A stretch of 64,000 nt of DNA from Syntrophomonas sp. (GTDB lineage: Bacteria > Bacillota > Syntrophomonadia > Syntrophomonadales > Syntrophomonadaceae). Positions 1-64,000 of this stretch are shown here, piece after piece. The translations under genes and the position numbers were made by a program. Positions within the stretch are counted from its first letter, which is position 1, and each line of letters begins with the position of its first letter. The stretch covers positions 1 through 64,000 of the forward strand of contig JAENZE010000009.1 in the NCBI GenBank assembly GCA_016841425.1, read 5' to 3'. The notes under the pieces were generated by a model. It did no database searches and had not been told where the DNA came from. It saw only the letters and a list, made by a program, of their open reading frames with translations.

Positions 1-157
1 GTTATCCCCCGCTTACAGGTAGGTTACCCACGCGTTACTCACCCGTCCGCCACTAAAATATCAGAATCGCAAGCTTCATCTAATATCTCCGTTCGACTTG
101 CATGTGTTAAGCACGCCGCCAGCGTTCGTCCTGAGCCAGGATCAAACTCTCCATAAA
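1..157 (-). rRNA. rrs: 16S ribosomal RNA, 5' end (partial)
   Basis: The complement of the universal bacterial 16S forward-primer site lies at 131-150 (ctgagccaggatcaaactct). The bases before it match the conserved 5' domain of 16S read on the minus strand. The gene runs off the left edge, so only about the first 157 nt are present. The exact 5' end is estimated from the usual 8 nt or so before AGAGTTTG. Confidence 0.95.
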
Positions 158-329
158 AAGTTCATTATCCTAGCCATTCGTTAGTCTGGCTTGTTTCTCT
201 TTGTCCGTTTGAGCCGACTGGCTTGATATCTTATTCCTAAAATATCAGTCCCAGTCTTCTTCGCACTTTAGTCTTGCTGTTCAGTTTTATCAGATCCTGT
301 GCGCTTTGGCTTCCCGCCGCGCAAGAGTT

Positions 330-358
330 ATCTTATCATCCACCAGGACAATTGTCAA
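330..358 (-). promoter_or_regulatory. Sigma-A promoter of the rRNA operon
   Basis: On the minus strand a consensus TTGACA (-35, 353-358) is followed after exactly 17 bp by TAAGAT (-10, 330-335). It points at the 16S gene and leaves a leader of about 165 nt, normal for an rRNA operon. The rest of the gene-free stretch 158-487 shows no coding potential. Confidence 0.8.
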
Positions 359-487
359 GTTTTGAATGCGGTTTTTTTCTGCCTTTTTTAACCATTTTGC
401 CCAATGTTTAGGGCTTTCTGCCTGTTGATTGCCCAGAAAGACCATGGCCAATAATCAAAGTGATTTCTGAGATGATTATGTCATGAT

Positions 488-1147
488 CTATTTATCGCTG
501 ATAAGAGGGTATATAGCTTCTGAAATTCCTCTGAAATTAACATACGTTTCAGGTACGTCTCCAACTATAATGTTCTCAACCATAGGTATTACAGCTAGAA
601 CTTCCACCTCTTTTTCCATTAACGGCACTGCAACCTTAATATTACTACGAACCTCAAAGTATATAAGGTGCCTGGTTTGATTTATACCCGCTTGCTGAAA
701 ATCATTTAAGACATTTACATGAACCTGTCCGGCCGGAATAACATTTACCTTCATCCTGGGGCCATGGGCAGCCAGCAGATCTATACCAGACAATTCTCCC
801 AGTGGTATTTCTATAGTTTCATCTTTCATCTGACCCATATACTCAGATAGTTCATATACAGTTCTGCTCATAACCTGGTTAAGCATTATAGTGTTGGGCT
901 GGAGCAATACGATTTTTCCCTGCCCGTCTTTATGGACTGCTACTATTTCATCATAGGCCAGACCCGATACCACCTTATCATTTATTATTCTGTTTATTGT
1001 TTCAGTTCCTGCTGCCTGAGCCTCTGCACTTGCCAGGGTTAGCAGGCTTTTCTTTACTCGCAAGTCTGCAAAAACAATTGAGGTCAACAGTATAACTATT
1101 AAAATTACGCCCAGAATCGGCATCACCCTGAACCTGGGACCATACAT
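488..1147 (-). CDS. yunB: Sporulation protein YunB family
   Basis: 219 aa protein with one N-terminal membrane segment (about residues 8-28), then a soluble domain. The sequence resembles YunB, a mother-cell sporulation protein of unknown biochemical role in Bacillus. Recognisable parts are the long amphipathic region containing RIINDKVVSGL, the GELSGIDLLAAHGPRMKVNV block and a C-terminal region ending near the VGDVPETYV motif. Length fits the family (about 220-250 aa). It stands alone, divergent from the next gene and transcribed towards the rRNA operon. Its presence supports a spore-forming Firmicute. The assignment is from family resemblance only. Confidence 0.8.
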   Translation of the reverse strand: MYGPRFRVMPILGVILIVILLTSIVFADLRVKKSLLTLASAEAQAAGTETINRIINDKVVSGLAYDEIVAVHKDGQGKIVLLQPNTIMLNQVMSRTVYELSEYMGQMKDETIEIPLGELSGIDLLAAHGPRMKVNVIPAGQVHVNVLNDFQQAGINQTRHLIYFEVRSNIKVAVPLMEKEVEVLAVIPMVENIIVGDVPETYVNFRGISEAIYPLISDK

Positions 1148-1486
1148 GAAACCACCCCCGTAACTTCATAATATGAAAAGTAGTTTCATTTGGTTCACAT
1201 AATTAATATAATAATTACTCAATAGTGTTAATATAAGGAATAGTGAGAAAGGGAGTATCGTTACTCTAGTGAAATAATAAACTTAACAATAGTAAATTGA
1301 GGAGAAGTGAACGACTGATAACAGAATAATATTTCCGCCAAGTTGACATAAAAGAACGTATACTCATTGGCCATAGTTCAGACCACTATCTTTAGTAAGA
1401 ATCTTCAATCTGCTGCCGATTCAATCCTAACAGACCTGGGATATCCGCTGCATGCAGAGACCGAGGAAAAAGGAGTATTTAGAGAT

Positions 1487-2326
1487 ATGGAGATGTGTAC
1501 AGGAACTCATTTTTTGATGGATGATAAAATACTGCCTGCATCCTGCTTCAAGGAATGTCTTGAGGGAAAAATTCCAGGCATCTATGAGGTAATCCGCATA
1601 ATTGAAGGTGTGCCTTTGTTTTCTGAGAAACACATCAACCGGCTTGATAATTCGGCTGCTTGTTCTAATATAACTATAAGCCTCTCGAAAGAGTATATAA
1701 TGAAGAGAATTTATTATCTGGCAAAAATTAATGGTATAGAAAATGGGAATATTAAGATTCTCCTGCAGTCTTCTAAAGATAAATCAAACCCCAAGCTAAA
1801 CTGGTACATGTATTTCATTCCTCATCATTATCCTGCTGAAAAATCCTATAAGGAAGGAGTTGCAGTGATACTGTACAGGGCCGAACGAGCTAATCCTAAT
1901 GTGAAATTAACCAATACGGACATGCGCAGTCTTATAGACAGGGAACTTAGAGAACGCCATGCATATGAAGCTCTGCTGGTAGATGCCCATGGTAATATAA
2001 CTGAAGGCAGCCGTTCCAATGCGTTTTTCGTTAGAAACAATTCCTTGCTAACTGCTGGTCAGGATAAAGTACTACCGGGTATCACCCGAGATGCAATTTT
2101 GGAAATATGTAAAACACTGCACTACCAGATCATTGAAGAAAGTATACCGCTGGAACATCTGAATTTGACGGATGCAGTTTTTATAACCGGTACATCCCCT
2201 AAAGTGCTTCCAGTGCAGAGGATAGATAATTTTGTATTTGAATCGGCCAGGAATCCTGTGGTACTGGATATTATGAAAGCCTACAATCAATTGATCGATA
2301 ATTACATTACAGCTAATAAATTCTGA
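1487..2326 (+). CDS. Aminotransferase class IV (branched-chain aminotransferase / aminodeoxychorismate lyase-like)
   Basis: PLP-dependent fold-type IV enzyme of about 279 aa. Family landmarks are the VKLTNTD segment carrying the probable PLP lysine, YEALLVDAHGNITEGSRSN (substrate and phosphate region) and the C-terminal FITGTSPKVLPV stretch. The open frame extends back to a TTG at 1367, but that start has no Shine-Dalgarno site. ATG 1487 has AGGAG 11 nt upstream and begins right at the conserved domain, so I prefer it. Substrate cannot be told from sequence: ilvE-, pabC- and D-amino-acid-type enzymes share these motifs. There is no amino-acid operon around it; the next gene on the same strand is gltX about 200 bp on. 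Confidence 0.8.
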   Translation: MEMCTGTHFLMDDKILPASCFKECLEGKIPGIYEVIRIIEGVPLFSEKHINRLDNSAACSNITISLSKEYIMKRIYYLAKINGIENGNIKILLQSSKDKSNPKLNWYMYFIPHHYPAEKSYKEGVAVILYRAERANPNVKLTNTDMRSLIDRELRERHAYEALLVDAHGNITEGSRSNAFFVRNNSLLTAGQDKVLPGITRDAILEICKTLHYQIIEESIPLEHLNLTDAVFITGTSPKVLPVQRIDNFVFESARNPVVLDIMKAYNQLIDNYITANKF

Positions 2327-2526
2327 CCTTCACTTAATAAAGTAGTTGGAACTAACCCTTCAGGCATAAGGCCGCTGAAACGGGTACTATTACCAGACTG
2401 GTAATTTATCCGGCTTGACAAAAAAGCCTATGTATTTTTTAGATACACAATATTGTTGATGACAAGGTTCTTATTTTAGATAGTTTTGTATGTGAAATTA
2501 TAAATATATAGATAGGAGTGATAAGG

Positions 2527-3981
2527 GTGGATAAAGTCAGGGTGCGCTTTGCCCCCAGTCCAACCGGGGCTTTACATATAGGTGGTGCCCGAACCGCATT
2601 ATTTAACTGGCTTTTTGCCAGAAAACACAAGGGGGAACTGATACTTCGCCTGGAGGATAGTGACAGCCGCAGATCCAGTCTGGATTCAGCTATGGGAATA
2701 CTGGATGGGTTACGCTGGTTAGGATTAGACTGGGATGAAGGTCCAGAGGCTGGAGGCGATTCTGGATCTTATCGTCAGAGTGAGCGCATCGATATATATC
2801 GTAAATATCTTGATCAATTATTAGATCTGGATAAAGCCTATTATTGCTTTTGCTCATCTGAAAAGCTGGCAGCTGATAAAGAAGCAGCCCAACTTATCAA
2901 AGCTGACTATAAATATACAGGACACTGCCAGACTATAAGCAGAAATGAAGCTGAGCAACGGATTCAAAAGGGTGAGTGTCCGGTCATAAGATTCAAATGC
3001 CCGACTGAGGGAATCACTGTGGTGCACGACCTCATCCGAGGGGACGTTGAATTCAGCAATTGTCTGTTTGATGACTTTATCATAGCCAAATCTGATGGCT
3101 GGCCTACTTATAATTTTGCTGTCGTAGTTGATGACCATGCTATGCATATTACTCATGTGATTAGGGCCGAGGAACATCTTTCTAACACCCCTAAACAAAT
3201 ACTCCTATATCATGCATTGGGTTGGCAACTTCCCCAATTTGCTCATGCTTCCATGATATTGGCACCTGACCGCAGTAAGTTGTCAAAAAGACATGGTGCT
3301 ACATCGGTTCAGGAATTTCGTGATGAAGGGTATCTTCCCGAGGCTCTGATAAATTATCTGGCCCTGTTAGGCTGGTCGGCTGGAGAAGACCGCGACTTCT
3401 GGAAGATAGATGAGTTGATAGAAAGATTCAGCCTGGAAGGGATTTCACGTTCCCCGGCGATATATGATATAGAGAAGTTAAGTTGGATGAATGGTCACTA
3501 TCTGTCCCAAGCGAGTGCCGAAGACCTGGCTGCTATACTCTATAAGGATGCACGGAAACGAGGTTTTGTATCGGTTGGATGCGAGAAGAAATTTATCCGG
3601 GTCGTTGAACTGCTAAAAAGCCGGGTAAAAACCATAAATGAAATCCTCGATCAAGGATCATATTTTTTTGTACGGGTTTCCAGCTATGATGAAAAAGGCT
3701 CTCAAAAATACTTTCAGAAAGAAGATTCCCCTGCCATGTTAAAAGAAGCTTTAAATTTGTGCCGGGAAAGCAGCTTTTCCTCACCGGAGAATTTGGAACA
3801 AGAACTTCGCCAGAAGGCTGACGAACTGAATATTAAAGCCGGCCAGTTGATTCACCCTATACGTCTGGCGCTCTCTGGACGTACTGCTACCCCGGGAATA
3901 TTCGAGGTGATGGATGTGCTGGGAAAAAATGAATGCATACACCGAATTAATTCGGCTATACTATACGCGGAAAGTCTTTAA
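2527..3981 (+). CDS. gltX: Glutamate--tRNA ligase
   Basis: Class I aminoacyl-tRNA synthetase, 484 aa, charging tRNA-Glu (often also tRNA-Gln in Firmicutes, followed by GatCAB amidation). The N-terminal RFAPSPTGALHIGGART holds the HIGH signature and KLSKRHG is the KMSKS-type loop. The C-terminal anticodon-binding half is present, so length is normal. The frame is open from GTG 2518, but the Shine-Dalgarno AGGAG (2514-2518) overlaps that codon. GTG 2527, eight bases after it, is the better start and gives MDKVRVRFAPSPTG. A tRNA-Gln and a tRNA-Glu gene follow about 90 bp downstream, a fitting functional neighbourhood. Confidence 0.95.
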   Translation: MDKVRVRFAPSPTGALHIGGARTALFNWLFARKHKGELILRLEDSDSRRSSLDSAMGILDGLRWLGLDWDEGPEAGGDSGSYRQSERIDIYRKYLDQLLDLDKAYYCFCSSEKLAADKEAAQLIKADYKYTGHCQTISRNEAEQRIQKGECPVIRFKCPTEGITVVHDLIRGDVEFSNCLFDDFIIAKSDGWPTYNFAVVVDDHAMHITHVIRAEEHLSNTPKQILLYHALGWQLPQFAHASMILAPDRSKLSKRHGATSVQEFRDEGYLPEALINYLALLGWSAGEDRDFWKIDELIERFSLEGISRSPAIYDIEKLSWMNGHYLSQASAEDLAAILYKDARKRGFVSVGCEKKFIRVVELLKSRVKTINEILDQGSYFFVRVSSYDEKGSQKYFQKEDSPAMLKEALNLCRESSFSSPENLEQELRQKADELNIKAGQLIHPIRLALSGRTATPGIFEVMDVLGKNECIHRINSAILYAESL

Positions 3982-4015
3982 TTGTGATACTAATAAATAA
4001 AATAAAATTAGGCCT

Positions 4016-4044
4016 TTGACAAGAGGGGCACCCTGTATTATAAT
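4016..4044 (+). promoter_or_regulatory. Consensus sigma-A promoter for the tRNA unit
   Basis: TTGACA (4016-4021) and TATAAT (4039-4044), both perfect consensus, are separated by exactly 17 bp. They lie 30 bp before tRNA-Gln, so the tRNA pair has its own strong promoter independent of gltX. Confidence 0.9.
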
Positions 4045-4073
4045 TATCTTCGCACGGGTAATATACCCATTGC

Positions 4074-4148
4074 TGCCGGTTGGTGTAAGTGGTAGCACGA
4101 CTGACTCTGGATCAGTTCGCCAGGGTTCGAATCCTTGACCGGCAGCCA
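4074..4148 (+). tRNA. tRNA-Gln (anticodon CTG)
   Basis: The cloverleaf folds by eye. Acceptor TGCCGGT pairs with ACCGGCA, with a U1-A72 first pair, which is typical of tRNA-Gln. The anticodon stem ACTGA/TCAGT closes the loop CTCTGGA, giving anticodon CTG (reads CAG). The T-arm has GGTTCGAATCC, the discriminator is G, and CCA (4146-4148) is encoded. Confidence 0.93.
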
Positions 4149-4159
4149 TTTATATTTCT

Positions 4160-4235
4160 GGCCCCATCGTCTAGTGGCCTAGGATGCCGCCCTCTCACGG
4201 CGGAGACAGGGGTTCGACTCCCCTTGGGGCTACCA
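4160..4235 (+). tRNA. tRNA-Glu (anticodon CTC)
   Basis: Acceptor GGCCCCA pairs with TGGGGCT (G1-U72). The anticodon stem CCGCC/GGCGG closes loop CTCTCAC, anticodon CTC (reads GAG). T-arm GGTTCGACTCC and an encoded CCA are present. Its last 15 bases plus one flanking T recur at 5813-5828, suggesting that this 3' end was used as an integration site. Confidence 0.93.
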
Positions 4236-4236
4236 T
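4221..4236 (+). repeat. Left copy of tRNA-Glu 3'-end direct repeat (att-like)
   Basis: CCCTTGGGGCTACCAT spans the acceptor and CCA end of tRNA-Glu. An identical 16-mer is at 5813-5828. Weaker similarity continues on both sides (TTCG before, TTATCCC after). This is the pattern left by site-specific integration into a tRNA 3' end. Confidence 0.6.
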
Positions 4237-4279
4237 GCTTATCCCGAAAAGTATCAGCAGATATATTCAACCCTAACGG

Positions 4280-4333
4280 GGCAAGCCTTGATTTGTCAGA
4301 AACTCGCAGGTTCAGATCCTGTCGCCCCAACCA
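4280..4333 (+). pseudogene. Decayed tRNA-like remnant (T-arm and CCA end)
   Basis: This stretch has an intact T-arm (GCAGG, loop TTCAGAT, CCTGT) followed by GCCCCA and ACCA, as in a tRNA 3' end. A GGGGC about 40 nt upstream can pair with GCCCC. Between them only some 23 nt remain, so there is no room for the D-arm and anticodon arm. I read it as a tRNA gene that lost its middle. It could also be a mobile-element end copied from a tRNA. Confidence 0.5.
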
Positions 4334-4342
4334 AACGCACAT

Positions 4343-4392
4343 AATCCGAACCATTCACGACAGGTTATTCCTGTTGGCAAAGGGTTCGGATT
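4343..4392 (+). terminator. Nested inverted repeat after the tRNA region
   Basis: AATCCGAACC (4343-4352) and GGTTCGGATT (4383-4392) are perfect 10-bp complements. An inner hairpin ACAGG/CCTGT lies inside. It is followed by a weakly T-rich CTTGTTATAT. It could terminate the tRNA transcript or be the end of a small element; there is no clean T-tract. Confidence 0.4.
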
Positions 4393-4554
4393 CTTGTTAT
4401 ATCTAGTTGAGGTGTATTTGAAAGTATCCGCGATCTTTTTGTTTTAGTTGTATTATTAACATGGTGGAGTGTAGACGTTTTGCTCACGCTATTGCATACT
4501 ACTAGTATACAATAATTCATTTCCAGCAAATCTAATTCAAAGGAGAATTTTACA

Positions 4555-4581
4555 ATGGGTATTTGGAATGCTTTAAGTTAA
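4555..4581 (+). CDS. Possible 8-aa leader peptide upstream of the hydrolase gene
   Basis: ATG 4555 is preceded by AAAGGAG (4539-4545) at usual spacing and encodes MGIWNALS before TAA 4579-4581. A perfect 10-bp hairpin begins at the next base and the hydrolase start is 68 nt further on. Short ORF, strong ribosome site and following stem-loop are the layout of translational attenuation leaders. The peptide matches nothing I know, so this is inference. Confidence 0.4.
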   Translation: MGIWNALS

Positions 4582-4611
4582 TAGTAAGGCAATTGTTAGC
4601 ATGCCTTACTA
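4582..4611 (+). promoter_or_regulatory. Hairpin between leader peptide and hydrolase gene
   Basis: TAGTAAGGCA (4582-4591) and TGCCTTACTA (4602-4611) are perfect complements around a 10-nt loop. It is followed by A-rich DNA, not a T-run, so a simple intrinsic terminator is unlikely. Its position right after the leader stop codon suggests translational or attenuation control. Confidence 0.45.
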
Positions 4612-4649
4612 ATCAAAAAAGACACCAAAAAACAGATTAGGAGGCAAAC

Positions 4650-5402
4650 ATGTCATATTTTAACTATCACAATAAAAATATATTTTATCAGGAAATTGGC
4701 TCGGGAACCCCACTGATTTTCTTACACGGGAATACCGCATCTTCTAAAATGTTTGAGATGCTGCTTCCTCTGTATCAGGAAAATTTCAGGGTAATTTTAA
4801 TTGACTTTTTGGGTAATGGCCAATCAGATAGAATGGAAAATATTCCGCCAGAATTATGGTATGAAGAAGCGCTGCAAACTATAGCATTAATAGAGCATTT
4901 AGGATATGCTCAAGTGAATTTGGTCGGAACAAGCGGCGGGGCATGGGCTGCTGTCAACGCCGCTTTGGAACGCCCCGAACTCGTGAATAAGGTTGTTGCC
5001 GATAGTTTTGATGGAAGAACCCTGCATAATGGCTTCGCCGAAGACTTGCTTACCGAAAGGAATGCGGCGAAAAAAGACAGTCAAGCAAGACAATTTTATG
5101 AATGGTGCCAAGGTGCGAATTGGGAGGCAGTTGTAGATGCCGATACACGGGCTTTGCTCCAGTTTGCAACTCTAAAAAGGCCACTTTTTCATAAGCCTTT
5201 ATCTTCTTTGCAAATGCCAATTTTATTCATGGGAAGCCATGAGGATACAATGGTACGTGAAGACCTTGCGGATGAATATCGGAAAATGGCAGATATTGTA
5301 AGGTGCGGAGCTGTTCATTTATTTAATGCTGGCGGTCATCCGGCTATTTTAAGCAATGCGGAAGCAGCGGCGCAAGTCATTCAGCAATTCATTAACAGAT
5401 AA
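4650..5402 (+). CDS. Alpha/beta hydrolase
   Basis: 250 aa alpha/beta-hydrolase fold protein. The oxyanion-hole region is LIFLHGNTASSK. The nucleophile elbow is GTSGG (G-x-S-x-G) within VNLVGTSGGAWAAV. The probable acid is Asp in MGSHEDTMV and the catalytic His is in NAGGHPAIL near the C-terminus, so the Ser-Asp-His triad is complete. There is no signal peptide, so it is cytoplasmic. AGGAGG precedes ATG 4650. Substrate is unknown; the family includes esterases, lipases and lactonases. It is the only protein gene inside the interval bracketed by the tRNA-Glu 3'-end repeats and has its own terminator (5454-5489), so it may have been acquired horizontally. Confidence 0.85.
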   Translation: MSYFNYHNKNIFYQEIGSGTPLIFLHGNTASSKMFEMLLPLYQENFRVILIDFLGNGQSDRMENIPPELWYEEALQTIALIEHLGYAQVNLVGTSGGAWAAVNAALERPELVNKVVADSFDGRTLHNGFAEDLLTERNAAKKDSQARQFYEWCQGANWEAVVDADTRALLQFATLKRPLFHKPLSSLQMPILFMGSHEDTMVREDLADEYRKMADIVRCGAVHLFNAGGHPAILSNAEAAAQVIQQFINR

Positions 5403-5453
5403 ATATATCGAGCCAAGTTGGCCCGACCCGTCACGAAATAGAAGCTTAAAAAC

Positions 5454-5489
5454 AGAGGATAAGGCTTGTTACCTTACCCTCTGCTTTTT
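5454..5489 (+). terminator. Rho-independent terminator of the hydrolase gene
   Basis: AGAGG-TAAGG (5454-5464) pairs with CCTTA-CCTCT (5472-5482) with single mismatched bases, followed by GCTTTTT. It lies about 50 bp after the hydrolase stop. From here to 5812 I see no gene or clear signal. Confidence 0.75.
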
Positions 5490-5812
5490 CGTGTCCGGGA
5501 ATTAGCATAAATACAGGCTTTTTCAGGTATTAATCCGTGACGCTTGACTTCTTGTTCCGGCAGTATTTTTTTGCTCTCTTTGCGTCCGCTATCCTCTAGC
5601 CCTGTTCCCGGCACTTTTCAGAACAATATACTAAACATACTTATACTCCATTAATTATTATATTTCTTTAACGTATTGTATACACATTACCATTTTTAAG
5701 TAATTATTGTCTTAATAAACCCAAGAAACGCTAAAGTCCCGTGGCATTAAACCCGGTCTTTTAAATACAATGCAATTGATTCTGTAGCTAGATTTTTCTC
5801 TCTTCGGGACTG

Positions 5813-5828
5813 CCCTTGGGGCTACCAT
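5813..5828 (+). repeat. Right copy of tRNA-Glu 3'-end direct repeat (att-like)
   Basis: Identical 16-mer to the end of tRNA-Glu (4221-4236), here without the rest of a tRNA. A good intrinsic terminator follows at 5851-5880, which would have been the native terminator of tRNA-Glu before about 1.6 kb was inserted. No integrase gene is present between the repeats. Confidence 0.6.
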
Positions 5829-5850
5829 CGTTTATCCCTACTATTAGAAT

Positions 5851-5880
5851 AAAAACCCACTATATTACAGTGGGTTTTTT
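5851..5880 (+). terminator. Rho-independent terminator (probable ancestral tRNA-Glu terminator)
   Basis: ACCCACT (5855-5861) and AGTGGGT (5869-5875) form a 7-bp stem with a 7-nt loop, extended by A/T pairs and ending in TTTTTT. It sits just downstream of the duplicated tRNA-Glu end. Confidence 0.8.
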
Positions 5881-6018
5881 GCTTTATAAACCATAAAAAG
5901 ACCTGGTATTGCGCCCAACCACAGGGTGTCTATAAATTCGGCAAGATGGCAGACCAGACGGAAGCTACTATAGCCAATGCAGGCAATCCATAGATTGCAT
6001 AGTTGGATATATCCAAGA

Positions 6019-6711
6019 TCAGCCCTCCTTATAATTAGCCAGGCGTATCATCATCATCCATAATAGATAAGCGGGAACATATTCCGCTAGTTTATCCTCA
6101 GAACTCCAGTTTCCCGGGTTATTAACCAATCCTTTATCAGCTAATTCTCTAAGGGCTGCCTGGCCCCCTTCAATCATCCATTTTTCTAATACCACATCAA
6201 TCACTCCATTCGCTAATTTAGTATAAAGCTCTGTCCAGGGAAATAATTCCCCCGGACAGGCAGTGGCCATCACGTCCTTATGCCCAATTACCCGTATATT
6301 CGGATATCTCTGCCAGATATTGAATACCAGCCCGATCAGGCTCTCCATCTGATCAGAGCTTGGTGAGGCAAGGGTGAAATTTCCAATTAGACAAATACCA
6401 ATACCGTCGCTATTAGCTTCATGGGTCGCATCCTGATAGGCATGTGCACCAATCGCCCACTCCGGTCGACCTCTATACACAGTCCCATCAGCATAAATCA
6501 CATAATGATAACCTATTCCAATCCAGCCGTTAGCCAGATGCCAGCTATGAATATCTTGAATGGTAGTATTATTGCCGCTCGCAGAGTGATGTATTACCAG
6601 CTTCTCAGTCTTCATCCTTACTTTGAAACTCCCCTTAAATACAAGTTCATTCTCAGATATTTTCACTTTGCCTTTTTCACCTTCTTTCAACTCAACCAAA
6701 CATGTCTGCAT
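6019..6711 (-). CDS. N-acetylmuramoyl-L-alanine amidase (amidase_2 / PGRP fold)
   Basis: Peptidoglycan amidase cleaving the MurNAc-L-Ala bond. Zinc ligands of the T7-lysozyme/PGRP fold are visible: His in LVIHHSASG, His in VIGHKDV and Cys in TACPGELFPW. GIGYHYVIYADGTVYRGRP is the typical core. The C-terminal 60 residues form an extra domain I do not recognise. There is no signal peptide, as in many phage or sporulation amidases. The start is uncertain: the frame opens at 6711, but its first codons lie in a dispersed repeat (6690-6905). An internal ATG at 6615 (MKTEKLVIHH) begins directly at the catalytic domain. The repeat forms its upstream leader. Confidence 0.85.
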   Translation of the reverse strand: MQTCLVELKEGEKGKVKISENELVFKGSFKVRMKTEKLVIHHSASGNNTTIQDIHSWHLANGWIGIGYHYVIYADGTVYRGRPEWAIGAHAYQDATHEANSDGIGICLIGNFTLASPSSDQMESLIGLVFNIWQRYPNIRVIGHKDVMATACPGELFPWTELYTKLANGVIDVVLEKWMIEGGQAALRELADKGLVNNPGNWSSEDKLAEYVPAYLLWMMMIRLANYKEG

Positions 6712-6905
6712 AACACAAGTGCAGACGAAAATTGTACGGATGAATGCTTAAGACCGCTTGGGTCGGGTCTACTTTTTCCATATAAGTTAGCTAGTGATGC
6801 TTCAGATCGATGGGCTAAAACAAGTTATGTCCCGCTAAACGAATCGGCTTTAACCCCCTGCGCTAACCTTAAGCTTTCATCCCCAATAAGCTATGTTCAC
6901 TACTA
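6690..6905 (-). repeat. Dispersed ~216-bp non-coding repeat, copy 1
   Basis: Near-identical along its whole length to 41476-41692 and partly to 35917-35954. In minus-strand sense it holds hairpins GTCTGC/GCAGAC near the 3' end and AGACC/GGTCT in the middle. It sits immediately upstream of the amidase gene in the same orientation. It could be a structured leader RNA or a small non-autonomous mobile element. The two full copies differ by scattered substitutions and few indels. Confidence 0.75.
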
Positions 6906-7100
6906 ATTTGCTTAGTTATACCATACTTGTTTTAATATCCCTTCTTATCCAATATATGCTTTGAATAATAATCAATGTGACTCTTACCTCAGAGAAATAA
7001 CCTTGATCTGGGTTATGTCCAATTTTCATAATTGAATGTTATAATGAAATAACAGGAGATCAAACGACCAGAGGGGTTTTTGTTGTGGGGGGTTAAATAT

Positions 7101-10100
7101 ATGGTTGCTCCTTTGTATATTAACTGTGACTCAAGTGCAGCCCAGGCTTCACAGTTTTTACTCCAACATCAGATAGATGGGGTTAGAGTTGTTGACGATA
7201 ATTATAAAGTAGTCGGGTTAATAAGCTGGACTCATCTTTTGAAAATAATATCGGATGGGCTATCATATGATACACCAGTACATGAAATAATGTCCCAGGA
7301 TAAAGATAGCATCAGAATAGTGGACGAATTACAATCTATGGCGGACAAGTTTATATATGAAGATGGAGATTCTAATGAGATAGAAAACCGTTCTTTGTAT
7401 AATCTAACTATGTCCTTTTTTGAAATCCTTCAGAGAAAAAAGCAGGAATGGGATATATGCCTGGATTCTATATATAATCCCCTGATTGCAGTTGATAAAG
7501 AAGAAAGAATTACCATTTTCAATAAATCTTTAGAGGAAGTATCTGGACTATCAGCCAATGAAGCCTACGGAAGGCATGTCAACGAGGTTTTTGACATGAG
7601 TGAATTAGGTAAGATACTAAAAAGCGGAAAGAAGCAGACCCTTCAAGAAATCAAATATCGGGGCAAAACTCTGTTGTCCAACCGGGCACCTATTACCGTG
7701 GATGGACAGATTGTAGGTGCAGTTGCTGTTTTGCAGGATATTTCGGAACTGCACAACGCAATTGAGGAATTAGAGCTAACCAAAAAACTTAACCAGCAGC
7801 TAGATGCAATATTTGAATCCTCCTATGATGGTCTGTATATAACCGATGGGGAGGGCAATACCCTGCGACTTAATAAAGCTTTTGAGCGTATTATGGGGGT
7901 GTATGCCGAAGAGTGCGTAGGACGTAATATGGCGGATCTGGTCGAGGAAGGATATTTTACGCGGTCAGGAACTCTACTGGTACTGGAGCGCAAACATTCG
8001 GTTACTATACCTTTACAGTCCAAGGCCGGGAAGAATGCACTGGTTACTAGCAATCCTATATTTGACGAAGATGGTAACATTGTTTTGGTGGTTACGAATG
8101 TTCGGGATTTGACTGATTTAATAGATCTCGAACAACAGTTAGAAGATGTAAAAGTCTTAAGAGAACGAGAACTCGATGCCATAGTTGAATCATCCTTTGA
8201 CGGTCTGTATATTACCGATGGGCATGGTAAAACCCTGCGGGTGAATAAAGGCTTTGAACGCATCACTGGAATCACTGCAGAGCAGATAACCGGGCGCTAT
8301 ATGGAGGACCTGGTTAAGGATGGTGTCTATTCTACTTCAGGTAGTTTGCTGGCCATAGAGAAAAGGGAAACTGTTACTGTTCAACTGAAAGCGAAGTCCC
8401 GTAAGGATATACTGGTCACCAGCACACCCATTTTTGATGACGAAGGTGAAGTGGTAATGGTAGTCACCAACGTCAGGGATATGACCGAACTGATATCACT
8501 GGAACGTAAATTGGAACGAGTAGAAGGATTGAGGCAAAAAGAACTGGATGCTATTTATAATTCTTCCTACGATGGTTTGTATATTACTGATGGAGAGGGC
8601 ACTACCTTGAGCCTCAATAAGGCTTTTGAACGAATCATGGGGGTCACCGCAGACGAATGTGTGGGACGTAATATGGCAGATCTGGTACGAGACGGGGTAT
8701 TTACCCGCTCAGGTACCCTGCTGGCAATAAAAAGCCGCGAAACAGTTACTATTCCGCTGCAATCAAAAACTGGCAAAAACGCACTGGTTACCAGTACTCC
8801 TGTTTTTGACAATACGGGAGAGATTGTTCTGGTAGTTACCAACGTACGAGACTTAACTGACCTTATCGATTTGGAACACAAACTAGAACAGGTAGAAGGG
8901 TTAAGGCAGCGGGAGCTGGGAGCTATATTTGATTCATCCTACGATGGTCTTTATATAACCGACGGTCAGGGAAATACTCTGCAATTAAACAAGGCTTTTG
9001 AACGCATCATGGGTGTCAAACCTGAAGAGTGTGTGGGGCAGAACATGGCGGACCTGGTCCGGGACGGGGTATTCACTCGCTCAGGTACTCTGCTGGCGAT
9101 AAAAACCCGTGAAACAGCTACCATTCCTCTGCAATCAAAAACAGGTAAAAACGCTCTGGTTACCAGCACACCTATTTTTGATGAAGATGGCAACATAATC
9201 CTGGTCGTTACCAACGTACGTGATATTACGGAACTGAATGACCTGCAGGGAAAAGTTGAACAACTGGAAGGCTTGAGCCGTATGTATCAGGTGCAGTTGA
9301 ATGAGCTGAAGAGCTCTAAGAGCTGTATACTGCACTCTAACAAAATGCGCAAGCTCCTTAAGATAGTTAACCATGTTTCAACTGTTGACTCCACGGTTCT
9401 TATCCTGGGGGAGTCAGGGGTAGGAAAAGAAGTAGTAGCCGATATACTTTATACCAGCAGTCCCAGGGCAAATAAACCTTTTATCAAAGTAAACTGTGGT
9501 GCAATACCCCATAATCTGCTGGAATCAGAATTGTTCGGTTATGAACCCGGGGCATTTTCAGGAGCCAGTAAAACTGGTAAGGCTGGTATGTTTGAGCTGG
9601 CAGACGGTGGTATCTTATTCCTGGATGAAATAGCTGAAATGCCCCTGGATCTACAAGTTAAGCTGTTAAGAGTCTTACAGAATAACAGGATAATGAGAAT
9701 TGGAGGAACCAAAGAGATTGAAGTTGATGTAAGGATTATTACGGGCACCAACCGAAATCTTCAAAACATGGTAGCAGAAAACCTATTTCGGAAGGACCTT
9801 TACTATCGGCTTAATGTAGTACCTATCTTCGTTCCGCCTCTGCGTGAACGCCGAGAAGATATACCAGTCTTGACCAGGCATTTCCTGGAAGTGTTTAACC
9901 GTCGCCATAAGATGAATAAACGTCTTTCCGCTGACGTTCTAAAATACTTTGTCTCTTATGACTGGCCAGGAAATGTAAGAGAACTAGAAAATCTTATAGA
10001 AAGACTGGTAGTTACTACCCAGTCTGACATCATAGGAATGGAAGATTTATCTTCCTGGGCAGAACTAGAAGCTGCATCTCAACCAAAAACGGAAATCATA

Positions 10101-10256
10101 CCACTTCATATGGCCCTGGAGAATACCGAACGAAATTTGCTGGAGGAAGCCTTTTCGATATATAATTCCACCTATGCAGTTGCCCGGGTTCTGGGAGTAA
10201 GCCAGCCTACTGTAGTACGCAAGGCCGCTAAGTATGGTATTGCTAAGCAGAAATAG
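7101..10256 (+). CDS. Sigma-54-dependent transcriptional activator with CBS-like and five PAS domains
   Basis: About 1051 aa enhancer-binding protein. In order: a CBS-like segment (residues 1-65, [18 protein letters not shown]), a divergent PAS (about 120-230), four near-identical PAS modules with a 124-residue period (about 234-735), and an AAA+ domain. The AAA+ domain has Walker A GESGVGKE (about 769), the sigma-54 contact loop GAFSGA (about 816), Walker [10 protein letters not shown] (about 838) and the arginine-finger region [12 protein letters not shown] Fis-type helix-turn-helix ([18 protein letters not shown]) ends the protein. ATG 7101 follows a G-run at good spacing; TTG 7080 is also open. 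Neighbouring genes and the sigma-54 promoter at 17824 suggest control of the beta-oxidation operon, which is inference. The PAS signal is unknown. Confidence 0.92.
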
Positions 10257-10261
10257 TATAA

Positions 10262-10316
10262 GTGGGGTGCCGGGCACCCCACTACTTCAAGCGGCAGGTG
10301 ACTCCTGCCGCTTTTT
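10262..10316. terminator. Double hairpin terminator between convergent genes
   Basis: GTGGGGTGCC/GGCACCCCAC (10262-10282) is a perfect inverted repeat. AGCGGCAGG/CCTGCCGCT (10290-10312) follows and ends in TTTTT. The second is a standard terminator for the plus-strand activator gene and may also block readthrough from the minus-strand CoA-transferase. Confidence 0.85.
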
Positions 10317-10346
10317 GTTGGTATATTTAATTGTTTAATATGAGCC

Positions 10347-11690
10347 TTATCTCATTTTATTAACTTTCCGCCAGATGTTCATTTTTTCTGCTTCCTTAAT
10401 CAATTCGTCTCTGAAATCAGGATGGGCGATGTTGATCAATTCTTCCGCTCTTTGCCAGGTGCTCTTCCCTTTCATACTGGCTATCCCGTATTCAGTAACC
10501 AGCATATGGGTAGCAGTTCTGGGGTCGGTAACTATCGCCCCTGGACTTAGTATAGGCTGAATCCTGGACTTAACTACACCTTTGCTTTCAATGGTGGAGG
10601 GCAGACATACAAAACTCTGGCCGCCTTTGGATTTATATGCACCTTCCACAAAATCCAGTTGTCCGCCGGTACCGCTGATATGCCTGGTGCCTACGCTCTC
10701 TGAACATACCTGTCCAAACAAGTCTACTTCAATACAAGCGTTTATGGATACAAAATTGTCAATCTGAGCAACCACAAAGGGATTATTGGTATAATCAACC
10801 GAATATGAAGCTAAACCTGGATTGTCGTCTATATAATCATATAGGTCCTGGCTGCCCATGGCGAAAGAATAAACCTGTTTATACTTGTCGATGTTTTTAC
10901 AGGCACCCGTTATTTTACCGGCTTTTACCATTTCCAGATATGCATCAACGTACATTTCAGTATGAACACCCAGATTCTTTAAATCAGAATTAGCAACCAT
11001 AGTTCCCACCGCATTGGGAGTGCCTCCGATACCCAGCTGTATACAGTTGCCGTCATATAAGCGTCCGATAATGAATTCGGCTATCTTGGTTTCAACCTCA
11101 GAAGGCTTAGATGATCCCAATACCATTATCGGCTCATTTCTGCTTTCCATAATATAATCTACCTGGGTAACATGCACACATTCCTGATTTCCTCCCAGAC
11201 ATCTGGGCATCTTGCTGTTAACTTCCAGTATGGTTATTTCAGCCGTCTCCATCATTGCCCAATTGTTAACAGCACTTCCGCCAAAGTTGAAATACCCATG
11301 TTTATCCATAGAGGTAACTTGAATAACTGCCACGTTGTCAGGTGTACAGTCTTTTCTGGTCATCATAGGATTTTCGTGGAATTTCATGGGAATATAATAC
11401 AGATTTTTCCCAATAAATTTCTTATCATGACCTGCTATATGCCAGCTGTTCCAGGTGAAATGTTCCCCGCTGGGATCGGCTTCAGCGGTAAAATGCTGAT
11501 AAGCACCGATATCGCATTTTATATTTACATCGTATAATTCATCTTTTCTTTTAGCTAGAGCTTCATCAAAATCTCGTGCACAATTTATACCAAAGCCATA
11601 TTCTACCCAGTCGCCTGATTTTACTAATTTAGCTGCTTCATCAGCAGTAACCAATTTGCTTTTATATTCATCTAACCATCTCTGATACAC
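10347..11690 (-). CDS. Acyl-CoA:acetate / 4-hydroxybutyrate-type CoA-transferase
   Basis: 447 aa family I CoA-transferase of the acetyl-CoA hydrolase/transferase group. Landmarks are the N-terminal AAKLVKSGDWVEYGFG, the central IQLGIGGTPNAVG, GVHTEM with the probable catalytic Glu, and the C-terminal GGQLDFVEGAYKSKGG and TEYGIASMKGKS motifs. It likely moves CoA between acetate/acetyl-CoA and butyrate or a similar acid, activating the substrate. The frame opens at ATG 11708, but the ribosome site GGAGGAGG lies inside that extension. GTG 11690, eight bases after it, is the better start and matches the paralogue's N-terminus. It is last in the beta-oxidation operon. Confidence 0.88.
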   Translation of the reverse strand: MYQRWLDEYKSKLVTADEAAKLVKSGDWVEYGFGINCARDFDEALAKRKDELYDVNIKCDIGAYQHFTAEADPSGEHFTWNSWHIAGHDKKFIGKNLYYIPMKFHENPMMTRKDCTPDNVAVIQVTSMDKHGYFNFGGSAVNNWAMMETAEITILEVNSKMPRCLGGNQECVHVTQVDYIMESRNEPIMVLGSSKPSEVETKIAEFIIGRLYDGNCIQLGIGGTPNAVGTMVANSDLKNLGVHTEMYVDAYLEMVKAGKITGACKNIDKYKQVYSFAMGSQDLYDYIDDNPGLASYSVDYTNNPFVVAQIDNFVSINACIEVDLFGQVCSESVGTRHISGTGGQLDFVEGAYKSKGGQSFVCLPSTIESKGVVKSRIQPILSPGAIVTDPRTATHMLVTEYGIASMKGKSTWQRAEELINIAHPDFRDELIKEAEKMNIWRKVNKMR

Positions 11691-11767
11691 GTAAATTTCC
11701 TCCTCCATATTAATTATTTCAAATAAAGCACTACCTTTAATAATTAATCTGATATTATGGAGAACTC

Positions 11768-12412
11768 TTATACAGCCCTATTAGCAGATGTAGTCTTATG
11801 GATATATAGATGATATTTACCTGTTTTCTTAAAACCTTGTAAAAGATCATCATTATTACTACCCACAATCATATCTGCCTGAGATATATGAATACATTCC
11901 TGCCCTGGCACCCTGCCTTCGAGAATACGCTCATTTATCTCTAGAATCACGTACTCTGCCATCTCATAATAGTTCTGAAAAACCCGGTTTTCTGCAACGT
12001 TGCGGCCAAACCAGAAATACCCATTTTTATCCATGGGACTTACTGTAGCCATAAAAACATGACCAGGTCGCACATCATGGTCCGAACTGTTCTTATCTGT
12101 ACGCCTGCCAGCCTTTTTGGTTCCTCCTTCACGCATAGAACTTTCCATGGTTCCTGGACATATCCCCTCGTAAAACTTAAAATGTTCTCCAGAAAAGTCA
12201 GCATCCATAGCATAATACCCACAGGTGATATCATTGCAGATGATTTTGACATCGTTAAGTTCATCTTTTCGTTTGGCCAGTGCCCGATCAAGTTCATTTA
12301 TGCTGCATATCCCAAAGGCATATATCACACGGTTACCAGATTTTATTACTTTTACTGCTTCTTCTGCAAAAGTAAATTTCCGGGCATATTCATCTGTATA
12401 TTTCAAGCTCAT
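11768..12412 (-). pseudogene. Truncated CoA-transferase (N-terminal domain only)
   Basis: 214 aa. About residues 1-190 parallel the N-terminal half of the adjacent CoA-transferase: EEAVKVIKSGNRVIYAFG, the ALAKRKDELNDVKI block, SPMDKNGYFWFG and GQECIHISQADMIV. The protein then stops after an unrelated tail. The C-terminal catalytic half with the GVHTEM glutamate and the GGQLDF motif is absent. The ribosome site (GGAGG) and start look intact, so a fragment could still be made. Most simply it is a duplicated and deleted copy of the downstream gene. Confidence 0.75.
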
Positions 12413-12459
12413 TTTGTAGCTACCTCCATAATAACCGTTCTGTTAATGTTTTATTTGCT

Positions 12460-12489
12460 GAGAGCGGAACACGGACCGGTCCCGCTCTC
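12460..12489. other. Hairpin between acyl-CoA dehydrogenase and truncated CoA-transferase
   Basis: GAGAGCGG (12460-12467) and CCGCTCTC (12482-12489) are perfect complements with a further GACCGGTC palindrome inside. It is just past the acyl-CoA dehydrogenase stop but has no T-run on the minus strand. It could be an mRNA processing or stability element that sets different expression of upstream and downstream genes. Confidence 0.5.
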
Positions 12490-12591
12490 ATAATGTTTAT
12501 TTCAGTTTCAAGTATCCGCAATCGGAAATTTAGACTTTTTTCAGTTCAGAACGTTAATAGCCTCCTGCCCTTGGGACAGGATCTATCTAGA

Positions 12592-14424
12592 TTACATGAA
12601 CGACTCCTCGGCAATTTCAATAGCACTCTTGTCGGCAGCCTTCATGGACTTCTCGAATCCGAAGACATCGGTAACGTGGTTCATTATATAGAATTTGGCA
12701 CTGGCAATTTTGCCCTTGTAGAAGTAGGCATCGAAGTGGTCGTCGCCCAGTTCTGCCAGTTTCTTGGCTGCTAAAATGGCCTGGTCGAGTAACAGCTTGC
12801 CGCAGTAGACTCTAGCGCCTGCATGCATGGTGCGAGTAGAGTAGAACTGTTTCATTTGCTTATCACCGGCCGTCCAGGCGGCATTCATCTCAACAATGCT
12901 TTTGAATGAAGTCATGGCATCAGCCATCATGGCAAATTCAGCTGCGAATTCGTCAGTCTTCTGACCGGCGACGAAGTCGTCGATTTCTGCCACCCATTTC
13001 TTGAACGGTGCGCCGTCCTTCATGGTGAACTTGCGACCGGTATAGTCTTGTGACTGAATGAAGTTGGTGCCTTCCCAGATGCCGTGGATCACGCAGTCCC
13101 TATATAGGGAGGCCGGGGCATACTCTTCCATGAAGCCGTAGCCACCGTGGCATTGGATCGCTTCCCCGGTGAGAATCCTGGCCATATCGGATGAATAGGC
13201 CTTGCACAGCGGGTTATTAATCGCAAACATGTCATCATAATATGCTCTCTCTTCCGGTGTAGCTGCATCTACGGCCAGGTCGCGGTAGAGATAGGATTGG
13301 TATATCAAAGCCCGTATGGCTTCCATGCCTGATTTCTGGTACAGCAGCATGCGGCGTACGTCTTCGTGTTCAATGATTCTGACGCTGGGGCCCTTCGGAT
13401 CAGTCGATTTTTTGCTCTGTACGCGTACTTTGGTGTAATCCAGAGCTGCGTAGTATGCAGAAGTTATGCAGCCCAGGGTGAATAAACCGGTGTTCAGACG
13501 TTCTTCATTCATATACGCGAACATCTGTGACATCCCTTTACCACGGCCATCTACCACTTCTTTTTCGCCTACCATCCATCCGTAGCATTCGTTGTTTTCA
13601 CCCATGGCCAGGGTAAGGGTGGAAGAACCGTGGATACCCATTTTGTGTTCAATTCCTACAGAGGTTACATCGTTCCATTTACCCATGGAGCCATCCTCGT
13701 TGACCCAGAACTTGGGCACGATGAACAGCGAGATGCCGGCGGTGCCTTCTTTGGCGCCCGGGGTCTTGGCCAACATCAGGTGGATAATGTTTTCCGCCAG
13801 GTCATGGTCGCCGGATGTGATAAAGCATTTCTGGCCTTTGAGTTTATACAGGTGGGGGGTGTCGGTGGGGGTTGCCTTGCTGGCAACCGCTCCGACCTCG
13901 GATCCTGCGCCCGGTTCGGTCAGACCCATGGTGCCGCCCCATTCACCGGTGTACATCTTGGGAAGGAACATGTCCTGTTGTCTTTGTGTGCCAAATTCCT
14001 GGAGCACGGTGGTAGCACCCTGGGTCAGACACCAGAACATCACTATAGCCGCGGATGCAGCAGACTGCATTTCCAGAATTGGTGCATACCAGGCCAGCGG
14101 TATTTTTCCGTCGCCGCGGAAACCAAACTGGGGTCCTAACTCGGCTTCACAAATGGTTTTGTAGACAGCTTTGAAAGACTCGGGAGTTACGACTGCATGC
14201 TCATCGCCGCCCACAAACGTCGCACCGATTTCATCGGCATCTTTGTTAGCCGGACACATAACGTCGCGGCAGATCTTGAAGTTAACATCGAGGAAATTAT
14301 CTATGTCATCGATTCCATAGTATTCTTTGTAAGCATCCAGGGACAAAAGCTTGTCCATGGGGAGCCATTCTTTTATCACGAACTTAATGTCACGGGTATT
14401 CATTTGAAAATTATTATGTGGCAT
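12592..14424 (-). CDS. Acyl-CoA dehydrogenase, large (~610 aa) type
   Basis: FAD enzyme that oxidises acyl-CoA to trans-2-enoyl-CoA, here probably butyryl-CoA to crotonyl-CoA. The FAD/substrate core includes GTMGLTEPGAGSEVG, KCFITSGDHD, CHGGYGFMEEY and IHGIWEGTNFIQS, where WEGTN carries the expected catalytic glutamate. At 610 aa it is much longer than ordinary 380-aa dehydrogenases; the extra N- and C-terminal parts match the subgroup that includes DmdC and other large enzymes. AGGAGGAG precedes ATG 14424. It follows the thiolase gene in the operon. Its electrons probably pass to ETF, but no etf genes lie in this window. Confidence 0.93.
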   Translation of the reverse strand: MPHNNFQMNTRDIKFVIKEWLPMDKLLSLDAYKEYYGIDDIDNFLDVNFKICRDVMCPANKDADEIGATFVGGDEHAVVTPESFKAVYKTICEAELGPQFGFRGDGKIPLAWYAPILEMQSAASAAIVMFWCLTQGATTVLQEFGTQRQQDMFLPKMYTGEWGGTMGLTEPGAGSEVGAVASKATPTDTPHLYKLKGQKCFITSGDHDLAENIIHLMLAKTPGAKEGTAGISLFIVPKFWVNEDGSMGKWNDVTSVGIEHKMGIHGSSTLTLAMGENNECYGWMVGEKEVVDGRGKGMSQMFAYMNEERLNTGLFTLGCITSAYYAALDYTKVRVQSKKSTDPKGPSVRIIEHEDVRRMLLYQKSGMEAIRALIYQSYLYRDLAVDAATPEERAYYDDMFAINNPLCKAYSSDMARILTGEAIQCHGGYGFMEEYAPASLYRDCVIHGIWEGTNFIQSQDYTGRKFTMKDGAPFKKWVAEIDDFVAGQKTDEFAAEFAMMADAMTSFKSIVEMNAAWTAGDKQMKQFYSTRTMHAGARVYCGKLLLDQAILAAKKLAELGDDHFDAYFYKGKIASAKFYIMNHVTDVFGFEKSMKAADKSAIEIAEESFM

Positions 14425-14582
14425 TATTAAACTCCTCCTATTTCTTTATATTTATTTATGACAGATGTCGGGACAGTATTTGCCGAACGGATTGGCCAGC
14501 ACCATCGATCCGTTCGGCCATCTGTAACAATTAAACTACAGCAGTAACCTTATGATAACGCCTTGCAGGTTTACCATATAGT

Positions 14583-15773
14583 TTAGAGCATTTCAAATAT
14601 GGTGGTGGTTCCCATGCCGCCGCCTATACAGAGTGTGGCCAGCCCGGTTTTGGCATTGCGTTTTTGCATCTCATATAGCAGTGTAACCATTATCCTGGCT
14701 CCAGAAGACCCAATCGGATGACCCAGGGCGATAGCTCCGCCGTTTACATTTACTTTTTCCATCTTGTCAGCCCATCCGCAGTCCCGGGCTACAGCCAGTG
14801 ACTGGGCAGCAAATGCCTCGTTGGCTTCTATTAGATCGATATCGTCTACGGTCATACCTGCTTTTTCAAGCGCTTTTTTGGTGGCTGGTACCGGGCCAAC
14901 ACCCATAATTGAAGGATCTACTCCACCGGAGGCGTAGCTTACTATCTTTGCCATCGGTTTGATTCCCAGTTCATCAGCTTTTTCTTTGGACATTACGATC
15001 ATGGCAGCTGCACCATCGTTTATTCCGGAAGCACTTCCTGCAGTAACGGTTCCGCCCTTTTTGAAGGCGGTGCCCAGGGTAGCCATTTTTTCCCGGGTAG
15101 TCATCCTGGGATGCTCGTCAGTATCAAATACTGTGTCACCCTTTTTACCTTTAATTACTACCGGCACGATCTCATCTTTAAATCTGCCTGAGGCAATGGC
15201 TTCTGCAGCTCTAACCTGGCTCAAGTAGCCAAAGTCATCTTGTTCTTCCCGGGTTAAGCCCCACTGTTCTGCCACATTCTCGGCAGTCATACCCATATGA
15301 TATCCATTGAAGATTTCCCATAATCCGTCATAAACCATGCCGTCTATGAGATCACCTTTTACCATGTTCATCCTATATCCCCACCGGGCATTGGGCAGGT
15401 AATAGGGATGAGCGCTCATGTTTTCCATACCGCCAGCCAGCACTATATCTGCATCCCCGGCTTTAATGACCTGGGCTGCCAGATGTACCGCTTTCATACC
15501 TGATCCGCAAACTTTGTTGATGGTGAAAGCTGGTATTTCAATAGGGATTCCAGCATGTATCATGGACTGCCGGGCTACGTTTTGTCCCTGTCCTGCCTGT
15601 AAGACACAGCCGAAGATTACCTCTTCAACCTGTTCGGGTTTAATTCCAGCCCTTTTGATGGACTCTTCCATTACGATTCTGCCTAATTCTACGGCCTTAA
15701 CATCTTTTAACGCACCCCCGAAGGTTCCTAATGCGGTACGACATACTCCTGCTACTACTATTTCTTTTGACAT
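14583..15773 (-). CDS. Acetyl-CoA C-acetyltransferase (thiolase)
   Basis: 396 aa thiolase. In this setting it would cleave acetoacetyl-CoA with CoA to two acetyl-CoA. The acyl-enzyme Cys is in [12 protein letters not shown] (about residue 89), the His in [10 protein letters not shown] and the second Cys in LCIGGGMG near the C-terminus, so all active-site motifs are present. Length equals typical AtoB/ThlA. It is the third gene of the operon, about 30 bp after hbd. Confidence 0.95.
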
Positions 15774-15802
15774 TGAGCTTCACTCCCTCTTTTATAGTTT
15801 AT

Positions 15803-16648
15803 CTATTTACGATAATCAAAGAATCCTTCACCAGTCTTGCGTCCCAGCTTATTGGCCCGGACCATCTTGACCAGCAGCGGGCAAGGACGATACTTGGGAT
15901 CGCCGAACTCTTTGTATAGAGTTTCCATAATCTTAAGGCAGATATCCAAACCGATCATATCGGCCAGGGCCAGCGGTCCCATGGGATGGCCAGCGCCAAA
16001 CTTCATGGAAGTATCAATATCAGCAGCATTGGCTACCCCTTCCATTAATGCATACATACCTTCATTGAGCATGGGAATCAATAGACGGTTAACAACAAAG
16101 CCGGGGGCTTCGTTGATTTCCACCGGAGCCTTACCCATCTTTTCAGAAAGGTCTTTAATGGCATCGAAAGTTTCCTGGCTGGTGTTAGCTCCCCGGATGA
16201 TTTCTACCAGTTTCATGGCTGGTACCGGGTTGAAGAAGTGCATGCCGATCACCTTGTCTGCTCTGCCAGTAGCGGCGGCGATTTCGGTGACGCTCAAAGC
16301 CGAGGTGTTGCTGGCTAAAATGCAGCTGGGTTTACAGATAGTATCCAACTCTTTGAAAATAGTTTTCTTAATCTCCATGACTTCCAGAGCAGCTTCAATA
16401 ACCAGATCGCAGTCTGCCGCAGCAGCCATATCAACTGTCCCGGAAATCCTGCCCATAACCGCAGCTTTATCTTCGGCAGTCATTTTGCCTTTATCAACAT
16501 TCTTACCCAGGATCTTATTGATTCCCGTAATCCCTTTATCAACAAATTCCTGTTTAATATCGCGTACTATAACCTCGAAGCCGGCTTGTGCAGCGGTCTG
16601 AACAATGCCTGCTCCCATAGTACCTGCTCCTAGTACCATTATCTTCAT
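15803..16648 (-). CDS. hbd: 3-hydroxybutyryl-CoA dehydrogenase
   Basis: 281 aa NAD(P)-dependent dehydrogenase that oxidises 3-hydroxybutyryl-CoA to acetoacetyl-CoA. The Rossmann motif GAGTMGAGI begins at residue 6. [12 protein letters not shown], the [13 protein letters not shown] segment with the catalytic His, and [15 protein letters not shown] are classic. The open frame runs back to 16726, but GGGAGG lies 7 nt before ATG 16648, which starts MKIMVLGAG at the usual place. With that start it no longer overlaps crt. Length matches clostridial Hbd (282 aa). Confidence 0.96.
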
Positions 16649-16691
16649 ATAATTACCTCCCATAATTTTATCCAACACAGCAGTTTTCAGT

Positions 16692-17474
16692 CTATTTACC
16701 GGTAAAGTCGGCTTTACGCTTTTCAATAAAAGCAGTCATTCCTTCCCTCTGGTCAGCCGTAGCAAAACAAAGACCAAATGCATCTGCCTCTATAGTCATG
16801 CCTCTATTAATATCGGTCTGCAAACCTTCATTGGCGGCGGCTTTGCAAAGTCTTATGGCTGCCTGACCCTTGCTTAGGATTCTACCTGCAGTTGCCTTCA
16901 CAACATCCATCAATTCTTCGGGCGTTTGTACTGAATTAACCAGACCTATACGAAGAGCTTCGTCAGCACCTATGACGTCAGCAGTGTAAAGCAACTGCTT
17001 GGCCATACCGGCCCCAATCAAACGGGTAAGACGCTGGGTGCCGCCAAAACCTGGTATAATGCCCAGGCCTACTTCAGGTTGTCCGAATTTAGCTTTCACA
17101 GAGGCGATCCGAAAATCACAGCACATTGCTAATTCACATCCGCCTCCGAGAGCAAAACCGTTAACGGCTGCAATAACTGGTTTTTCCATAGTCTCAATCA
17201 TCATGAATACCTGCTGACCAAGAGCTGCAAAAGCACGAGCTTCCATAGCGGGCAGATTCTGCATATAAGCTATATCTGCACCAGCTACAAAGGCCTTGTC
17301 TCCTGCACCTGTTATGATTAGCAGATCTATATCATCATCTTGAGCAATACTGGTTATAGCATCTTTCAGCTCCAGGAGTGTTTCCTTGTTGAGCGCATTA
17401 AGCGCTTTGGGTCTGTTAATGTACAATGTTGCTATTCTATCTTCCTTTTCCAGCAACAAGTTTTCGTAGGTCAT
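16692..17474 (-). CDS. crt: 3-hydroxybutyryl-CoA dehydratase / enoyl-CoA hydratase (crotonase)
   Basis: 260 aa crotonase hydrating crotonyl-CoA to 3-hydroxybutyryl-CoA. The CoA pocket has [11 protein letters not shown], the oxyanion loop has [12 protein letters not shown] with the first catalytic Glu, and [16 protein letters not shown] holds the second Glu. Both catalytic glutamates are therefore present, unlike the paralogue at 50032. It is the first gene of the beta-oxidation operon, with a G-rich ribosome site just before ATG 17474. Its long 5' leader reaches back to a sigma-54 promoter at 17824. Confidence 0.95.
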
Positions 17475-17514
17475 AAACCTCCCCCCCTCTATATAGATGT
17501 GTAAAAAAACTTAG

Positions 17515-17530
17515 CCGGTTTCAAAACCGG
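17515..17530. promoter_or_regulatory. Perfect 7-bp inverted repeat in the operon leader
   Basis: CCGGTTT and AAACCGG separated by 2 bp lie about 40 bp before crt. On the minus-strand transcript it can fold as a 6-bp hairpin and is followed a few bases later by seven T residues. It could act as an attenuator or as an operator. Confidence 0.45.
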
Positions 17531-17573
17531 ACTTAATCAATACTCTGTACCTCTGTCCCCCTTTCATTAATAA

Positions 17574-17601
17574 CTTATATTATGAAGTTTGGAATATGCA
17601 A
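17574..17601 (-). promoter_or_regulatory. Possible sigma-A promoter for the beta-oxidation operon
   Basis: On the minus strand TTGCAT (17596-17601) and TATAAG (17574-17579) are spaced 16 bp. It is a plausible but not strong basal promoter about 100 bp before crt. Confidence 0.35.
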
Positions 17602-17647
17602 TATTATTCGGAATCCTACCATTTATTATGATTAAGATTGGTCCACC

Positions 17648-17684
17648 TTTTTTCACCAGGTGTTGTAATTACCTGGCAAAAAAA
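17648..17684. promoter_or_regulatory. Inverted repeat flanked by T- and A-tracts
   Basis: CCAGGT (17656-17661) and ACCTGG (17671-17676) around a 9-nt spacer, bordered by TTTTTT and AAAAAAA that could extend the stem. It lies between the sigma-54 promoter and crt. A U-tract follows the hairpin on neither strand, so it is more likely an operator or mRNA structure than a terminator. Confidence 0.4.
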
Positions 17685-17823
17685 GAGGGGGTCTACTGTT
17701 GTATAGCGAATAAAAGGGTATGAGTGGTAAAGGGGTACAACCGCTATATAACAGTAGATAATATGAGAAAATGTGTTAATGGGATTATGATATATTTATG
17801 TTGCGTATCTGGCATACTAAGTA

Positions 17824-17838
17824 GCAATAAACGTGCCA
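17824..17838 (-). promoter_or_regulatory. Sigma-54 (-24/-12) promoter upstream of the beta-oxidation operon
   Basis: Minus-strand sequence TGGCACGTTTATTGC matches the RpoN consensus TGGCAC-N5-TTGC at every conserved position. It is oriented towards crt, about 350 bp upstream, with the predicted start near 17812. A sigma-54 activator gene lies just beyond the operon's far end. Confidence 0.75.
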
Positions 17839-17927
17839 TCAAGTCAAATTTTATTTTTATTTATTTAAATGCAAGGTATTATGGGGCATGGATACATTCA
17901 CTCATTAATAGAAAACAGAGGCCGGAG

Positions 17928-17959
17928 CACAAAACAATTCAATATTGAATTGTTTTGTG
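17928..17959. promoter_or_regulatory. Perfect 32-bp palindrome, candidate enhancer (UAS)
   Basis: The half-site CACAAAACAATTCAAT is followed directly by its exact reverse complement. It lies about 115-150 bp upstream of the predicted sigma-54 start site, the usual distance for an enhancer-binding protein. A partial half-site (ATTGAATTATTC) occurs near 18064. The rest of 17960-18215 shows nothing else clear. Confidence 0.65.
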
Positions 17960-18215
17960 ATTCATTATTGTATTATGGCGGAATTTCTCTAATGTTTAGA
18001 AATTAATAATACCTGCACCTGCACATTACAGAAGGTTTTGCCAGTGTCAATTAATGATGCATTATTGAATTATTCTTTTCATTTTGTTAGTTTTTATCCA
18101 TTTATTTGTCAGATACTGGCATTTATTTGTTAAAACATAGGTAATTTGTCAATACTATGGAGTAAATTAACTTTACGATTTATGGACTACAAGTTAGAAT
18201 ATTGAGGTGAAAATA

Positions 18216-18293
18216 ATGATTAATTTTACAGCCGCCTGGAAAGCGGTTGTATTTTTGGAAAGACAGGAGGGAAACATATGCGAACGCTGGTAG
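18216..18293 (+). CDS. Small upstream ORF (25 aa), possible leader
   Basis: ATG 18216 has GAGGTG at good spacing and opens a 25-codon frame ending at TAG 18293. It overlaps the start of the next gene (ATG 18278), a layout seen in translational coupling. A stem ACAGCCGC/GCGGTTGT followed by TTTTT lies inside it. The peptide is not recognised, so it may be chance. Confidence 0.3.
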   Translation: MINFTAAWKAVVFLERQEGNICERW

Positions 18294-18529
18294 CAACTAT
18301 GCTGGCGAATTCAAAGGGTAAAAATGTTTTTTGTTCGGCAAATAAAATCAATGAACAGCAAATGAGGATTATCCGCAATACTGATTGGTCAGAGCTTGAA
18401 GAAGTGGGGTTTACCTTTATAAATTTGGCCTCTCCCGAGTACCCTAACATAAGAGGAAAGGCCATATTTTTTGAGGGCCATATAGATGAAATGGGTCGTG
18501 CACTAAAAAATATTGATAAGAGTTTTTAA
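18278..18529 (+). CDS. Small conserved-looking protein of unknown function
   Basis: 83 aa soluble protein. ATG 18278 is preceded by a strong AGGAGG at correct spacing and a 12-bp-stem terminator follows the stop, so the gene unit looks real. I do not recognise a domain. It has a cysteine in VFCSANK, acidic WSELEEVGF and a GKAIFFEGH segment, with no signal peptide or membrane segment. It lies alone, convergent with tyrS and divergent from the beta-oxidation operon. Confidence 0.65.
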   Translation: MRTLVATMLANSKGKNVFCSANKINEQQMRIIRNTDWSELEEVGFTFINLASPEYPNIRGKAIFFEGHIDEMGRALKNIDKSF

Positions 18530-18578
18530 TTTAAGACCAAATAAAATTATTTTGAATTGGAATTGTATTTGATCAGGC

Positions 18579-18618
18579 GAACAGCCGGGCATAAGCCCGG
18601 CTGTTCATTTTATTTTTT
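18579..18618 (+). terminator. Strong bidirectional terminator
   Basis: GAACAGCCGGGC (18579-18590) and GCCCGGCTGTTC (18595-18606) form a perfect 12-bp stem with loop ATAA, followed by ATTTTATTTTTT on the plus strand. It serves the small gene and probably the convergent tyrS. Confidence 0.92.
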
Positions 18619-18628
18619 CTCAAAGAAG

Positions 18629-19846
18629 CTAATTGGTTTTAATTTTAACAAATTTACGTTTTCCTACCTGTACCACCATTCCATTTGTTAACAGAAGATT
18701 TTCATCTTCGTATTTTTCACCGTTAATCCTTATTGCTCCCTGTTTGAGCATACGCCGACCGTCACTGCTGGAACTAACCATGTTATTATCCTGCAGGAAT
18801 TTAGGCAGCCATACTTCCGGATCGACTACATTGACCTCTGGTATATCATCCGGTATGTCTCCCTGCGAATAAACCAGTTTAAATCTGGCCTCAGCTTTTT
18901 CAGCTTCTTCAGAGTTATGGTACATGGTGATAAGCTCTTTTGCCAGACTAATCTTAGCATCCCGTGGATTAAGTTCGCCTCTATTCATACGGGCTTGCAT
19001 ATCCTTTATATCATTCATAGGAACCTGGGTAAGCAGCTCAAAATACCTGCTGATAAGTTCATCAGTTATTGACATAGTCTTACCAAACATTTCATAGGCT
19101 TCCTCATTCACTCCAATATAATTTCCCAGGCTCTTGCTCATTTTCTGTACCCCATCCAGGCCTTCCAATATGGGCATCATCAAAGCTATCTGGGGCTCAT
19201 GACCGTATTCCCTTAACAGATGTCTACCTACTAGAAGATTAAATTTCTGATCTGTGCCTCCCAACTCGACGTCGGCTTCGAGTATCACTGAATCATAACC
19301 CTGCATCAGGGGATATAGAAACTCATGAACACCTATCGGCAATCCTTCTTTATACCTCTTATCAAAATCATCTCTTTCAAGCATACGGGCTACTGTATAT
19401 TTCCCTGCCAGTCTGAGCACAGCTTCCAGGTTCATGCTCATAAGCCACTCGCTGTTGAAATGCACGATGGTTTTATCCTTATCCAACACTTTAAATATCT
19501 GATCCTGGTAGGTAGCTGCATTAAGCTTTATTTCCTCTTCGGTGAGTTGTTTACGGGTTTCTGATTTCCCACTGGGATCCCCTATTCTTCCGGTAGCATC
19601 ACCTATAATAAGGTGTACCTCGTGACCCAGATCCTGGAACTGTCTCAATTTGTTTAAAACTACCGTATGTCCCAAGTGTATATCTGGTGCAGTAGGATCA
19701 AGCCCTAGTTTGGCCCGAAGCGGCCGGTTTTCTTTTATAGATTTATAAAGCTTTTGCTTTAGCTCTTCTTCGGGAATAATCTCTGCCACTCCGCGGCGGA
19801 TAATTTCGAGCTGTGCATTAACCTTTTTCATAATTTTATCTTCCAC
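18629..19846 (-). CDS. tyrS: Tyrosine--tRNA ligase
   Basis: 405 aa class I synthetase charging tRNA-Tyr. The HIGH motif appears as HLGHTV and the KMSKS loop as KMSKSLGNY, placing it with the TyrZ-like subgroup rather than the KFGKT subgroup. A C-terminal S4 RNA-binding domain ([12 protein letters not shown]) is present. GTG 19846 has GGAGG 7 nt upstream and is the start. The 178-bp upstream region shows no T-box (no GGTGGNACCGCG-like element), although many Firmicute tyrS genes carry one. Confidence 0.95.
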
Positions 19847-20024
19847 AAAATAACCTCCTTACCAGAAAAAATCATAGCACAATATCCGAAGTATGTGCAA
19901 TAATTAGACGAATATACACGTATTACCTGCAGGATATAAATTACCCCTGACGTTTCCGAGCAGGAAAAATAGCCGTCTCTGTCTAATCATTAAATATACT
20001 AATTCCAGGAGGCCTTATTTTTAT

Positions 20025-22478
20025 ATGAATCAACCCAAAAAAGCTAAAAGGAAACCCAAGAATTGGAAAGTAGTTATGAAAAACTTTGTAATAATCCTTC
20101 TCCTTTTGGGTCTGGCAGGAGTAGCCGGATTGGTAGGAGTGTTTGCGGTAGTGGCTAAAGACTTACCGGATTGGGACCCTGATCTGTTGTCAGGAGCTAA
20201 AACAACCATTGTTTATGATGATCAACAAGAATATGTAGCTGGTCTGCATGCTGGAGAGAACAGGACAGAAGTGGGTCTGGATCAGGTTCCTCAGGATTTC
20301 ATAGACGCTTTTATAGCTACTGAGGATAGGAGTTTTTATAGCCATCACGGTGTTAACTATCGAGGCATTGCTCGTTCTCTGCTTAGTAATATAAGCTCAG
20401 GAGATCTCAAGGGACAAGGGGCTAGCACCATCACACAACAATTGGCCAGAAATGCTTTTTTGAATTTTGAAAAGAAATGGGAGAGAAAACTCAAGGAAAT
20501 CCTACTCGCTTTTAAAATTGAGTCCGCTTACTCCAAAGATGAAATACTCAGTATGTATTTGAATCTTATCAACTTCGGCTCGGGAGCCTATGGCGTACAG
20601 GCAGCAGCTGAGACTTATTTCGATAAGGATGTAAGCGAATTAACCCTGGCTGAATGCTCAATGCTGGCCGGGCTGCCCAATGCACCATCCTTAAATCCTT
20701 ATCAAAATTATGAATGGTCGAAAAACCGTCAGAAAGAAGTACTGGATAACATGGTGGAAGCTGGCTTCATCGATCGTGCCACAGCAGATGAGGCTTATGC
20801 TGTGGAGCTTACCTTTAACAAGTCCAAGATATCTGATACACAGTACGGTTATTATATTGATGCAGTAATAGATGAAGCGATTGATATACTTGCTGCCAAA
20901 GAAATATATAATGACCCGGAATATGCCTTTTATCGGACTGGTCTAAAAATATATACTACTATGGATCCTGATATACAAAAATCTGCGGAAGAATATTTCG
21001 CTGATCCATCCCACTTTTTGCAGCAGAAAAATGAGCTAGGTGAAAATGTTCAGGCTGCTATGGCAGTATTCGATCATCAAACCGGAGGCATTAAAGCCAT
21101 TATGGGGGGAAGGACTTATGATCAGAAGCGCGGCTTTAACCGGGCCACCAGCGCCTATCGCCAGCCGGGATCATCGATAAAACCCCTGACTGTTTACTCT
21201 CCCGCCCTGGAGGCCGGTTATATGCCTTTTTATACCCTTGATGACTCACCACTATCATATAAAATAGGCAACGGTGTCTGGCAGCCGGAAAATTATGATG
21301 GTAAATACCGGGGCATTATTCCCATGCGAACTGCTGTACAATACTCAATCAATACCTATGCTATTCAGCTGCTTGATCAAATAGGTATACGTTACAGTTT
21401 TGATTATGGTCGCAGCCTGGGTCTGGATCTTTTGGATACTCCGGGAACCAACGATCTGGGTCTTGCTCCTCTGGCCTTAGGTGGTTTGACGAGAGGGGCT
21501 ACTCCGGTGCAGATGGCAGCAGCCTATGGAGCTATTGCCAATGGCGGAACTTATGTCAAGCCTCACTTCATCACCCGTATAGTCGATGAAGATGGAGCAG
21601 AGTTATATCGTTACCAGCCTGAATCCCACCGGGCTATGAGTGAACAAACTGCCTGGTTGATGACCAGTATGCTGCGGACGGTGGTTGAGTCCGGCACCGG
21701 AACCAGTGCTAGGGTTCCCGGTGTAGTCACCGCTGGTAAGACAGGGACGTCGGAAGAATACATGGATTCCTGGTTCTGCGGATTTACTCCCGCTTATTCA
21801 ATGGCGGTCTGGATGGGTTTTGATAAGGAATATACCATGCGCAATTACCCACCCCAGTACCCGTCAGAAACCGCCTATGGCGGCAATTGCCCAGCTAGAG
21901 CATTTTCAGCTGTGCTAACCGCAGCACATCAGGACTATAAACCTTCGCCTCTGGCTATGCCAGGTAGGATAGTAAGTGTTTCAATCTGCTCCATATCGGG
22001 CAAGCTGCCTGGCGAGGCCTGCCCATCAGATACGATAATTAGTGAATACTGTCTGCAAGATGCTGTACCCACTGAAACCTGTGATCTGCATCAGTTGGTT
22101 TCAATATGTACCGAGTCAGGTAAACTGGCAGGCCCTTACTGTCCAAATGTTGAGATGCGCTCTGTAGTGATAACAGCGGATGAGAAGAGTTCAACGCCAA
22201 ATAAAATGCCGGCGGAAACCTGTGATATTCATACCCAGCCTACGATTATCGGTCTCTTTGACCGAGAAGTATACATCTGCCGTGATCCCAGGCATGAGGG
22301 CAAATTATATAAGGCTAATATTCCAGGGCCTCTGGAAACCGGTGGATGTCCGGAAGAGTATCTGGAGAGAATAATCCTCCAACCGGGACAAAACCTGCCT
22401 TCCTGTCCGTTGAGCGACCACCGGACCAGCCGGAAAAAAGCAGGTGACGTTATCCATGATATAATTGACCGGAATTAA
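20025..22478 (+). CDS. Class A penicillin-binding protein (PBP1a)
   Basis: 817 aa bifunctional peptidoglycan synthase. It has a short basic cytoplasmic tail, one membrane segment (about residues 24-46), a GT51 glycosyltransferase domain (EDRSFYSHHGV, GASTITQQLARN) and a transpeptidase domain. The transpeptidase motifs are SSIKPLTVY (SxxK), SINTYA (SxN) and KTGTSEE (KTG). The last 160 residues are a Cys-rich tail with two related units, each SIC..SGKL.G..CP and ETCD(L/I)H, plus a third Cys region. AGGAGG precedes ATG 20025. It is monocistronic, with two terminators behind it. Confidence 0.95.
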   Translation: MNQPKKAKRKPKNWKVVMKNFVIILLLLGLAGVAGLVGVFAVVAKDLPDWDPDLLSGAKTTIVYDDQQEYVAGLHAGENRTEVGLDQVPQDFIDAFIATEDRSFYSHHGVNYRGIARSLLSNISSGDLKGQGASTITQQLARNAFLNFEKKWERKLKEILLAFKIESAYSKDEILSMYLNLINFGSGAYGVQAAAETYFDKDVSELTLAECSMLAGLPNAPSLNPYQNYEWSKNRQKEVLDNMVEAGFIDRATADEAYAVELTFNKSKISDTQYGYYIDAVIDEAIDILAAKEIYNDPEYAFYRTGLKIYTTMDPDIQKSAEEYFADPSHFLQQKNELGENVQAAMAVFDHQTGGIKAIMGGRTYDQKRGFNRATSAYRQPGSSIKPLTVYSPALEAGYMPFYTLDDSPLSYKIGNGVWQPENYDGKYRGIIPMRTAVQYSINTYAIQLLDQIGIRYSFDYGRSLGLDLLDTPGTNDLGLAPLALGGLTRGATPVQMAAAYGAIANGGTYVKPHFITRIVDEDGAELYRYQPESHRAMSEQTAWLMTSMLRTVVESGTGTSARVPGVVTAGKTGTSEEYMDSWFCGFTPAYSMAVWMGFDKEYTMRNYPPQYPSETAYGGNCPARAFSAVLTAAHQDYKPSPLAMPGRIVSVSICSISGKLPGEACPSDTIISEYCLQDAVPTETCDLHQLVSICTESGKLAGPYCPNVEMRSVVITADEKSSTPNKMPAETCDIHTQPTIIGLFDREVYICRDPRHEGKLYKANIPGPLETGGCPEEYLERIILQPGQNLPSCPLSDHRTSRKKAGDVIHDIIDRN

Positions 22479-22485
22479 ACAGAAG

Positions 22486-22519
22486 AATAAGTTCGGTACC
22501 CGGTACCGGACTTATTGTT
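22486..22519 (+). terminator. Terminator 1 after PBP gene
   Basis: AATAAGT-CGGTACC pairs with GGTACCG-ACTTATT to give a long stem directly after the stop, followed by GTTTTC. Confidence 0.75.
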
Positions 22520-22529
22520 TTCTCCAAAT

Positions 22530-22561
22530 AAAAGACCCGGATTGGTTACCCCGGGTCTTTT
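22530..22561 (+). terminator. Terminator 2 after PBP gene
   Basis: AAAAGACCCGG (22530-22540) and CCGGGTCTTTT (22551-22561) form an 11-bp stem with a 10-nt loop and U-rich 3' side. The remaining 240 bp to mutS2 hold nothing else clear. Confidence 0.8.
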
Positions 22562-22800
22562 CTGAGGAGGAGGAAGTCGACTTGAGGAGTCTGGCTCTGT
22601 AAATGCTGTATTTGCTGTAGTATTCATTATACTTATCGACCTGACATTCTAAGACCTTTAATTATTACCAGCAATGTTTAATAAACCCATGTAGTAAAGC
22701 CTGGTGTTAATTCTTCCTGAGTAATCCCAGTTATAAGGGGAAGCCTGGGAAGCATCGATTCTTTTAACACAATATGGACTATTTAATCCCCAAATACTAA

Positions 22801-22820
22801 GGGGGGGATTAATCCCCCCC
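22801..22820. terminator. G/C-run palindrome after mutS2
   Basis: Seven G, ATTAAT, seven C form a perfect 20-bp palindrome 6 bp past the mutS2 stop. On the minus strand it is followed by TTAGTATTT. It is a strong hairpin with only a weak U-tract, so probably a terminator or 3'-end stabiliser. Confidence 0.5.
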
Positions 22821-22826
22821 TCCCTG

Positions 22827-25169
22827 CTATTTGAATTCTACCACGGTGACTCCATTACCTCCCTCTTCGGGCAGTCCATCTCTAAATGCCTTAACCTGGG
22901 GATGAGTCTTTAAATATTTTTGCACTGCGTTCCTCAAAGCTCCAGTCCCTTTGCCATGGATGAGCCGGACTGATTCAATTCCTACCAGCAGCGCATCAGC
23001 TAGATATTTGTCAATCTCCATTAGCGCATCCTCTGCCAGCTGGCCTCTAACATCTATTTCTTTTGATATGCTGCGGGCTTTATCAAGAAAGCTTTCCCCA
23101 CGCCAGGGCGTGCCAATAGGAGTTGGAATATCAAGTTTCACGAGGTTTTCAGGACGCACATTAAACTTCATGCTCCCTACTTGTATACTTACTTCTCCCT
23201 GAGCTCCATGGCTGCCCAAAACATAACCCTTTTGGTTAATATTTTTTATCAGCACATAATCGCCAGTTCTTATTTTTTGATCCTGCTTGCCTGGCTTCGG
23301 GTCATCAGGATGCTCATGAACTACAATATTTTTGATTTTCTGCCTCTTTTCTTCTATTTCATGCCACTTGGGAGGTTTATCCTTGTCCTTTAGAAGGTCT
23401 TTAAATTCCTGCAGAGCTTTCCCGGCTTCCTGCTTTACCCTCCTTAGTTCTCGGGCAGCTTCTTCTCTAGCCCGGGCTACTATTTCCTGTCGTTCCAGTT
23501 CGAAATCTTGTTTAGCGTCATGAAGGAGCTCTCTATCCTTTATCAGTTCCTCCTTAATCTTCATTACCTCTTTACTCTCCTTATCCAGAGTGTAATGACT
23601 TTCTTTCAACTGCCGGATCATATTGCCAACCTCCATTTCCCTTTGAGGAACCAAATTTCTGGCTTTTTGCACCAATTTTCTTTTCATGCCTAGTTTAGTG
23701 GCTATTTCAAATGCATTGCTCTGTCCGGGCATACCGGTAGTCAGCTCGTAAGTAGGCTGCAGGCTTGATGGATCAAACTCTACACAGGCATTTTCCACCC
23801 GTTCAGTCTGATAGGCATAATTCTTCAGTTCACTCTGATGGGTGGTCACAACCACCTTGGCTCCTTTAGCCCGCAATTCATCCAGTATCACATGACCTAA
23901 AGCCGATCCCTCTACTGGATCGGTACCCGCACCCAATTCATCCAACAGCACTAACGATCTACGGTCAGCCCCATCCAATATTCTAATAATATTACTCATA
24001 TGGGAAGAGAAGGTACTCAGTGACTGCTCGATGCTCTGCTCATCTCCTATATCTACATAAATAGAATCAAATATTGATATTCGACTCTTCTCCCGGGCCG
24101 GTATGTAAAGTCCGCTCATCGTCATCAATACCAGAAGACCTATAGTCTTTAGGGTAACCGTCTTGCCACCGGTATTAGGGCCGGTTATAACCAGAACATC
24201 GAATTCTATTCCCAGTTCAACATCTACCGGAACCGCATCCTGCCCCAGAAGGGGGTGTTGCCCCCGGTAAATTTCCAGTATACCTCGCATATTGGTAACC
24301 GGACGATAGGCATTCATCTTATATGCCAGTCGGGCCCGGGCAAACACAAAATCCAATAAAGCTAATACCTCCTGGTTTCTTTCTAATTCCTTAACCATAA
24401 GCCCTATCGCATTCGAAAAACTCCTTAGAATTCTCTCGATTTCTCTTTTTTCTTCCATTTGCATAGAGCGCATGCGATTGTTCAGGTCTACAACCGGCAG
24501 AGGTTCAATATACACCGTAGCTCCGCTGGCAGATTCGTCGTGGACTATTCCTTTTACCATGCCCCGATTCTCCTGCTTGACCGGCACCACATATCTCCCA
24601 TCTCTTTCAGTTATCAGCGCTTCCTGCAGAATTTTTTGGTTATCGCTGGAGCGGATGAAGTTATGCAAATACTCTCTAATACGAATACGGAAGGTATTAA
24701 TCTGGTTCCTGATTTGCTTCAGTTCAGGTGAGGCATCATCTCGCAGCTGTCCATCCTCTCCTACTGCTCGATCAATTTTCTGCTCCAGTTCCCTATCCTG
24801 CATCAGAGATGAGCAGAGGTTGGTGAGTAAAGGATATTTGCCTCCCTGGACATATCTGCTGGCCATACGGGACGCATACAACAGTAAATATACATCCCGG
24901 AGCTCAGCAGCAGTTAAAATCCCGCCTACTCTGACTTTGGTCAGCTCACGGTTTAGAAGTTTAAGACCGCTTAGAAATGAAGGTTCCCCGAAGCGGAGTG
25001 CTTCCATAGCTTCTCCTGTCTCATCCAGCCGCTTGTTGACCGATTCGAAATTATCTACTGGTCTCATGGCATGGGCTCTTGCGGCGCCCCCTTCAAAGAA
25101 AGTTAGCTCTGCCAGTATATTACGTATTTTGTTATACTCCAGTTTTTCCAATACTTTTTCTTGAATCAT
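22827..25169 (-). CDS. mutS2: Endonuclease MutS2
   Basis: 780 aa MutS-family ATPase without mismatch-binding domain I; it acts on recombination intermediates and, in Bacillus, on collided ribosomes. The ATPase has Walker A GPNTGGKTVTLKT (about residue 328), Walker B RRSLVLLDELGAGTDP and TTHQSELK. A long charged coiled coil (about 500-620) follows. The C-terminal Smr nuclease domain has the DVRGQLAEDA and LIHGKGTGALR motifs. Length is typical. It lies 33 bp after the U32 gene, probably co-transcribed. Confidence 0.95.
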   Translation of the reverse strand: MIQEKVLEKLEYNKIRNILAELTFFEGGAARAHAMRPVDNFESVNKRLDETGEAMEALRFGEPSFLSGLKLLNRELTKVRVGGILTAAELRDVYLLLYASRMASRYVQGGKYPLLTNLCSSLMQDRELEQKIDRAVGEDGQLRDDASPELKQIRNQINTFRIRIREYLHNFIRSSDNQKILQEALITERDGRYVVPVKQENRGMVKGIVHDESASGATVYIEPLPVVDLNNRMRSMQMEEKREIERILRSFSNAIGLMVKELERNQEVLALLDFVFARARLAYKMNAYRPVTNMRGILEIYRGQHPLLGQDAVPVDVELGIEFDVLVITGPNTGGKTVTLKTIGLLVLMTMSGLYIPAREKSRISIFDSIYVDIGDEQSIEQSLSTFSSHMSNIIRILDGADRRSLVLLDELGAGTDPVEGSALGHVILDELRAKGAKVVVTTHQSELKNYAYQTERVENACVEFDPSSLQPTYELTTGMPGQSNAFEIATKLGMKRKLVQKARNLVPQREMEVGNMIRQLKESHYTLDKESKEVMKIKEELIKDRELLHDAKQDFELERQEIVARAREEAARELRRVKQEAGKALQEFKDLLKDKDKPPKWHEIEEKRQKIKNIVVHEHPDDPKPGKQDQKIRTGDYVLIKNINQKGYVLGSHGAQGEVSIQVGSMKFNVRPENLVKLDIPTPIGTPWRGESFLDKARSISKEIDVRGQLAEDALMEIDKYLADALLVGIESVRLIHGKGTGALRNAVQKYLKTHPQVKAFRDGLPEEGGNGVTVVEFK

Positions 25170-25202
25170 ATCTATTCACCTTCAGGTTTTAATCTGCTGC
25201 AC

Positions 25203-27689
25203 CTATATCACACCACGATAATAATGCCCTCGGGTAAAGGGTGAGGGTGTAATTTTCTCCAGCTCCATACGGTACGATTGCAGGTCCTTTTTGTTGTCGC
25301 TGATGATATCGTCTATCGCCCGGCGGTATAATCTTACCACCATATCGACTTCCCTTTCTTGTGCGTGGCGGGCTTCTATTCTTAGGCCAGCTGGGGTCAG
25401 GGCCATAATCTTGTCCAAATCATCTATCATACATAGGGTACGGGAATTAAATACATAAAATCGGCAGTAGGTATCTGACTCGATTGGAAAATAATAGTCC
25501 CGGTCGTCTTTTATTGCATACCTATCCTGATGGCAAAAACCCAGACACTGCTCACTTCCATCTCCTAGCATTCCCTTAAGCATACAGTACTGGGAAGTCA
25601 TCAAAATCAATTCGCCATGAACTATCACTTCGCCATAGTTTAATCCCCGAATATTTTTCAAACAATTATAGTTGAGCTCAGGAGAAATGCAGACCCGTTC
25701 TGCTCCTTGTTGAACCATGAATCTAAGGGAATAAGAATTAAAAATATTTAAGCTGTAATCTACCCTGCTATTTATACCATTGTTCGAACACCAGTTCAAG
25801 GCCCCCAAATTGCCAGCCATTATAGTATTAAAACCTGCTGCCCTAAGACTGGACCAGGATGAGACTTCTCCTGGTTTTTGTATACGGGGCAATGCTGGTA
25901 TCACCTGACCCGCAAAAAGGGCAGCATATTCTTTAAGACCCTTCATCTCATCTATGGAGACCCTCTTTTGCTGCCCGATCCCTGCCAGATCAAAATAGAC
26001 TATATCCGCACCTGCTTTAATAGCTGCATAAGCCTGATCAATTCCACTTACAGCAATAGTGAGTTCAGGCTGCATTTGGGCTCTTGCCCCCTTATACAGG
26101 GCCAAATATTTTGCACGATTATTCCTGAACTCTTCCACTTCTTGTATATCCTGCCGATTAAGATTAAAACTTAACCTCTTTAATGATTCCACCGCCCGTC
26201 GCCTGGTTTCATTAATTTCACTGAATGGCACTATTAAGTCAGCATCAGCCAGATATTCAACCCCCCCCAAATAAAAGGGAGTATTTCCCAGTCGGTCTAT
26301 CTTAGATCTGAGTATCGATTCGTTTAGAGGTTGATTTTCTGCTCGTTGGGCCTTGCTGCTGCTAAATTCTTCTATGCGGTGACCTCTTTCGTCAGTTAAA
26401 ATTAGTCTGAGCGGCTGACCTTCTTCAAGTACCGCTATAATATCTACTCTGATCTTCCGTTCTTCAGCATCTTTTATGCTGAGCAGTGCTTCTGATATGA
26501 GTCCCTCATCATGGGTTTTAAAAACCCGGTCCTGTGGAGATACTCTTTTATCTAACCTGATTTCAACAGTATCCCCGGGATAAGCGTGTGCTGCAGGAAC
26601 ACCGCGAATTATCATGTCACTAACAACAAAAGCGGGGTTTTTCCCTTTATTGACCCATATCTCCAGACCATCTCCCAGACTCACGTTATCACTCAATTTC
26701 ACCGTGGTACTGTAATCCTTATTCTGAGCGATTACCCTCCCAACATAAACTCCTCGATTATTAGGCCTTTTACTGCTCAAAAAGCCATTCCGATCAAAAA
26801 TAAAGAGCCCAGTGGTAAAGTTGCGGTTAAATATTTTTAGAAGCCTGTCTCTCACCTTTCTTCCTGGTCTGTATAAAGGTTCCTCCTGCAGCATGTCCAG
26901 CACTTCCCGATAAGCTCGGGTTACTACTGCAACATACTCTGCCCTTTTCATACGTCCTTCAATTTTTAGAGAATCAACCCCGATACCCTGTAGTTCAGGC
27001 AAATATTCTATCAGACATAAGTCGGACGGGCTCAAGAGGTATCGTCCTTTATCAGCCTTATTCATCCGCTGGGATGAGTTTATTGAATACAGGTCATAAG
27101 GAAGTCGACAGGGCTGCGCGCATCTCCCTCGATTTCCGCTCCTCCCCCCTACCATACTGCTGAACAAACATTGGCCGGAATATGAGAAACACAGAGCACC
27201 ATGAACAAATACCTCAATCTCGATATTTTTAACTGCCTGTTTAACCGCCTGTATATCTTCCATCTGCATTTCTCGGGCCATAACCACCCTTTTTATTCCT
27301 TGTGTCTTTAAATATTGGACTCCTTCTATATTATGTATCGTCATTTGAGTACTGGCATGTACCCTTATGTCAGGTAACACCTGGCGAAGGGCATTCATAA
27401 AACCCAGATCCTGAACAATCAGCGCATCAATATCCATCATACTTAGATTCCAGGCATAATCCAGGGCAGGACCAAACTCCCCATCGTCAATCAGGGTATT
27501 AACGGCGACATATATTTTGCGATTCCTGCTGCGAGCGTATTCAACTGCCCGAGCTATATCTTCATCACTGAAGTTCTCTGCTGAATGCCGGGCACTGAAG
27601 TTTTTTCCACCCAAATATACTGCATCTGCACCATTTTCGATGGCTGCATATAAAGCATCCCGGTTACCTGCCGGTGCCAGTAGCTCCAT
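25203..27689 (-). CDS. U32-family protein, RlhA-like (23S rRNA hydroxylation) with DUF3656 domain
   Basis: 828 aa member of peptidase family U32. MELLAPAGNRDALYAAIENGADAVYLGG is the family N-terminus, and a Cys cluster (GRCAQPCRLPYD with upstream CFSYSGQC) matches the Fe-S-binding signature of U32 proteins. The middle and C-terminal parts form a DUF3656-like region and a second U32-like barrel with another Cys group (CMLKG..SEQCLGFCHQD). The E. coli relative RlhA hydroxylates 23S rRNA C2501; that role here is by homology. AGGAGG lies 12 nt before ATG 27689. A possible structured RNA occupies the 200 bp upstream. Confidence 0.88.
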   Translation of the reverse strand: MELLAPAGNRDALYAAIENGADAVYLGGKNFSARHSAENFSDEDIARAVEYARSRNRKIYVAVNTLIDDGEFGPALDYAWNLSMMDIDALIVQDLGFMNALRQVLPDIRVHASTQMTIHNIEGVQYLKTQGIKRVVMAREMQMEDIQAVKQAVKNIEIEVFVHGALCFSYSGQCLFSSMVGGRSGNRGRCAQPCRLPYDLYSINSSQRMNKADKGRYLLSPSDLCLIEYLPELQGIGVDSLKIEGRMKRAEYVAVVTRAYREVLDMLQEEPLYRPGRKVRDRLLKIFNRNFTTGLFIFDRNGFLSSKRPNNRGVYVGRVIAQNKDYSTTVKLSDNVSLGDGLEIWVNKGKNPAFVVSDMIIRGVPAAHAYPGDTVEIRLDKRVSPQDRVFKTHDEGLISEALLSIKDAEERKIRVDIIAVLEEGQPLRLILTDERGHRIEEFSSSKAQRAENQPLNESILRSKIDRLGNTPFYLGGVEYLADADLIVPFSEINETRRRAVESLKRLSFNLNRQDIQEVEEFRNNRAKYLALYKGARAQMQPELTIAVSGIDQAYAAIKAGADIVYFDLAGIGQQKRVSIDEMKGLKEYAALFAGQVIPALPRIQKPGEVSSWSSLRAAGFNTIMAGNLGALNWCSNNGINSRVDYSLNIFNSYSLRFMVQQGAERVCISPELNYNCLKNIRGLNYGEVIVHGELILMTSQYCMLKGMLGDGSEQCLGFCHQDRYAIKDDRDYYFPIESDTYCRFYVFNSRTLCMIDDLDKIMALTPAGLRIEARHAQEREVDMVVRLYRRAIDDIISDNKKDLQSYRMELEKITPSPFTRGHYYRGVI

Positions 27690-27727
27690 AAATAGATAAT
27701 TCCTCCTTTAAAAGTAACCCCTCAAAA

Positions 27728-27881
27728 GGGCGGATCTGGGTTCAAGCAGAGTGCAGCGAGAAAGGCGATTCAGAATCGCGCTGCATTTCTCCCTGCCACG
27801 AGACCACGCCGCATCTCCAGAGCAGGTAGTTCCACCGACTGGAGACCGGCCGCAAACGGGCTTGAATGCAGAGCCTGCCCC
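27728..27881 (-). ncRNA. Candidate structured RNA between nif3 and the U32 gene
   Basis: The region is GC-richer than its surroundings and folds by eye. On the minus strand the 5' segment starting GGCAGGCTCTG pairs with the 3' segment ending CCAGATCCGCC over about 20 positions with a bulge and few mismatches. Inside are TCTCCAG/CTGGAGA and GCGATTC/GAATCGC hairpins. GAGAAA/TTTCTC and TGCAGCG/CGCTGCA can also pair but cross each other, so they are alternative or pseudoknotted. I cannot place it in a known class. It lacks SRP, tmRNA, RNase P and canonical T-box signatures. Confidence 0.5.
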
Positions 27882-27896
27882 TAACCCAACGTGCCT

Positions 27897-28874
27897 TTAC
27901 ACGGAAGCTCTCAATGTGTCAAAGCCGTCCCGTTTGACCCTGATCAACCCGGCAGCGGGTATTATTTCCAGTCCTTTTTTCTCCAATTCGTCCAAGAAAA
28001 GATTTATTCCCAGGGAATCGCTGGCCATATGCCCTGCGATCACTACATTAATATGATTATCGCGGGCTGCCTTCCGATGGTTATCTGCCATATGCATGCC
28101 GATAATGGTCCCCACTCCAGCCGCGGCTAATTTCTCGTAGGACTTCACCGATCCAGCCGTCCCTCCGGTCATCTTTAAAAATATCTTGCCTGCTCGTCTC
28201 TTCTTATCCCCGGATACGATAGTAGGGCCTGCCTTGAATTTTCTGGCCTGTTGGTATTCTGGTATACCCATAAGAATATCTATAACATCCTGAACCGTTC
28301 GATAAGGGGTTTGGGCAAATAATTTCTCCAGATAATGGCTGACCATATTATCAGCCGGCGAATGTACACACATAAATGGAATATCTAACAGTCTAGCTGC
28401 ATCTACTGCCCGCTGGTGGTTAATGGGCATCATACCTCTTTTCACTTCAGAAATACGATCTTCCATAATACCTTCGGCAATGTTTATAGGAACCCCTGCA
28501 CCTTCCATCATGTCGGACTGCACATGCATAACATTATGCAAATCTGCCTGGGCTGAACCTTCCGGGTGGTGAGAGATAATCATATCTATCCTCCTCCCCT
28601 TCTCCCTTAGACGGTCTACCAGCAATATTTCAGGAGTTTCCATATCAATCCCGCAGATAGCTGACTGGATAAACTGTTCCCCATCACCAAACAGCAAGCG
28701 GGTATCATTATAAGGATTGGTCAGATTTTCTTCGTCGTAGAATACTTTATCATCGTCATTCATTCTATCGTATTCTTTTTGTCTTTCTTCCAGCAGGCGG
28801 TTGACTTCATCGCCCCGGGGGTCAAATGTCTTACCCATTTCTACTGCCAATTGATATACTTCCTTTATTCTCAT
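27897..28874 (-). CDS. NIF3-family protein (NGG1-interacting factor 3-like)
   Basis: 325 aa. Metal-binding motifs of the family are visible: ISHHPEG near residue 100 and GHMASDSLG near the C-terminus, which bind a dinuclear metal centre in solved NIF3 structures. Biochemical function in bacteria is unsettled (GTP cyclohydrolase-related or phosphatase proposals). The first 60 residues, rich in charge, form an extension relative to YbgI/YqfO-type proteins. It precedes the U32 gene on the same strand and follows the phosphoesterase-like gene by 16 bp. Confidence 0.8.
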   Translation of the reverse strand: MRIKEVYQLAVEMGKTFDPRGDEVNRLLEERQKEYDRMNDDDKVFYDEENLTNPYNDTRLLFGDGEQFIQSAICGIDMETPEILLVDRLREKGRRIDMIISHHPEGSAQADLHNVMHVQSDMMEGAGVPINIAEGIMEDRISEVKRGMMPINHQRAVDAARLLDIPFMCVHSPADNMVSHYLEKLFAQTPYRTVQDVIDILMGIPEYQQARKFKAGPTIVSGDKKRRAGKIFLKMTGGTAGSVKSYEKLAAAGVGTIIGMHMADNHRKAARDNHINVVIAGHMASDSLGINLFLDELEKKGLEIIPAAGLIRVKRDGFDTLRASV

Positions 28875-28890
28875 ACTCCTACCTCCTCAC

Positions 28891-29826
28891 TTATTGCCCG
28901 GTTACCGCTTCCTCCATACATCCCGGCAATAACAGATCCAAGACAAAAGGAGTCATATCCGTTAATGATGATATGCTTGAGAAAGCAGTTCCTTTATAAT
29001 TATTATTAATCAAAATGGTCGGAACTTTATTTACTGTATGACCTTTACATGATAGATCTTCCAGATTGCCATGATCACTTACGATTAAAACCATAGTATC
29101 TTTCAGGTTAGTGTCCGCAATACAGGTGGCCATCATTCTATCCAGCATCTGATAGATTTCAATTGCCCTGACCATATCCCTGGCGTGACCTGTCTTGTCA
29201 CTGATAAAATATTCATAGAGAGTAAAATCATGCTCTCTTGCTAGTCTGGCTAGATTTTGTCCTGCCTGTTCCGAGCTTATTTCCTTTACTTGATACCCCC
29301 ACTCGATCAGCATCCGGTTCGTAAAATCCTGATACACAGCATTGCTTTGGTTAAGATCCTCTATACTTCTAAGAGGTTGTCCTGAACTAAGGGCTACCAG
29401 AGTAGAAGTTGAATGGAAGGCTTTTCTCTGCTGGACCAATTGGAAGTATTCATCCCGGTAGGCATTGGCAAAAGTGACCTTTTTGCCTTTATCGGCCAGG
29501 AGTTTCATGATGCTGTAATTGCTGATAAGATCACGCAGCTGACGGGTAGGATAAGCATTTACATGCCTGCCCACCATTTTCGCAGCATTGATTCCGGTCC
29601 ATAAGGTAGTCTGTCCGGTGGCACTCTGGGGAACTCCAGGTACATCTAAACAGGCATCAGTGGGTATCATAATTGCCCGGCTGCCCTTCACCACACCGCT
29701 GTCGGCATATAAAACATGTCCACCCAATATGCTGTCTAAAAACGGGGTCCGGGCAAAAAAATATGGGTTACTCTCCCACTTATTGCCCAAACCGAAACCA
29801 TCTATAAAAATCATAAGAACTTTCAT
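28891..29826 (-). CDS. Alkaline phosphatase superfamily metalloenzyme (phosphoglycerate mutase-like)
   Basis: About 311 aa. The metal-binding motifs of the phosphopentomutase/iPGM/alkaline phosphatase superfamily are present: FIDGFGLG at the start, GQTTLWTG with the likely Thr nucleophile, SDHGNLED and GHTVNKVP. It is shorter than iPGM (about 510 aa) and lacks its inserted domain, so true glycolytic mutase activity is unlikely. Substrate unknown. The frame opens at 29859, but ATG 29826 follows a GGTGGGCGG and starts directly at the fold (MKVLMIFIDG). The stop is 16 bp before nif3. Confidence 0.8.
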   Translation of the reverse strand: MKVLMIFIDGFGLGNKWESNPYFFARTPFLDSILGGHVLYADSGVVKGSRAIMIPTDACLDVPGVPQSATGQTTLWTGINAAKMVGRHVNAYPTRQLRDLISNYSIMKLLADKGKKVTFANAYRDEYFQLVQQRKAFHSTSTLVALSSGQPLRSIEDLNQSNAVYQDFTNRMLIEWGYQVKEISSEQAGQNLARLAREHDFTLYEYFISDKTGHARDMVRAIEIYQMLDRMMATCIADTNLKDTMVLIVSDHGNLEDLSCKGHTVNKVPTILINNNYKGTAFSSISSLTDMTPFVLDLLLPGCMEEAVTGQ

Positions 29827-29868
29827 AATCAACCGCCCACCATGAGAATTTTTTACCATATCATTATA

Positions 29869-30552
29869 TCACAAAGACTGTCCTCTGGAATTGAGCTGAT
29901 CATCGATTTTCTCAACTTTACTGCCGATCAACTGCAGCCTTTCTTCTATTCGCAACAGGCTCTCGGTTATCGATATTGGCGCCGTTTCATTCCAGCTCTC
30001 TCGCTGTTGATTTTGAAAAAAGTCCCCCCGGTTTATAGGCTGGGTTGTTAATATTTCACTCCTCTTTAATGGTTTAAGCCCCAGGTCGCGTCTGCTAACC
30101 GGTTCATCCTCTTCTCGAAGAAGTACGCTAAACCCTCCACAGGATTCTAGTATGCCCTTGTCCACCTCATCCAGGTCACGTATCCCCTGCTTGCGCAGTT
30201 CCTGCATCAAATCGTCTATATTAAATTTTTCTTTTCTTAAATTCTCTTTAATAATTCTGCCTTCATTAATCAGTACTACCGGCTTTCCGGTAATGATGTT
30301 AGCAAGGTTTTGATTCTTCAATGCCAAATAACCCATCAGGTATTCCAGGCCTGCCAGGGTAGCCAGGATAACCATTCCCTCCCAGAAAGGAATGCTTTTA
30401 TCTAACGCAACCGAAACCACCGTGTGACCAACCCCGGTCATTACCACAAAGTCAAAAGGGCCAAGCTCTCCCAGTGCTCGCTTGCCCAGAAATCTAATCA
30501 TAATTAGGGCCATGAAGTACATGACAGCTGCTTTTAAAGCAAAACTGAGCAT
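29869..30552 (-). CDS. DUF421 / YetF-type membrane protein
   Basis: About 228 aa with three N-terminal membrane segments (residues 1-80) containing RFLGKRALGELGPFDFVV, the diagnostic DUF421 motif. A cytoplasmic part follows with GKPVVLINEGRI and the DDLMQELRKQGIRDLDEV segment. Function is unknown; Bacillus relatives (YetF, YdfR) affect spore germination and membrane properties. The frame opens at 30630, but AGGAG sits 7 nt before ATG 30552, so that start is preferred. The C-terminal tail is predicted helical. Confidence 0.85.
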   Translation of the reverse strand: MLSFALKAAVMYFMALIMIRFLGKRALGELGPFDFVVMTGVGHTVVSVALDKSIPFWEGMVILATLAGLEYLMGYLALKNQNLANIITGKPVVLINEGRIIKENLRKEKFNIDDLMQELRKQGIRDLDEVDKGILESCGGFSVLLREEDEPVSRRDLGLKPLKRSEILTTQPINRGDFFQNQQRESWNETAPISITESLLRIEERLQLIGSKVEKIDDQLNSRGQSL

Positions 30553-30932
30553 TATTCTACTCCTTTTCCATAGGTTGATTTTTGAATTCCGATGAATACC
30601 AGATTTCAGTACCTTGAAAATACTACTCAAAGCACCTGATTGCAGGTCATACTGATATCAGACTACTTCGAAAAAAGCATTTAAGCCTGATACTCATCTA
30701 TTTTAGTTTTCTGCTGCTCAATGCTGCTTTATGCAGATAGCAAGAAAGAACCCTGTAAAGTTGCGATTTAAGAATCCAACGTGCAAAGATTTGCTTAGTT
30801 AGCTTAAAGCGGAAAGAATATTTAGGTTAGAGGCCCCTGGCAGGGTCAATGGCGGAATGTTCCTCGAAATACCTGCAACTTATAAGATATGACAAGCTAA
30901 TATATCTGGACATTTCTAAAAGAGAAAAAAAT
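30553..30932. other. Gene-free stretch
   Basis: 380 bp between the DUF421 gene and the HD-GYP gene. I see no ORF with a ribosome site, no strong hairpin and no repeat shared with other parts of the window. Confidence 0.6.
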
Positions 30933-32060
30933 TTAATCCTGAGCCACTTTCAATAATAGGGTATCGCTCTCCTGGTTCTGGACAAATATCTCATTAATTT
31001 CGTCAGCAATTCTAACAAAAGCCGTGAGTATCTGGGGATCAAAATACTCCGGTTTGGTTCTTCCATCTCCCCGGGTTAAGATGTTCATGGTCCGATGGTG
31101 TGAAAATCCGTTTTTGTAAGGTCTTTTACTGCGAAGTGCATCATACTGGTCACATATGGCTACTATTCTTCCCTCTATAGGTATTTCTTCTCCTTGTAAG
31201 CCATTAGGATAACCAGAACCATCCCATCTCTCATGGTGGGTTAGAGAAATGGTTTCGATCATGCGAATTTTATCATATTTAGAGTTAGCCAGAATATTGG
31301 CTCCAATAATGGTATGACTTTTCATTATTTCAAACTCTTCCTCATTAAGCGGTTCCGGTTTCAACAGAATATTATCCCATATACCTATCTTACCTATATC
31401 ATGCAGAGGAGCTGCAAATGCTATTGATTCTATAAAATCAGCAGGCATGTTGATTTCCCGGGCCAGCCGGGGGGCATATAAACCCAGCCGCTTATTATGC
31501 ATACCAGTTTCAGAATCCCTCAATTCGGCAGCCGAAGACAATCGGAAAACCAGTTCACTGCTTAATTCATTGACAATGGTCAGGGCATTAGATAATTCCT
31601 GGGTTCTCTGAGCTACTGTTCTCTCCAGAGTCAATTTATAATGTTTTTCCATTTTGTTAAATTGGGTAAGCCGAACTGCTTTATATAAAATACTTAAAAA
31701 TTTATTAAGATCAATGGGTTTGAGAATATAATAATCAATACCTAGGTTGATTAAGTCCAACAGATATATAGCTTCATCATGGGCGGAAATAACAACAATT
31801 ACCTGTTGAGGGTTTTCTTTTTTTATCTGCTGAGCCATTTTCACGCCATTCATAACCGGCATGTTAATATCGGTAATGACTAGATCATACTGACTGCTTA
31901 GGTATTTATTTAAACCTTCCAAACCATTTTCGGCCACTCCAATGTCACTGAAAAAGCTAGCCAGCAGCCGCACCGTGTTCTGTCGCAGTTCAACGTCATC
32001 TTCAACATATAGGATTGATATATCCTGAGCAGCTTCTTTAAGTTCTTTTGGCTTTATCAT
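30933..32060 (-). CDS. Response regulator with HD-GYP cyclic-di-GMP phosphodiesterase domain
   Basis: 375 aa. The receiver domain (residues 14-130) has the acidic pair EDD, phospho-acceptor Asp in [13 protein letters not shown] and the conserved Lys in YILKPID. A short coiled linker leads to an HD-GYP domain: HDIGKIGI, the [20 protein letters not shown] motif (with GYP) and the [11 protein letters not shown] region. It likely degrades cyclic-di-GMP when phosphorylated. Its ATG is 2 bp after the stop of the sensor kinase gene, so the pair is co-transcribed and translationally coupled. A GGDEF gene of opposite activity is divergent upstream. Confidence 0.93.
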
Positions 32061-32062
32061 CT

Positions 32063-34183
32063 CTACCTTACCTCCTCCAGAACTGGTAGTTTAATGGAAA
32101 AACATGCACCTACCGGGGTATTGCAGGCAGTAAGCTGTCCTCCACAATGTTCTTCAATTATCAGCTTGGACATGTATAACCCTAATCCGGTGCCAACGCT
32201 AGGTCCCTTGGTAGAGAAGTAGGGATCAAAAATCACGTTAATAATATCTGCCGGAATCCCTCCACCATTATCTTCTATTTCAACCACATGGTATGCTTCG
32301 GTTTCACGTCCCCGTATAATAATCTGGGGATTGGATATCTCATTATCCACGAAAGCATCAGAAGCATTCTTAATAATGTTAAGAAATACCTGCATAAGCT
32401 CATTAGGATAGGTTAAAATATGCTTTTTAAAGGAATAATCTCTTAATAAAACTACGTTTTTGTATTCCAGAGATTTACCAATGATACCCAAAGTGCTGTC
32501 TATTACACTATCAAGTATTACTGTATCCCGTGGATTATCTGGTTTAAAGAAATGCCGGAAATCATTAATGGTATTGGACAGGTACTGTGCATGATTATTA
32601 ATTTCATCCAACATACCTGCAAACTGTTCCTTTTCATACATGTCCAGGTCAATATAGACCTGAAGATTTCCTGCAATAGTACTAATGGACGATAACGGCT
32701 GACGCCATTGATGCGCTATCATTCCGATCATTTCACCCATGGCGGCTAGTTTAGAATTCTGTATCAAGAGCTGTTCCTGCTGCTTACGCTCAGTGAATTC
32801 CGCCTGCAGCTGCTTATTAAGGTCTGCCAGCTCTCCCACCATCTGATTCAATATTTCTTGTTCTATACGCAGTTCCTTCTCCTGATAAACATGGCAGTTT
32901 TTATACTTATTTAAGCCATTGTATACCGCTACTGCCATATCAAGGCAGGAATTATACCCACAGGCTGCACAGTTTCTAAAATCCTTTTCCTCCGTTTTAT
33001 GCATTTTCTTATAGATGCTCTGCAGCTCATCTTGATTGGGATATTTAAGGTTGTTTAGGGAAGATAAATCCGTATAATATTGATAGTCAAATTCGTAATT
33101 ATCAATTACTTGATTCAAAAATTCCTGCAGCACTTGACCGGCCTCTTCATCTTTAACCGCTTGTTCCGCACGCCGGGCTATAGATCTCTCTATCTTATCC
33201 ACAGATTTACGCTGATTTATACATCCCGCTCCCATATTACAACCCTTCTCACAACTAAGAATGTCCACCATTATGGGCAGGTCTGAACATCCTTCTACCA
33301 CAGCTGCTTCTAGATCCCGCAAATATTTTTCATATATAATAGGTCCTTCTATTTGGATTATTGAGCTGGCAGGTGTATCAGAATATTTATGTAAATAAGA
33401 TTCCTTTAAGCCTCCTGGGGTGGAAAATTTGCTTGCAATGCCTGCCGAGGCATAATTATCAAATTCTCCTTCCTCCAGCATTTCGATTACAATATTTTTT
33501 TCCTGGAACACTTTAACCAAAGATTGATATATGACATTATATTGGATCATTCCGCTATCTTGAAATTCCCGGCGTTTAGCAAGACAGGGAGAAATAAAGG
33601 CTATTTCACAATCTGGATGGAGGGACCGGGCATAAACAGCGGTATTATGTACCGGACTGCCCACTGGAGCCAGATGGGGAATAAGGGCCGGATGATGCAG
33701 TTCTATGTATTTAACCACCGCTGGGCAGGGTTGAGCTATAAGTGGTAACCTGGCTTTTCTGGCAGATATAATCCGGTGATATACGGCTACCGTAATTTCA
33801 GCACCCAAAGACACATCATACACTGCTTTAAATCCCAGTTTTCTCAAAGCACTTATCAGTTTCCCCAAATCAAAATTACTCTGGGCAGATGGAGCTACCA
33901 AAGCTATAATGTCCTTTCCCGGCAAATCTTCACATAATTGATATGTGTCATCGATGGGAAAGCGGGCGCTTTTTTCCACAGCACCGCCATGGCTTTTAAT
34001 ACAGGCATCAATACAGCGGCCACAGCCTATACAAAGCTGATTATTAAACTTAACCACATCACCGCTGCCATCGCTGCAAACCTTAACCGGACAGACTGCT
34101 ATGCACTGATGACAATTGATGCAGTTCTCGGCTTTTATACCAATCACTTCTATTAAGTTTTCCATGTTGCTTACGGAATCCAC
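32063..34183 (-). CDS. Sensor histidine kinase fused to 2[4Fe-4S] ferredoxin, [FeFe]-hydrogenase-like and Fe-S modules
   Basis: 706 aa soluble sensor. Order: two 4Fe-4S clusters ([11 protein letters not shown], about 20-30; [11 protein letters not shown], about 52-62); an [FeFe]-hydrogenase large-subunit-like domain (about 90-340); a four-Cys Fe-S module ([12 protein letters not shown] with a later CHVY, about 405-440); a coiled coil; HisKA with His in [13 protein letters not shown]; and HATPase ([25 protein letters not shown]). The hydrogenase motifs are PCPAVVK (L1), SPCLAKRRE (L2) and [12 protein letters not shown] (L3). The four Cys expected to hold the H-cluster cubane remain, but the proton-transfer Cys of L1 (TSCCP) is Pro here. 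This suggests sensing of H2 or redox rather than catalysis. It pairs with the HD-GYP regulator. The start is GTG 34183 or ATG 34165; neither has a clear ribosome site. Confidence 0.9.
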
Positions 34184-34253
34184 TTAATATTCTCAGACTT
34201 ATTGCCTGCCTGGTTCAGAAACAGGTCCCAGCAAGCTCTACTGTTAAATTTCC

Positions 34254-34277
34254 GCCTCTATTCACGAACATAGAGGC
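34254..34277. promoter_or_regulatory. Inverted repeat in the divergent regulatory region
   Basis: GCCTCTAT (34254-34261) and ATAGAGGC (34270-34277) are perfect 8-bp arms with an 8-nt spacer, about 70-95 bp before the sensor kinase gene. It could be a leader hairpin or a dimer-binding operator. Confidence 0.4.
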
Positions 34278-34346
34278 CAACCTCATCAATTTATGATGGA
34301 CCCTCCTATTCATTTCTTCCCACAGTTGTCCTGATGGAACCAGGTC

Positions 34347-34360
34347 AATTAGTACTAATT
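34347..34360. promoter_or_regulatory. 14-bp palindrome in the divergent region
   Basis: AATTAGTACTAATT is a perfect palindrome lying between the sensor kinase and the GGDEF gene. It is a candidate operator for shared control of the two divergent cyclic-di-GMP units. It may be chance in AT-rich DNA. Confidence 0.3.
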
Positions 34361-34643
34361 TTAAAGATTCCGTTTTCCTCCTTTCCCGGATATAACTTCA
34401 ATCACAAAACTTATATGGCTAATTTCTACCTGATTCCAAGTTTATCCTTTATTTTTTGTAAAATGAGTCTATAGTCCTATTAATATTAACTATGCTAAAT
34501 TGCGCATTATTTTAGTCGCTAATTAAGGTTAATAATTCAAATATTTGTTAAATAATTGGTATAATTACACGATATTATAATGGGTGCATATTAAACTACA
34601 ATGCAGTCATTGTATAATGTTTGAGATATTCAGGAGCAGATTA

Positions 34644-35828
34644 ATGATAAATACCATCAAGAGTTTATATAAAAGCTGGTTTAAATCCTGTGAAAATAAT
34701 GAATCCATTTTTGTTGCCCGAATAACCCTGGTTAATATGCAGCGCATTAGAGCTATTGCTTTTCTGCTTATATTTATTATGCTAGCCATGATCTTATTTG
34801 ATATGGCTTCTATTGGCGCAGGCGAAGCAAGAGAAAATTACTTGCTTTTCAGACCCTGGTTCATTTCCCTGCGTCTGCTATTTATCGTTATTTCAATAAT
34901 TTTTATAACTATGGTAAAACTACCTGAATATTCAGAACTAGTTGATAAAAAGCATCATTATTACATGATATCTTTTTTAACCATAAACCTGGTACTGTTA
35001 GCAATTTTTACTGCACTGGTTCAAACTATACGAGATGACATCAGTGCCTACTTAATAGGGATATTTTTTACCAGCTCTTTCCTATATCTGAATCGCCGCC
35101 AGTGCAATCTGGTTTATGGAACGGCGCTGATATCCATGGGAATTGGAACCTGGCTGGTTCAGATAGATAAAGGGATATTTGTATATAACATGATAAATGC
35201 TCTTATTTTGACCGCCCTGGCCTGGATCGCTTCTCAGGTTTTGTATGCAAACCGGATACAGGAGTACCGCAGCCAGCAGTTAATCGAACAACAAACAGCC
35301 CAGCTGGCAAAATCTAATAGCTATCTGGAACAGCTCTCCTATCACGATGCTCTTACAGCTCTGCCTAACCGGAGATATTTTGAAAAATATCTTTATGATG
35401 AATGGAACCGAGCAAGAAGCCAGGGTACTTCCATTTCTCTCTTACTGGCAGATATTGATAATTTTAAGGAAGTTAATGATAACTTTGGACATCAGGTGGG
35501 AGATAACTATCTTAAAGAGATTAGTGTTTGTTTATCATCCGTCCTCAGCCAACCCAACTCTCTAGTAGCTCGCCTGGGAGGAGATGAATACGCCGTGGTC
35601 CTGCCTGATACAGATTTGCCTGCTGCTCAAGACACTGCATATCAGATGCTGTATGCGGTACAGGAATTGAACCAGATAAAGTCAACGAATATAGACCAGA
35701 TAACTATCAGTCTTGGTGTCTGCAGCAGCAGCCCCTCCGAACTCGATTCCCTGCCCGACTTCTTCACCCAGGCAGATAATGCCCTTTATAGAGCTAAGGA
35801 AATGGGGCGGAATCAGGTAGCTGTTTAA
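34644..35828 (+). CDS. Membrane-anchored diguanylate cyclase (GGDEF protein)
   Basis: 394 aa. The N-terminal half has six predicted membrane segments (about residues 35-215, e.g. AFLLIFIMLAMILFDM), then a short coiled coil and a GGDEF domain. The domain contains HDALTALPNRRYFEK, LLADIDNFKEVND and RLGGDEYAVVLP, so the catalytic signature is GGDEY. No RxxD inhibitory site is seen five residues before it. It should make cyclic-di-GMP. AGGAG 7 nt before ATG 34644 decides the start over GTG 34584. It is divergent from the Fe-S sensor kinase/HD-GYP pair, suggesting opposing activities at one locus. Confidence 0.92.
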   Translation: MINTIKSLYKSWFKSCENNESIFVARITLVNMQRIRAIAFLLIFIMLAMILFDMASIGAGEARENYLLFRPWFISLRLLFIVISIIFITMVKLPEYSELVDKKHHYYMISFLTINLVLLAIFTALVQTIRDDISAYLIGIFFTSSFLYLNRRQCNLVYGTALISMGIGTWLVQIDKGIFVYNMINALILTALAWIASQVLYANRIQEYRSQQLIEQQTAQLAKSNSYLEQLSYHDALTALPNRRYFEKYLYDEWNRARSQGTSISLLLADIDNFKEVNDNFGHQVGDNYLKEISVCLSSVLSQPNSLVARLGGDEYAVVLPDTDLPAAQDTAYQMLYAVQELNQIKSTNIDQITISLGVCSSSPSELDSLPDFFTQADNALYRAKEMGRNQVAV

Positions 35829-35916
35829 TCAAGCCCCTCATAGTCTTGGTCATACCCAACCTTTTATTCGACCATCTTTCTTTAATCTATAAAATCAGGC
35901 CACCTATGGATATTCA

Positions 35917-35954
35917 GTGCGAAAATAGCTTCTTGGGGATGAAAGCTTAAGGTT
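35917..35954 (+). repeat. Partial copy of the dispersed repeat
   Basis: About 38 bp match the minus-strand 5' end of the repeats at 6690-6905 and 41476-41692. The copy is in plus orientation, upstream of the SLH protein gene. A 13-bp piece of the repeat (AAACGAATCGGCT) reappears near 36096 in the opposite sense. Apart from this, 35829-36224 shows only a small GGCTC/GAGCC hairpin near 36103-36120. Confidence 0.6.
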
Positions 35955-36224
35955 CTTGGCTGGAAAATTAATTCCAATTAATAGAATGTTAGGTTTATAA
36001 TTGGTACAAGAGGTGTAAGCTGGTCTAATTTGAGATCGTAATATTAATGGAGTAAGTATAGCATTTATACTCGACATCCTATAAGAGTTTTCAAACGAAT
36101 CGGCTCGGAATCTGAGCCATGCAGAAAACCAGATAGCAAAGATGCTATTCTTGCTTTAAGTCCTCAGAAATGACAGGTCCTCATTTCATGATGTAATGCA
36201 AAATTCTTATCGGAGGTAATTGAA

Positions 36225-39200
36225 ATGAATTATTTACTAAAACGAAGTGTTGCTTTATCACTGCTGGTATTTATATTGATGGCGACTTTTCCGTCAGCAG
36301 CCTGGGCGAATGATGATGAGACGGTTCTTACTTCAATTTACCACTCATCTGCCGCTGCTGCTATAGATATCAGCGGCAGTTTTTCAGCAACGCTGACGGT
36401 TCCATATGCTTCTGCTGACAGTGTTGATCTGTCCAGCGGCCTTGACATATCTTATGATACCTCTGTCTATTCTACTGCCATTGCCAGTTTTCCTGCCGGG
36501 TCAACTGCTGTAGTTGATGGGGATCCGGTTGAAATGACGGTGACTTATCAGAAGCAGGGTGAAGAGATCTTATATACATCCACATACAGCATTAACCTAA
36601 TCAGAGCAGCATACAGTCCCCCTGAATTTAGCGGGACTGTTTCCAAAGCCAATACTCTGGTAACCTTGCCAGGCAGTATATCCTTTTCAGCAGCAGATTT
36701 TAACACCAAATATACCCCTAACGATGGAGGCTCATTAGATTCAGTAGTTATTAATGGTAGTAATCCCACTTTCGGCTCGTTAAAGTTGGGGGACAGCGAT
36801 TACTCACTGGGGGAAAAGATCAGTACTTCGGATCTTGGCAACCTAACCTTTGCGGCTACGGACACTGGAACCGTCGCTTATACAGTCAGCGCATATGCTG
36901 CCGGCGATGATGATAATATGTTCGGTCCGGTTGTTCTAAATATCACGGTGGATCTGGTTACCAGTACGGGTACGATTGCTTACTCCACTGATAAGAATAC
37001 CGCAGTTAAGCTTAATGCTACTGACTTTAATACCGCGCTTCAGAATGCTACCGGCTTTAATTTATCCTATGTGAAATTCACCTTGCCTTCGGCTTCTTAT
37101 GGTAAACTTTATTACGATTATACTTCTTCTTCGAATTATGATTCTCTGGTTTCAGCCAATACTGAGTATTACAAAAGTACTGCTCCCTATTTATCATATA
37201 TTAGTTTCGTACCATATACTGGCTACACGGGAACGGTATCTATCGCTTATACCGCCTATACCACTGAAGATAGATCTTATGTGGGAACTCTCAATATAAC
37301 GGTAAATGACACCGGCGACAGTACCGTCACCTATTCTACTGACAATGCAACCCCCAAGAAGCTGGTGGCATCTGACTTTAACACTGCTTGTACCAGCATT
37401 ACGGGAAACACTCTTTCCTATGTGAAGTTTACTTTGCCTTCCTCTTCGTACGGTAAGCTCTATTACAACTACACTTCGTCTTCTAACTATGATTCACTGG
37501 TATCAGCCAGCACCAAATATTACAGGAGTGATTCCCCCTATATATCATACATTAGCTTTGTGCCAAACGTCAGCTATACCGGAACCGTTTTAATAAGTTA
37601 TACCGGATATGATACCGAGGGAGATTCCTATTCAGGTGAGCTTATCATACTCGTAGCAGACAGCGGAGATAATACCATTACCTGTTCAACCGATAATGAT
37701 ACTCCCGTTAAACTGGTGGCAACTGACTTTAATACGGCCTGTAAGAATGCTACGGGCGAGACCCTTTCCTATGTGAAATTCTCCCTGCCTTCCTCTTCGT
37801 ACGGCAGGCTCTATTATGACTACACTTCATCTTCTAACTATGATTCACTGGTATCAGCCAGCACCAAATACTACAGGAGTAAATCCCCTTATATATCCTA
37901 CATTAGCTTTGTACCTAACGATAGCTATACTGGAACGGTTTCTATAAGCTATACCGGATATGATACCGAAGGAGTTTCTTATTCGGGAAAACTCAAAATC
38001 ACCGTCACCGGCAGCAGCACCATCACTTATTCGACCGATAATACAACCCCCATAAAGCTGGTGGCATCTGACTTTAATACGGCCTGTAAAAATGCTACAG
38101 GTGAGACCCTTTCCTATGTGAAGTTTACTCTGCCTTCCTCAACTTACGGAAAGCTCTATTATGACTATACTTCTTCTTCAAATTATGATGCGGCAGTATC
38201 TGCCAGCACCAAGTATTACAGGAGTGATTCTCCATATATATCTTATATTAGCTTTGTACCAAAAAGCGGTTATACCGGAACGGTTTCTATAAGTTATACC
38301 GGATATGATACTGAAGGAACTTCCTATTCAGGTAAACTCAAGATCACTGTCACCAACAGCGGCAGTACCACTGTCACCTATTCAACCGATAATAATACCC
38401 CCGTTAAGCTGGTGGCTTCTGACTTTAATACGGCCTGTAAGAGTGCTACGGGTGAAACCCTTTCCTATGTGAAGTTTACTCTGCCTTCCTCAACTTACGG
38501 AAAGCTCTATTATGACTATACTTCTTCTTCAAATTATGATGCGGCAGTATCTGCCAGCACCAAGTATTACAGGAGTGATTCTCCATATATATCTTATATT
38601 AGCTTTGTACCAAAAAGCGGTTATACCGGAACGGTTTCTATAAGTTATACCGGATATGATACTGAAGGAACTTCCTATTCAGGTAAACTCAAGATCACTG
38701 TCACCAACAGCGGCAGTACCACTGTCACCTATTCAACCGATAATAATACCCCCGTTAAGCTGGTGGCTTCTGACTTTAATACGGCCTGTAAGAGTGCTAC
38801 GGGTGAAACCCTTTCCTATGTGAAGTTTACTCTGCCTTCCTCAACTTACGGAAAGCTCTATTACGACTACACTTCAACTTCTAATTATGATGCTGCAGTA
38901 TCTGCCAGCACCAAGTACTACAGGAGTGCCTCCCCCTACATATCTTATATTAGCTTTGTGCCAAAAAGCGGTTATGCCGGAACGGTTTCTATAAGTTATA
39001 CCGGATATAATACTGAAGGAACTTCTTATTCCGGTAAACTTAAGATAACTGTAATTGATACCGGCAGCAGTTCCCGGTACTTCAATGATGTGGGTAATGA
39101 TCTTTCATGGGCGGTGGAAGCTATTGATTACCTATATGAAGAAGGAGTAGTCACTGGAATTGGCAGCAATCGATATCTCCCTAATTCCAGTGTAACCAGA

Positions 39201-39617
39201 GGTGACTTCATGCTTATGCTTTATCGAGCCCTGAATCTCAAGGCAACCGCAAAAGGTAATTTCTCTGATGTGCCCAAAGGCAGCTATTATTATGATGCCA
39301 TTGCTGCAGCCAAAGTACTTGGTATTGCCCAGGGTGATGGGGTTCATTTCTACCCAAATTCGTCTATAACCAGACAGGATGCCATGGTCCTTGTGACCCG
39401 CTCCCTGGAAACAGCACGAATCACAATACCATCAGGCAGCAGCAGCGATCTGCGGTCCTTTGCCGATCGAGGTATGCTTTCTGATTATGCAGCCGCAGCA
39501 GTAGCCTCCCTGGTCAAAGCAGGAATAATAAAGGGAGACGGTACCAGGATAAATCCCCGGAGCAATATCACCCGGGCAGAAATGGCAGTAATTTTACAGC
39601 GTGTTCTAGATCTATAG
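36225..39617 (+). CDS. S-layer homology (SLH) protein with six tandem ~117-aa repeats
   Basis: 1130 aa exported surface protein. The signal peptide (MNYLLKR..., cleavage probably after AWA near residue 28) is followed by a unique region to about 245. Then come six repeats of 115-117 aa, each opening like TVTYSTDNNTPVKLVASDFN and containing YGKLYYDYTSSSNYD and YISYISFVP. Three SLH domains (about 951-1130; RYFNDVG, FSDVPKGSYYYDAI, FADRGMLSDYA) would bind pyruvylated secondary cell-wall polymer. CGGAGG precedes ATG 36225. Repeats 4-6 are almost identical in DNA. Ligand unknown; it may be the S-layer or an adhesin. Confidence 0.92.
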   Translation: MNYLLKRSVALSLLVFILMATFPSAAWANDDETVLTSIYHSSAAAAIDISGSFSATLTVPYASADSVDLSSGLDISYDTSVYSTAIASFPAGSTAVVDGDPVEMTVTYQKQGEEILYTSTYSINLIRAAYSPPEFSGTVSKANTLVTLPGSISFSAADFNTKYTPNDGGSLDSVVINGSNPTFGSLKLGDSDYSLGEKISTSDLGNLTFAATDTGTVAYTVSAYAAGDDDNMFGPVVLNITVDLVTSTGTIAYSTDKNTAVKLNATDFNTALQNATGFNLSYVKFTLPSASYGKLYYDYTSSSNYDSLVSANTEYYKSTAPYLSYISFVPYTGYTGTVSIAYTAYTTEDRSYVGTLNITVNDTGDSTVTYSTDNATPKKLVASDFNTACTSITGNTLSYVKFTLPSSSYGKLYYNYTSSSNYDSLVSASTKYYRSDSPYISYISFVPNVSYTGTVLISYTGYDTEGDSYSGELIILVADSGDNTITCSTDNDTPVKLVATDFNTACKNATGETLSYVKFSLPSSSYGRLYYDYTSSSNYDSLVSASTKYYRSKSPYISYISFVPNDSYTGTVSISYTGYDTEGVSYSGKLKITVTGSSTITYSTDNTTPIKLVASDFNTACKNATGETLSYVKFTLPSSTYGKLYYDYTSSSNYDAAVSASTKYYRSDSPYISYISFVPKSGYTGTVSISYTGYDTEGTSYSGKLKITVTNSGSTTVTYSTDNNTPVKLVASDFNTACKSATGETLSYVKFTLPSSTYGKLYYDYTSSSNYDAAVSASTKYYRSDSPYISYISFVPKSGYTGTVSISYTGYDTEGTSYSGKLKITVTNSGSTTVTYSTDNNTPVKLVASDFNTACKSATGETLSYVKFTLPSSTYGKLYYDYTSTSNYDAAVSASTKYYRSASPYISYISFVPKSGYAGTVSISYTGYNTEGTSYSGKLKITVIDTGSSSRYFNDVGNDLSWAVEAIDYLYEEGVVTGIGSNRYLPNSSVTRGDFMLMLYRALNLKATAKGNFSDVPKGSYYYDAIAAAKVLGIAQGDGVHFYPNSSITRQDAMVLVTRSLETARITIPSGSSSDLRSFADRGMLSDYAAAAVASLVKAGIIKGDGTRINPRSNITRAEMAVILQRVLDL
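36961..39060 (+). repeat. Six in-frame tandem repeats, last three with exact 351-bp period
   Basis: The motif tgccttcctc recurs at 37786, 38131, 38482 and 38833, giving periods of 345, 351 and 351 bp. Units 4-6 are near-identical at DNA level, while units 1-3 have diverged. This points to recent amplification or gene conversion at one end of the array. Confidence 0.85.
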
Positions 39618-39669
39618 ACATGACTAATTAGCGAATTATCCCCTGGTGAGCAATCTGGATAACAGCAAT

Positions 39670-39771
39670 AACCCCGGTCATTTGATATGCTCCCTTCAGA
39701 GTAGACAGTGATAAAACAAACTGTCTTATGAAGGGAGCATACCAAATGATCGGGGTTGCCTTTTTTATTTT
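39670..39771 (+). terminator. Very long inverted repeat with T-tract after the SLH gene
   Basis: Arms 39670-39699 and 39729-39757 pair over about 29 bp with two mismatches. The loop carries its own hairpin GACAGT/ACTGTC, and GCCTTTTTTATTTTT follows. It is a strong terminator for the SLH gene. It overlaps the last codons of the convergent ABC1 kinase gene, which is unusual. The stem is far longer than a normal terminator, so it may derive from a small mobile element. Confidence 0.8.
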
Positions 39772-41441
39772 TCTCTTTTTACCATTATTGGAGGGTGAGG
39801 TGCCCTTCTGCTATTTCTACGGGTATTGGAACTTGTCAGCAGCATAATCAGAAATACAGCCGTTAATCCTAACCCCCAATAGGCTTCTCGGCTCAAGTTA
39901 TTAACCAGTAAATAGGATGAGGTTAGCAAGGCCGAACCGAAAGCTACGGCCCAGGATACTGATCTGATGCTGCGGGTGTTATCAGCGATACTATTTTGTA
40001 ATTGGTTCAGGGGTATTCTAATGGTTATATCTCCTCTCTCGGTTTTGTGCAGTACTCGTTCGAAAAGAGGAGGCAGTTCTATTAGGGCAGACCCCCATGC
40101 TCCTGCTTTCTCCTTGACTGCCTGGTATAGGCCTCCCCCATCTCCCAAGAGTTCGTCAACATATGGTTTGGATACCGATAGGAAATTAATATCCGGATTG
40201 AGTCCAACACATATACCGTACAAGGTCCCCAGCGCGCGTCCTAGAAAAGTGAACCTGGCTGGTACCTGAAAAGGCTGTTCATAAAGAAGCTGTTCCAGGT
40301 CCTGGAGAAAATTATGCAGATCTACCCTGGATATATCCTGGGCATCGCCCAGGATATGTTCTAGAAATATTGCTACCGCCCGAGTTAAAGTATTCTTATC
40401 GGCTCGATAATGGACAAATCCCAGCCGAATTAAATAATCAACTACCGTATCATAATCCCGCCTAACGATGGCTTTTACCATATCCACTAAATTTCTGCGC
40501 ATTTCTATAGAAATAGATCCTACCATACCGAAGTCCACCATTATGACTTTCCCATCCTTGGTAACGAACAGGTTACCGGGATGAGGGTCAGCATGGTAGA
40601 ATCCATCCACCAGAACCTGACGGATATAGATACTTAACAGATGGGCTGCTACTCGCTTACGGTCTATACCCGCATCCTCTATTTCTTCATAGTTAGTTAT
40701 CTTAATTCCCCGCACGTATTCCATTGTGAGAACTCTGGTTCTAGTGTATTCCCATATAATTTCCGGTATCAGAAGTTCTTTATCATCACTGCTGTTAGCA
40801 GCTATAACCTCAGCATTATGACCTTCTTTAAGGTAGTCCAATTCACCCCATAATGTTTCCTCAAATTCCTGATAAATTGCATCCAGGTCAATGAATCGCT
40901 CCCAATCGGTAAATGTCTTAATCAATTTTATTACTTGTCTTATAGCATTAAGATCTATTCTGATGATTTCTTCAATTCCTGGCCGCATTACCTTGATGGC
41001 AACTTCCCGCCCGTTCAACAACACACCATAATGGACCTGTCCCAAAGATGCAGCTGCCACCGGCTTTGGCTCGATATGAGCATATATATTTTCCAGGGCC
41101 AGCCCAAATTCTGAGCAAACCATTATTTTTATATCTTCGAAATCAACCGCCCTAACTTCGTCCTGTAAACCTGAAAGTTCTTGGATGGTAGCCCGAGGAA
41201 GAATATCCACCCTGGTGCTTACAAACTGCCCTAATTTTATTAGCAGCCCCCCTAATTCTACTGCCGTTTCTCGAAAAAGTTGGGCCTGTGTTACATATAA
41301 TTCCTCTCTTTTGTTATACACCCAGCCAGGCCGGTGCAGATATTTTTTGAATCTCAGAGAGTAAAATGCTATAGAAACATGGATAAAAAGGCCAATTACT
41401 TTGAAAAAGCGGCTGGTACCATTTTTACTCAGACTGAGCAT
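39765..41441 (-). CDS. ABC1/UbiB-family atypical protein kinase (AarF-like)
   Basis: 558 aa. Motifs of the ABC1/ADCK/UbiB family are clear: the KxGQ signature as LIKLGQFVSTR, PVAAASLGQVHYG (Ala-rich nucleotide loop), VAIKVMRPG with the Lys, FYHADPHPGNLF and MVDFGMVG with the metal-binding Asp. Two hydrophobic segments end the protein (about 500-540), anchoring it to the membrane. Family members support quinone or isoprenoid lipid metabolism; the substrate here is unknown. AGGGGG precedes ATG 41441. One copy of the dispersed repeat lies directly upstream, as it does before the amidase gene. Confidence 0.92.
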   Translation of the reverse strand: MLSLSKNGTSRFFKVIGLFIHVSIAFYSLRFKKYLHRPGWVYNKREELYVTQAQLFRETAVELGGLLIKLGQFVSTRVDILPRATIQELSGLQDEVRAVDFEDIKIMVCSEFGLALENIYAHIEPKPVAAASLGQVHYGVLLNGREVAIKVMRPGIEEIIRIDLNAIRQVIKLIKTFTDWERFIDLDAIYQEFEETLWGELDYLKEGHNAEVIAANSSDDKELLIPEIIWEYTRTRVLTMEYVRGIKITNYEEIEDAGIDRKRVAAHLLSIYIRQVLVDGFYHADPHPGNLFVTKDGKVIMVDFGMVGSISIEMRRNLVDMVKAIVRRDYDTVVDYLIRLGFVHYRADKNTLTRAVAIFLEHILGDAQDISRVDLHNFLQDLEQLLYEQPFQVPARFTFLGRALGTLYGICVGLNPDINFLSVSKPYVDELLGDGGGLYQAVKEKAGAWGSALIELPPLFERVLHKTERGDITIRIPLNQLQNSIADNTRSIRSVSWAVAFGSALLTSSYLLVNNLSREAYWGLGLTAVFLIMLLTSSNTRRNSRRAPHPPIMVKREK

Positions 41442-41475
41442 AAAGCATGTCCCCCTTCGTTCCTAGCACCATAAT

Positions 41476-41692
41476 ACTCAACCAAACATGTCTGTATGAC
41501 AGAAGTGCAGACGAAAATTGTACGGATGAATGCTTAAGACCGCTTGGGTCCGGTCTTACTTTCTCCATATAAGTTAGCTACTGATGATTTAGATTGATGG
41601 GCTGAAACAAGTTATGTTCCCGCTAAACGAATCGCCTTAATCCCCCTGCGCTAACCTTAAGCTTTCATCCTCAAGAAGCTATTTTCGTACTA
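41476..41692 (-). repeat. Dispersed ~216-bp non-coding repeat, copy 2
   Basis: Near-identical to 6690-6905 and in the same orientation relative to the downstream gene (ABC1 kinase, 35 bp away). In minus-strand sense AAGACCG/CGGTCTT closes a perfect 7-bp hairpin and GTCTG/CAGAC another. An AGCTT/AAGCT hairpin lies near the 5' end. No ORF crosses it. Confidence 0.75.
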
Positions 41693-42028
41693 TGTAATAG
41701 TATTTACGAAAATTCAGATGCCAATAAATTAAGCATCCGCACCAGAATATCCTGACATTAGCTGTTACTATTAATTATACTATTTATTGCTTCTATTTTA
41801 GCTCTATGATACCTAATTCTGGCAAGCTGGTTATCAGATCCTGCCGCCCAGTATGTGACCCATCATCTCGAATTCAAAGAGGCTGTTATTTATTCTAAAA
41901 ACATAAAAAGCAGCTCAATAAGACTGCTGATAAATAAGAATATTTTTTTCTTCATGATACTAAACTTATTTCTAAATAACATTAAATTTGATTTAAGGAC
42001 GATATAACTCCGCAATAAAACAAATCCA
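41693..42028. other. Gene-free AT-rich stretch
   Basis: 335 bp between the repeat and polX. No convincing ORF, terminator or repeat was seen. Confidence 0.5.
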
Positions 42029-43708
42029 TTAAAAGACTCCCCCTTGGAAGTACTCCTTGATCTCTTGTTGGTCCCAGGTATTGATTACATCGTCTTTGGT
42101 TAGCCAGGCTCTTCTAGCACAGAGGATTCCATATTTTACTAGATAAAGGTCCTTTTTATCGTGAGCATCACTGTTGATTACCAGTTTAACACCCATTATA
42201 GCCGCCTTTCTGGCAATTTCCTCATCTACATCAAGGCGGTCCGGGTGAGCATTTATTTCCAGGGCAGTACGGTGTTCTGCCGCCGCCTCCAATATTTTAT
42301 CGATATCCAATTCATATGGCAGGCGACGATTTAATAGCCTGCCGGTCAGATGTCCGATTATGTCCACATGAGGGTTTTCTATAGCTTTGATTATTCTATT
42401 GGTCTGCAGTTCCTGATCCAGTTTAAAATGACTGTGAATTGAGGCTATTACCACATCCAGGTTCTGCAAGATATCATCACCATAATCCAGGGTTCCATCC
42501 TTAAGAATATCTACTTCGCTTCCTTTAAGAATGACAAGCTCTTTCATTCCTTCGTTCAAAGCATCGACAGCTCTCCCCTGTTCTATAAGCCGTTTTTCAG
42601 AAAGTCCGCCGCTGATATGCAAAGACTTGGAATGATCAGTCACGGCCAGATAAGAATACCCGATTGTTTGTGCACCGTTAACTATATCTTGCAGACTGTG
42701 AGCACCGTCACTCCAATCAGTATGCACATGCATTTCCCCTCTGAGATCGGATAGGTTAATCAGTACTGGGAGTTGATGCTTCCTCGCTTTTTCTATTTCG
42801 CCTTGATTTTCTCTCATTTCTGGAGGAATATACTGTAAACCCATCTGCCTGAAAACATCTTCTTCAGATCTAAGACCCTTGAAAACAACCCGGTCTATAC
42901 CTTGAAACACAACCTCGCGAAATTCTTTGGATCCGGTAGTCCAGATCAGACTATGACAGAAGTCATCCGGCTCCACTATGATAACTTCAAATTTTATATT
43001 ATAATCAAGCTTGCCCTGAATCAAATCATTTTGTGCTTGGGTAATTTCCCGAGTGCTGCGGTAAGAAGCCACCTGCGTGTGTACCCGGTTAAAATCTTGA
43101 GCTGCCACCAGTATATCGATATCTCCCACCAGTGGTTTACCACGCCGAATACTCCCCACTGGCCTGGCTTCGATGACTCCTTGGCCTTGCATAATATGCC
43201 GGGAAAAATCCTCGGCCATGGGAACCGCCAGGCCGAGAGTAATTTTTTCCATGCTCTTATTGAATAAATCAATGCCTTTTAATATATTATACTCCGTCTT
43301 GGCCCCCATTCCAGGTAGAGCACGTATATGTCTGGCTTCAGCGGCTGCAGCCAGGGCGTCCAGATTATCAATGGCAAGTTTTTCATATATGGTTCTTATG
43401 GTTTTATGTCCTAAGCCAGGAATAGCCAGCATATCCAGCAGGCCCTGCGGGATTTCCCTGCTCAGCTGATCACAATAAGTGCAGCCTCCAGTTTCAAGCA
43501 TTTCTTCTATTTGGTCTTGAATAGTGCTTCCAATGCCTTTGACTTTATTAACCGCATTCCGGAGATATATGTCTCTCAAATCTTCATCTAGATGATATAC
43601 AGAATAAGCAGCCTGACGATAAGCCTTTACTCGATAAGGGTTATCGTTTTTTAGTTCCAGCATGTCTGCGATAGATTCAAGCATACATGCTACTTCCCGA
43701 TTTGTCAT
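42029..43708 (-). CDS. polX: DNA polymerase X with PHP domain
   Basis: 559 aa. The N-terminal helix-hairpin-helix lyase-like region (about 1-130; VKGIGSTIQDQIEEML, IPGLGHKTIRTIYE) is followed by the nucleotidyltransferase with GSIRRGKPLVGDIDILV, which holds the catalytic Asp pair. A C-terminal PHP phosphoesterase domain follows: EMHVHTDWSDG, VTDHSKS, EVDILKDG, ASIHSHF, DIIGHLTGR, EINAHPDRLD and SDAHDKKDL, so the metal-binding set is complete. It serves base-excision repair and gap filling with 3'-end processing. It follows zapA by 1 bp, as in other Firmicutes. Confidence 0.95.
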   Translation of the reverse strand: MTNREVACMLESIADMLELKNDNPYRVKAYRQAAYSVYHLDEDLRDIYLRNAVNKVKGIGSTIQDQIEEMLETGGCTYCDQLSREIPQGLLDMLAIPGLGHKTIRTIYEKLAIDNLDALAAAAEARHIRALPGMGAKTEYNILKGIDLFNKSMEKITLGLAVPMAEDFSRHIMQGQGVIEARPVGSIRRGKPLVGDIDILVAAQDFNRVHTQVASYRSTREITQAQNDLIQGKLDYNIKFEVIIVEPDDFCHSLIWTTGSKEFREVVFQGIDRVVFKGLRSEEDVFRQMGLQYIPPEMRENQGEIEKARKHQLPVLINLSDLRGEMHVHTDWSDGAHSLQDIVNGAQTIGYSYLAVTDHSKSLHISGGLSEKRLIEQGRAVDALNEGMKELVILKGSEVDILKDGTLDYGDDILQNLDVVIASIHSHFKLDQELQTNRIIKAIENPHVDIIGHLTGRLLNRRLPYELDIDKILEAAAEHRTALEINAHPDRLDVDEEIARKAAIMGVKLVINSDAHDKKDLYLVKYGILCARRAWLTKDDVINTWDQQEIKEYFQGGVF

Positions 43709-43709
43709 C

Positions 43710-43988
43710 TCAACCCATCCTGTTTTTCTTTTCGTCTTCCATGGTTCTTATTAGTTGATCATAATCTTCCTGCAGTTTATTAAGCTCGTCGGCCAGATTG
43801 AGTGCAGTCAGTATAGCTACCCGCTGATTGGAAAGATTAGAGTTGCGTTGCTGTATCATCTTCATCCTTCGGTCTACGTATGCAGCCAGCATTTGGATGT
43901 ACTCGGAGTTTTCTTCCCCTTTTACCACATATTGTTCGTTGAAAATTTCTACCGTCACCCTGTTTATAGGGTCTTTTTTATCCTGCAC
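43710..43988 (-). CDS. zapA: Cell division protein ZapA
   Basis: 92 aa protein that bundles FtsZ at the division ring. NRVTVEIFNEQYVVKG is the N-terminal beta motif, and a long coiled coil (LNLADELNKLQEDYDQLIR) forms the dimer. The frame opens at ATG 44033, but AAGGAGG lies 8 nt before GTG 43988, which gives MQDKKDPINRV and the usual family length (85-100 aa). It is followed directly by polX. Confidence 0.9.
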   Translation of the reverse strand: MQDKKDPINRVTVEIFNEQYVVKGEENSEYIQMLAAYVDRRMKMIQQRNSNLSNQRVAILTALNLADELNKLQEDYDQLIRTMEDEKKNRMG

Positions 43989-44071
43989 ATAGCATGCCTC
44001 CTTCGCATGAACAATATCAAATACTTCTACCATTATACTGTTTTTTCCTGCTCAGAAGCATTTACCCCAGA

Positions 44072-44150
44072 AAGAAGCAAGGGGACGTTCCTTTCGCTTC
44101 CTCAACCCGGATAATAAGGAGGAAGCAAAAAGAACGTCCCCTTGTTTCTT
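44072..44150. repeat. REP-like palindromic repeat
   Basis: Two roughly 32-nt arms (44072-44103 and 44119-44150) are complementary with few mismatches around a 15-nt loop. Each includes GGGGACGTTC and the run GCTTCCTC or its complement. Such GGGGACGTTC palindromes are common in clostridial genomes near REP-associated transposases. It abuts the phoU stop codon and probably also terminates that operon. Degenerate cousins with CCTTGTCCC or GTGTCCC lie near 53988, 55455 and 58060-58360. Confidence 0.7.
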
Positions 44151-44817
44151 ATTGTCTGGCCATTAAATTAAGATCTATTCGTCTTCCATCGACTACATAG
44201 ATAACCATTTCAGCAATATTGGTGGCATGGTCACCAATACGTTCTAAGTGTCCGGCTACCAGTAATAGCGAGGCGGCCTGGGGAATTGTTTTGGCGTCCT
44301 GCATCATGTAGGAAAGCAGCTCCCGGAAGATCTGTTGATACAAGGCATCTATGTCCTGTTCCATAGGAATTATGGACATGGCCATATCAATATCTTCATT
44401 AATCAGGGCCTGCAGTGCTTTTTCCACCATCATACTTACAATATTAGCCATCCTGGGAATATCAATGAGCGGCTTAATATACTTTTGAGGATATAAATCT
44501 ATACAGACCTCACTTATATCTTCCGCATGATCTGCCATCCTCTCTATATCAACAATAATACGCAACACAGTAGCGATGAACCGCAGGTCTCTGGCCATAG
44601 GCTGTTTAAGCGCAATAAGCCTCAAACAATTTTTCTCTATGTCCAGTTCCATCTGGTCGATTATATCATCTTTTTCTATCACTTCCCGGGCCATATCGAT
44701 ATCTTTATCTACCAGCGCTTTCACTGCTCTTGCAATCTGTTCTTCCAACAATCTCCCCATTTTCAGCAGGTCTTCCTTAAGATGCTGCACTTCCTGCACT
44801 AGCGATTCATTAAACAT
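44149..44817 (-). CDS. phoU: Phosphate signalling protein PhoU
   Basis: 222 aa all-helical protein with the two PhoU repeats. The E/DxxxD metal-binding motifs appear as ERMADHAEDISE and LERIGDHATNIAE. It links PstSCAB transport to PhoR and dampens the phosphate response. It is last in the pstC-pstA-pstB-phoU unit, 15 bp after pstB. Length is typical. Confidence 0.95.
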   Translation of the reverse strand: MFNESLVQEVQHLKEDLLKMGRLLEEQIARAVKALVDKDIDMAREVIEKDDIIDQMELDIEKNCLRLIALKQPMARDLRFIATVLRIIVDIERMADHAEDISEVCIDLYPQKYIKPLIDIPRMANIVSMMVEKALQALINEDIDMAMSIIPMEQDIDALYQQIFRELLSYMMQDAKTIPQAASLLLVAGHLERIGDHATNIAEMVIYVVDGRRIDLNLMARQ

Positions 44818-44832
44818 ATAATCCTCTCCTTC

Positions 44833-45591
44833 TTAACCAAACCTTCCTGTTATATAATCTTCTGTTCGTTTATCCCGAGGATTTACAAACAGTTCGTCGG
44901 TGCGGCTGAATTCAACCAGATGCCCGTTTAAGAAAAACCCGGTATAATCAGATATTCTGGCCGCCTGCTGCATATTATGGGTTACTATTACTATCGTATA
45001 ATTCTTTTTCAATTCACCAATTAGATCTTCCAGCCTGGAGGTAGATATAGGATCAAGGGCTGAGGCCGGTTCATCCATCAATATCACTTCGGGTTCTACT
45101 GCCAAAACTCGTGCGATAACCAGTCTTTGCTGCTGCCCTCCAGACAAGCGAGCTGCTGGTGAGTTCAACCTGTCACTTATCTCATTCCACAGGTTAGCAG
45201 CTTTGAGGCTTCTCTCCACGATTTCGCTTAATCGGTTCCGGTCCTTAATACCGTGAATTCTTGGTCCATAGGCAACATTTTCATAAATAGACATGGGAAA
45301 CACGGAAGGTTTTTGAAAAACCATTCCCACTTTTCTCCTTAATCCAACTACGTCTCGGTCCTTTTCATAAATAGGCTCTTCATCCAGATATATCTGGCCT
45401 TCGGTCCGAGTGCCTTCTATCAATTCATTTAATCGATTGATTGTCCGCAAGAAAGTCGATTTACCGCAGCCAGATGGACCTATAAGGGCAGTAACCCGCT
45501 TTTCTTGGATATCCATATTCACATCATATAAGGCTTGGAAATCTTTATAAAACACCTTTATATTTTCACTCTTTAGTTTTAAATATTTCAT
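44833..45591 (-). CDS. pstB: Phosphate ABC transporter ATP-binding protein PstB
   Basis: 252 aa ATPase. Walker A is GPSGCGKST, the signature is [16 protein letters not shown] and Walker B is [13 protein letters not shown]; the H-loop is [11 protein letters not shown]. The frame opens at GTG 45600, but the ribosome site GAGGTG overlaps that codon, so ATG 45591 is the likely start. The site also overlaps the pstA stop, so translation is probably coupled. Confidence 0.96.
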
Positions 45592-45601
45592 CTTTTTCAC
45601 C

Positions 45602-46444
45602 TCATATCTGCCTGCTGACCTGTGACATCCTGCACAGACTCAGGTTGGCCAGGTAATTGATAATGACTATTAATACAATAATCAGAAAAGCAGTCCCAAA
45701 TGCCCTATCCATCGATATACCCTCCATAGCCAGGATATATAAATGAACTGACATAGTACGCGCCGGATCCAGTAATCCTCCCGGCATACCCAGAGAACTG
45801 CCGGCAGTTAGAATCAAAGCTGCAGTCTCTCCTACTGCTCTGCCAATTGATAGTATTATGCCAGTTATTATACCTGGCACTGCCGAGGGAAGCACTACCC
45901 GGCTAATAGTCTGCCATTTACTCGCTCCTAATGCCAGACTGTTTTCTCGATACTCTGCCGGAACTGCCAGTATCGCTTCCTGTGCGGTCCTGGTAATAGT
46001 GGGCAGTATCATAATGGCCATAGTCAATGATCCGGATATAATTGACCAGCCCATTTGTAAAAAGATAACGAAGAAAACAAATCCGAATAATCCAAAGACT
46101 ATGGAAGGAATACCTGCCAGAGTCTCTGCTGTAAGATTAACCAGATTTGCAAACCAGGACCTGCGCAGTGCATACTCTTCGAGATGAATAGCACTTCCCA
46201 CTCCTATGGGCACAGCTATTAAAAGTGAGACCAGGGTCAAATATACGGTACTTACTATGGTTGTCCATATGCCACCTTCTTTTCCAGCTCTACGCGGAGC
46301 TTCGAGAATGAAATCCAGATTTATTGCCGATACTCCCTTAATAGCTATATAGGCAATTATAATAAATAGTATAGCCACGATAATTAGCCCGGATAGCCAT
46401 AAGAAAGCTTTAATCAATTTCTCCCGGGTGTTATTAGTTAGCAT
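45602..46444 (-). CDS. pstA: Phosphate ABC transporter permease PstA
   Basis: 280 aa permease with six membrane segments. The EAA loop is visible as [26 protein letters not shown]. It starts within the last codons of pstC (11-bp overlap) and is followed by pstB, the standard order. Confidence 0.95.
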
Positions 46445-47381
46445 AGTTTTTCCCTGCCTTTATAGAAAAACTTACCACCAGATTTAGTATCACAATAAAG
46501 ATAAATAAAACTGCTCCAGTAGCAAATAGTGCTGCCTGATGATCCCCCGCTGCATACCCCATTTCCAGTACGATGTTACTGGTCATAGTCCTGACCGGAG
46601 ACAGAATACTCCCGGGTATAATGGTGGAATTGCCGGTTACCATTACTACTGCCATAGTCTCTCCAATAGCCCTTCCCATTCCTAGAACAACAGCGGTAAT
46701 AATACCCGACCGCGCAGCAGGAAGAATTACTCCGGAGATACTCTGAATGTGAGTAGCTCCCAGAGCTAATGATCCTTCTTTATATTCTTTAGGAACAGTA
46801 AGTATTGAATCCCGAGATATACTAATAATTGTAGGCAATATCATTATCCCCAGTATTATAGCTCCAGCCAGAACACTCATTCCATTTCCACCCAGGTGGC
46901 TGCGAATAAAGGGTACAATCACTATTAAACCAAAGAAGCCAAATACCACTGATGGGATACCTGCCAGCAGTTCCACCAACCGGCCCAGTAGATTGCCTAT
47001 GCGTGATGGAGCCACTTCTGCCATGAATATGGCACTCAATATTCCCAGGGGGACAGCCCAAATAAGACTGGATAAAGTAATTACCAAAGATCCCACCAGC
47101 ATAGTAGCTATTCCATAACTGCCATGGGAAGGGCTCCATTTCAAATTAAATATGAAGTCAATCAAACCAGTCTTGAAGATTAGCGGAATACCCCGGGCAA
47201 AAATAAAGACGGTTATTAACACAATCGCCAGTATAGCTATAGCCGCACTGAGTTTTAATAACCATTCTATCCCCCGTTCCAGATTCAAAGGCTTGATTCT
47301 ATGCGGTCGCGGTACGCTAATTTTTTCAGATTTAGCCTTCATCCTGTAGGCAGTTAATCCATCCTCAATATATTTTCCCAT
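46434..47381 (-). CDS. pstC: Phosphate ABC transporter permease PstC
   Basis: 315 aa permease with six or seven membrane segments and the EAA loop EGSLALGATHIQSISGVILPAARSG. AGGAG precedes ATG 47381. It heads pstCAB-phoU. The pstS gene normally next to it lies 6.8 kb upstream on the same strand, beyond a fatty-acid gene cluster. Phased PhoP-like boxes lie about 95 bp upstream. Confidence 0.95.
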   Translation of the reverse strand: MGKYIEDGLTAYRMKAKSEKISVPRPHRIKPLNLERGIEWLLKLSAAIAILAIVLITVFIFARGIPLIFKTGLIDFIFNLKWSPSHGSYGIATMLVGSLVITLSSLIWAVPLGILSAIFMAEVAPSRIGNLLGRLVELLAGIPSVVFGFFGLIVIVPFIRSHLGGNGMSVLAGAIILGIMILPTIISISRDSILTVPKEYKEGSLALGATHIQSISGVILPAARSGIITAVVLGMGRAIGETMAVVMVTGNSTIIPGSILSPVRTMTSNIVLEMGYAAGDHQAALFATGAVLFIFIVILNLVVSFSIKAGKNYAN

Positions 47382-47475
47382 TTATTTTCTCCTCATTGTT
47401 ATTAGCCTTCTATTTGAAGATACCACCGATTTGTAAAATGCCTTGGTAAAAACTCTTAAGAGTATGTATGACTAA

Positions 47476-47492
47476 TGTAAAATGACGGTAAA
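47476..47492 (-). promoter_or_regulatory. PhoP-box-like repeats upstream of pstC
   Basis: On the minus strand TTTACC (47487-47492) and TTTACA (47476-47481) are offset exactly 11 nt, as in Bacillus PhoP boxes (TTHACA with 11-nt period). A further TTTACA at 47432-47437 is in the same 11-nt phase (44 nt on). A GACCCG/CGGGTC hairpin lies just beyond, near 47500-47523. Confidence 0.5.
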
Positions 47493-47608
47493 TAGCAGGA
47501 CCCGCACCTGAAAGGTACGGGTCTCATACTGACTATAGCCGTTTATTTCATTAAATTGTGGTCCTGTATGGGCTTTCTTATAATTTATGAGCTAATGCGA
47601 AATAAAAT

Positions 47609-47724
47609 TGCATCCTTAATCATCAGTGAGCATCGTGAACATAAATTGTTGTGCTGTAAGTGCATCCTTAATCATCAGTGAGCATCGCGCACATAAATTG
47701 TTGTGCTGTAAGTGCACCCTTAAT
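47609..47724. repeat. 52-bp tandem repeat, 2.2 copies
   Basis: A unit starting tgcatccttaatcatcagtg at 47609 is repeated at 47661 with three changes or so, and a third partial copy begins at 47713. It lies in the gap between pstC and marR and has no ORF with a ribosome site. It is probably a slippage or recombination product. Confidence 0.75.
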
Positions 47725-47910
47725 TGTACCGGAATGAAATGCAGGTACATCAGTAGGTTTTAGCGGGGAGGTCCTGTAAGGTCCTTTTTCATGTCTTGAT
47801 CTTCGCATCCAAATTAGTTCGAGAGCAGCGAGTTTATATTCTGGTCCTATGGGCTCTCGCAATCGGTTTTGGAAGCTCTTTTGTCTAATTTATATTAGCC
47901 ACTGATACTA

Positions 47911-48333
47911 TTATTGCACCTTGTTATCAATAGATTTTAATGACTCTTCGAATTCTTCTACTTTATCAGCCTCCAGTAAGCTTCTTAAATATCGATTAAA
48001 TTCTCTCCCGGTGGGAAACAAGTCTTCTGCTAACTTGCGACCTTTAGGAGTTAAAAAAATATTTAAACTCCTGCGGTCGGTTGGATCTTCTTCCCTTTTA
48101 ACTAATTCTTCCTTGTACAAGCGGTCTATTACTCCAGTAACAGCCGAGCTATCCAGCTGCACCCGAGCTGCGATATCTTTAACACTACTGCCCTCGTTAT
48201 CCAGCAGATCAAATAATACAAAAGACTGCGGCGCAGTAATCCCATATTCAAGGCATTTGCTGTTGTATTTGCGGCTTATTTTTCTGGATAATACATTTAA
48301 TCGAAAACACCAGAAATCTGTAAATTTTTCCAT
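47911..48333 (-). CDS. MarR-family transcriptional regulator
   Basis: 140 aa winged-helix regulator. The DNA-binding part is VKDIAARVQLDSSAVTGVIDRLYKEELVKREEDPTDRRSLNIFLTPKG-like, with the usual D-R wing, flanked by dimerisation helices. It follows a CoA-transferase, a crotonase-like gene and acyl-CoA dehydrogenases on the same strand, so a fatty-acid or acyl-CoA ligand is a reasonable guess. A 340-bp gap with an imperfect palindrome separates it from the CoA-transferase, so it probably has its own promoter. Confidence 0.9.
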   Translation of the reverse strand: MEKFTDFWCFRLNVLSRKISRKYNSKCLEYGITAPQSFVLFDLLDNEGSSVKDIAARVQLDSSAVTGVIDRLYKEELVKREEDPTDRRSLNIFLTPKGRKLAEDLFPTGREFNRYLRSLLEADKVEEFEESLKSIDNKVQ

Positions 48334-48359
48334 AACATCTCACCTTTAGTTAACATTTC

Positions 48360-48381
48360 ATTTAATACTAGTTAATTAAAT
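48360..48381. promoter_or_regulatory. Imperfect 22-bp palindrome upstream of marR
   Basis: The sequence opens ATTTAAT and ends ATTAAAT around a core ACTAGTTA, 27 bp before the marR start codon. MarR proteins usually autoregulate through such AT-rich palindromes. Related words occur upstream of the acyl-CoA dehydrogenase at 53829-53868. The rest of 48382-48671 is featureless. Confidence 0.4.
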
Positions 48382-48671
48382 ATTATTTTATCTATTTTGT
48401 CAACCAGAGCAACCGAAGTCTTTTGTAAAATATTTCCAGGTTATTAATAAGGGCTTAGAATAAACATGTTACTGATGAAAGGCAAAATGCATTTGAAATC
48501 TGCTGCTGTTCAGCCCAGCCTAACCTATAGTATTATGCTAATTAGTAACCTTGAGTCTGGTCAACTTTTAAGACTGTATCCTCTGTGGCTCTACATTCAG
48601 GATGAGGATAACTATCTTCATCCTGAACTTGAACCTGGAGTGTATTATAATTTTGCTGTTTCAGTTACTTG

Positions 48672-50018
48672 TTATTTTCCACCCGGATAAAAACGAGTTT
48701 TCAAGCTTTCTTTCAATTCTGCTCTCAGATCGGGATGAGCAATACTTATCAATTCCAGAGCTCTTTCCCTCCTGCTCTTATATCTCAAGCGAGCAACCCC
48801 GTATTCGGTTATGACATAATCGGTGAACATACGGGGAACACTTACCGGGGTGCCAGCCGGAAGCTCAGGTACTATGGCTGAGGTCAGACTTCCATCTGGA
48901 TTCTTTCTGGCTGCACTGAGCATATTAATGGGTTTGCCACCATCGGACCAGTAGGCTCCAGTGATAAACTCCAGTTGTCCTCCTACTCCGCTGATTTGAG
49001 TATGTCCGATGGCTTCCGCGGTGCTCTGTCCGCTAAAATCCACCATGAGAGATGTATTCATAGCCACCACATTAGGGTGCTGGGCAATAAATCTGGGGTC
49101 ATTCGTGTAAGAACCGGGGAAGATCTGACAAGACGGGTTCTCATTGATGAAATCATACAATTCTTGATTGCCAATGCAGAATGATGCTACACTGATACCC
49201 TTATAAAGTGGTTTTTTAGAATTATCAACTATCCCCTTTTCTATTAACTGGGGTAATACCTGGGGCAGCATCTCTGTCAAGATACCCAGGTTTTTCTTGC
49301 CTTCCAGACCTGCGGCCACAGCTTCAGTAATTCCTCCCAGTCCCATTTGTATGGTATCACCATCGTTGATCAATTCCAGAACATAATTACCGATAGCTTT
49401 TTCAACTTCAGTAGCATCGCCTCTTTTAAATGTTGGGATAGGTTCAGACCTTTCAATGATCAAATCAAATTCCGATACATGCATCCAATTGTCCCCATAT
49501 ACTATCGGCATCTGGTCATTAACTTCGGCTATTACAGTCCTTAGATTACCTCTTGCTCTTCCAGATCTAATGCTCTCTGCAGTGTAGAAACAAACTGGTC
49601 CCAGGTTTACATATCCATGGGCATTGGGAGCACTGACCATTAGTGCTATAATGTTTGATCGCTCTCCCAATCTATCAGCGCAATCACCGGTGGTAGCCTG
49701 GTAATAATCAGCAACTTTAGTGGCATGCATTTTCCGAATAGTTGCTATCCCGAATACTGGAGCATAGGTTATCCTACCATCGAGTTGTGCCATAAATTCC
49801 GGATTATACAGTTTGGATGGATATATCTGTAAAGAATCCGATATGATAACATCCTGTAATTCTTCATGGCGCTCAATAATAGCATCCAGCATTTGACCGG
49901 AGCATGCACCTACCGCTAATGGAGTTGAAATAAAGTCTCCGGACTTAACACACTTGGCAGCTTCATCATAGCTGGTCTTTTTGCTATTATATTCATCCTT
50001 CCAGTTAAGAATCGACAT
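48672..50018 (-). CDS. CoA-transferase (acetyl-CoA hydrolase/transferase family)
   Basis: 448 aa, paralogous to the CoA-transferase at 10347-11690. It shows AAKCVKSGDFISTPLAVG, SAPNAHGYVNLG, IQMGLGGITEAV, the GILTEM motif with the probable catalytic Glu, and GGQLEFITGAYWS and TEYGVARLRYKS near the end. It likely transfers CoA between acetyl-CoA and a short acid. It is 13 bp after the crotonase-like gene and is the last catabolic gene before marR. The acid specificity cannot be read from sequence. Confidence 0.88.
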   Translation of the reverse strand: MSILNWKDEYNSKKTSYDEAAKCVKSGDFISTPLAVGACSGQMLDAIIERHEELQDVIISDSLQIYPSKLYNPEFMAQLDGRITYAPVFGIATIRKMHATKVADYYQATTGDCADRLGERSNIIALMVSAPNAHGYVNLGPVCFYTAESIRSGRARGNLRTVIAEVNDQMPIVYGDNWMHVSEFDLIIERSEPIPTFKRGDATEVEKAIGNYVLELINDGDTIQMGLGGITEAVAAGLEGKKNLGILTEMLPQVLPQLIEKGIVDNSKKPLYKGISVASFCIGNQELYDFINENPSCQIFPGSYTNDPRFIAQHPNVVAMNTSLMVDFSGQSTAEAIGHTQISGVGGQLEFITGAYWSDGGKPINMLSAARKNPDGSLTSAIVPELPAGTPVSVPRMFTDYVITEYGVARLRYKSRRERALELISIAHPDLRAELKESLKTRFYPGGK

Positions 50019-50031
50019 GTCTTTCCCTCCT

Positions 50032-50823
50032 CTATTTGCCCTTAAATTCTGGAGCTTTTTTCTTCCTGGTAAATACTGCTATTCCTTCCTGGTAATCATC
50101 AGTCAAAGAGGTCATTAGAAGGCCATTACGTTCAGCTTCCATTTGACACTCCAGATACGGTATTAAGGCCTTGTTCAACAATGCCTTGGCAGCAGCGTAA
50201 GCCCTGGTTGCACCATTGGCGAGTTGTCCAGCCATTTTAGCAGTTGCTTCCTCAAGCTCTTCAGGGGCTACCACTTTATTGACCAACCCCCATTCTAATG
50301 CCTTATCTGCTGTAATAACTTCATCCAGGAAGATCATTTCACTTGTTCTTGCCATGCCAATCAAAACCGGAACCATCTGAGTAAAGCCTACATCAGGGTT
50401 AATACCTACGCCGGTATAGGCCTGTTTAAAAATTACTTTGCTGTGACAAATACGTACGTCACAGGCGGCTCCGAAGCTAATCCCAACCCCGGCACAGATA
50501 CCATTAATGCTGGCAATAATCGGCTTGGGCAGCTGCCTCATATCCGATATAAGACGAGACCCTATTGGTGTAAGATCTTTGAAAAAAGCCTGTGGGTTAC
50601 TATCACCATATTGGCTGGCAAAAGCAATATCCCCACCCAGACAGAAGGCATTTCCAGTACCGGTAAGTACTACTGCTCGCACCTTCTCATCATAGCAATC
50701 GAGAAAGGCAGTTGACAGGCCATTCAGAACGTCTGCATCCATAGCATTCATAGCCTCGGGACGATTGATAGTAATAGTGCAAATACCAGCTTCCTTTTTC
50801 CAAATAACTGCATCATTAAACAT
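50032..50823 (-). CDS. Crotonase-superfamily protein, isomerase-like (lacks hydratase glutamates)
   Basis: 263 aa with the crotonase fold: MNAMDADVL, NAFCLGGDIAFA (CoA/oxyanion) and GICAGVGISFGAACD. The two glutamates of true hydratases are missing: the CEL position is ISF and the QPE position is QAY. Instead INPDVGFT carries an Asp in the place used by PaaG-type and other enoyl-CoA isomerases. I therefore infer double-bond isomerisation rather than hydration. The crt paralogue at 16692 keeps both Glu. It sits between a truncated acyl-CoA dehydrogenase and a CoA-transferase. Confidence 0.85.
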   Translation of the reverse strand: MFNDAVIWKKEAGICTITINRPEAMNAMDADVLNGLSTAFLDCYDEKVRAVVLTGTGNAFCLGGDIAFASQYGDSNPQAFFKDLTPIGSRLISDMRQLPKPIIASINGICAGVGISFGAACDVRICHSKVIFKQAYTGVGINPDVGFTQMVPVLIGMARTSEMIFLDEVITADKALEWGLVNKVVAPEELEEATAKMAGQLANGATRAYAAAKALLNKALIPYLECQMEAERNGLLMTSLTDDYQEGIAVFTRKKKAPEFKGK

Positions 50824-50873
50824 CTTTTCGACCTCCTATTATTTTTTTTCCAACTTCCATGCCGTCTTAGACT

Positions 50874-51803
50874 TTACCCCTTCAATATCTCTCCTGCTAT
50901 TATTATTTTTTGCATATCTATGACGCCTTCAATCTGAGGACCCATGGCTGCATCACGATAAATGCGCGAGATTTTGTAATCTTCCATAAGGCCATATGAA
51001 CCATGTATATCCATAGCAATTTCCGCAGCTCTCCTTGAATTTTCAGCAACTATAACTTTAGCCTGAGCCGCTTCCCGGGCAAAATCCGAAGGGCTTTTAG
51101 GCTTATTGGCGAGATATCCTAGCTTATATGATGTCCACCTGGAAATATCATACAGCATAGCCAGATCAGCCAGCCGCAGTTGAATAGCCTGAAACTTGGA
51201 GATGGGCGCTCCCCGGTGGGTCTTTTCCCGGGCATACTTTAATGCCTCTTCATAAGCGGCCAGGGTCGTACCAAGGGCTATGGCATTCATACCTATTTTT
51301 CCAAAAGCTATGCCATATTGAAGTATGGGGTAACCATTGCCGAGTTCTCCCAGCAGATTTTCGCCCGGTATTCTCACGTTTTCAAAATAACAATCCACCA
51401 GCGGGCCCCCATGCCAGCCTAGCTTTTCCCATGGTTCGGAAACAGTATAACCTGGACAGAATTTGTCCACGATGTATCCAGTTGGTCTACCGCTTTCACT
51501 ATCTTTGGCAAATACCAGAATGGGACCTTCATAACTGCCATTGCTTATAAATCTCTTAGTGCCGTTGATTATGTATCCATCTCCGTCTTTTACGGCAGTG
51601 GCAGTAATCTGTTTGGGGTCTGAGCCAGTCCCTGGTTCTGTAAAAGCGAAGGAAGAAATCCATTCACCCTTACAGCATTTGGGCAGCCACTTTTGTTTTT
51701 GTGCTTCGGTACCAAAGGCAGCGATGGCTCCCATACCCAGACTGTGAGCAGAAATAATCATGGCCGGGGCAATACACACCCTGGCTATCTGTGCATCCAA
51801 CAA
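50874..51803 (-). pseudogene. 5'-truncated acyl-CoA dehydrogenase
   Basis: 309 aa remain of a roughly 380-aa enzyme. The beta domain and C-terminal domain are intact (SSFAFTEPGTGSDP, KRFISNG, DIHGSYGLMEDY), and the Glu in PQIEGVID aligns with the catalytic Glu. The first 75 or so residues of the N-terminal helical domain are missing. An in-frame TAA lies a few codons before the TTG at 51803, and only 44 bp separate it from the previous gene, so the part was deleted. It is probably inactive. Confidence 0.7.
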
Positions 51804-51847
51804 TAGGCTTTAGTTCTGCTCCTGGCTGCAAGACCCGAAATTGTAGT

Positions 51848-53674
51848 TTAAACAAAGAAGATTTCTTCAGGAACTTCCAGAACTGTGGTGTCAGCATTTT
51901 GGGCCACTTGCAGAAATGCAGTAAGCTCTGGAATAATGTTCTTTATGAAGAAACGAGCCGATGCTACCTTACCCGCGTAGAAGGGATAATCAAAATGGTC
52001 GGTTCCCAGTTCCTCAATTCTCTTTTGGGCAATCAAAGCCATTTCCAGCAGCAATTTACCGGCCCACAATTTACCAGTAGCATGAAGTACTCTGGTGGCA
52101 TACTGCTGCGCCATACCAGGAGTGGCAAATAGGGCCATCAGGGTTTGCAAAGTCTCTCCATATTTGGCCATTGCATCAACATATATTTCAAATTCCTTTT
52201 CGAATCCGGGAGCCTCTTTATTAGCCGCTACGAAATCCTGAATATGCTTCATCCAGGCAGCGAAAACCTGTCCTTTTTTCATGGTCATTTTTCGTCCGAC
52301 CAGGTCAAGAGACTGGATGTAGTTAGTTCCTTCCCATATGGGGTATATCCTGGCATCCCGGTATATTTCTGCTACTGGATACTCTTCTGAAAATCCGTAC
52401 CCGCCATAGATTTGCAGGGCCTCGGAAATACACTGTAAAGAAACATCTGAACAATAAGCTTTTACTATAGGAGTGTTTACTTCTAAAAATATTTTAGCCA
52501 GTTGGTGGAGCTCTGGGTCTGAGCTGTAGTTTTCGATGTCTACCCACCAGAAGGTGGAGAGAACCATAGCTCGGAAAGCTTCAATGTGTGATTTCTGATA
52601 CATAAGCATGCGTTTTACATCCTCATGTTTGATGATACTGCATCTTCCTGCTTTGGGATTAGTAGTAGCACGGCCTTGAATGCGTTCCGTAGCGTATTCA
52701 ACCGAATTGTGATATGCTGATGCAGCCAAAGCGCATCCAGAAAGCCCGCTCATAAGACGCTCTTCGTTCATCATTTTGAACATCTGCATCATACCAGCAC
52801 CTGCTCCATCGTCACCGGGAGGATTACCCAGGAGAAAACCTTTACAGGTCCCTTCTTCACCAAAATTGACAACACAGGTTGGTGAACCCCGGTGACCCAG
52901 TTTATGTTCTATACCCGCGCAATTTATGTCATTCCATTCACCAGGATTACCATTAGCATCAGGCAGGTATTTGGGGACTACAAATAAGGATAAGCCTTTG
53001 GTGCCCTTGGCAGCACCCTCAATGCGGGCCAGGGTCAGATGAATGATATTGTCAGTTATGTCCTGTTCCCCACCGCTGATAAAGCATTTGGTCCCTTTAA
53101 TTAAATAAACCCCGGGGTCTTCCGTAGGGATAGCCTTGGTAGTAGAATCTCCTACATCGGAACCAGCCTGGGGTTCAGTTAGGTCCATAGTACCTGCCCA
53201 TTCTCCGCTGTACATCTTGGGACAGTAGATTTTCTTAAGTTCTTCGCTTCCAAAATCCCGTATCAAACCTGCAGCACCTGAATTTGCCAGCCACAGGGTC
53301 TGAATAGAGGGATTGGCCGCTATAAAATACTCATTAAGTGCCCAAACAACTGTCATCGGAAGGGCAGATTCATCATCCGGGTCTACATTGCTGCCAGCAA
53401 AGCCATTATTCACTATGAAAAAATAGGCATCTTTACTGGACGGAGGGGTAATTACCTTTCCGTTCTCAAACTTGCAGCCAATTTGATCGGAGTCTTCACA
53501 GCTGGGACCAACAATTTCCTTGGCACCCTTCAAGGCATTATCCAGTATAAAGTCCAGGTCGTCCACGGTATATCCATCTTTAAACCGATCTGTTGCGAAT
53601 ACCGTGTTCATATCCAGCCATTCTTTTAAGATAAATTTTTGATCTCTGGTAGTGTTCATAAAGTTTGATGACAT
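51848..53674 (-). CDS. Acyl-CoA dehydrogenase, large (~608 aa) type
   Basis: Paralogue of the enzyme at 12592-14424, of almost the same length and with the same extra N- and C-terminal parts. Core motifs are GTMDLTEPQAGSDVG, KCFISGGEQDITDN, IYGGYGFSEEYPVAE and PIWEGTNYIQS with the catalytic Glu. It begins the second fatty-acid cluster. A good ribosome site (GGGAGG) precedes ATG 53674. Substrate chain length or branching cannot be told. The inverted repeat at 53829-53868 may be its operator. Confidence 0.93.
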   Translation of the reverse strand: MSSNFMNTTRDQKFILKEWLDMNTVFATDRFKDGYTVDDLDFILDNALKGAKEIVGPSCEDSDQIGCKFENGKVITPPSSKDAYFFIVNNGFAGSNVDPDDESALPMTVVWALNEYFIAANPSIQTLWLANSGAAGLIRDFGSEELKKIYCPKMYSGEWAGTMDLTEPQAGSDVGDSTTKAIPTEDPGVYLIKGTKCFISGGEQDITDNIIHLTLARIEGAAKGTKGLSLFVVPKYLPDANGNPGEWNDINCAGIEHKLGHRGSPTCVVNFGEEGTCKGFLLGNPPGDDGAGAGMMQMFKMMNEERLMSGLSGCALAASAYHNSVEYATERIQGRATTNPKAGRCSIIKHEDVKRMLMYQKSHIEAFRAMVLSTFWWVDIENYSSDPELHQLAKIFLEVNTPIVKAYCSDVSLQCISEALQIYGGYGFSEEYPVAEIYRDARIYPIWEGTNYIQSLDLVGRKMTMKKGQVFAAWMKHIQDFVAANKEAPGFEKEFEIYVDAMAKYGETLQTLMALFATPGMAQQYATRVLHATGKLWAGKLLLEMALIAQKRIEELGTDHFDYPFYAGKVASARFFIKNIIPELTAFLQVAQNADTTVLEVPEEIFFV

Positions 53675-53828
53675 TGTTTTTCCTCCCTTTTAAATCAATA
53701 TTTTCCGAACTAAACTGCAGCTATTCTAAGGATTACTTAACCACCTCCCAAAGAACAAATTATTATTCAAAATGGATCTTGAAGCTAACAAAGCTTCATG
53801 GTACTCCAATATATTCTTCTTTCATTAT

Positions 53829-53868
53829 TGATAGTTTAATAATTGATATGTTATTTATTTAACTATCA
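53829..53868. promoter_or_regulatory. Inverted repeat upstream of the second fatty-acid cluster
   Basis: TGATAGTT (53829-53836) and AACTATCA (53861-53868) are perfect arms, extended by AT-rich near-complementarity towards the centre. It is about 155 bp before the acyl-CoA dehydrogenase start. It resembles the AT-rich palindrome before marR, so it may be a MarR site. Confidence 0.4.
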
Positions 53869-53987
53869 TTAAATTAGCACCACTCTATTTACTTGTCAAG
53901 CAATAAAGCGACATAATGTGATTTATTGTTCAAAGTTATTTGTAAAGCTGATGAAGTTAATCAGATAAGGAATGACATATACCGGGC

Positions 53988-54037
53988 ATGGGGAGAGGTG
54001 CCTTGTCCCAACGATATTCCAAGGTACCTGTCCCCAT
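53988..54037. repeat. REP-like hairpin between pstS and the fatty-acid cluster
   Basis: ATGGGGA-AGGT-CCTTG pairs with CAAGG-ACCT-TCCCCAT, 18-nt arms with two mismatches around a 14-nt loop. It may mark a boundary of the inserted cluster. The rest of 53869-54206 shows no gene. Confidence 0.6.
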
Positions 54038-54206
54038 TTCCGGTCCAGCGGTTTCACCGCCTGACTGTCTCCTATTGCCAAGCATCTCAAAAAAATAAGG
54101 GAGTCACAGCTTTTCAGTCTGTGCCCCCGGGTATTTTTCATTGCTTATGGACAAAGAGCTTTCGCTTATGCAGCTTAATCCCTCTTTGCATTAGATTAAG
54201 TGGTTT

Positions 54207-55076
54207 TTACTTTATGCTTATAGCTCCTTCATCCACCATAATTTTTTGCCCTTCGTCACTTAGAACGAAATCGATAAAAGCTTTAGCTAGTCCTGCAGGA
54301 GCATTGTTAGTGATGTAGTTAAACGGCCTTGATATCTTGTAAGTGCCGGCTTTAATATTCTCGACGCTGGCAGCCACACCTTCAACGTCCAGTGCTTTGA
54401 TTTCATTATTTACTATCGCCAATGAAACATAGCCTATAGAATTCTCATCACCTGCTATAGCAGTCCGGACTGCACCATTGGAGTTTTGAATGATTGCGCT
54501 GGGAACAATCTCTTCGTCATTCATTACCATTCCCACAAAGGCATCCCTGGTACCGGAACCTTCTTCCCTGCTTACTACGGTAATCGCAGCATCTGTGCCT
54601 CCCAGTTCTCCCCAATTGGTAATGTTACCCAGATAGATGTTTTTAATCTCTTCCAGGGTAATATCCTGCACCGGGTTGGAGGGGTGAACTACAACTGCTA
54701 CGCCATCTATGGCGATCTGAGTTACTACTAAATCGGGGTTTTCGGTAATCTCTTCATCTTTAACATTTCTTGATGCTGAACCGATTTCTGCTGCTCCTGA
54801 CGCAGCCGCGGTAACACCCTGGCTGGATCCTCCACCCTGTACACTGATTTCTACTTTGGGGTTAGTGACCATAAATTCTTCAGCTAAAACTTCACTGAAA
54901 GGCTGTACTGAAGTAGATCCGGCAATAGTAAGCTTACCGCTTAGTTCCTGGCTGTTCTGTGAAGTATCCTGCTCATTGCTGTTATCTTCCTTACCACAGC
55001 CTGCTACCGCAAATGCACCCAGCATCATTACTCCAACTATTAATAAGCCGAGTATCCTTTTCGAGTTAATTGACAT
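54207..55076 (-). CDS. pstS: Phosphate-binding lipoprotein PstS
   Basis: 289 aa solute-binding protein. The signal peptide ends in the lipobox VAGC (about residue 27), so it is lipid-anchored on the outer face of the membrane. Phosphate-binding segments AGSTSVQPF and SREEGSGTRDAF are typical of PstS. It lies between phoR and the fatty-acid cluster. Phased PhoP-like boxes are 70-120 bp upstream. Confidence 0.95.
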   Translation of the reverse strand: MSINSKRILGLLIVGVMMLGAFAVAGCGKEDNSNEQDTSQNSQELSGKLTIAGSTSVQPFSEVLAEEFMVTNPKVEISVQGGGSSQGVTAAASGAAEIGSASRNVKDEEITENPDLVVTQIAIDGVAVVVHPSNPVQDITLEEIKNIYLGNITNWGELGGTDAAITVVSREEGSGTRDAFVGMVMNDEEIVPSAIIQNSNGAVRTAIAGDENSIGYVSLAIVNNEIKALDVEGVAASVENIKAGTYKISRPFNYITNNAPAGLAKAFIDFVLSDEGQKIMVDEGAISIK

Positions 55077-55147
55077 AAACTCTTTCCTCCTTATCTGTTT
55101 TGAATACTTTATTTAATAATTTTCCTGTATTAAATCTACCACCGACT

Positions 55148-55197
55148 TGTTAAATCAATTTCGTAAACCAGTTAATATTGAGTATTGTACTTGTTAA
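55148..55197 (-). promoter_or_regulatory. PhoP-box-like array upstream of pstS
   Basis: On the minus strand TTAACA (55192-55197), TTAACT (55170-55175) and TTAACA (55148-55153) recur with an exact 22-nt spacing, twice the 11-nt PhoP-box period. The remainder, 55198-55480, shows only a degenerate CCCCTTGTCCC element near 55455. Confidence 0.55.
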
Positions 55198-55480
55198 TTA
55201 AATGTAAAAGAAAGGTGCCCAGGAATAGCTTCGGAAAAGTATACCTGATGCTGGTGCTTCTTTTTCAATATGATGAAGTCCCGCCTGATTGGCGTAGTTT
55301 TGAGCCGGGAGATCAAGAATACGAAGATTTATAGAAGAAACAAATAAACCCGACGGAAGCTCTCTATACTAGAAAGCTAAGCAGTCAGGCATCTTCTTGG
55401 TGGCCACAATATTTATATAGTGTTACAACTAACAAAAGAGACCAGGTACTATCCCCTTGTCCCTTTTGCTTATATTTTGG

Positions 55481-57250
55481 TTATTTTTGTTTCTTGGGAA
55501 TTATAAAATAGAAAGTTGAGCCTTTTCCAGGGGCACTCTCTACCCCGGTAACGCCATTATGATTTTCTACCAGATGTTTAACGATGGACAACCCCAGGCC
55601 AGTACCTCCAGTTTTTCTGGAGCGGGCTTTATCTACCCGGTAGAAACGTTCAAAGACCCGATCAGTTTCATTCTCGGGTATACCTTCCCCCCGATCAATA
55701 ACCAGTACTTTTATTCTCTCTCCTTCATCTTCAAGACTAATGGTTATAGGTTCACCTTCCGGGCTGTATATAAGTGCATTGTCAAGAAGATTCAACAGTA
55801 CCTGTACTATTAACTCCTTGTCGCATTCAACCAGTACCTGCCCGGCTGGTTTTATAATGTTTATTTTGGATACTCTTCCATCCTGTTTGACCAGCTCAAC
55901 TGTATCCTGAATCAAGCGAACCATGTCCACATTCTTGATATTAAGACCAGATTTTCCTGATTCGAGGCGGGACAAGTCCAAGAGTCGATTTATTAGCTTG
56001 CTTAATCGGACTGCCTCATTATAAATTATTTCAGAAAATTCCCTCACATTACGGGGGTTTTCTTCACTTTCATTCATGAGTGTTTCCGCAAAGCCGCTTA
56101 TGCTGGTCACCGGAGTCTTTAGTTCATGCGAAACATTAGCTACAAAATCACGCCGTACCCTCTCCAGTCTCTTTAGCTCGGTTATATCATTTAGTACTAC
56201 CAGGACACCACCATATATTTGAGGTATATCTTTGCATATTGGCAGCACATTGGCTTCAATTTGCTTTTCTGCTGGAGTGAACAGCTGTATCTCTTTGCGA
56301 ACCGGCTGGAGCATTCTGCGAACTTCGTCAATAGCCTGCAGCAATTCATAATTGTTAATCATTTCTACATGTTTTCGACCCTGATAATCATGGCCCATAG
56401 CCAGCAGTTTTTGAGCTTTCGGATTGACATAGGTAATCCTGGCCTCCAAATCCACCATAATAATACCATTTACGGTGTTTCTCAAGACCACTTCCAGGCG
56501 GTTTTTTACGGCCGAGATTTCCGTGAGCGTTTTATCCATTTCGCTGGCCATATAGTTAACCGCTGAGGCTAACAAACCCAGTTCATCATCTGACCAGTAG
56601 GGTATTCTCTTATCCAAATCCCCCCGGGCTATTTCTTCTACGGCACTCGTGAGTTCTGTCAAAGGTCGGGTAAAATTAGCTGCTAAATGAGTACTTATCA
56701 CAAAGGCTATAACTCCTATCATCATAATTGCCAGAAGTATTAGGAGCAGAACACTATAATGAACGGATTCCACTTCTTCCAATGATCTGGCCAGTCTAAC
56801 TACCCCCTGCATATCCTGGTTTGTAAATGGAACGGCCACATATACCATTTGCTGGTTCTCAGTGTCACTGAAGCGAATTGCTATTCCAGTTTCTCCCTGC
56901 AGAGCCTTATATATTTCAGGTCTCCCGTTATGAGGTCCCAGATTGGCAGGATCAAACATAGAATCAGCAATGACTGTTCCACTGGCATCAACTATTGTTA
57001 CTCGAGCATCAATATTCTCAGCTACAACTTGACTTACATCATCTATGTAATCTAAAATATCGGTTTCATCCGTTTGATAGGATTCAAGCATTGAAGCAGC
57101 CAGTCTGGACTCACGTTCCAAATTGGTCTGTACGTTGTCCAGGTAATACTGTCTGAGACTGACGCTCAATATAGCACCTGTAGCCAGGAGTATGAGCATT
57201 ATAATTAACAGGTATGAGCCAGTTAGCTTTTTCCCGATAGATTTTTTCAT
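55481..57250 (-). CDS. phoR: Phosphate sensor histidine kinase PhoR
   Basis: 589 aa membrane kinase. Two membrane segments (about 13-35 and 165-188) flank an extracytoplasmic sensor domain. HAMP, a PAS domain (NTVNGIIMVDLEARITYVNPK), HisKA with FVANVSHELKTPVTS and HATPase (NLLDNALIYSP, DRGEGIP, GTGLGLSIV) follow. Its start is one base after the phoP stop, so it is coupled. The neighbouring pstS and Pho boxes fix the identity. Confidence 0.93.
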   Translation of the reverse strand: MKKSIGKKLTGSYLLIIMLILLATGAILSVSLRQYYLDNVQTNLERESRLAASMLESYQTDETDILDYIDDVSQVVAENIDARVTIVDASGTVIADSMFDPANLGPHNGRPEIYKALQGETGIAIRFSDTENQQMVYVAVPFTNQDMQGVVRLARSLEEVESVHYSVLLLILLAIMMIGVIAFVISTHLAANFTRPLTELTSAVEEIARGDLDKRIPYWSDDELGLLASAVNYMASEMDKTLTEISAVKNRLEVVLRNTVNGIIMVDLEARITYVNPKAQKLLAMGHDYQGRKHVEMINNYELLQAIDEVRRMLQPVRKEIQLFTPAEKQIEANVLPICKDIPQIYGGVLVVLNDITELKRLERVRRDFVANVSHELKTPVTSISGFAETLMNESEENPRNVREFSEIIYNEAVRLSKLINRLLDLSRLESGKSGLNIKNVDMVRLIQDTVELVKQDGRVSKINIIKPAGQVLVECDKELIVQVLLNLLDNALIYSPEGEPITISLEDEGERIKVLVIDRGEGIPENETDRVFERFYRVDKARSRKTGGTGLGLSIVKHLVENHNGVTGVESAPGKGSTFYFIIPKKQK

Positions 57251-57251
57251 A

Positions 57252-57950
57252 TTAATCAGCCTCCAGTTTATAACCCAGCCCTCTCACGGTCTTAATATAT
57301 CGGGGGTTTTTAGAATCTGTCTCTATCTTGTCACGCAGTTTACTTATGTGTACATCTAATACCCTGGTGTTTACACTTTCAGAATATTCCCACAGAAGTT
57401 CCAGGAGATAATCTCTTTTTAAAACTCGACCCCGGTTGCGGATGAGAATATCAAGCAGTTCATATTCCTTTAAAGTTAGGTCTAATAACATATCATGAAA
57501 ATATATTTCATAGCTTTCAGGTTTAACCGTAAATGGCCCTGCTTGGAAAACTGCCGACTTTTTATCATCTTCAGGTTCCTTTCCCAAGTTTCGTCTTAAA
57601 ACAGCTTTGACCCGTGCTACCAGTTCTCTGACACTGAAAGGTTTAGTGACATAATCATCAGCCCCCAGTTCCAGCCCCAATACTCGATCTAGTTCTTCAT
57701 CCCGAGCAGTAAGCATAATGATCGGAATTCGACTTCCGCTGCTCCTTATTTCTCGACATACTTCCAGACCACCTTTTTCAGGCAACATTAAGTCCAGGAT
57801 AAGCAGGTCAGGATTTTCCTTTTCTATAAGGTCGCTTACTTTACCGCCATCATAGGCATAAACCGTGTTAAATCCTTCTTTATTAAGATTATAGGTGATT
57901 AACCTTACCAGAGACTCTTCATCGTCAACCACCAGTATTTTTCTTTTCAT
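57252..57950 (-). CDS. phoP: Phosphate response regulator PhoP
   Basis: 232 aa OmpR-type regulator. The receiver (EEPDLLILDLMLP-like with the phospho-Asp, KPFSVRELVARV) is followed by a winged helix (LTLKEYELLDIL, RVLDVHISKLRDKIE, IKTVRGLGYKLE). The frame opens at 57965, but a GGGGG run 8 nt before ATG 57950 gives MKRKILVVDDE, the usual start. It is the first gene of phoP-phoR. Confidence 0.94.
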   Translation of the reverse strand: MKRKILVVDDEESLVRLITYNLNKEGFNTVYAYDGGKVSDLIEKENPDLLILDLMLPEKGGLEVCREIRSSGSRIPIIMLTARDEELDRVLGLELGADDYVTKPFSVRELVARVKAVLRRNLGKEPEDDKKSAVFQAGPFTVKPESYEIYFHDMLLDLTLKEYELLDILIRNRGRVLKRDYLLELLWEYSESVNTRVLDVHISKLRDKIETDSKNPRYIKTVRGLGYKLEAD

Positions 57951-58016
57951 TTTTTGAACCCCCATGCCAGGTAGTATCTCTATGTTAATCGTTAATCATC
58001 TTAACATAAATACCTG

Positions 58017-58055
58017 TTACACGAATTTTACACGATATTCAGTCAATATTTACAT
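58017..58055. promoter_or_regulatory. PhoP-box-like array upstream of phoP
   Basis: TTACAC (58017-58022), TTACAC (58028-58033) and TTACAT (58050-58055) on the plus strand have offsets of 11 and 22 nt. They lie 65-105 bp before phoP and suggest autoregulation. The boxes face away from the gene, unlike those before pstS. Confidence 0.45.
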
Positions 58056-58128
58056 ATAATCAGGGACATTCCTATACTCAGGGACATTCCTGCTACCAAG
58101 CTCTCCAAGGGCAGGTGTGTCCCTGTTC

Positions 58129-58364
58129 CTTAGCCTGAGAACCTCATCCTAACACCGACAAACCCTGGTAACTCTCAATATTCTCATTAGTATTAGTCTG
58201 GTGTGTCCCCTTTCCTTAGCCTGAGACTCCCATTCTCACTTCCCACCATCCACGAAATCCACCCAGCTGACTCCTTAGCCTGAGAACCTCATCTTAACAC
58301 CGACAAACCATGGTAACTCTCAATATTCTCATTAGTATTAGTCTGGTGTGTCCCCTTTCCTTAA
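58129..58364. repeat. 91-bp direct repeat, two copies (58129-58219 and 58274-58364)
   Basis: The copies start ccttagcctgagaacctcat and end gtcccctttcctta, with only two differences that I see. The offset is 145 bp. The second copy ends in the last codon and stop of the nucleoside-kinase-like gene. Sequences such as GGGACATTCC and GTGTCCC nearby relate it to the REP-like elements. It has no coding potential. Confidence 0.8.
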
Positions 58365-60031
58365 TAGTGGAACCAGCTTCCACCTATGAATTCTCTCAAT
58401 ATAGAGTTTGGTGGAATTGGCTCTGCTGGTGCTTCGCGAAAATAACTGAGAAACTTGCAAAGGCGCTTAGCTTCAATATATTCTGGTTCACCGGGACCGA
58501 TGTCCATCAAGAGCGGTCCAGCATATTTCTTTAGCACCGCCAGTTCATATACCAGGGAGGAGTTAAACATTACATCTGCATTTTCCTGGAACGGGAAAAT
58601 GTTCCTCATTTCTCCACGCCGAACCGAAGGCCAGCGGTTCAAGGTTTCCCTGGTTCCATGCCCCCGGGTACGTGCATCCCTTATTATTCTGCGTAAGAGC
58701 CGGCAATCTGTTGTAGGAATACGATTGGAGAAATCAATATTCAGCTGGGTCAGGGCACTAATATATATCTTAAATTTTTGCTCTGAAGGGATACTCCAGG
58801 TTAATTGGTCGTTTAATCCATGTATACCTTCTACTATTATGGGCTCACCATTAGGTACTTTAAGCGGTAGGCCATAATCCTCACAACGCCCTTTCTTAAA
58901 ATTAAAAATCGGTACCTGCACTTCTTCTCCCTGGATCATTTTACTCAACTGCTCATTGAAGAGGTCGAGCTTTAACGCTTCAAGGGCTTCAAAATCATAA
59001 TCACCGTTTTCATCTCGTGGTGTATCCTCCCGGTTAACAAAATAATCATCAAGAGAGACCATCACCGGTTTATAACCATTTACCCGAAGCTGAATCATCA
59101 GTCTCTGAGCGAAAGTGGTTTTCCCGGAAGATGATGGTCCAGCTATTAATATCAGACGGATCTTTTTGTCCTGGCAGATAACATCCGCTATAGAAGCGAT
59201 CTTCTTCTCATGAAGAGCTTCGTTAATTCTTATTAAGTCTACAATATCCTGATTTTCTATAATATCATTTAATGCAGCCACATGTGGGGTTCCCATCATC
59301 TCTCCCCATTCCTTGGCTTCTGAATATATGCTGAATATCTTTCTTTGATCTATAAATGGTTGAATTACATTAGGACTGTTCCTCTCAGGAGTTTGGAGTA
59401 TTAAACCCGGAGCATAGTTTATAAGCCTGAAATTATCCAGCATCCCAGTATTAGGAACCATATGACCGTAGAAATATTCATAAAAACCATCCAGCTCATA
59501 CATGTGCACTACTTTTTTCTCTCTGAACTGCAGGAGCTTTATTTTATCCATCATGCCCTGCTTTTCGTAGATGAATGCAGCCTGTTCCCTGGGAACCAGC
59601 ATCTTCTTAATTGGCAGATCTAGTACTGCCAACTCCCGCATCCGTTTTTGTATCTGAGCCGCCTCTCTATCATCCAGTACTTTATCTAACAGTTCGCAAT
59701 ACAGTCCATTGGAGAGAGAATGCTTGATTAGCAGTTGAGTCTCCGGGTAGAGCTCCCGACATGCTTTTAATAAAAGGAAAACTACTCCGCGCCGGTAAAC
59801 CCTGAAGCCAATTTCAGTACTCAAATCCAGCAGTTCAACCCTGCATGGTTCCGTGAATACATGATTAAGATCTTTTAAATCATTATTTACTACCAATGCC
59901 ACAACTTGATAGGGAAGTTGTTCTTTGAGATTATTAATAAGCTCACCGGCGGTACTATTTAACTCTACATAATATTGCCCCAGATCCTTAACAATAATTT
60001 GCAATTCGGATTGTTTTAAAGATTCCCTCAT
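58361..60031 (-). CDS. Uridine-kinase-like nucleoside kinase with ThrRS-like N-terminal region
   Basis: 556 aa. The N-terminal 200 residues look like the TGS and second additional domain of threonyl-tRNA synthetase; DLNHVFTEP and the IKHSLSNGLY segment recall it. The C-terminal half is a P-loop kinase of the uridine kinase/phosphoribulokinase group: LIAGPSSSGKTTFAQRL, VSLDDYFVNREDTP, PIIVEGIHGLN, RLLRRIIRDARTRG. The natural substrate is not established for this fusion. AGGAGG 7 nt or so before ATG 60031 decides the start over 60064. Confidence 0.85.
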   Translation of the reverse strand: MRESLKQSELQIIVKDLGQYYVELNSTAGELINNLKEQLPYQVVALVVNNDLKDLNHVFTEPCRVELLDLSTEIGFRVYRRGVVFLLLKACRELYPETQLLIKHSLSNGLYCELLDKVLDDREAAQIQKRMRELAVLDLPIKKMLVPREQAAFIYEKQGMMDKIKLLQFREKKVVHMYELDGFYEYFYGHMVPNTGMLDNFRLINYAPGLILQTPERNSPNVIQPFIDQRKIFSIYSEAKEWGEMMGTPHVAALNDIIENQDIVDLIRINEALHEKKIASIADVICQDKKIRLILIAGPSSSGKTTFAQRLMIQLRVNGYKPVMVSLDDYFVNREDTPRDENGDYDFEALEALKLDLFNEQLSKMIQGEEVQVPIFNFKKGRCEDYGLPLKVPNGEPIIVEGIHGLNDQLTWSIPSEQKFKIYISALTQLNIDFSNRIPTTDCRLLRRIIRDARTRGHGTRETLNRWPSVRRGEMRNIFPFQENADVMFNSSLVYELAVLKKYAGPLLMDIGPGEPEYIEAKRLCKFLSYFREAPAEPIPPNSILREFIGGSWFHY

Positions 60032-60149
60032 AATATCCCCTCCTAGACCCTGTGTATATATCATTATATAATATAATCGTATTTTTCATATGACATTATT
60101 AGAGGTAGACCTGATAATACATGACTTACAATAATTCTTCAGAAAAGTG

Positions 60150-60174
60150 AAGAGGGCCTCTCGCCCTCTTTTAC
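60150..60174. terminator. Terminator between dipeptidase and kinase genes
   Basis: AAGAGGGC (60150-60157) and GCCCTCTT (60163-60170) form an 8-bp stem. Beside it, 60173-60200, is a second stem ACGGAT/ATCCGT enclosing GGGC/GCCC. Together they probably end the VanX-like transcript, although the U-tract on the minus strand is short. Confidence 0.6.
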
Positions 60175-60285
60175 GGATGGGCAACAGCCCTTTAATCCGT
60201 GTCTCTCTGGTTTTACTAAACATTATTCGACAATTTGAAAAAGTATTCCTCCTGGAAAATATTTTCATTCTCTACTGATCTCGTT

Positions 60286-60972
60286 TTATCTTGATTCGAA
60301 TTCATCTCCTTGTAACACTTTATATTGATCCCTATTCTTATCAGTAAAATGCCACCATTCATAATAAATACTGCCAAAGCCGTTGTCCAGCATGATTTGC
60401 TCCAATAATTCAGCATTGTGCATCTGTACGGAGCTTACATCACTGTAGTCCCGATCCGCCCGAGCTGAAAATTGATCAAAACCGCTGGGCATTAGCAGTT
60501 CTTTTCCCTGTTTATCTATCAGAGTCACATCTACTGCTACTCCACGGGAATGATAAGAGAAACCTTCATGGGGATTGACTACAAAACGCCGATCAGGCAT
60601 TATTTCCCACAATTTGAATTGGGCAGCGGGAGGCCGATAGGCATCCCATACTTTCAGACTTAAGCCTATAGCATTAAATTGTTCCTGAGCCGCTTTTAAT
60701 TTTTCAGCTGTCCCTCTTCTTAAATAAGCTCTTTTTAGCTCATAGATTGCTTCACCATATACATTATCAGCTGTTGAATATTTTAAATCCACCTCTATAC
60801 CAGGTATATATTTCTGTACATCCACCATATCAGTACTGGCACCGCCGCTGTTAACAGCCAGGTCAGCTGTCCAAAGCAGCAGAATAATTATAACTATTAT
60901 CACCCCGCCAGCAAGACTTGCTAATATCCGATTTTTCATTGCAGTATCAATCCTGTTTTTATGAGAGTTCAT
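60286..60972 (-). CDS. D-alanyl-D-alanine dipeptidase, VanX family (M15D)
   Basis: 228 aa. An N-terminal membrane segment (about 18-38) exports or anchors the protein. The VanX catalytic set is visible: Arg in WDAYRPPAAQ, the zinc motif SYHSRGVAVD (His and Asp), catalytic Glu and third ligand His in YYEWWHF. It would hydrolyse D-Ala-D-Ala in wall turnover. There is no vanA/vanH near, so resistance is not implied. The frame opens at TTG 61014, but GGAAGG before ATG 60972 supports the shorter form. Confidence 0.9.
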   Translation of the reverse strand: MNSHKNRIDTAMKNRILASLAGGVIIVIIILLLWTADLAVNSGGASTDMVDVQKYIPGIEVDLKYSTADNVYGEAIYELKRAYLRRGTAEKLKAAQEQFNAIGLSLKVWDAYRPPAAQFKLWEIMPDRRFVVNPHEGFSYHSRGVAVDVTLIDKQGKELLMPSGFDQFSARADRDYSDVSSVQMHNAELLEQIMLDNGFGSIYYEWWHFTDKNRDQYKVLQGDEFESR

Positions 60973-61058
60973 AATAACCTTCCCTGCAACTATATTAATT
61001 TTATTATCAGCCAAAGGCTAGCAATTATGCATTCTGGACATTAAACCAGCAATTGAAA

Positions 61059-61616
61059 CTATAGTAATGCTAATAAGGCGTTTACAAATACTTTGCTGAA
61101 TACACCTCTTTTTATTGAATCGTGGAACAGGTATAGAAATTCTTCCTCGCTCATGTAGGCCGGGCTCCATACCATAGTCCACACTCCATTTGCCATCTCT
61201 CTGTAAACAGCCAGGCGAATAGCAAAGATATTTATACCCTTGATAAATATCCTTTCCATGCATATGTTCTGACCACAGGTTATTATTTTTCCTCGAGCAT
61301 AGAGGTCGCAATATTCGGTATTCTTTATTGGCTTCCAGGATAAGGGCAAAAGATCGGTATTGCGAATAACGGTTTTCAGTCCAGCCTGCAAAACGGGGGA
61401 TATAATACGATTCTCTATACCCGTTTTTATTATTTCAAAGATATCATCTTCTACTGCCTCCAGGGGCCTTGAAACCGTCTGGTAAAAACCCTGGCTGCTC
61501 TTTTCAAGATAAGAAAGCCTGATGCTTTCCTGCCCTATTTCATGGACCAGAATCCTTTCAATATTTATCTTCCCATGACCGGCTGCATCTTGAAAACCAG
61601 CTTCCTGTAATACCAT
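61059..61616 (-). CDS. Protein of unknown function
   Basis: 185 aa soluble protein that I do not recognise. It has two Cys near the middle (YCDLYARGKIITCG) and no membrane segment. ATG 61616 has a weak AAGGA site. The same frame stays open upstream for about 45 codons with protein-like composition (IEFQKGLRYSIS) but no start codon, up to the pheT terminator at 61754. The gene may use a rare start or be 5'-truncated. It lies between pheT and the VanX-like gene on the same strand. Confidence 0.6.
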   Translation of the reverse strand: MVLQEAGFQDAAGHGKINIERILVHEIGQESIRLSYLEKSSQGFYQTVSRPLEAVEDDIFEIIKTGIENRIISPVLQAGLKTVIRNTDLLPLSWKPIKNTEYCDLYARGKIITCGQNICMERIFIKGINIFAIRLAVYREMANGVWTMVWSPAYMSEEEFLYLFHDSIKRGVFSKVFVNALLALL

Positions 61617-61753
61617 ATAGATGTTTCCTTCTTCACCTATAGCCTTTGCCTCCTCCCGGGTGCTTATGGAGTATCTTAAACCTTTTTGAAATTCTATGTA
61701 TATTGCTCCTGGTATATTCCTGGGTGAATTGTCATAAATTAATTTCCCTGCCC

Positions 61754-61793
61754 AAAAAAATACCTCCTGCCCTTGATAAGCTGACAGGAGGTA
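61754..61793 (-). terminator. Rho-independent terminator of pheST
   Basis: On the minus strand TACCTCCTG (61785-61793) and CAGGAGGTA (61761-61769) form a 9-bp stem, followed by seven T. It lies 29 bp after the pheT stop. Confidence 0.88.
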
Positions 61794-61821
61794 TTGGATC
61801 TCTTGTGTATGGTACTTGCGG

Positions 61822-63873
61822 TTACCTCAATCGGGCCTGTATCTGCTGCTGCAAATTAGATAAAATGTTATCTACCCGACTATTAATATCTTGTTCTTTG
61901 AGGGTCTGTTCCATAGACTGGAAGGTAAGTCTGAATGCAGCGCTCTTATAACCATCAGGTACCTGCTCACCAGTATAAATGTCAAATACTACCACATCCT
62001 GTAAGAGTTCGGGTTCAGATGCTCTTATCACCTCGATCGCTTCAGAAGCTTTTACATCTTGACCAAGAAGTATAGCAATATCTCTCTCTACCGCGGGATA
62101 TCTGGCGATTTGTTCCATCATTATTTTCTGTCCCTTAAGCATAAACATAGTCTCTACGTCCAGTTCAAAAGCGCATGCTTTATCGGCAATATCAAAATTA
62201 TCCAGGACCTGGGGATGAACTTCCCCAATAATTCCAATTTCCTGGTCCTGGCAGATTATACGCGCGGTTCGGCCCGGATGATAACCTGAACCTTCCCATC
62301 CTTCAAAAGTATACTCCCTGATCCCCAGTTCCCGGAAGAGAATTTCAATTATACCTTTTAGGTAATAAAAGTCCATGGGTACCTGGTTCCTTAGCCAGTT
62401 TAATTCTACTCGCCCGGCTGCTACAGCACCTAATTTAAGTTTTTCATCAGGCAGCCGATCATTTGAAGGATAATATACTGCCCCCATCTCAAAGAAGTTA
62501 AGGTTTAGATTGCGACGAGCCATATTTCTACTTACATTTTCCAACAGGCCAGGCAGCAACACGGTCCTCATAACACTCTGATCTTCCGACAGTGGGTTGG
62601 CTATCCTGATAACATGGCGCAGGGAGCTTTCAGGAGGCAGCATTATACGATCAAAAAGCTGAGGGCTTATAAAACTATAGTTGATTACCTCATAAAAATA
62701 CGAGGCCATCACTTCCTTGATTTGATCCCGAAAACGCTGATAATCAGTAAGCCCTCCACGATTAATTCCCAGGGGGAGAGTATCTGGAACATTATTATAG
62801 CCGTATAGTCGTGCCACTTCCTCAATCAAGTCTACTTCCATGGATATATCTGGCCTATAAGTAGGTATTTCTACCGCCAGATACCCCTTTCGGTCCTTCA
62901 CATTGAACTTGAGCCTTTCCAGATAATCTTTAATCTGCTTATAGCTCAGTTCTGTACCCAGGAGATAATTCACCCTATCTGGTCGCAGATTAATTATCAA
63001 GGGATCTTTTTGCCCCGGGTATACATCACAAATCCCCTTGACTACCTCAGCACCAGCCAGTTCCTGCATAAGCTGTGCAGCACGATTGACAGCGTAGATA
63101 ACTCCATTAGGATCTACGCCTTTTTCGAAGCGAACTGACGAATCACTTCTTAAGCCTTGTTTTTTCGAAGTCCTTCTAATATTGGTACTGAGAAAATTGG
63201 CTGACTCAATTAAAACATCTCTGGTATCGTTACTTATTTCGGTATTAAATCCACCCATTACTCCTGCCAGGCCTACCGGCTTAATTCCATCCGTAATTAC
63301 CAGACTATCCAGGTCTAGTTCTCTTTCTATCTCATCCAGGGTAACAAGATTTTCCTGGTATTCAGCTTTTCGTACGACTATTTTTTTCTCCTTGCTCAGC
63401 AAATTATAATCAAAGGCATGCAGAGGCTGATTAGTTTCCAACATCACATAGTTGGTTACATCTACTATATTGCTGATGGGACGGATGCCTGATCTGAGCA
63501 GAACGTTCTGCATCCACTCGGGTGACGGTTTAACTTCCACATTCTTCACTAACCTGGCTGTGTATCTGGGACATAAGTCCGGGGCATCTATTTCAACTTT
63601 TATATAGTCAGAAATATTCTCACGATTTTCAGATATCTTTATCTGCGGTATCCTTAAAGGGCAGCCATTTAAAGCTGACACCTCTCGGGCCAGATTTATC
63701 ATGCCCAGACAGTCTCCCCGATTAGGAGTTAAATCAAGCTCCATTATCACATCTGAGCCTGCTTCTTCTACACCTTCTATGGCTATTCCGGCCATGGTCA
63801 GCCTGTGGGCTAACTCTTCTGCAGTCCAATCTATATCGATATATTCTTTTAACCAATTTATTGATACTCCCAT
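61822..63873 (-). CDS. pheT: Phenylalanine--tRNA ligase beta subunit (short form without EMAP domain)
   Basis: 683 aa, about 110 shorter than usual (790-800). The N-terminal GVSINWLKEYIDI is normal, but AGIAIEGVEEAG runs straight into MELDLTPNRGDCLG. The tRNA-binding EMAP/OB domain that normally lies between them (B. subtilis about residues 40-150) is absent. B3/B4 (HAFDYNLL), B5 and the C-terminal FDX-ACB domain (ERDIAILLGQDV, FRLTFQSMEQTL) are present. AGGAGG overlaps the end of pheS, 8 nt before ATG. The frame is clean, so this looks like a genuine short form rather than a broken gene. Confidence 0.93.
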   Translation of the reverse strand: MGVSINWLKEYIDIDWTAEELAHRLTMAGIAIEGVEEAGSDVIMELDLTPNRGDCLGMINLAREVSALNGCPLRIPQIKISENRENISDYIKVEIDAPDLCPRYTARLVKNVEVKPSPEWMQNVLLRSGIRPISNIVDVTNYVMLETNQPLHAFDYNLLSKEKKIVVRKAEYQENLVTLDEIERELDLDSLVITDGIKPVGLAGVMGGFNTEISNDTRDVLIESANFLSTNIRRTSKKQGLRSDSSVRFEKGVDPNGVIYAVNRAAQLMQELAGAEVVKGICDVYPGQKDPLIINLRPDRVNYLLGTELSYKQIKDYLERLKFNVKDRKGYLAVEIPTYRPDISMEVDLIEEVARLYGYNNVPDTLPLGINRGGLTDYQRFRDQIKEVMASYFYEVINYSFISPQLFDRIMLPPESSLRHVIRIANPLSEDQSVMRTVLLPGLLENVSRNMARRNLNLNFFEMGAVYYPSNDRLPDEKLKLGAVAAGRVELNWLRNQVPMDFYYLKGIIEILFRELGIREYTFEGWEGSGYHPGRTARIICQDQEIGIIGEVHPQVLDNFDIADKACAFELDVETMFMLKGQKIMMEQIARYPAVERDIAILLGQDVKASEAIEVIRASEPELLQDVVVFDIYTGEQVPDGYKSAAFRLTFQSMEQTLKEQDINSRVDNILSNLQQQIQARLR

Positions 63874-63884
63874 ACCCTAACCTC

Positions 63885-64000
<116 letters not shown>

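Follow-up and report, generated by a model that had tools for sequence, protein, structure and literature searches.

The butyrate-oxidation operon of the Syntrophomonas genome studied here (the host genome) is very probably governed by a control switch in which a sigma-54 activator, encoded adjacent to the operon, acts on two tandem dyads and a sigma-54 promoter. The view that the dyads represent an enhancer read by this activator is supported by the conservation of promoter and dyads, the convergent orientation of the activator gene, the covariation between recognition helix and half-site, and a forecast for a paralogue that was met. All support is comparative, and many of the relatives compared are metagenome-assembled genomes. 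The term window refers to the whole stretch of 64,000 nt that was analyzed.

Promoter and tandem dyads upstream of crt

The exact RpoN site aimed at crt that had been proposed for the minus strand was recovered at 17838..17823 (TGGCACGTTTATTGCT, matching the pattern TGGCAC-N5-TTGC), and a pattern search over all 64,000 nt returned it as the sole exact RpoN site in the window. Within the 3.58-Mb genome, TGGCAC-N5-TTGCW was found 20 times (reversed pattern: 2) and TGGCAT-N5-TTGCW 46 times (reversed pattern: 0), i.e., 66 exact TGGCAY-N5-TTGCW sites versus 2 in total. Since forward matches far exceed reversed-pattern matches, an exact site in this genome is rarely due to chance. Furthermore, TGGCAY-N5-TTGC with at most one mismatch is kept in 20/20 orthologous promoters, located 257–431 bp ahead of the first gene in all 20 promoter regions compared. 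The -12 element implies a predicted transcript start at approximately 17812, which is supported by an ultraconserved leader block beginning at this very position.

A perfect 32-bp palindrome (CACAAAACAATTCAATATTGAATTGTTTTGTG, 17928-17959, strand-neutral, 16+16 without a loop) had been expected about 115–150 bp upstream of the start, and was identified approximately 116–147 bp upstream of the implied one. It is present as a single copy in the genome, even with three mismatches permitted, which rules out the objection that it represents an abundant repeat. The genome search suggested for its half-site yielded no other match with at most one mismatch, and three other matches at two mismatches, a number below the reversed control. 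The idea that the palindrome is the enhancer held in part: its core dyad is conserved, but the conserved unit consists of two dyads 23 bp apart and not of the palindrome, whose outer arms are not kept. The center of the palindrome corresponds to the proximal dyad, and the second dyad starts at its edge, suggesting that the palindrome is the most conspicuous form of one enhancer half.

The proximal dyad (UAS dyad 2, CAATTCA-ATAT-TGAATTG, 17935..17952, minus strand) was delimited by promoter comparison and by a leave-group-out matrix, and UAS dyad 1 (TAATACA-ATAA-TGAATCA, 17958..17975, minus strand) lies 23 bp from it. A distal dyad (TAATTCA-ATAA-TGCATCA, 18055..18072, minus strand) has equivalents at the corresponding position within the genus. 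The 18-bp consensus reads TRATKCA-N4-TGMATYA, and the tandem pair was detected in 19 of the 20 promoter regions, approximately 100–147 bp before the promoter, the remaining region (G032) being partly masked with a single dyad visible. Spacing within the pair is mostly 23 bp, with 22 bp in two regions and 19 bp in a genus resembling S. wolfei. A direct repeat of TGAATCA had earlier been considered the conserved element, but gave way to the tandem dyads after more genera had been compared.

Dyad phases and the positions of the pairs were initially chosen by eye; the leave-group-out test, in which the matrix was built without the group under test, still allowed failure. Tandem dyads were recovered in 19/19 testable promoters, each scoring above all 200 dinucleotide shuffles, and the host promoter reached 34.3 versus at most 9.4 for 49 other sigma-54 promoters tested in the genome. 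A pattern combining half-sites and sigma-54 site had 26 matches across 63 genomes of the order and none when reversed. Most of these matches precede crt, hbd, thl or CoA-transferase genes, and three of them (G042, G046a, and G021b) feature poor dyads and appear chance-like. For the dyad-pair pattern with two mismatches, a search of the host genome returned the true site and scattered matches taken for chance, the reversed pattern being an unfair control in this case.

The outer seven pairs of the palindrome display more symmetry than shuffled flanks (p=0.002), and these arms are private to the host genome, not being kept in the nearest relatives even within the genus. Comparable private extensions with different sequences were found in G018, G048, and G053, and are absent in most lineages. 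This recurrence in a few lineages is what a functionless template-switch correction of an imperfect dyad might leave behind, an interpretation compatible with the enhancer and given about even chances, as the outer symmetry could instead be selected for binding strength. The same symmetry beyond the dyad, together with the fact that operators are typically long perfect palindromes, might also mean that an unrelated regulator, for example a repressor of the TetR/FadR type, uses the palindrome as its operator, with the activator using other sites. Such an operator is improbable, considering that the tandem dyads are conserved while the outer arms are not, that dyad spacing and distance to the sigma-54 site are conserved, that the half-site tracks the recognition helix of the activator (see below), and that tandem dyads are absent from the other sigma-54 promoters tested in the genome. 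The least probable explanation is that the palindrome plays no regulatory role and represents a terminator, a mobile repeat or a structural accident: a consensus scan gave a weak plus-strand terminator-like site and the perfection of the palindrome is private to one genome, but the single-copy sequence is AT-rich with a poor T tail and thus a poor terminator, no plus-strand gene ends there, and relatives across the family keep its core at a constant distance from the sigma-54 site.

The adjacent activator and its recognition helix

As originally noted, the only sigma-54 activator (bEBP) in the window is encoded just beyond the distal end of the operon (7080..10256, plus strand); no further PF00158 protein was found on the 164-kb contig. 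Pfam analysis of the 1058-aa protein revealed an N-terminal CBS domain, approximately five PAS domains, the AAA+ domain Sigma54_activat (PF00158, 230.9 bits) and a Fis-type HTH domain (C-terminal HTH_50); scanning the N-terminus by itself brought the CBS domain over the Pfam cut-off in three orthologs. The activator was traced across 54 genomes of the family, and its neighborhoods were compared. In every relative whose contig reaches far enough, the activator gene converges with the operon or its remnant. In genus g4 (L126, L128, L129, and L149), the dyads, sigma-54 site, leader hairpin and activator are kept, the operon being reduced to the CoA transferase. The host genome encodes one rpoN gene and 34 strong activator genes, and 37 of the 66 sigma-54 sites are located at most 5 kb from an activator gene, compared to 6.2 expected.

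Comparison of recognition helices with half-sites revealed that SQP/SQA pairs with GAAT in 16/16 promoters and NQS/DQS with GCAT in 11/11 promoters, the third base being C in 44/44 half-sites of the latter. In the tree, the SQ form represents one clade (SH-aLRT 99) within an NQS grade, indicating a single switch; the covariation therefore amounts to one event plus the paralogue test. This test concerned a host paralogue with the helix NQST (contig C25), for which GCAT sites were forecast beforehand. The forecast was met: the sigma-54 promoter of the adjacent operon carries CAATGCGTTTTCGCATTA and TAATGCCTTTTCGCATTA, 23 bp apart, a result that supports binding by the neighboring activator.

With 34 activators in one genome and similar HTH domains among paralogues, the sigma-54 site might be used while the dyads serve another activator, the neighboring gene being a passenger. 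This possibility was rated marginally below that of an unrelated operator, given that the linkage was observed in every relative with enough contig, that among the host activators whose helix was read SQPT occurs only in the operon-adjacent one, and that its closest paralogue (NQST) has GCAT sites of its own. Most likely, the neighboring PAS/CBS activator reads the enhancer and turns on the butyrate-oxidation genes. Its dimers would bind the two 18-bp dyads, which are 23 bp (about two helical turns) apart, with centers located approximately 132 and 155 bp ahead of the start. The assembled activator would then loop to the RNA polymerase-sigma54 at TGGCAC-N5-TTGC and open it using ATP, thus activating a transcript that would run from near 17812 through the conserved structured leader into crt.

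The suggestion that a PAS-sensing activator switches fatty-acid oxidation gained comparative support, but needs to be extended by the N-terminal CBS domain and restricted in its reach, since other beta-oxidation operons have their own sigma-54 promoters and the activator probably switches only its own operon. From its PAS and CBS domains, redox, energy or acyl-CoA state is a plausible signal.

The structured leader RNA

The ultraconserved 5' leader (approximately 127 nt, 17685..17810, minus strand) starts at the predicted sigma-54 start. Over columns 30–160 of the genus alignment, it is 92–98% identical, compared to 36–72% at fourfold-degenerate sites of crt. It contains a hairpin, P1, composed of UCUACUGUUAUAUAGCG...CGCUAUACAACAGUAGA followed by CCCCCUCUUUUUUU (17692..17758, minus strand), with a covarying stem that was found family-wide; in the long stem, 17758-17741 is paired with 17709-17692. 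Stems were located at a similar place in about two dozen relatives, in most of them approximately 50–60 nt from the start. Among 13 diverse sequences, 9/14 pairs have changed on both sides; these counts were taken from alignment A3, alignment A4 being left out because of antisense duplicates. The covariation score was 0.522, whereas shuffles gave 0.217 and slid partners no more than 0.165, a comparison biased towards structure as the stems were picked by pairing.

A covariance model recovered more copies beyond its building set; almost all of these follow a sigma-54-like site and precede beta-oxidation genes. Applied to 398 genomes of the phylum, it matched Syntrophomonadaceae only, plus one marginal match, and Rfam returned no match for the leader at the gathering score. 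The hairpin is absent from the operon of the NQST paralogue in the host genome. Following the stem, CCCCCUC can pair with the G-rich crt ribosome site AGAGGGGG in all five genus members. Translational masking, attenuation, mRNA stabilization and action as a small RNA are all candidate roles of the leader.

On balance, we lean slightly towards a broader interpretation, namely a conserved Syntrophomonadaceae cassette in which the activator, tandem dyads and sigma-54 promoter are joined by a new leader-RNA family (a long CUACUG...CAGUAG stem, then C-/U-tracts). The cassette would run butyrate oxidation, the RNA adding a second level of control either in cis or as a small RNA dependent on sigma-54. 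As part of this interpretation, a duplication would have been followed by recoding of the half-site (GCAT to GAAT), thus insulating two paralogous beta-oxidation operons. The two circuits may be kept apart in one cell by their GAAT/GCAT half-sites, and the recoding would provide a compact example of duplicated regulators becoming insulated.

The operon, known systems and other beta-oxidation loci

Syntrophic butyrate oxidation, a bottleneck in methane formation, proceeds near thermodynamic equilibrium. The literature search found no regulator assigned to it. A candidate regulator, its DNA sites, the helix residues apparently setting these sites and a leader RNA can now be named, enabling in vitro tests without syntroph genetics.

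The operon extends on the minus strand from 17474 down to 10347 in the order crt-hbd-thl-bcd-orf214-CoA transferase. Its first gene, crt (enoyl-CoA hydratase, 16692..17474), was assigned by Pfam, and is followed by hbd (3-hydroxyacyl-CoA dehydrogenase, 15803..16726; Pfam and tblastn), the true start of which is probably about 20 codons further in according to the ortholog alignment. The thiolase gene thl (14583..15773) and the acyl-CoA (butyryl-CoA) dehydrogenase gene bcd (12592..14424) were likewise assigned by Pfam, the dehydrogenase sharing 94% identity with its counterpart in Syntrophomonas sp. B5_bin.5. Located next is orf214 (11768..12412), encoding a 214-aa protein with a CoA-transferase N-terminal domain fragment (PF02550, partial), which the genus and genus g12 have retained but which was not seen in many other relatives. 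The last gene (10347..11708) encodes an acyl-CoA/acetate CoA-transferase (Pfam AcetylCoA_hyd). A conserved small gene of 83 aa (18278-18529, plus strand), located between the operon and tyrS and divergent from the former, is 52–92% identical in relatives and has no significant Pfam match.

Enzymes and their order are the same in the Swol_1932-1936 cluster of Syntrophomonas wolfei, which encodes abundant butyrate-oxidation enzymes and represents a main butyrate pathway of this organism (PMC3582634). Proteomic studies conflict on the regulation of this matching operon: the pathway enzymes were called constitutive (PMC3582634), whereas Swol_1935 and Swol_1936 were among the proteins detected solely in coculture with a methanogen partner (PMC4324140). 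No promoter or activator assignment for Swol_1932-1936 was found in these two publications. Genome G037 is probably S. wolfei, as judged from its position and gene order, and all four elements are present in it: the activator, the dyads, the sigma-54 site and the leader hairpin.

Classical bEBP enhancers (NtrC, NifA, FhlA, XylR/DmpR) are composed of dyad sites, often paired, 100–200 bp upstream of a -24/-12 promoter. The arrangement described here likewise features paired dyads upstream of such a promoter, but differs in its GAAT/GCAT core half-sites and in the CBS and multi-PAS sensor, FhlA and NifA having a TGT/ACA motif (PMC6615313). The principle itself is already known from the CrbR scheme in Clostridium, in which a sigma-54 promoter and multiple upstream activator sites also precede a crt operon and the activator also features a Fis-type HTH. 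However, CrbR was predicted for butyrate synthesis, as opposed to butyrate oxidation here, and its motif was described as TGT-N10-12-ACA, in contrast to the GAAT/GCAT dyads; this motif had no match in the 19 UAS regions, and Syntrophomonas was not found in the main text of the CrbR study. As far as the literature searched shows, the family-wide case in syntrophic butyrate oxidizers, the GAAT/GCAT dyads, the helix recoding and the leader RNA are new.

A search for RpoN sites before other fatty-acid genes, as had been recommended, detected several further sigma-54 sites preceding thiolase, hydroxyacyl-CoA dehydrogenase, hydratase and CoA-transferase-like genes, these gene types being judged by eye from translated starts. 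At locus L230 (G000:C7, sigma-54 site at 6380), a 45-bp inverted repeat (AAGAACCGCAATATTGCAGCATAATGCTGCAATATTGCGGTTCTT), apparently comprising two GCAATATTGC dyads 21 bp apart, precedes a hydratase operon, which has an activator of its own (helix IDPST) encoded just upstream. At locus L231 (G000:C4, sigma-54 site at 5337), a perfect 24-bp palindrome (GTTTTTGGCGTTAACGCCAAAAAC), a candidate activator site, is located before a hydroxyacyl-CoA dehydrogenase operon.
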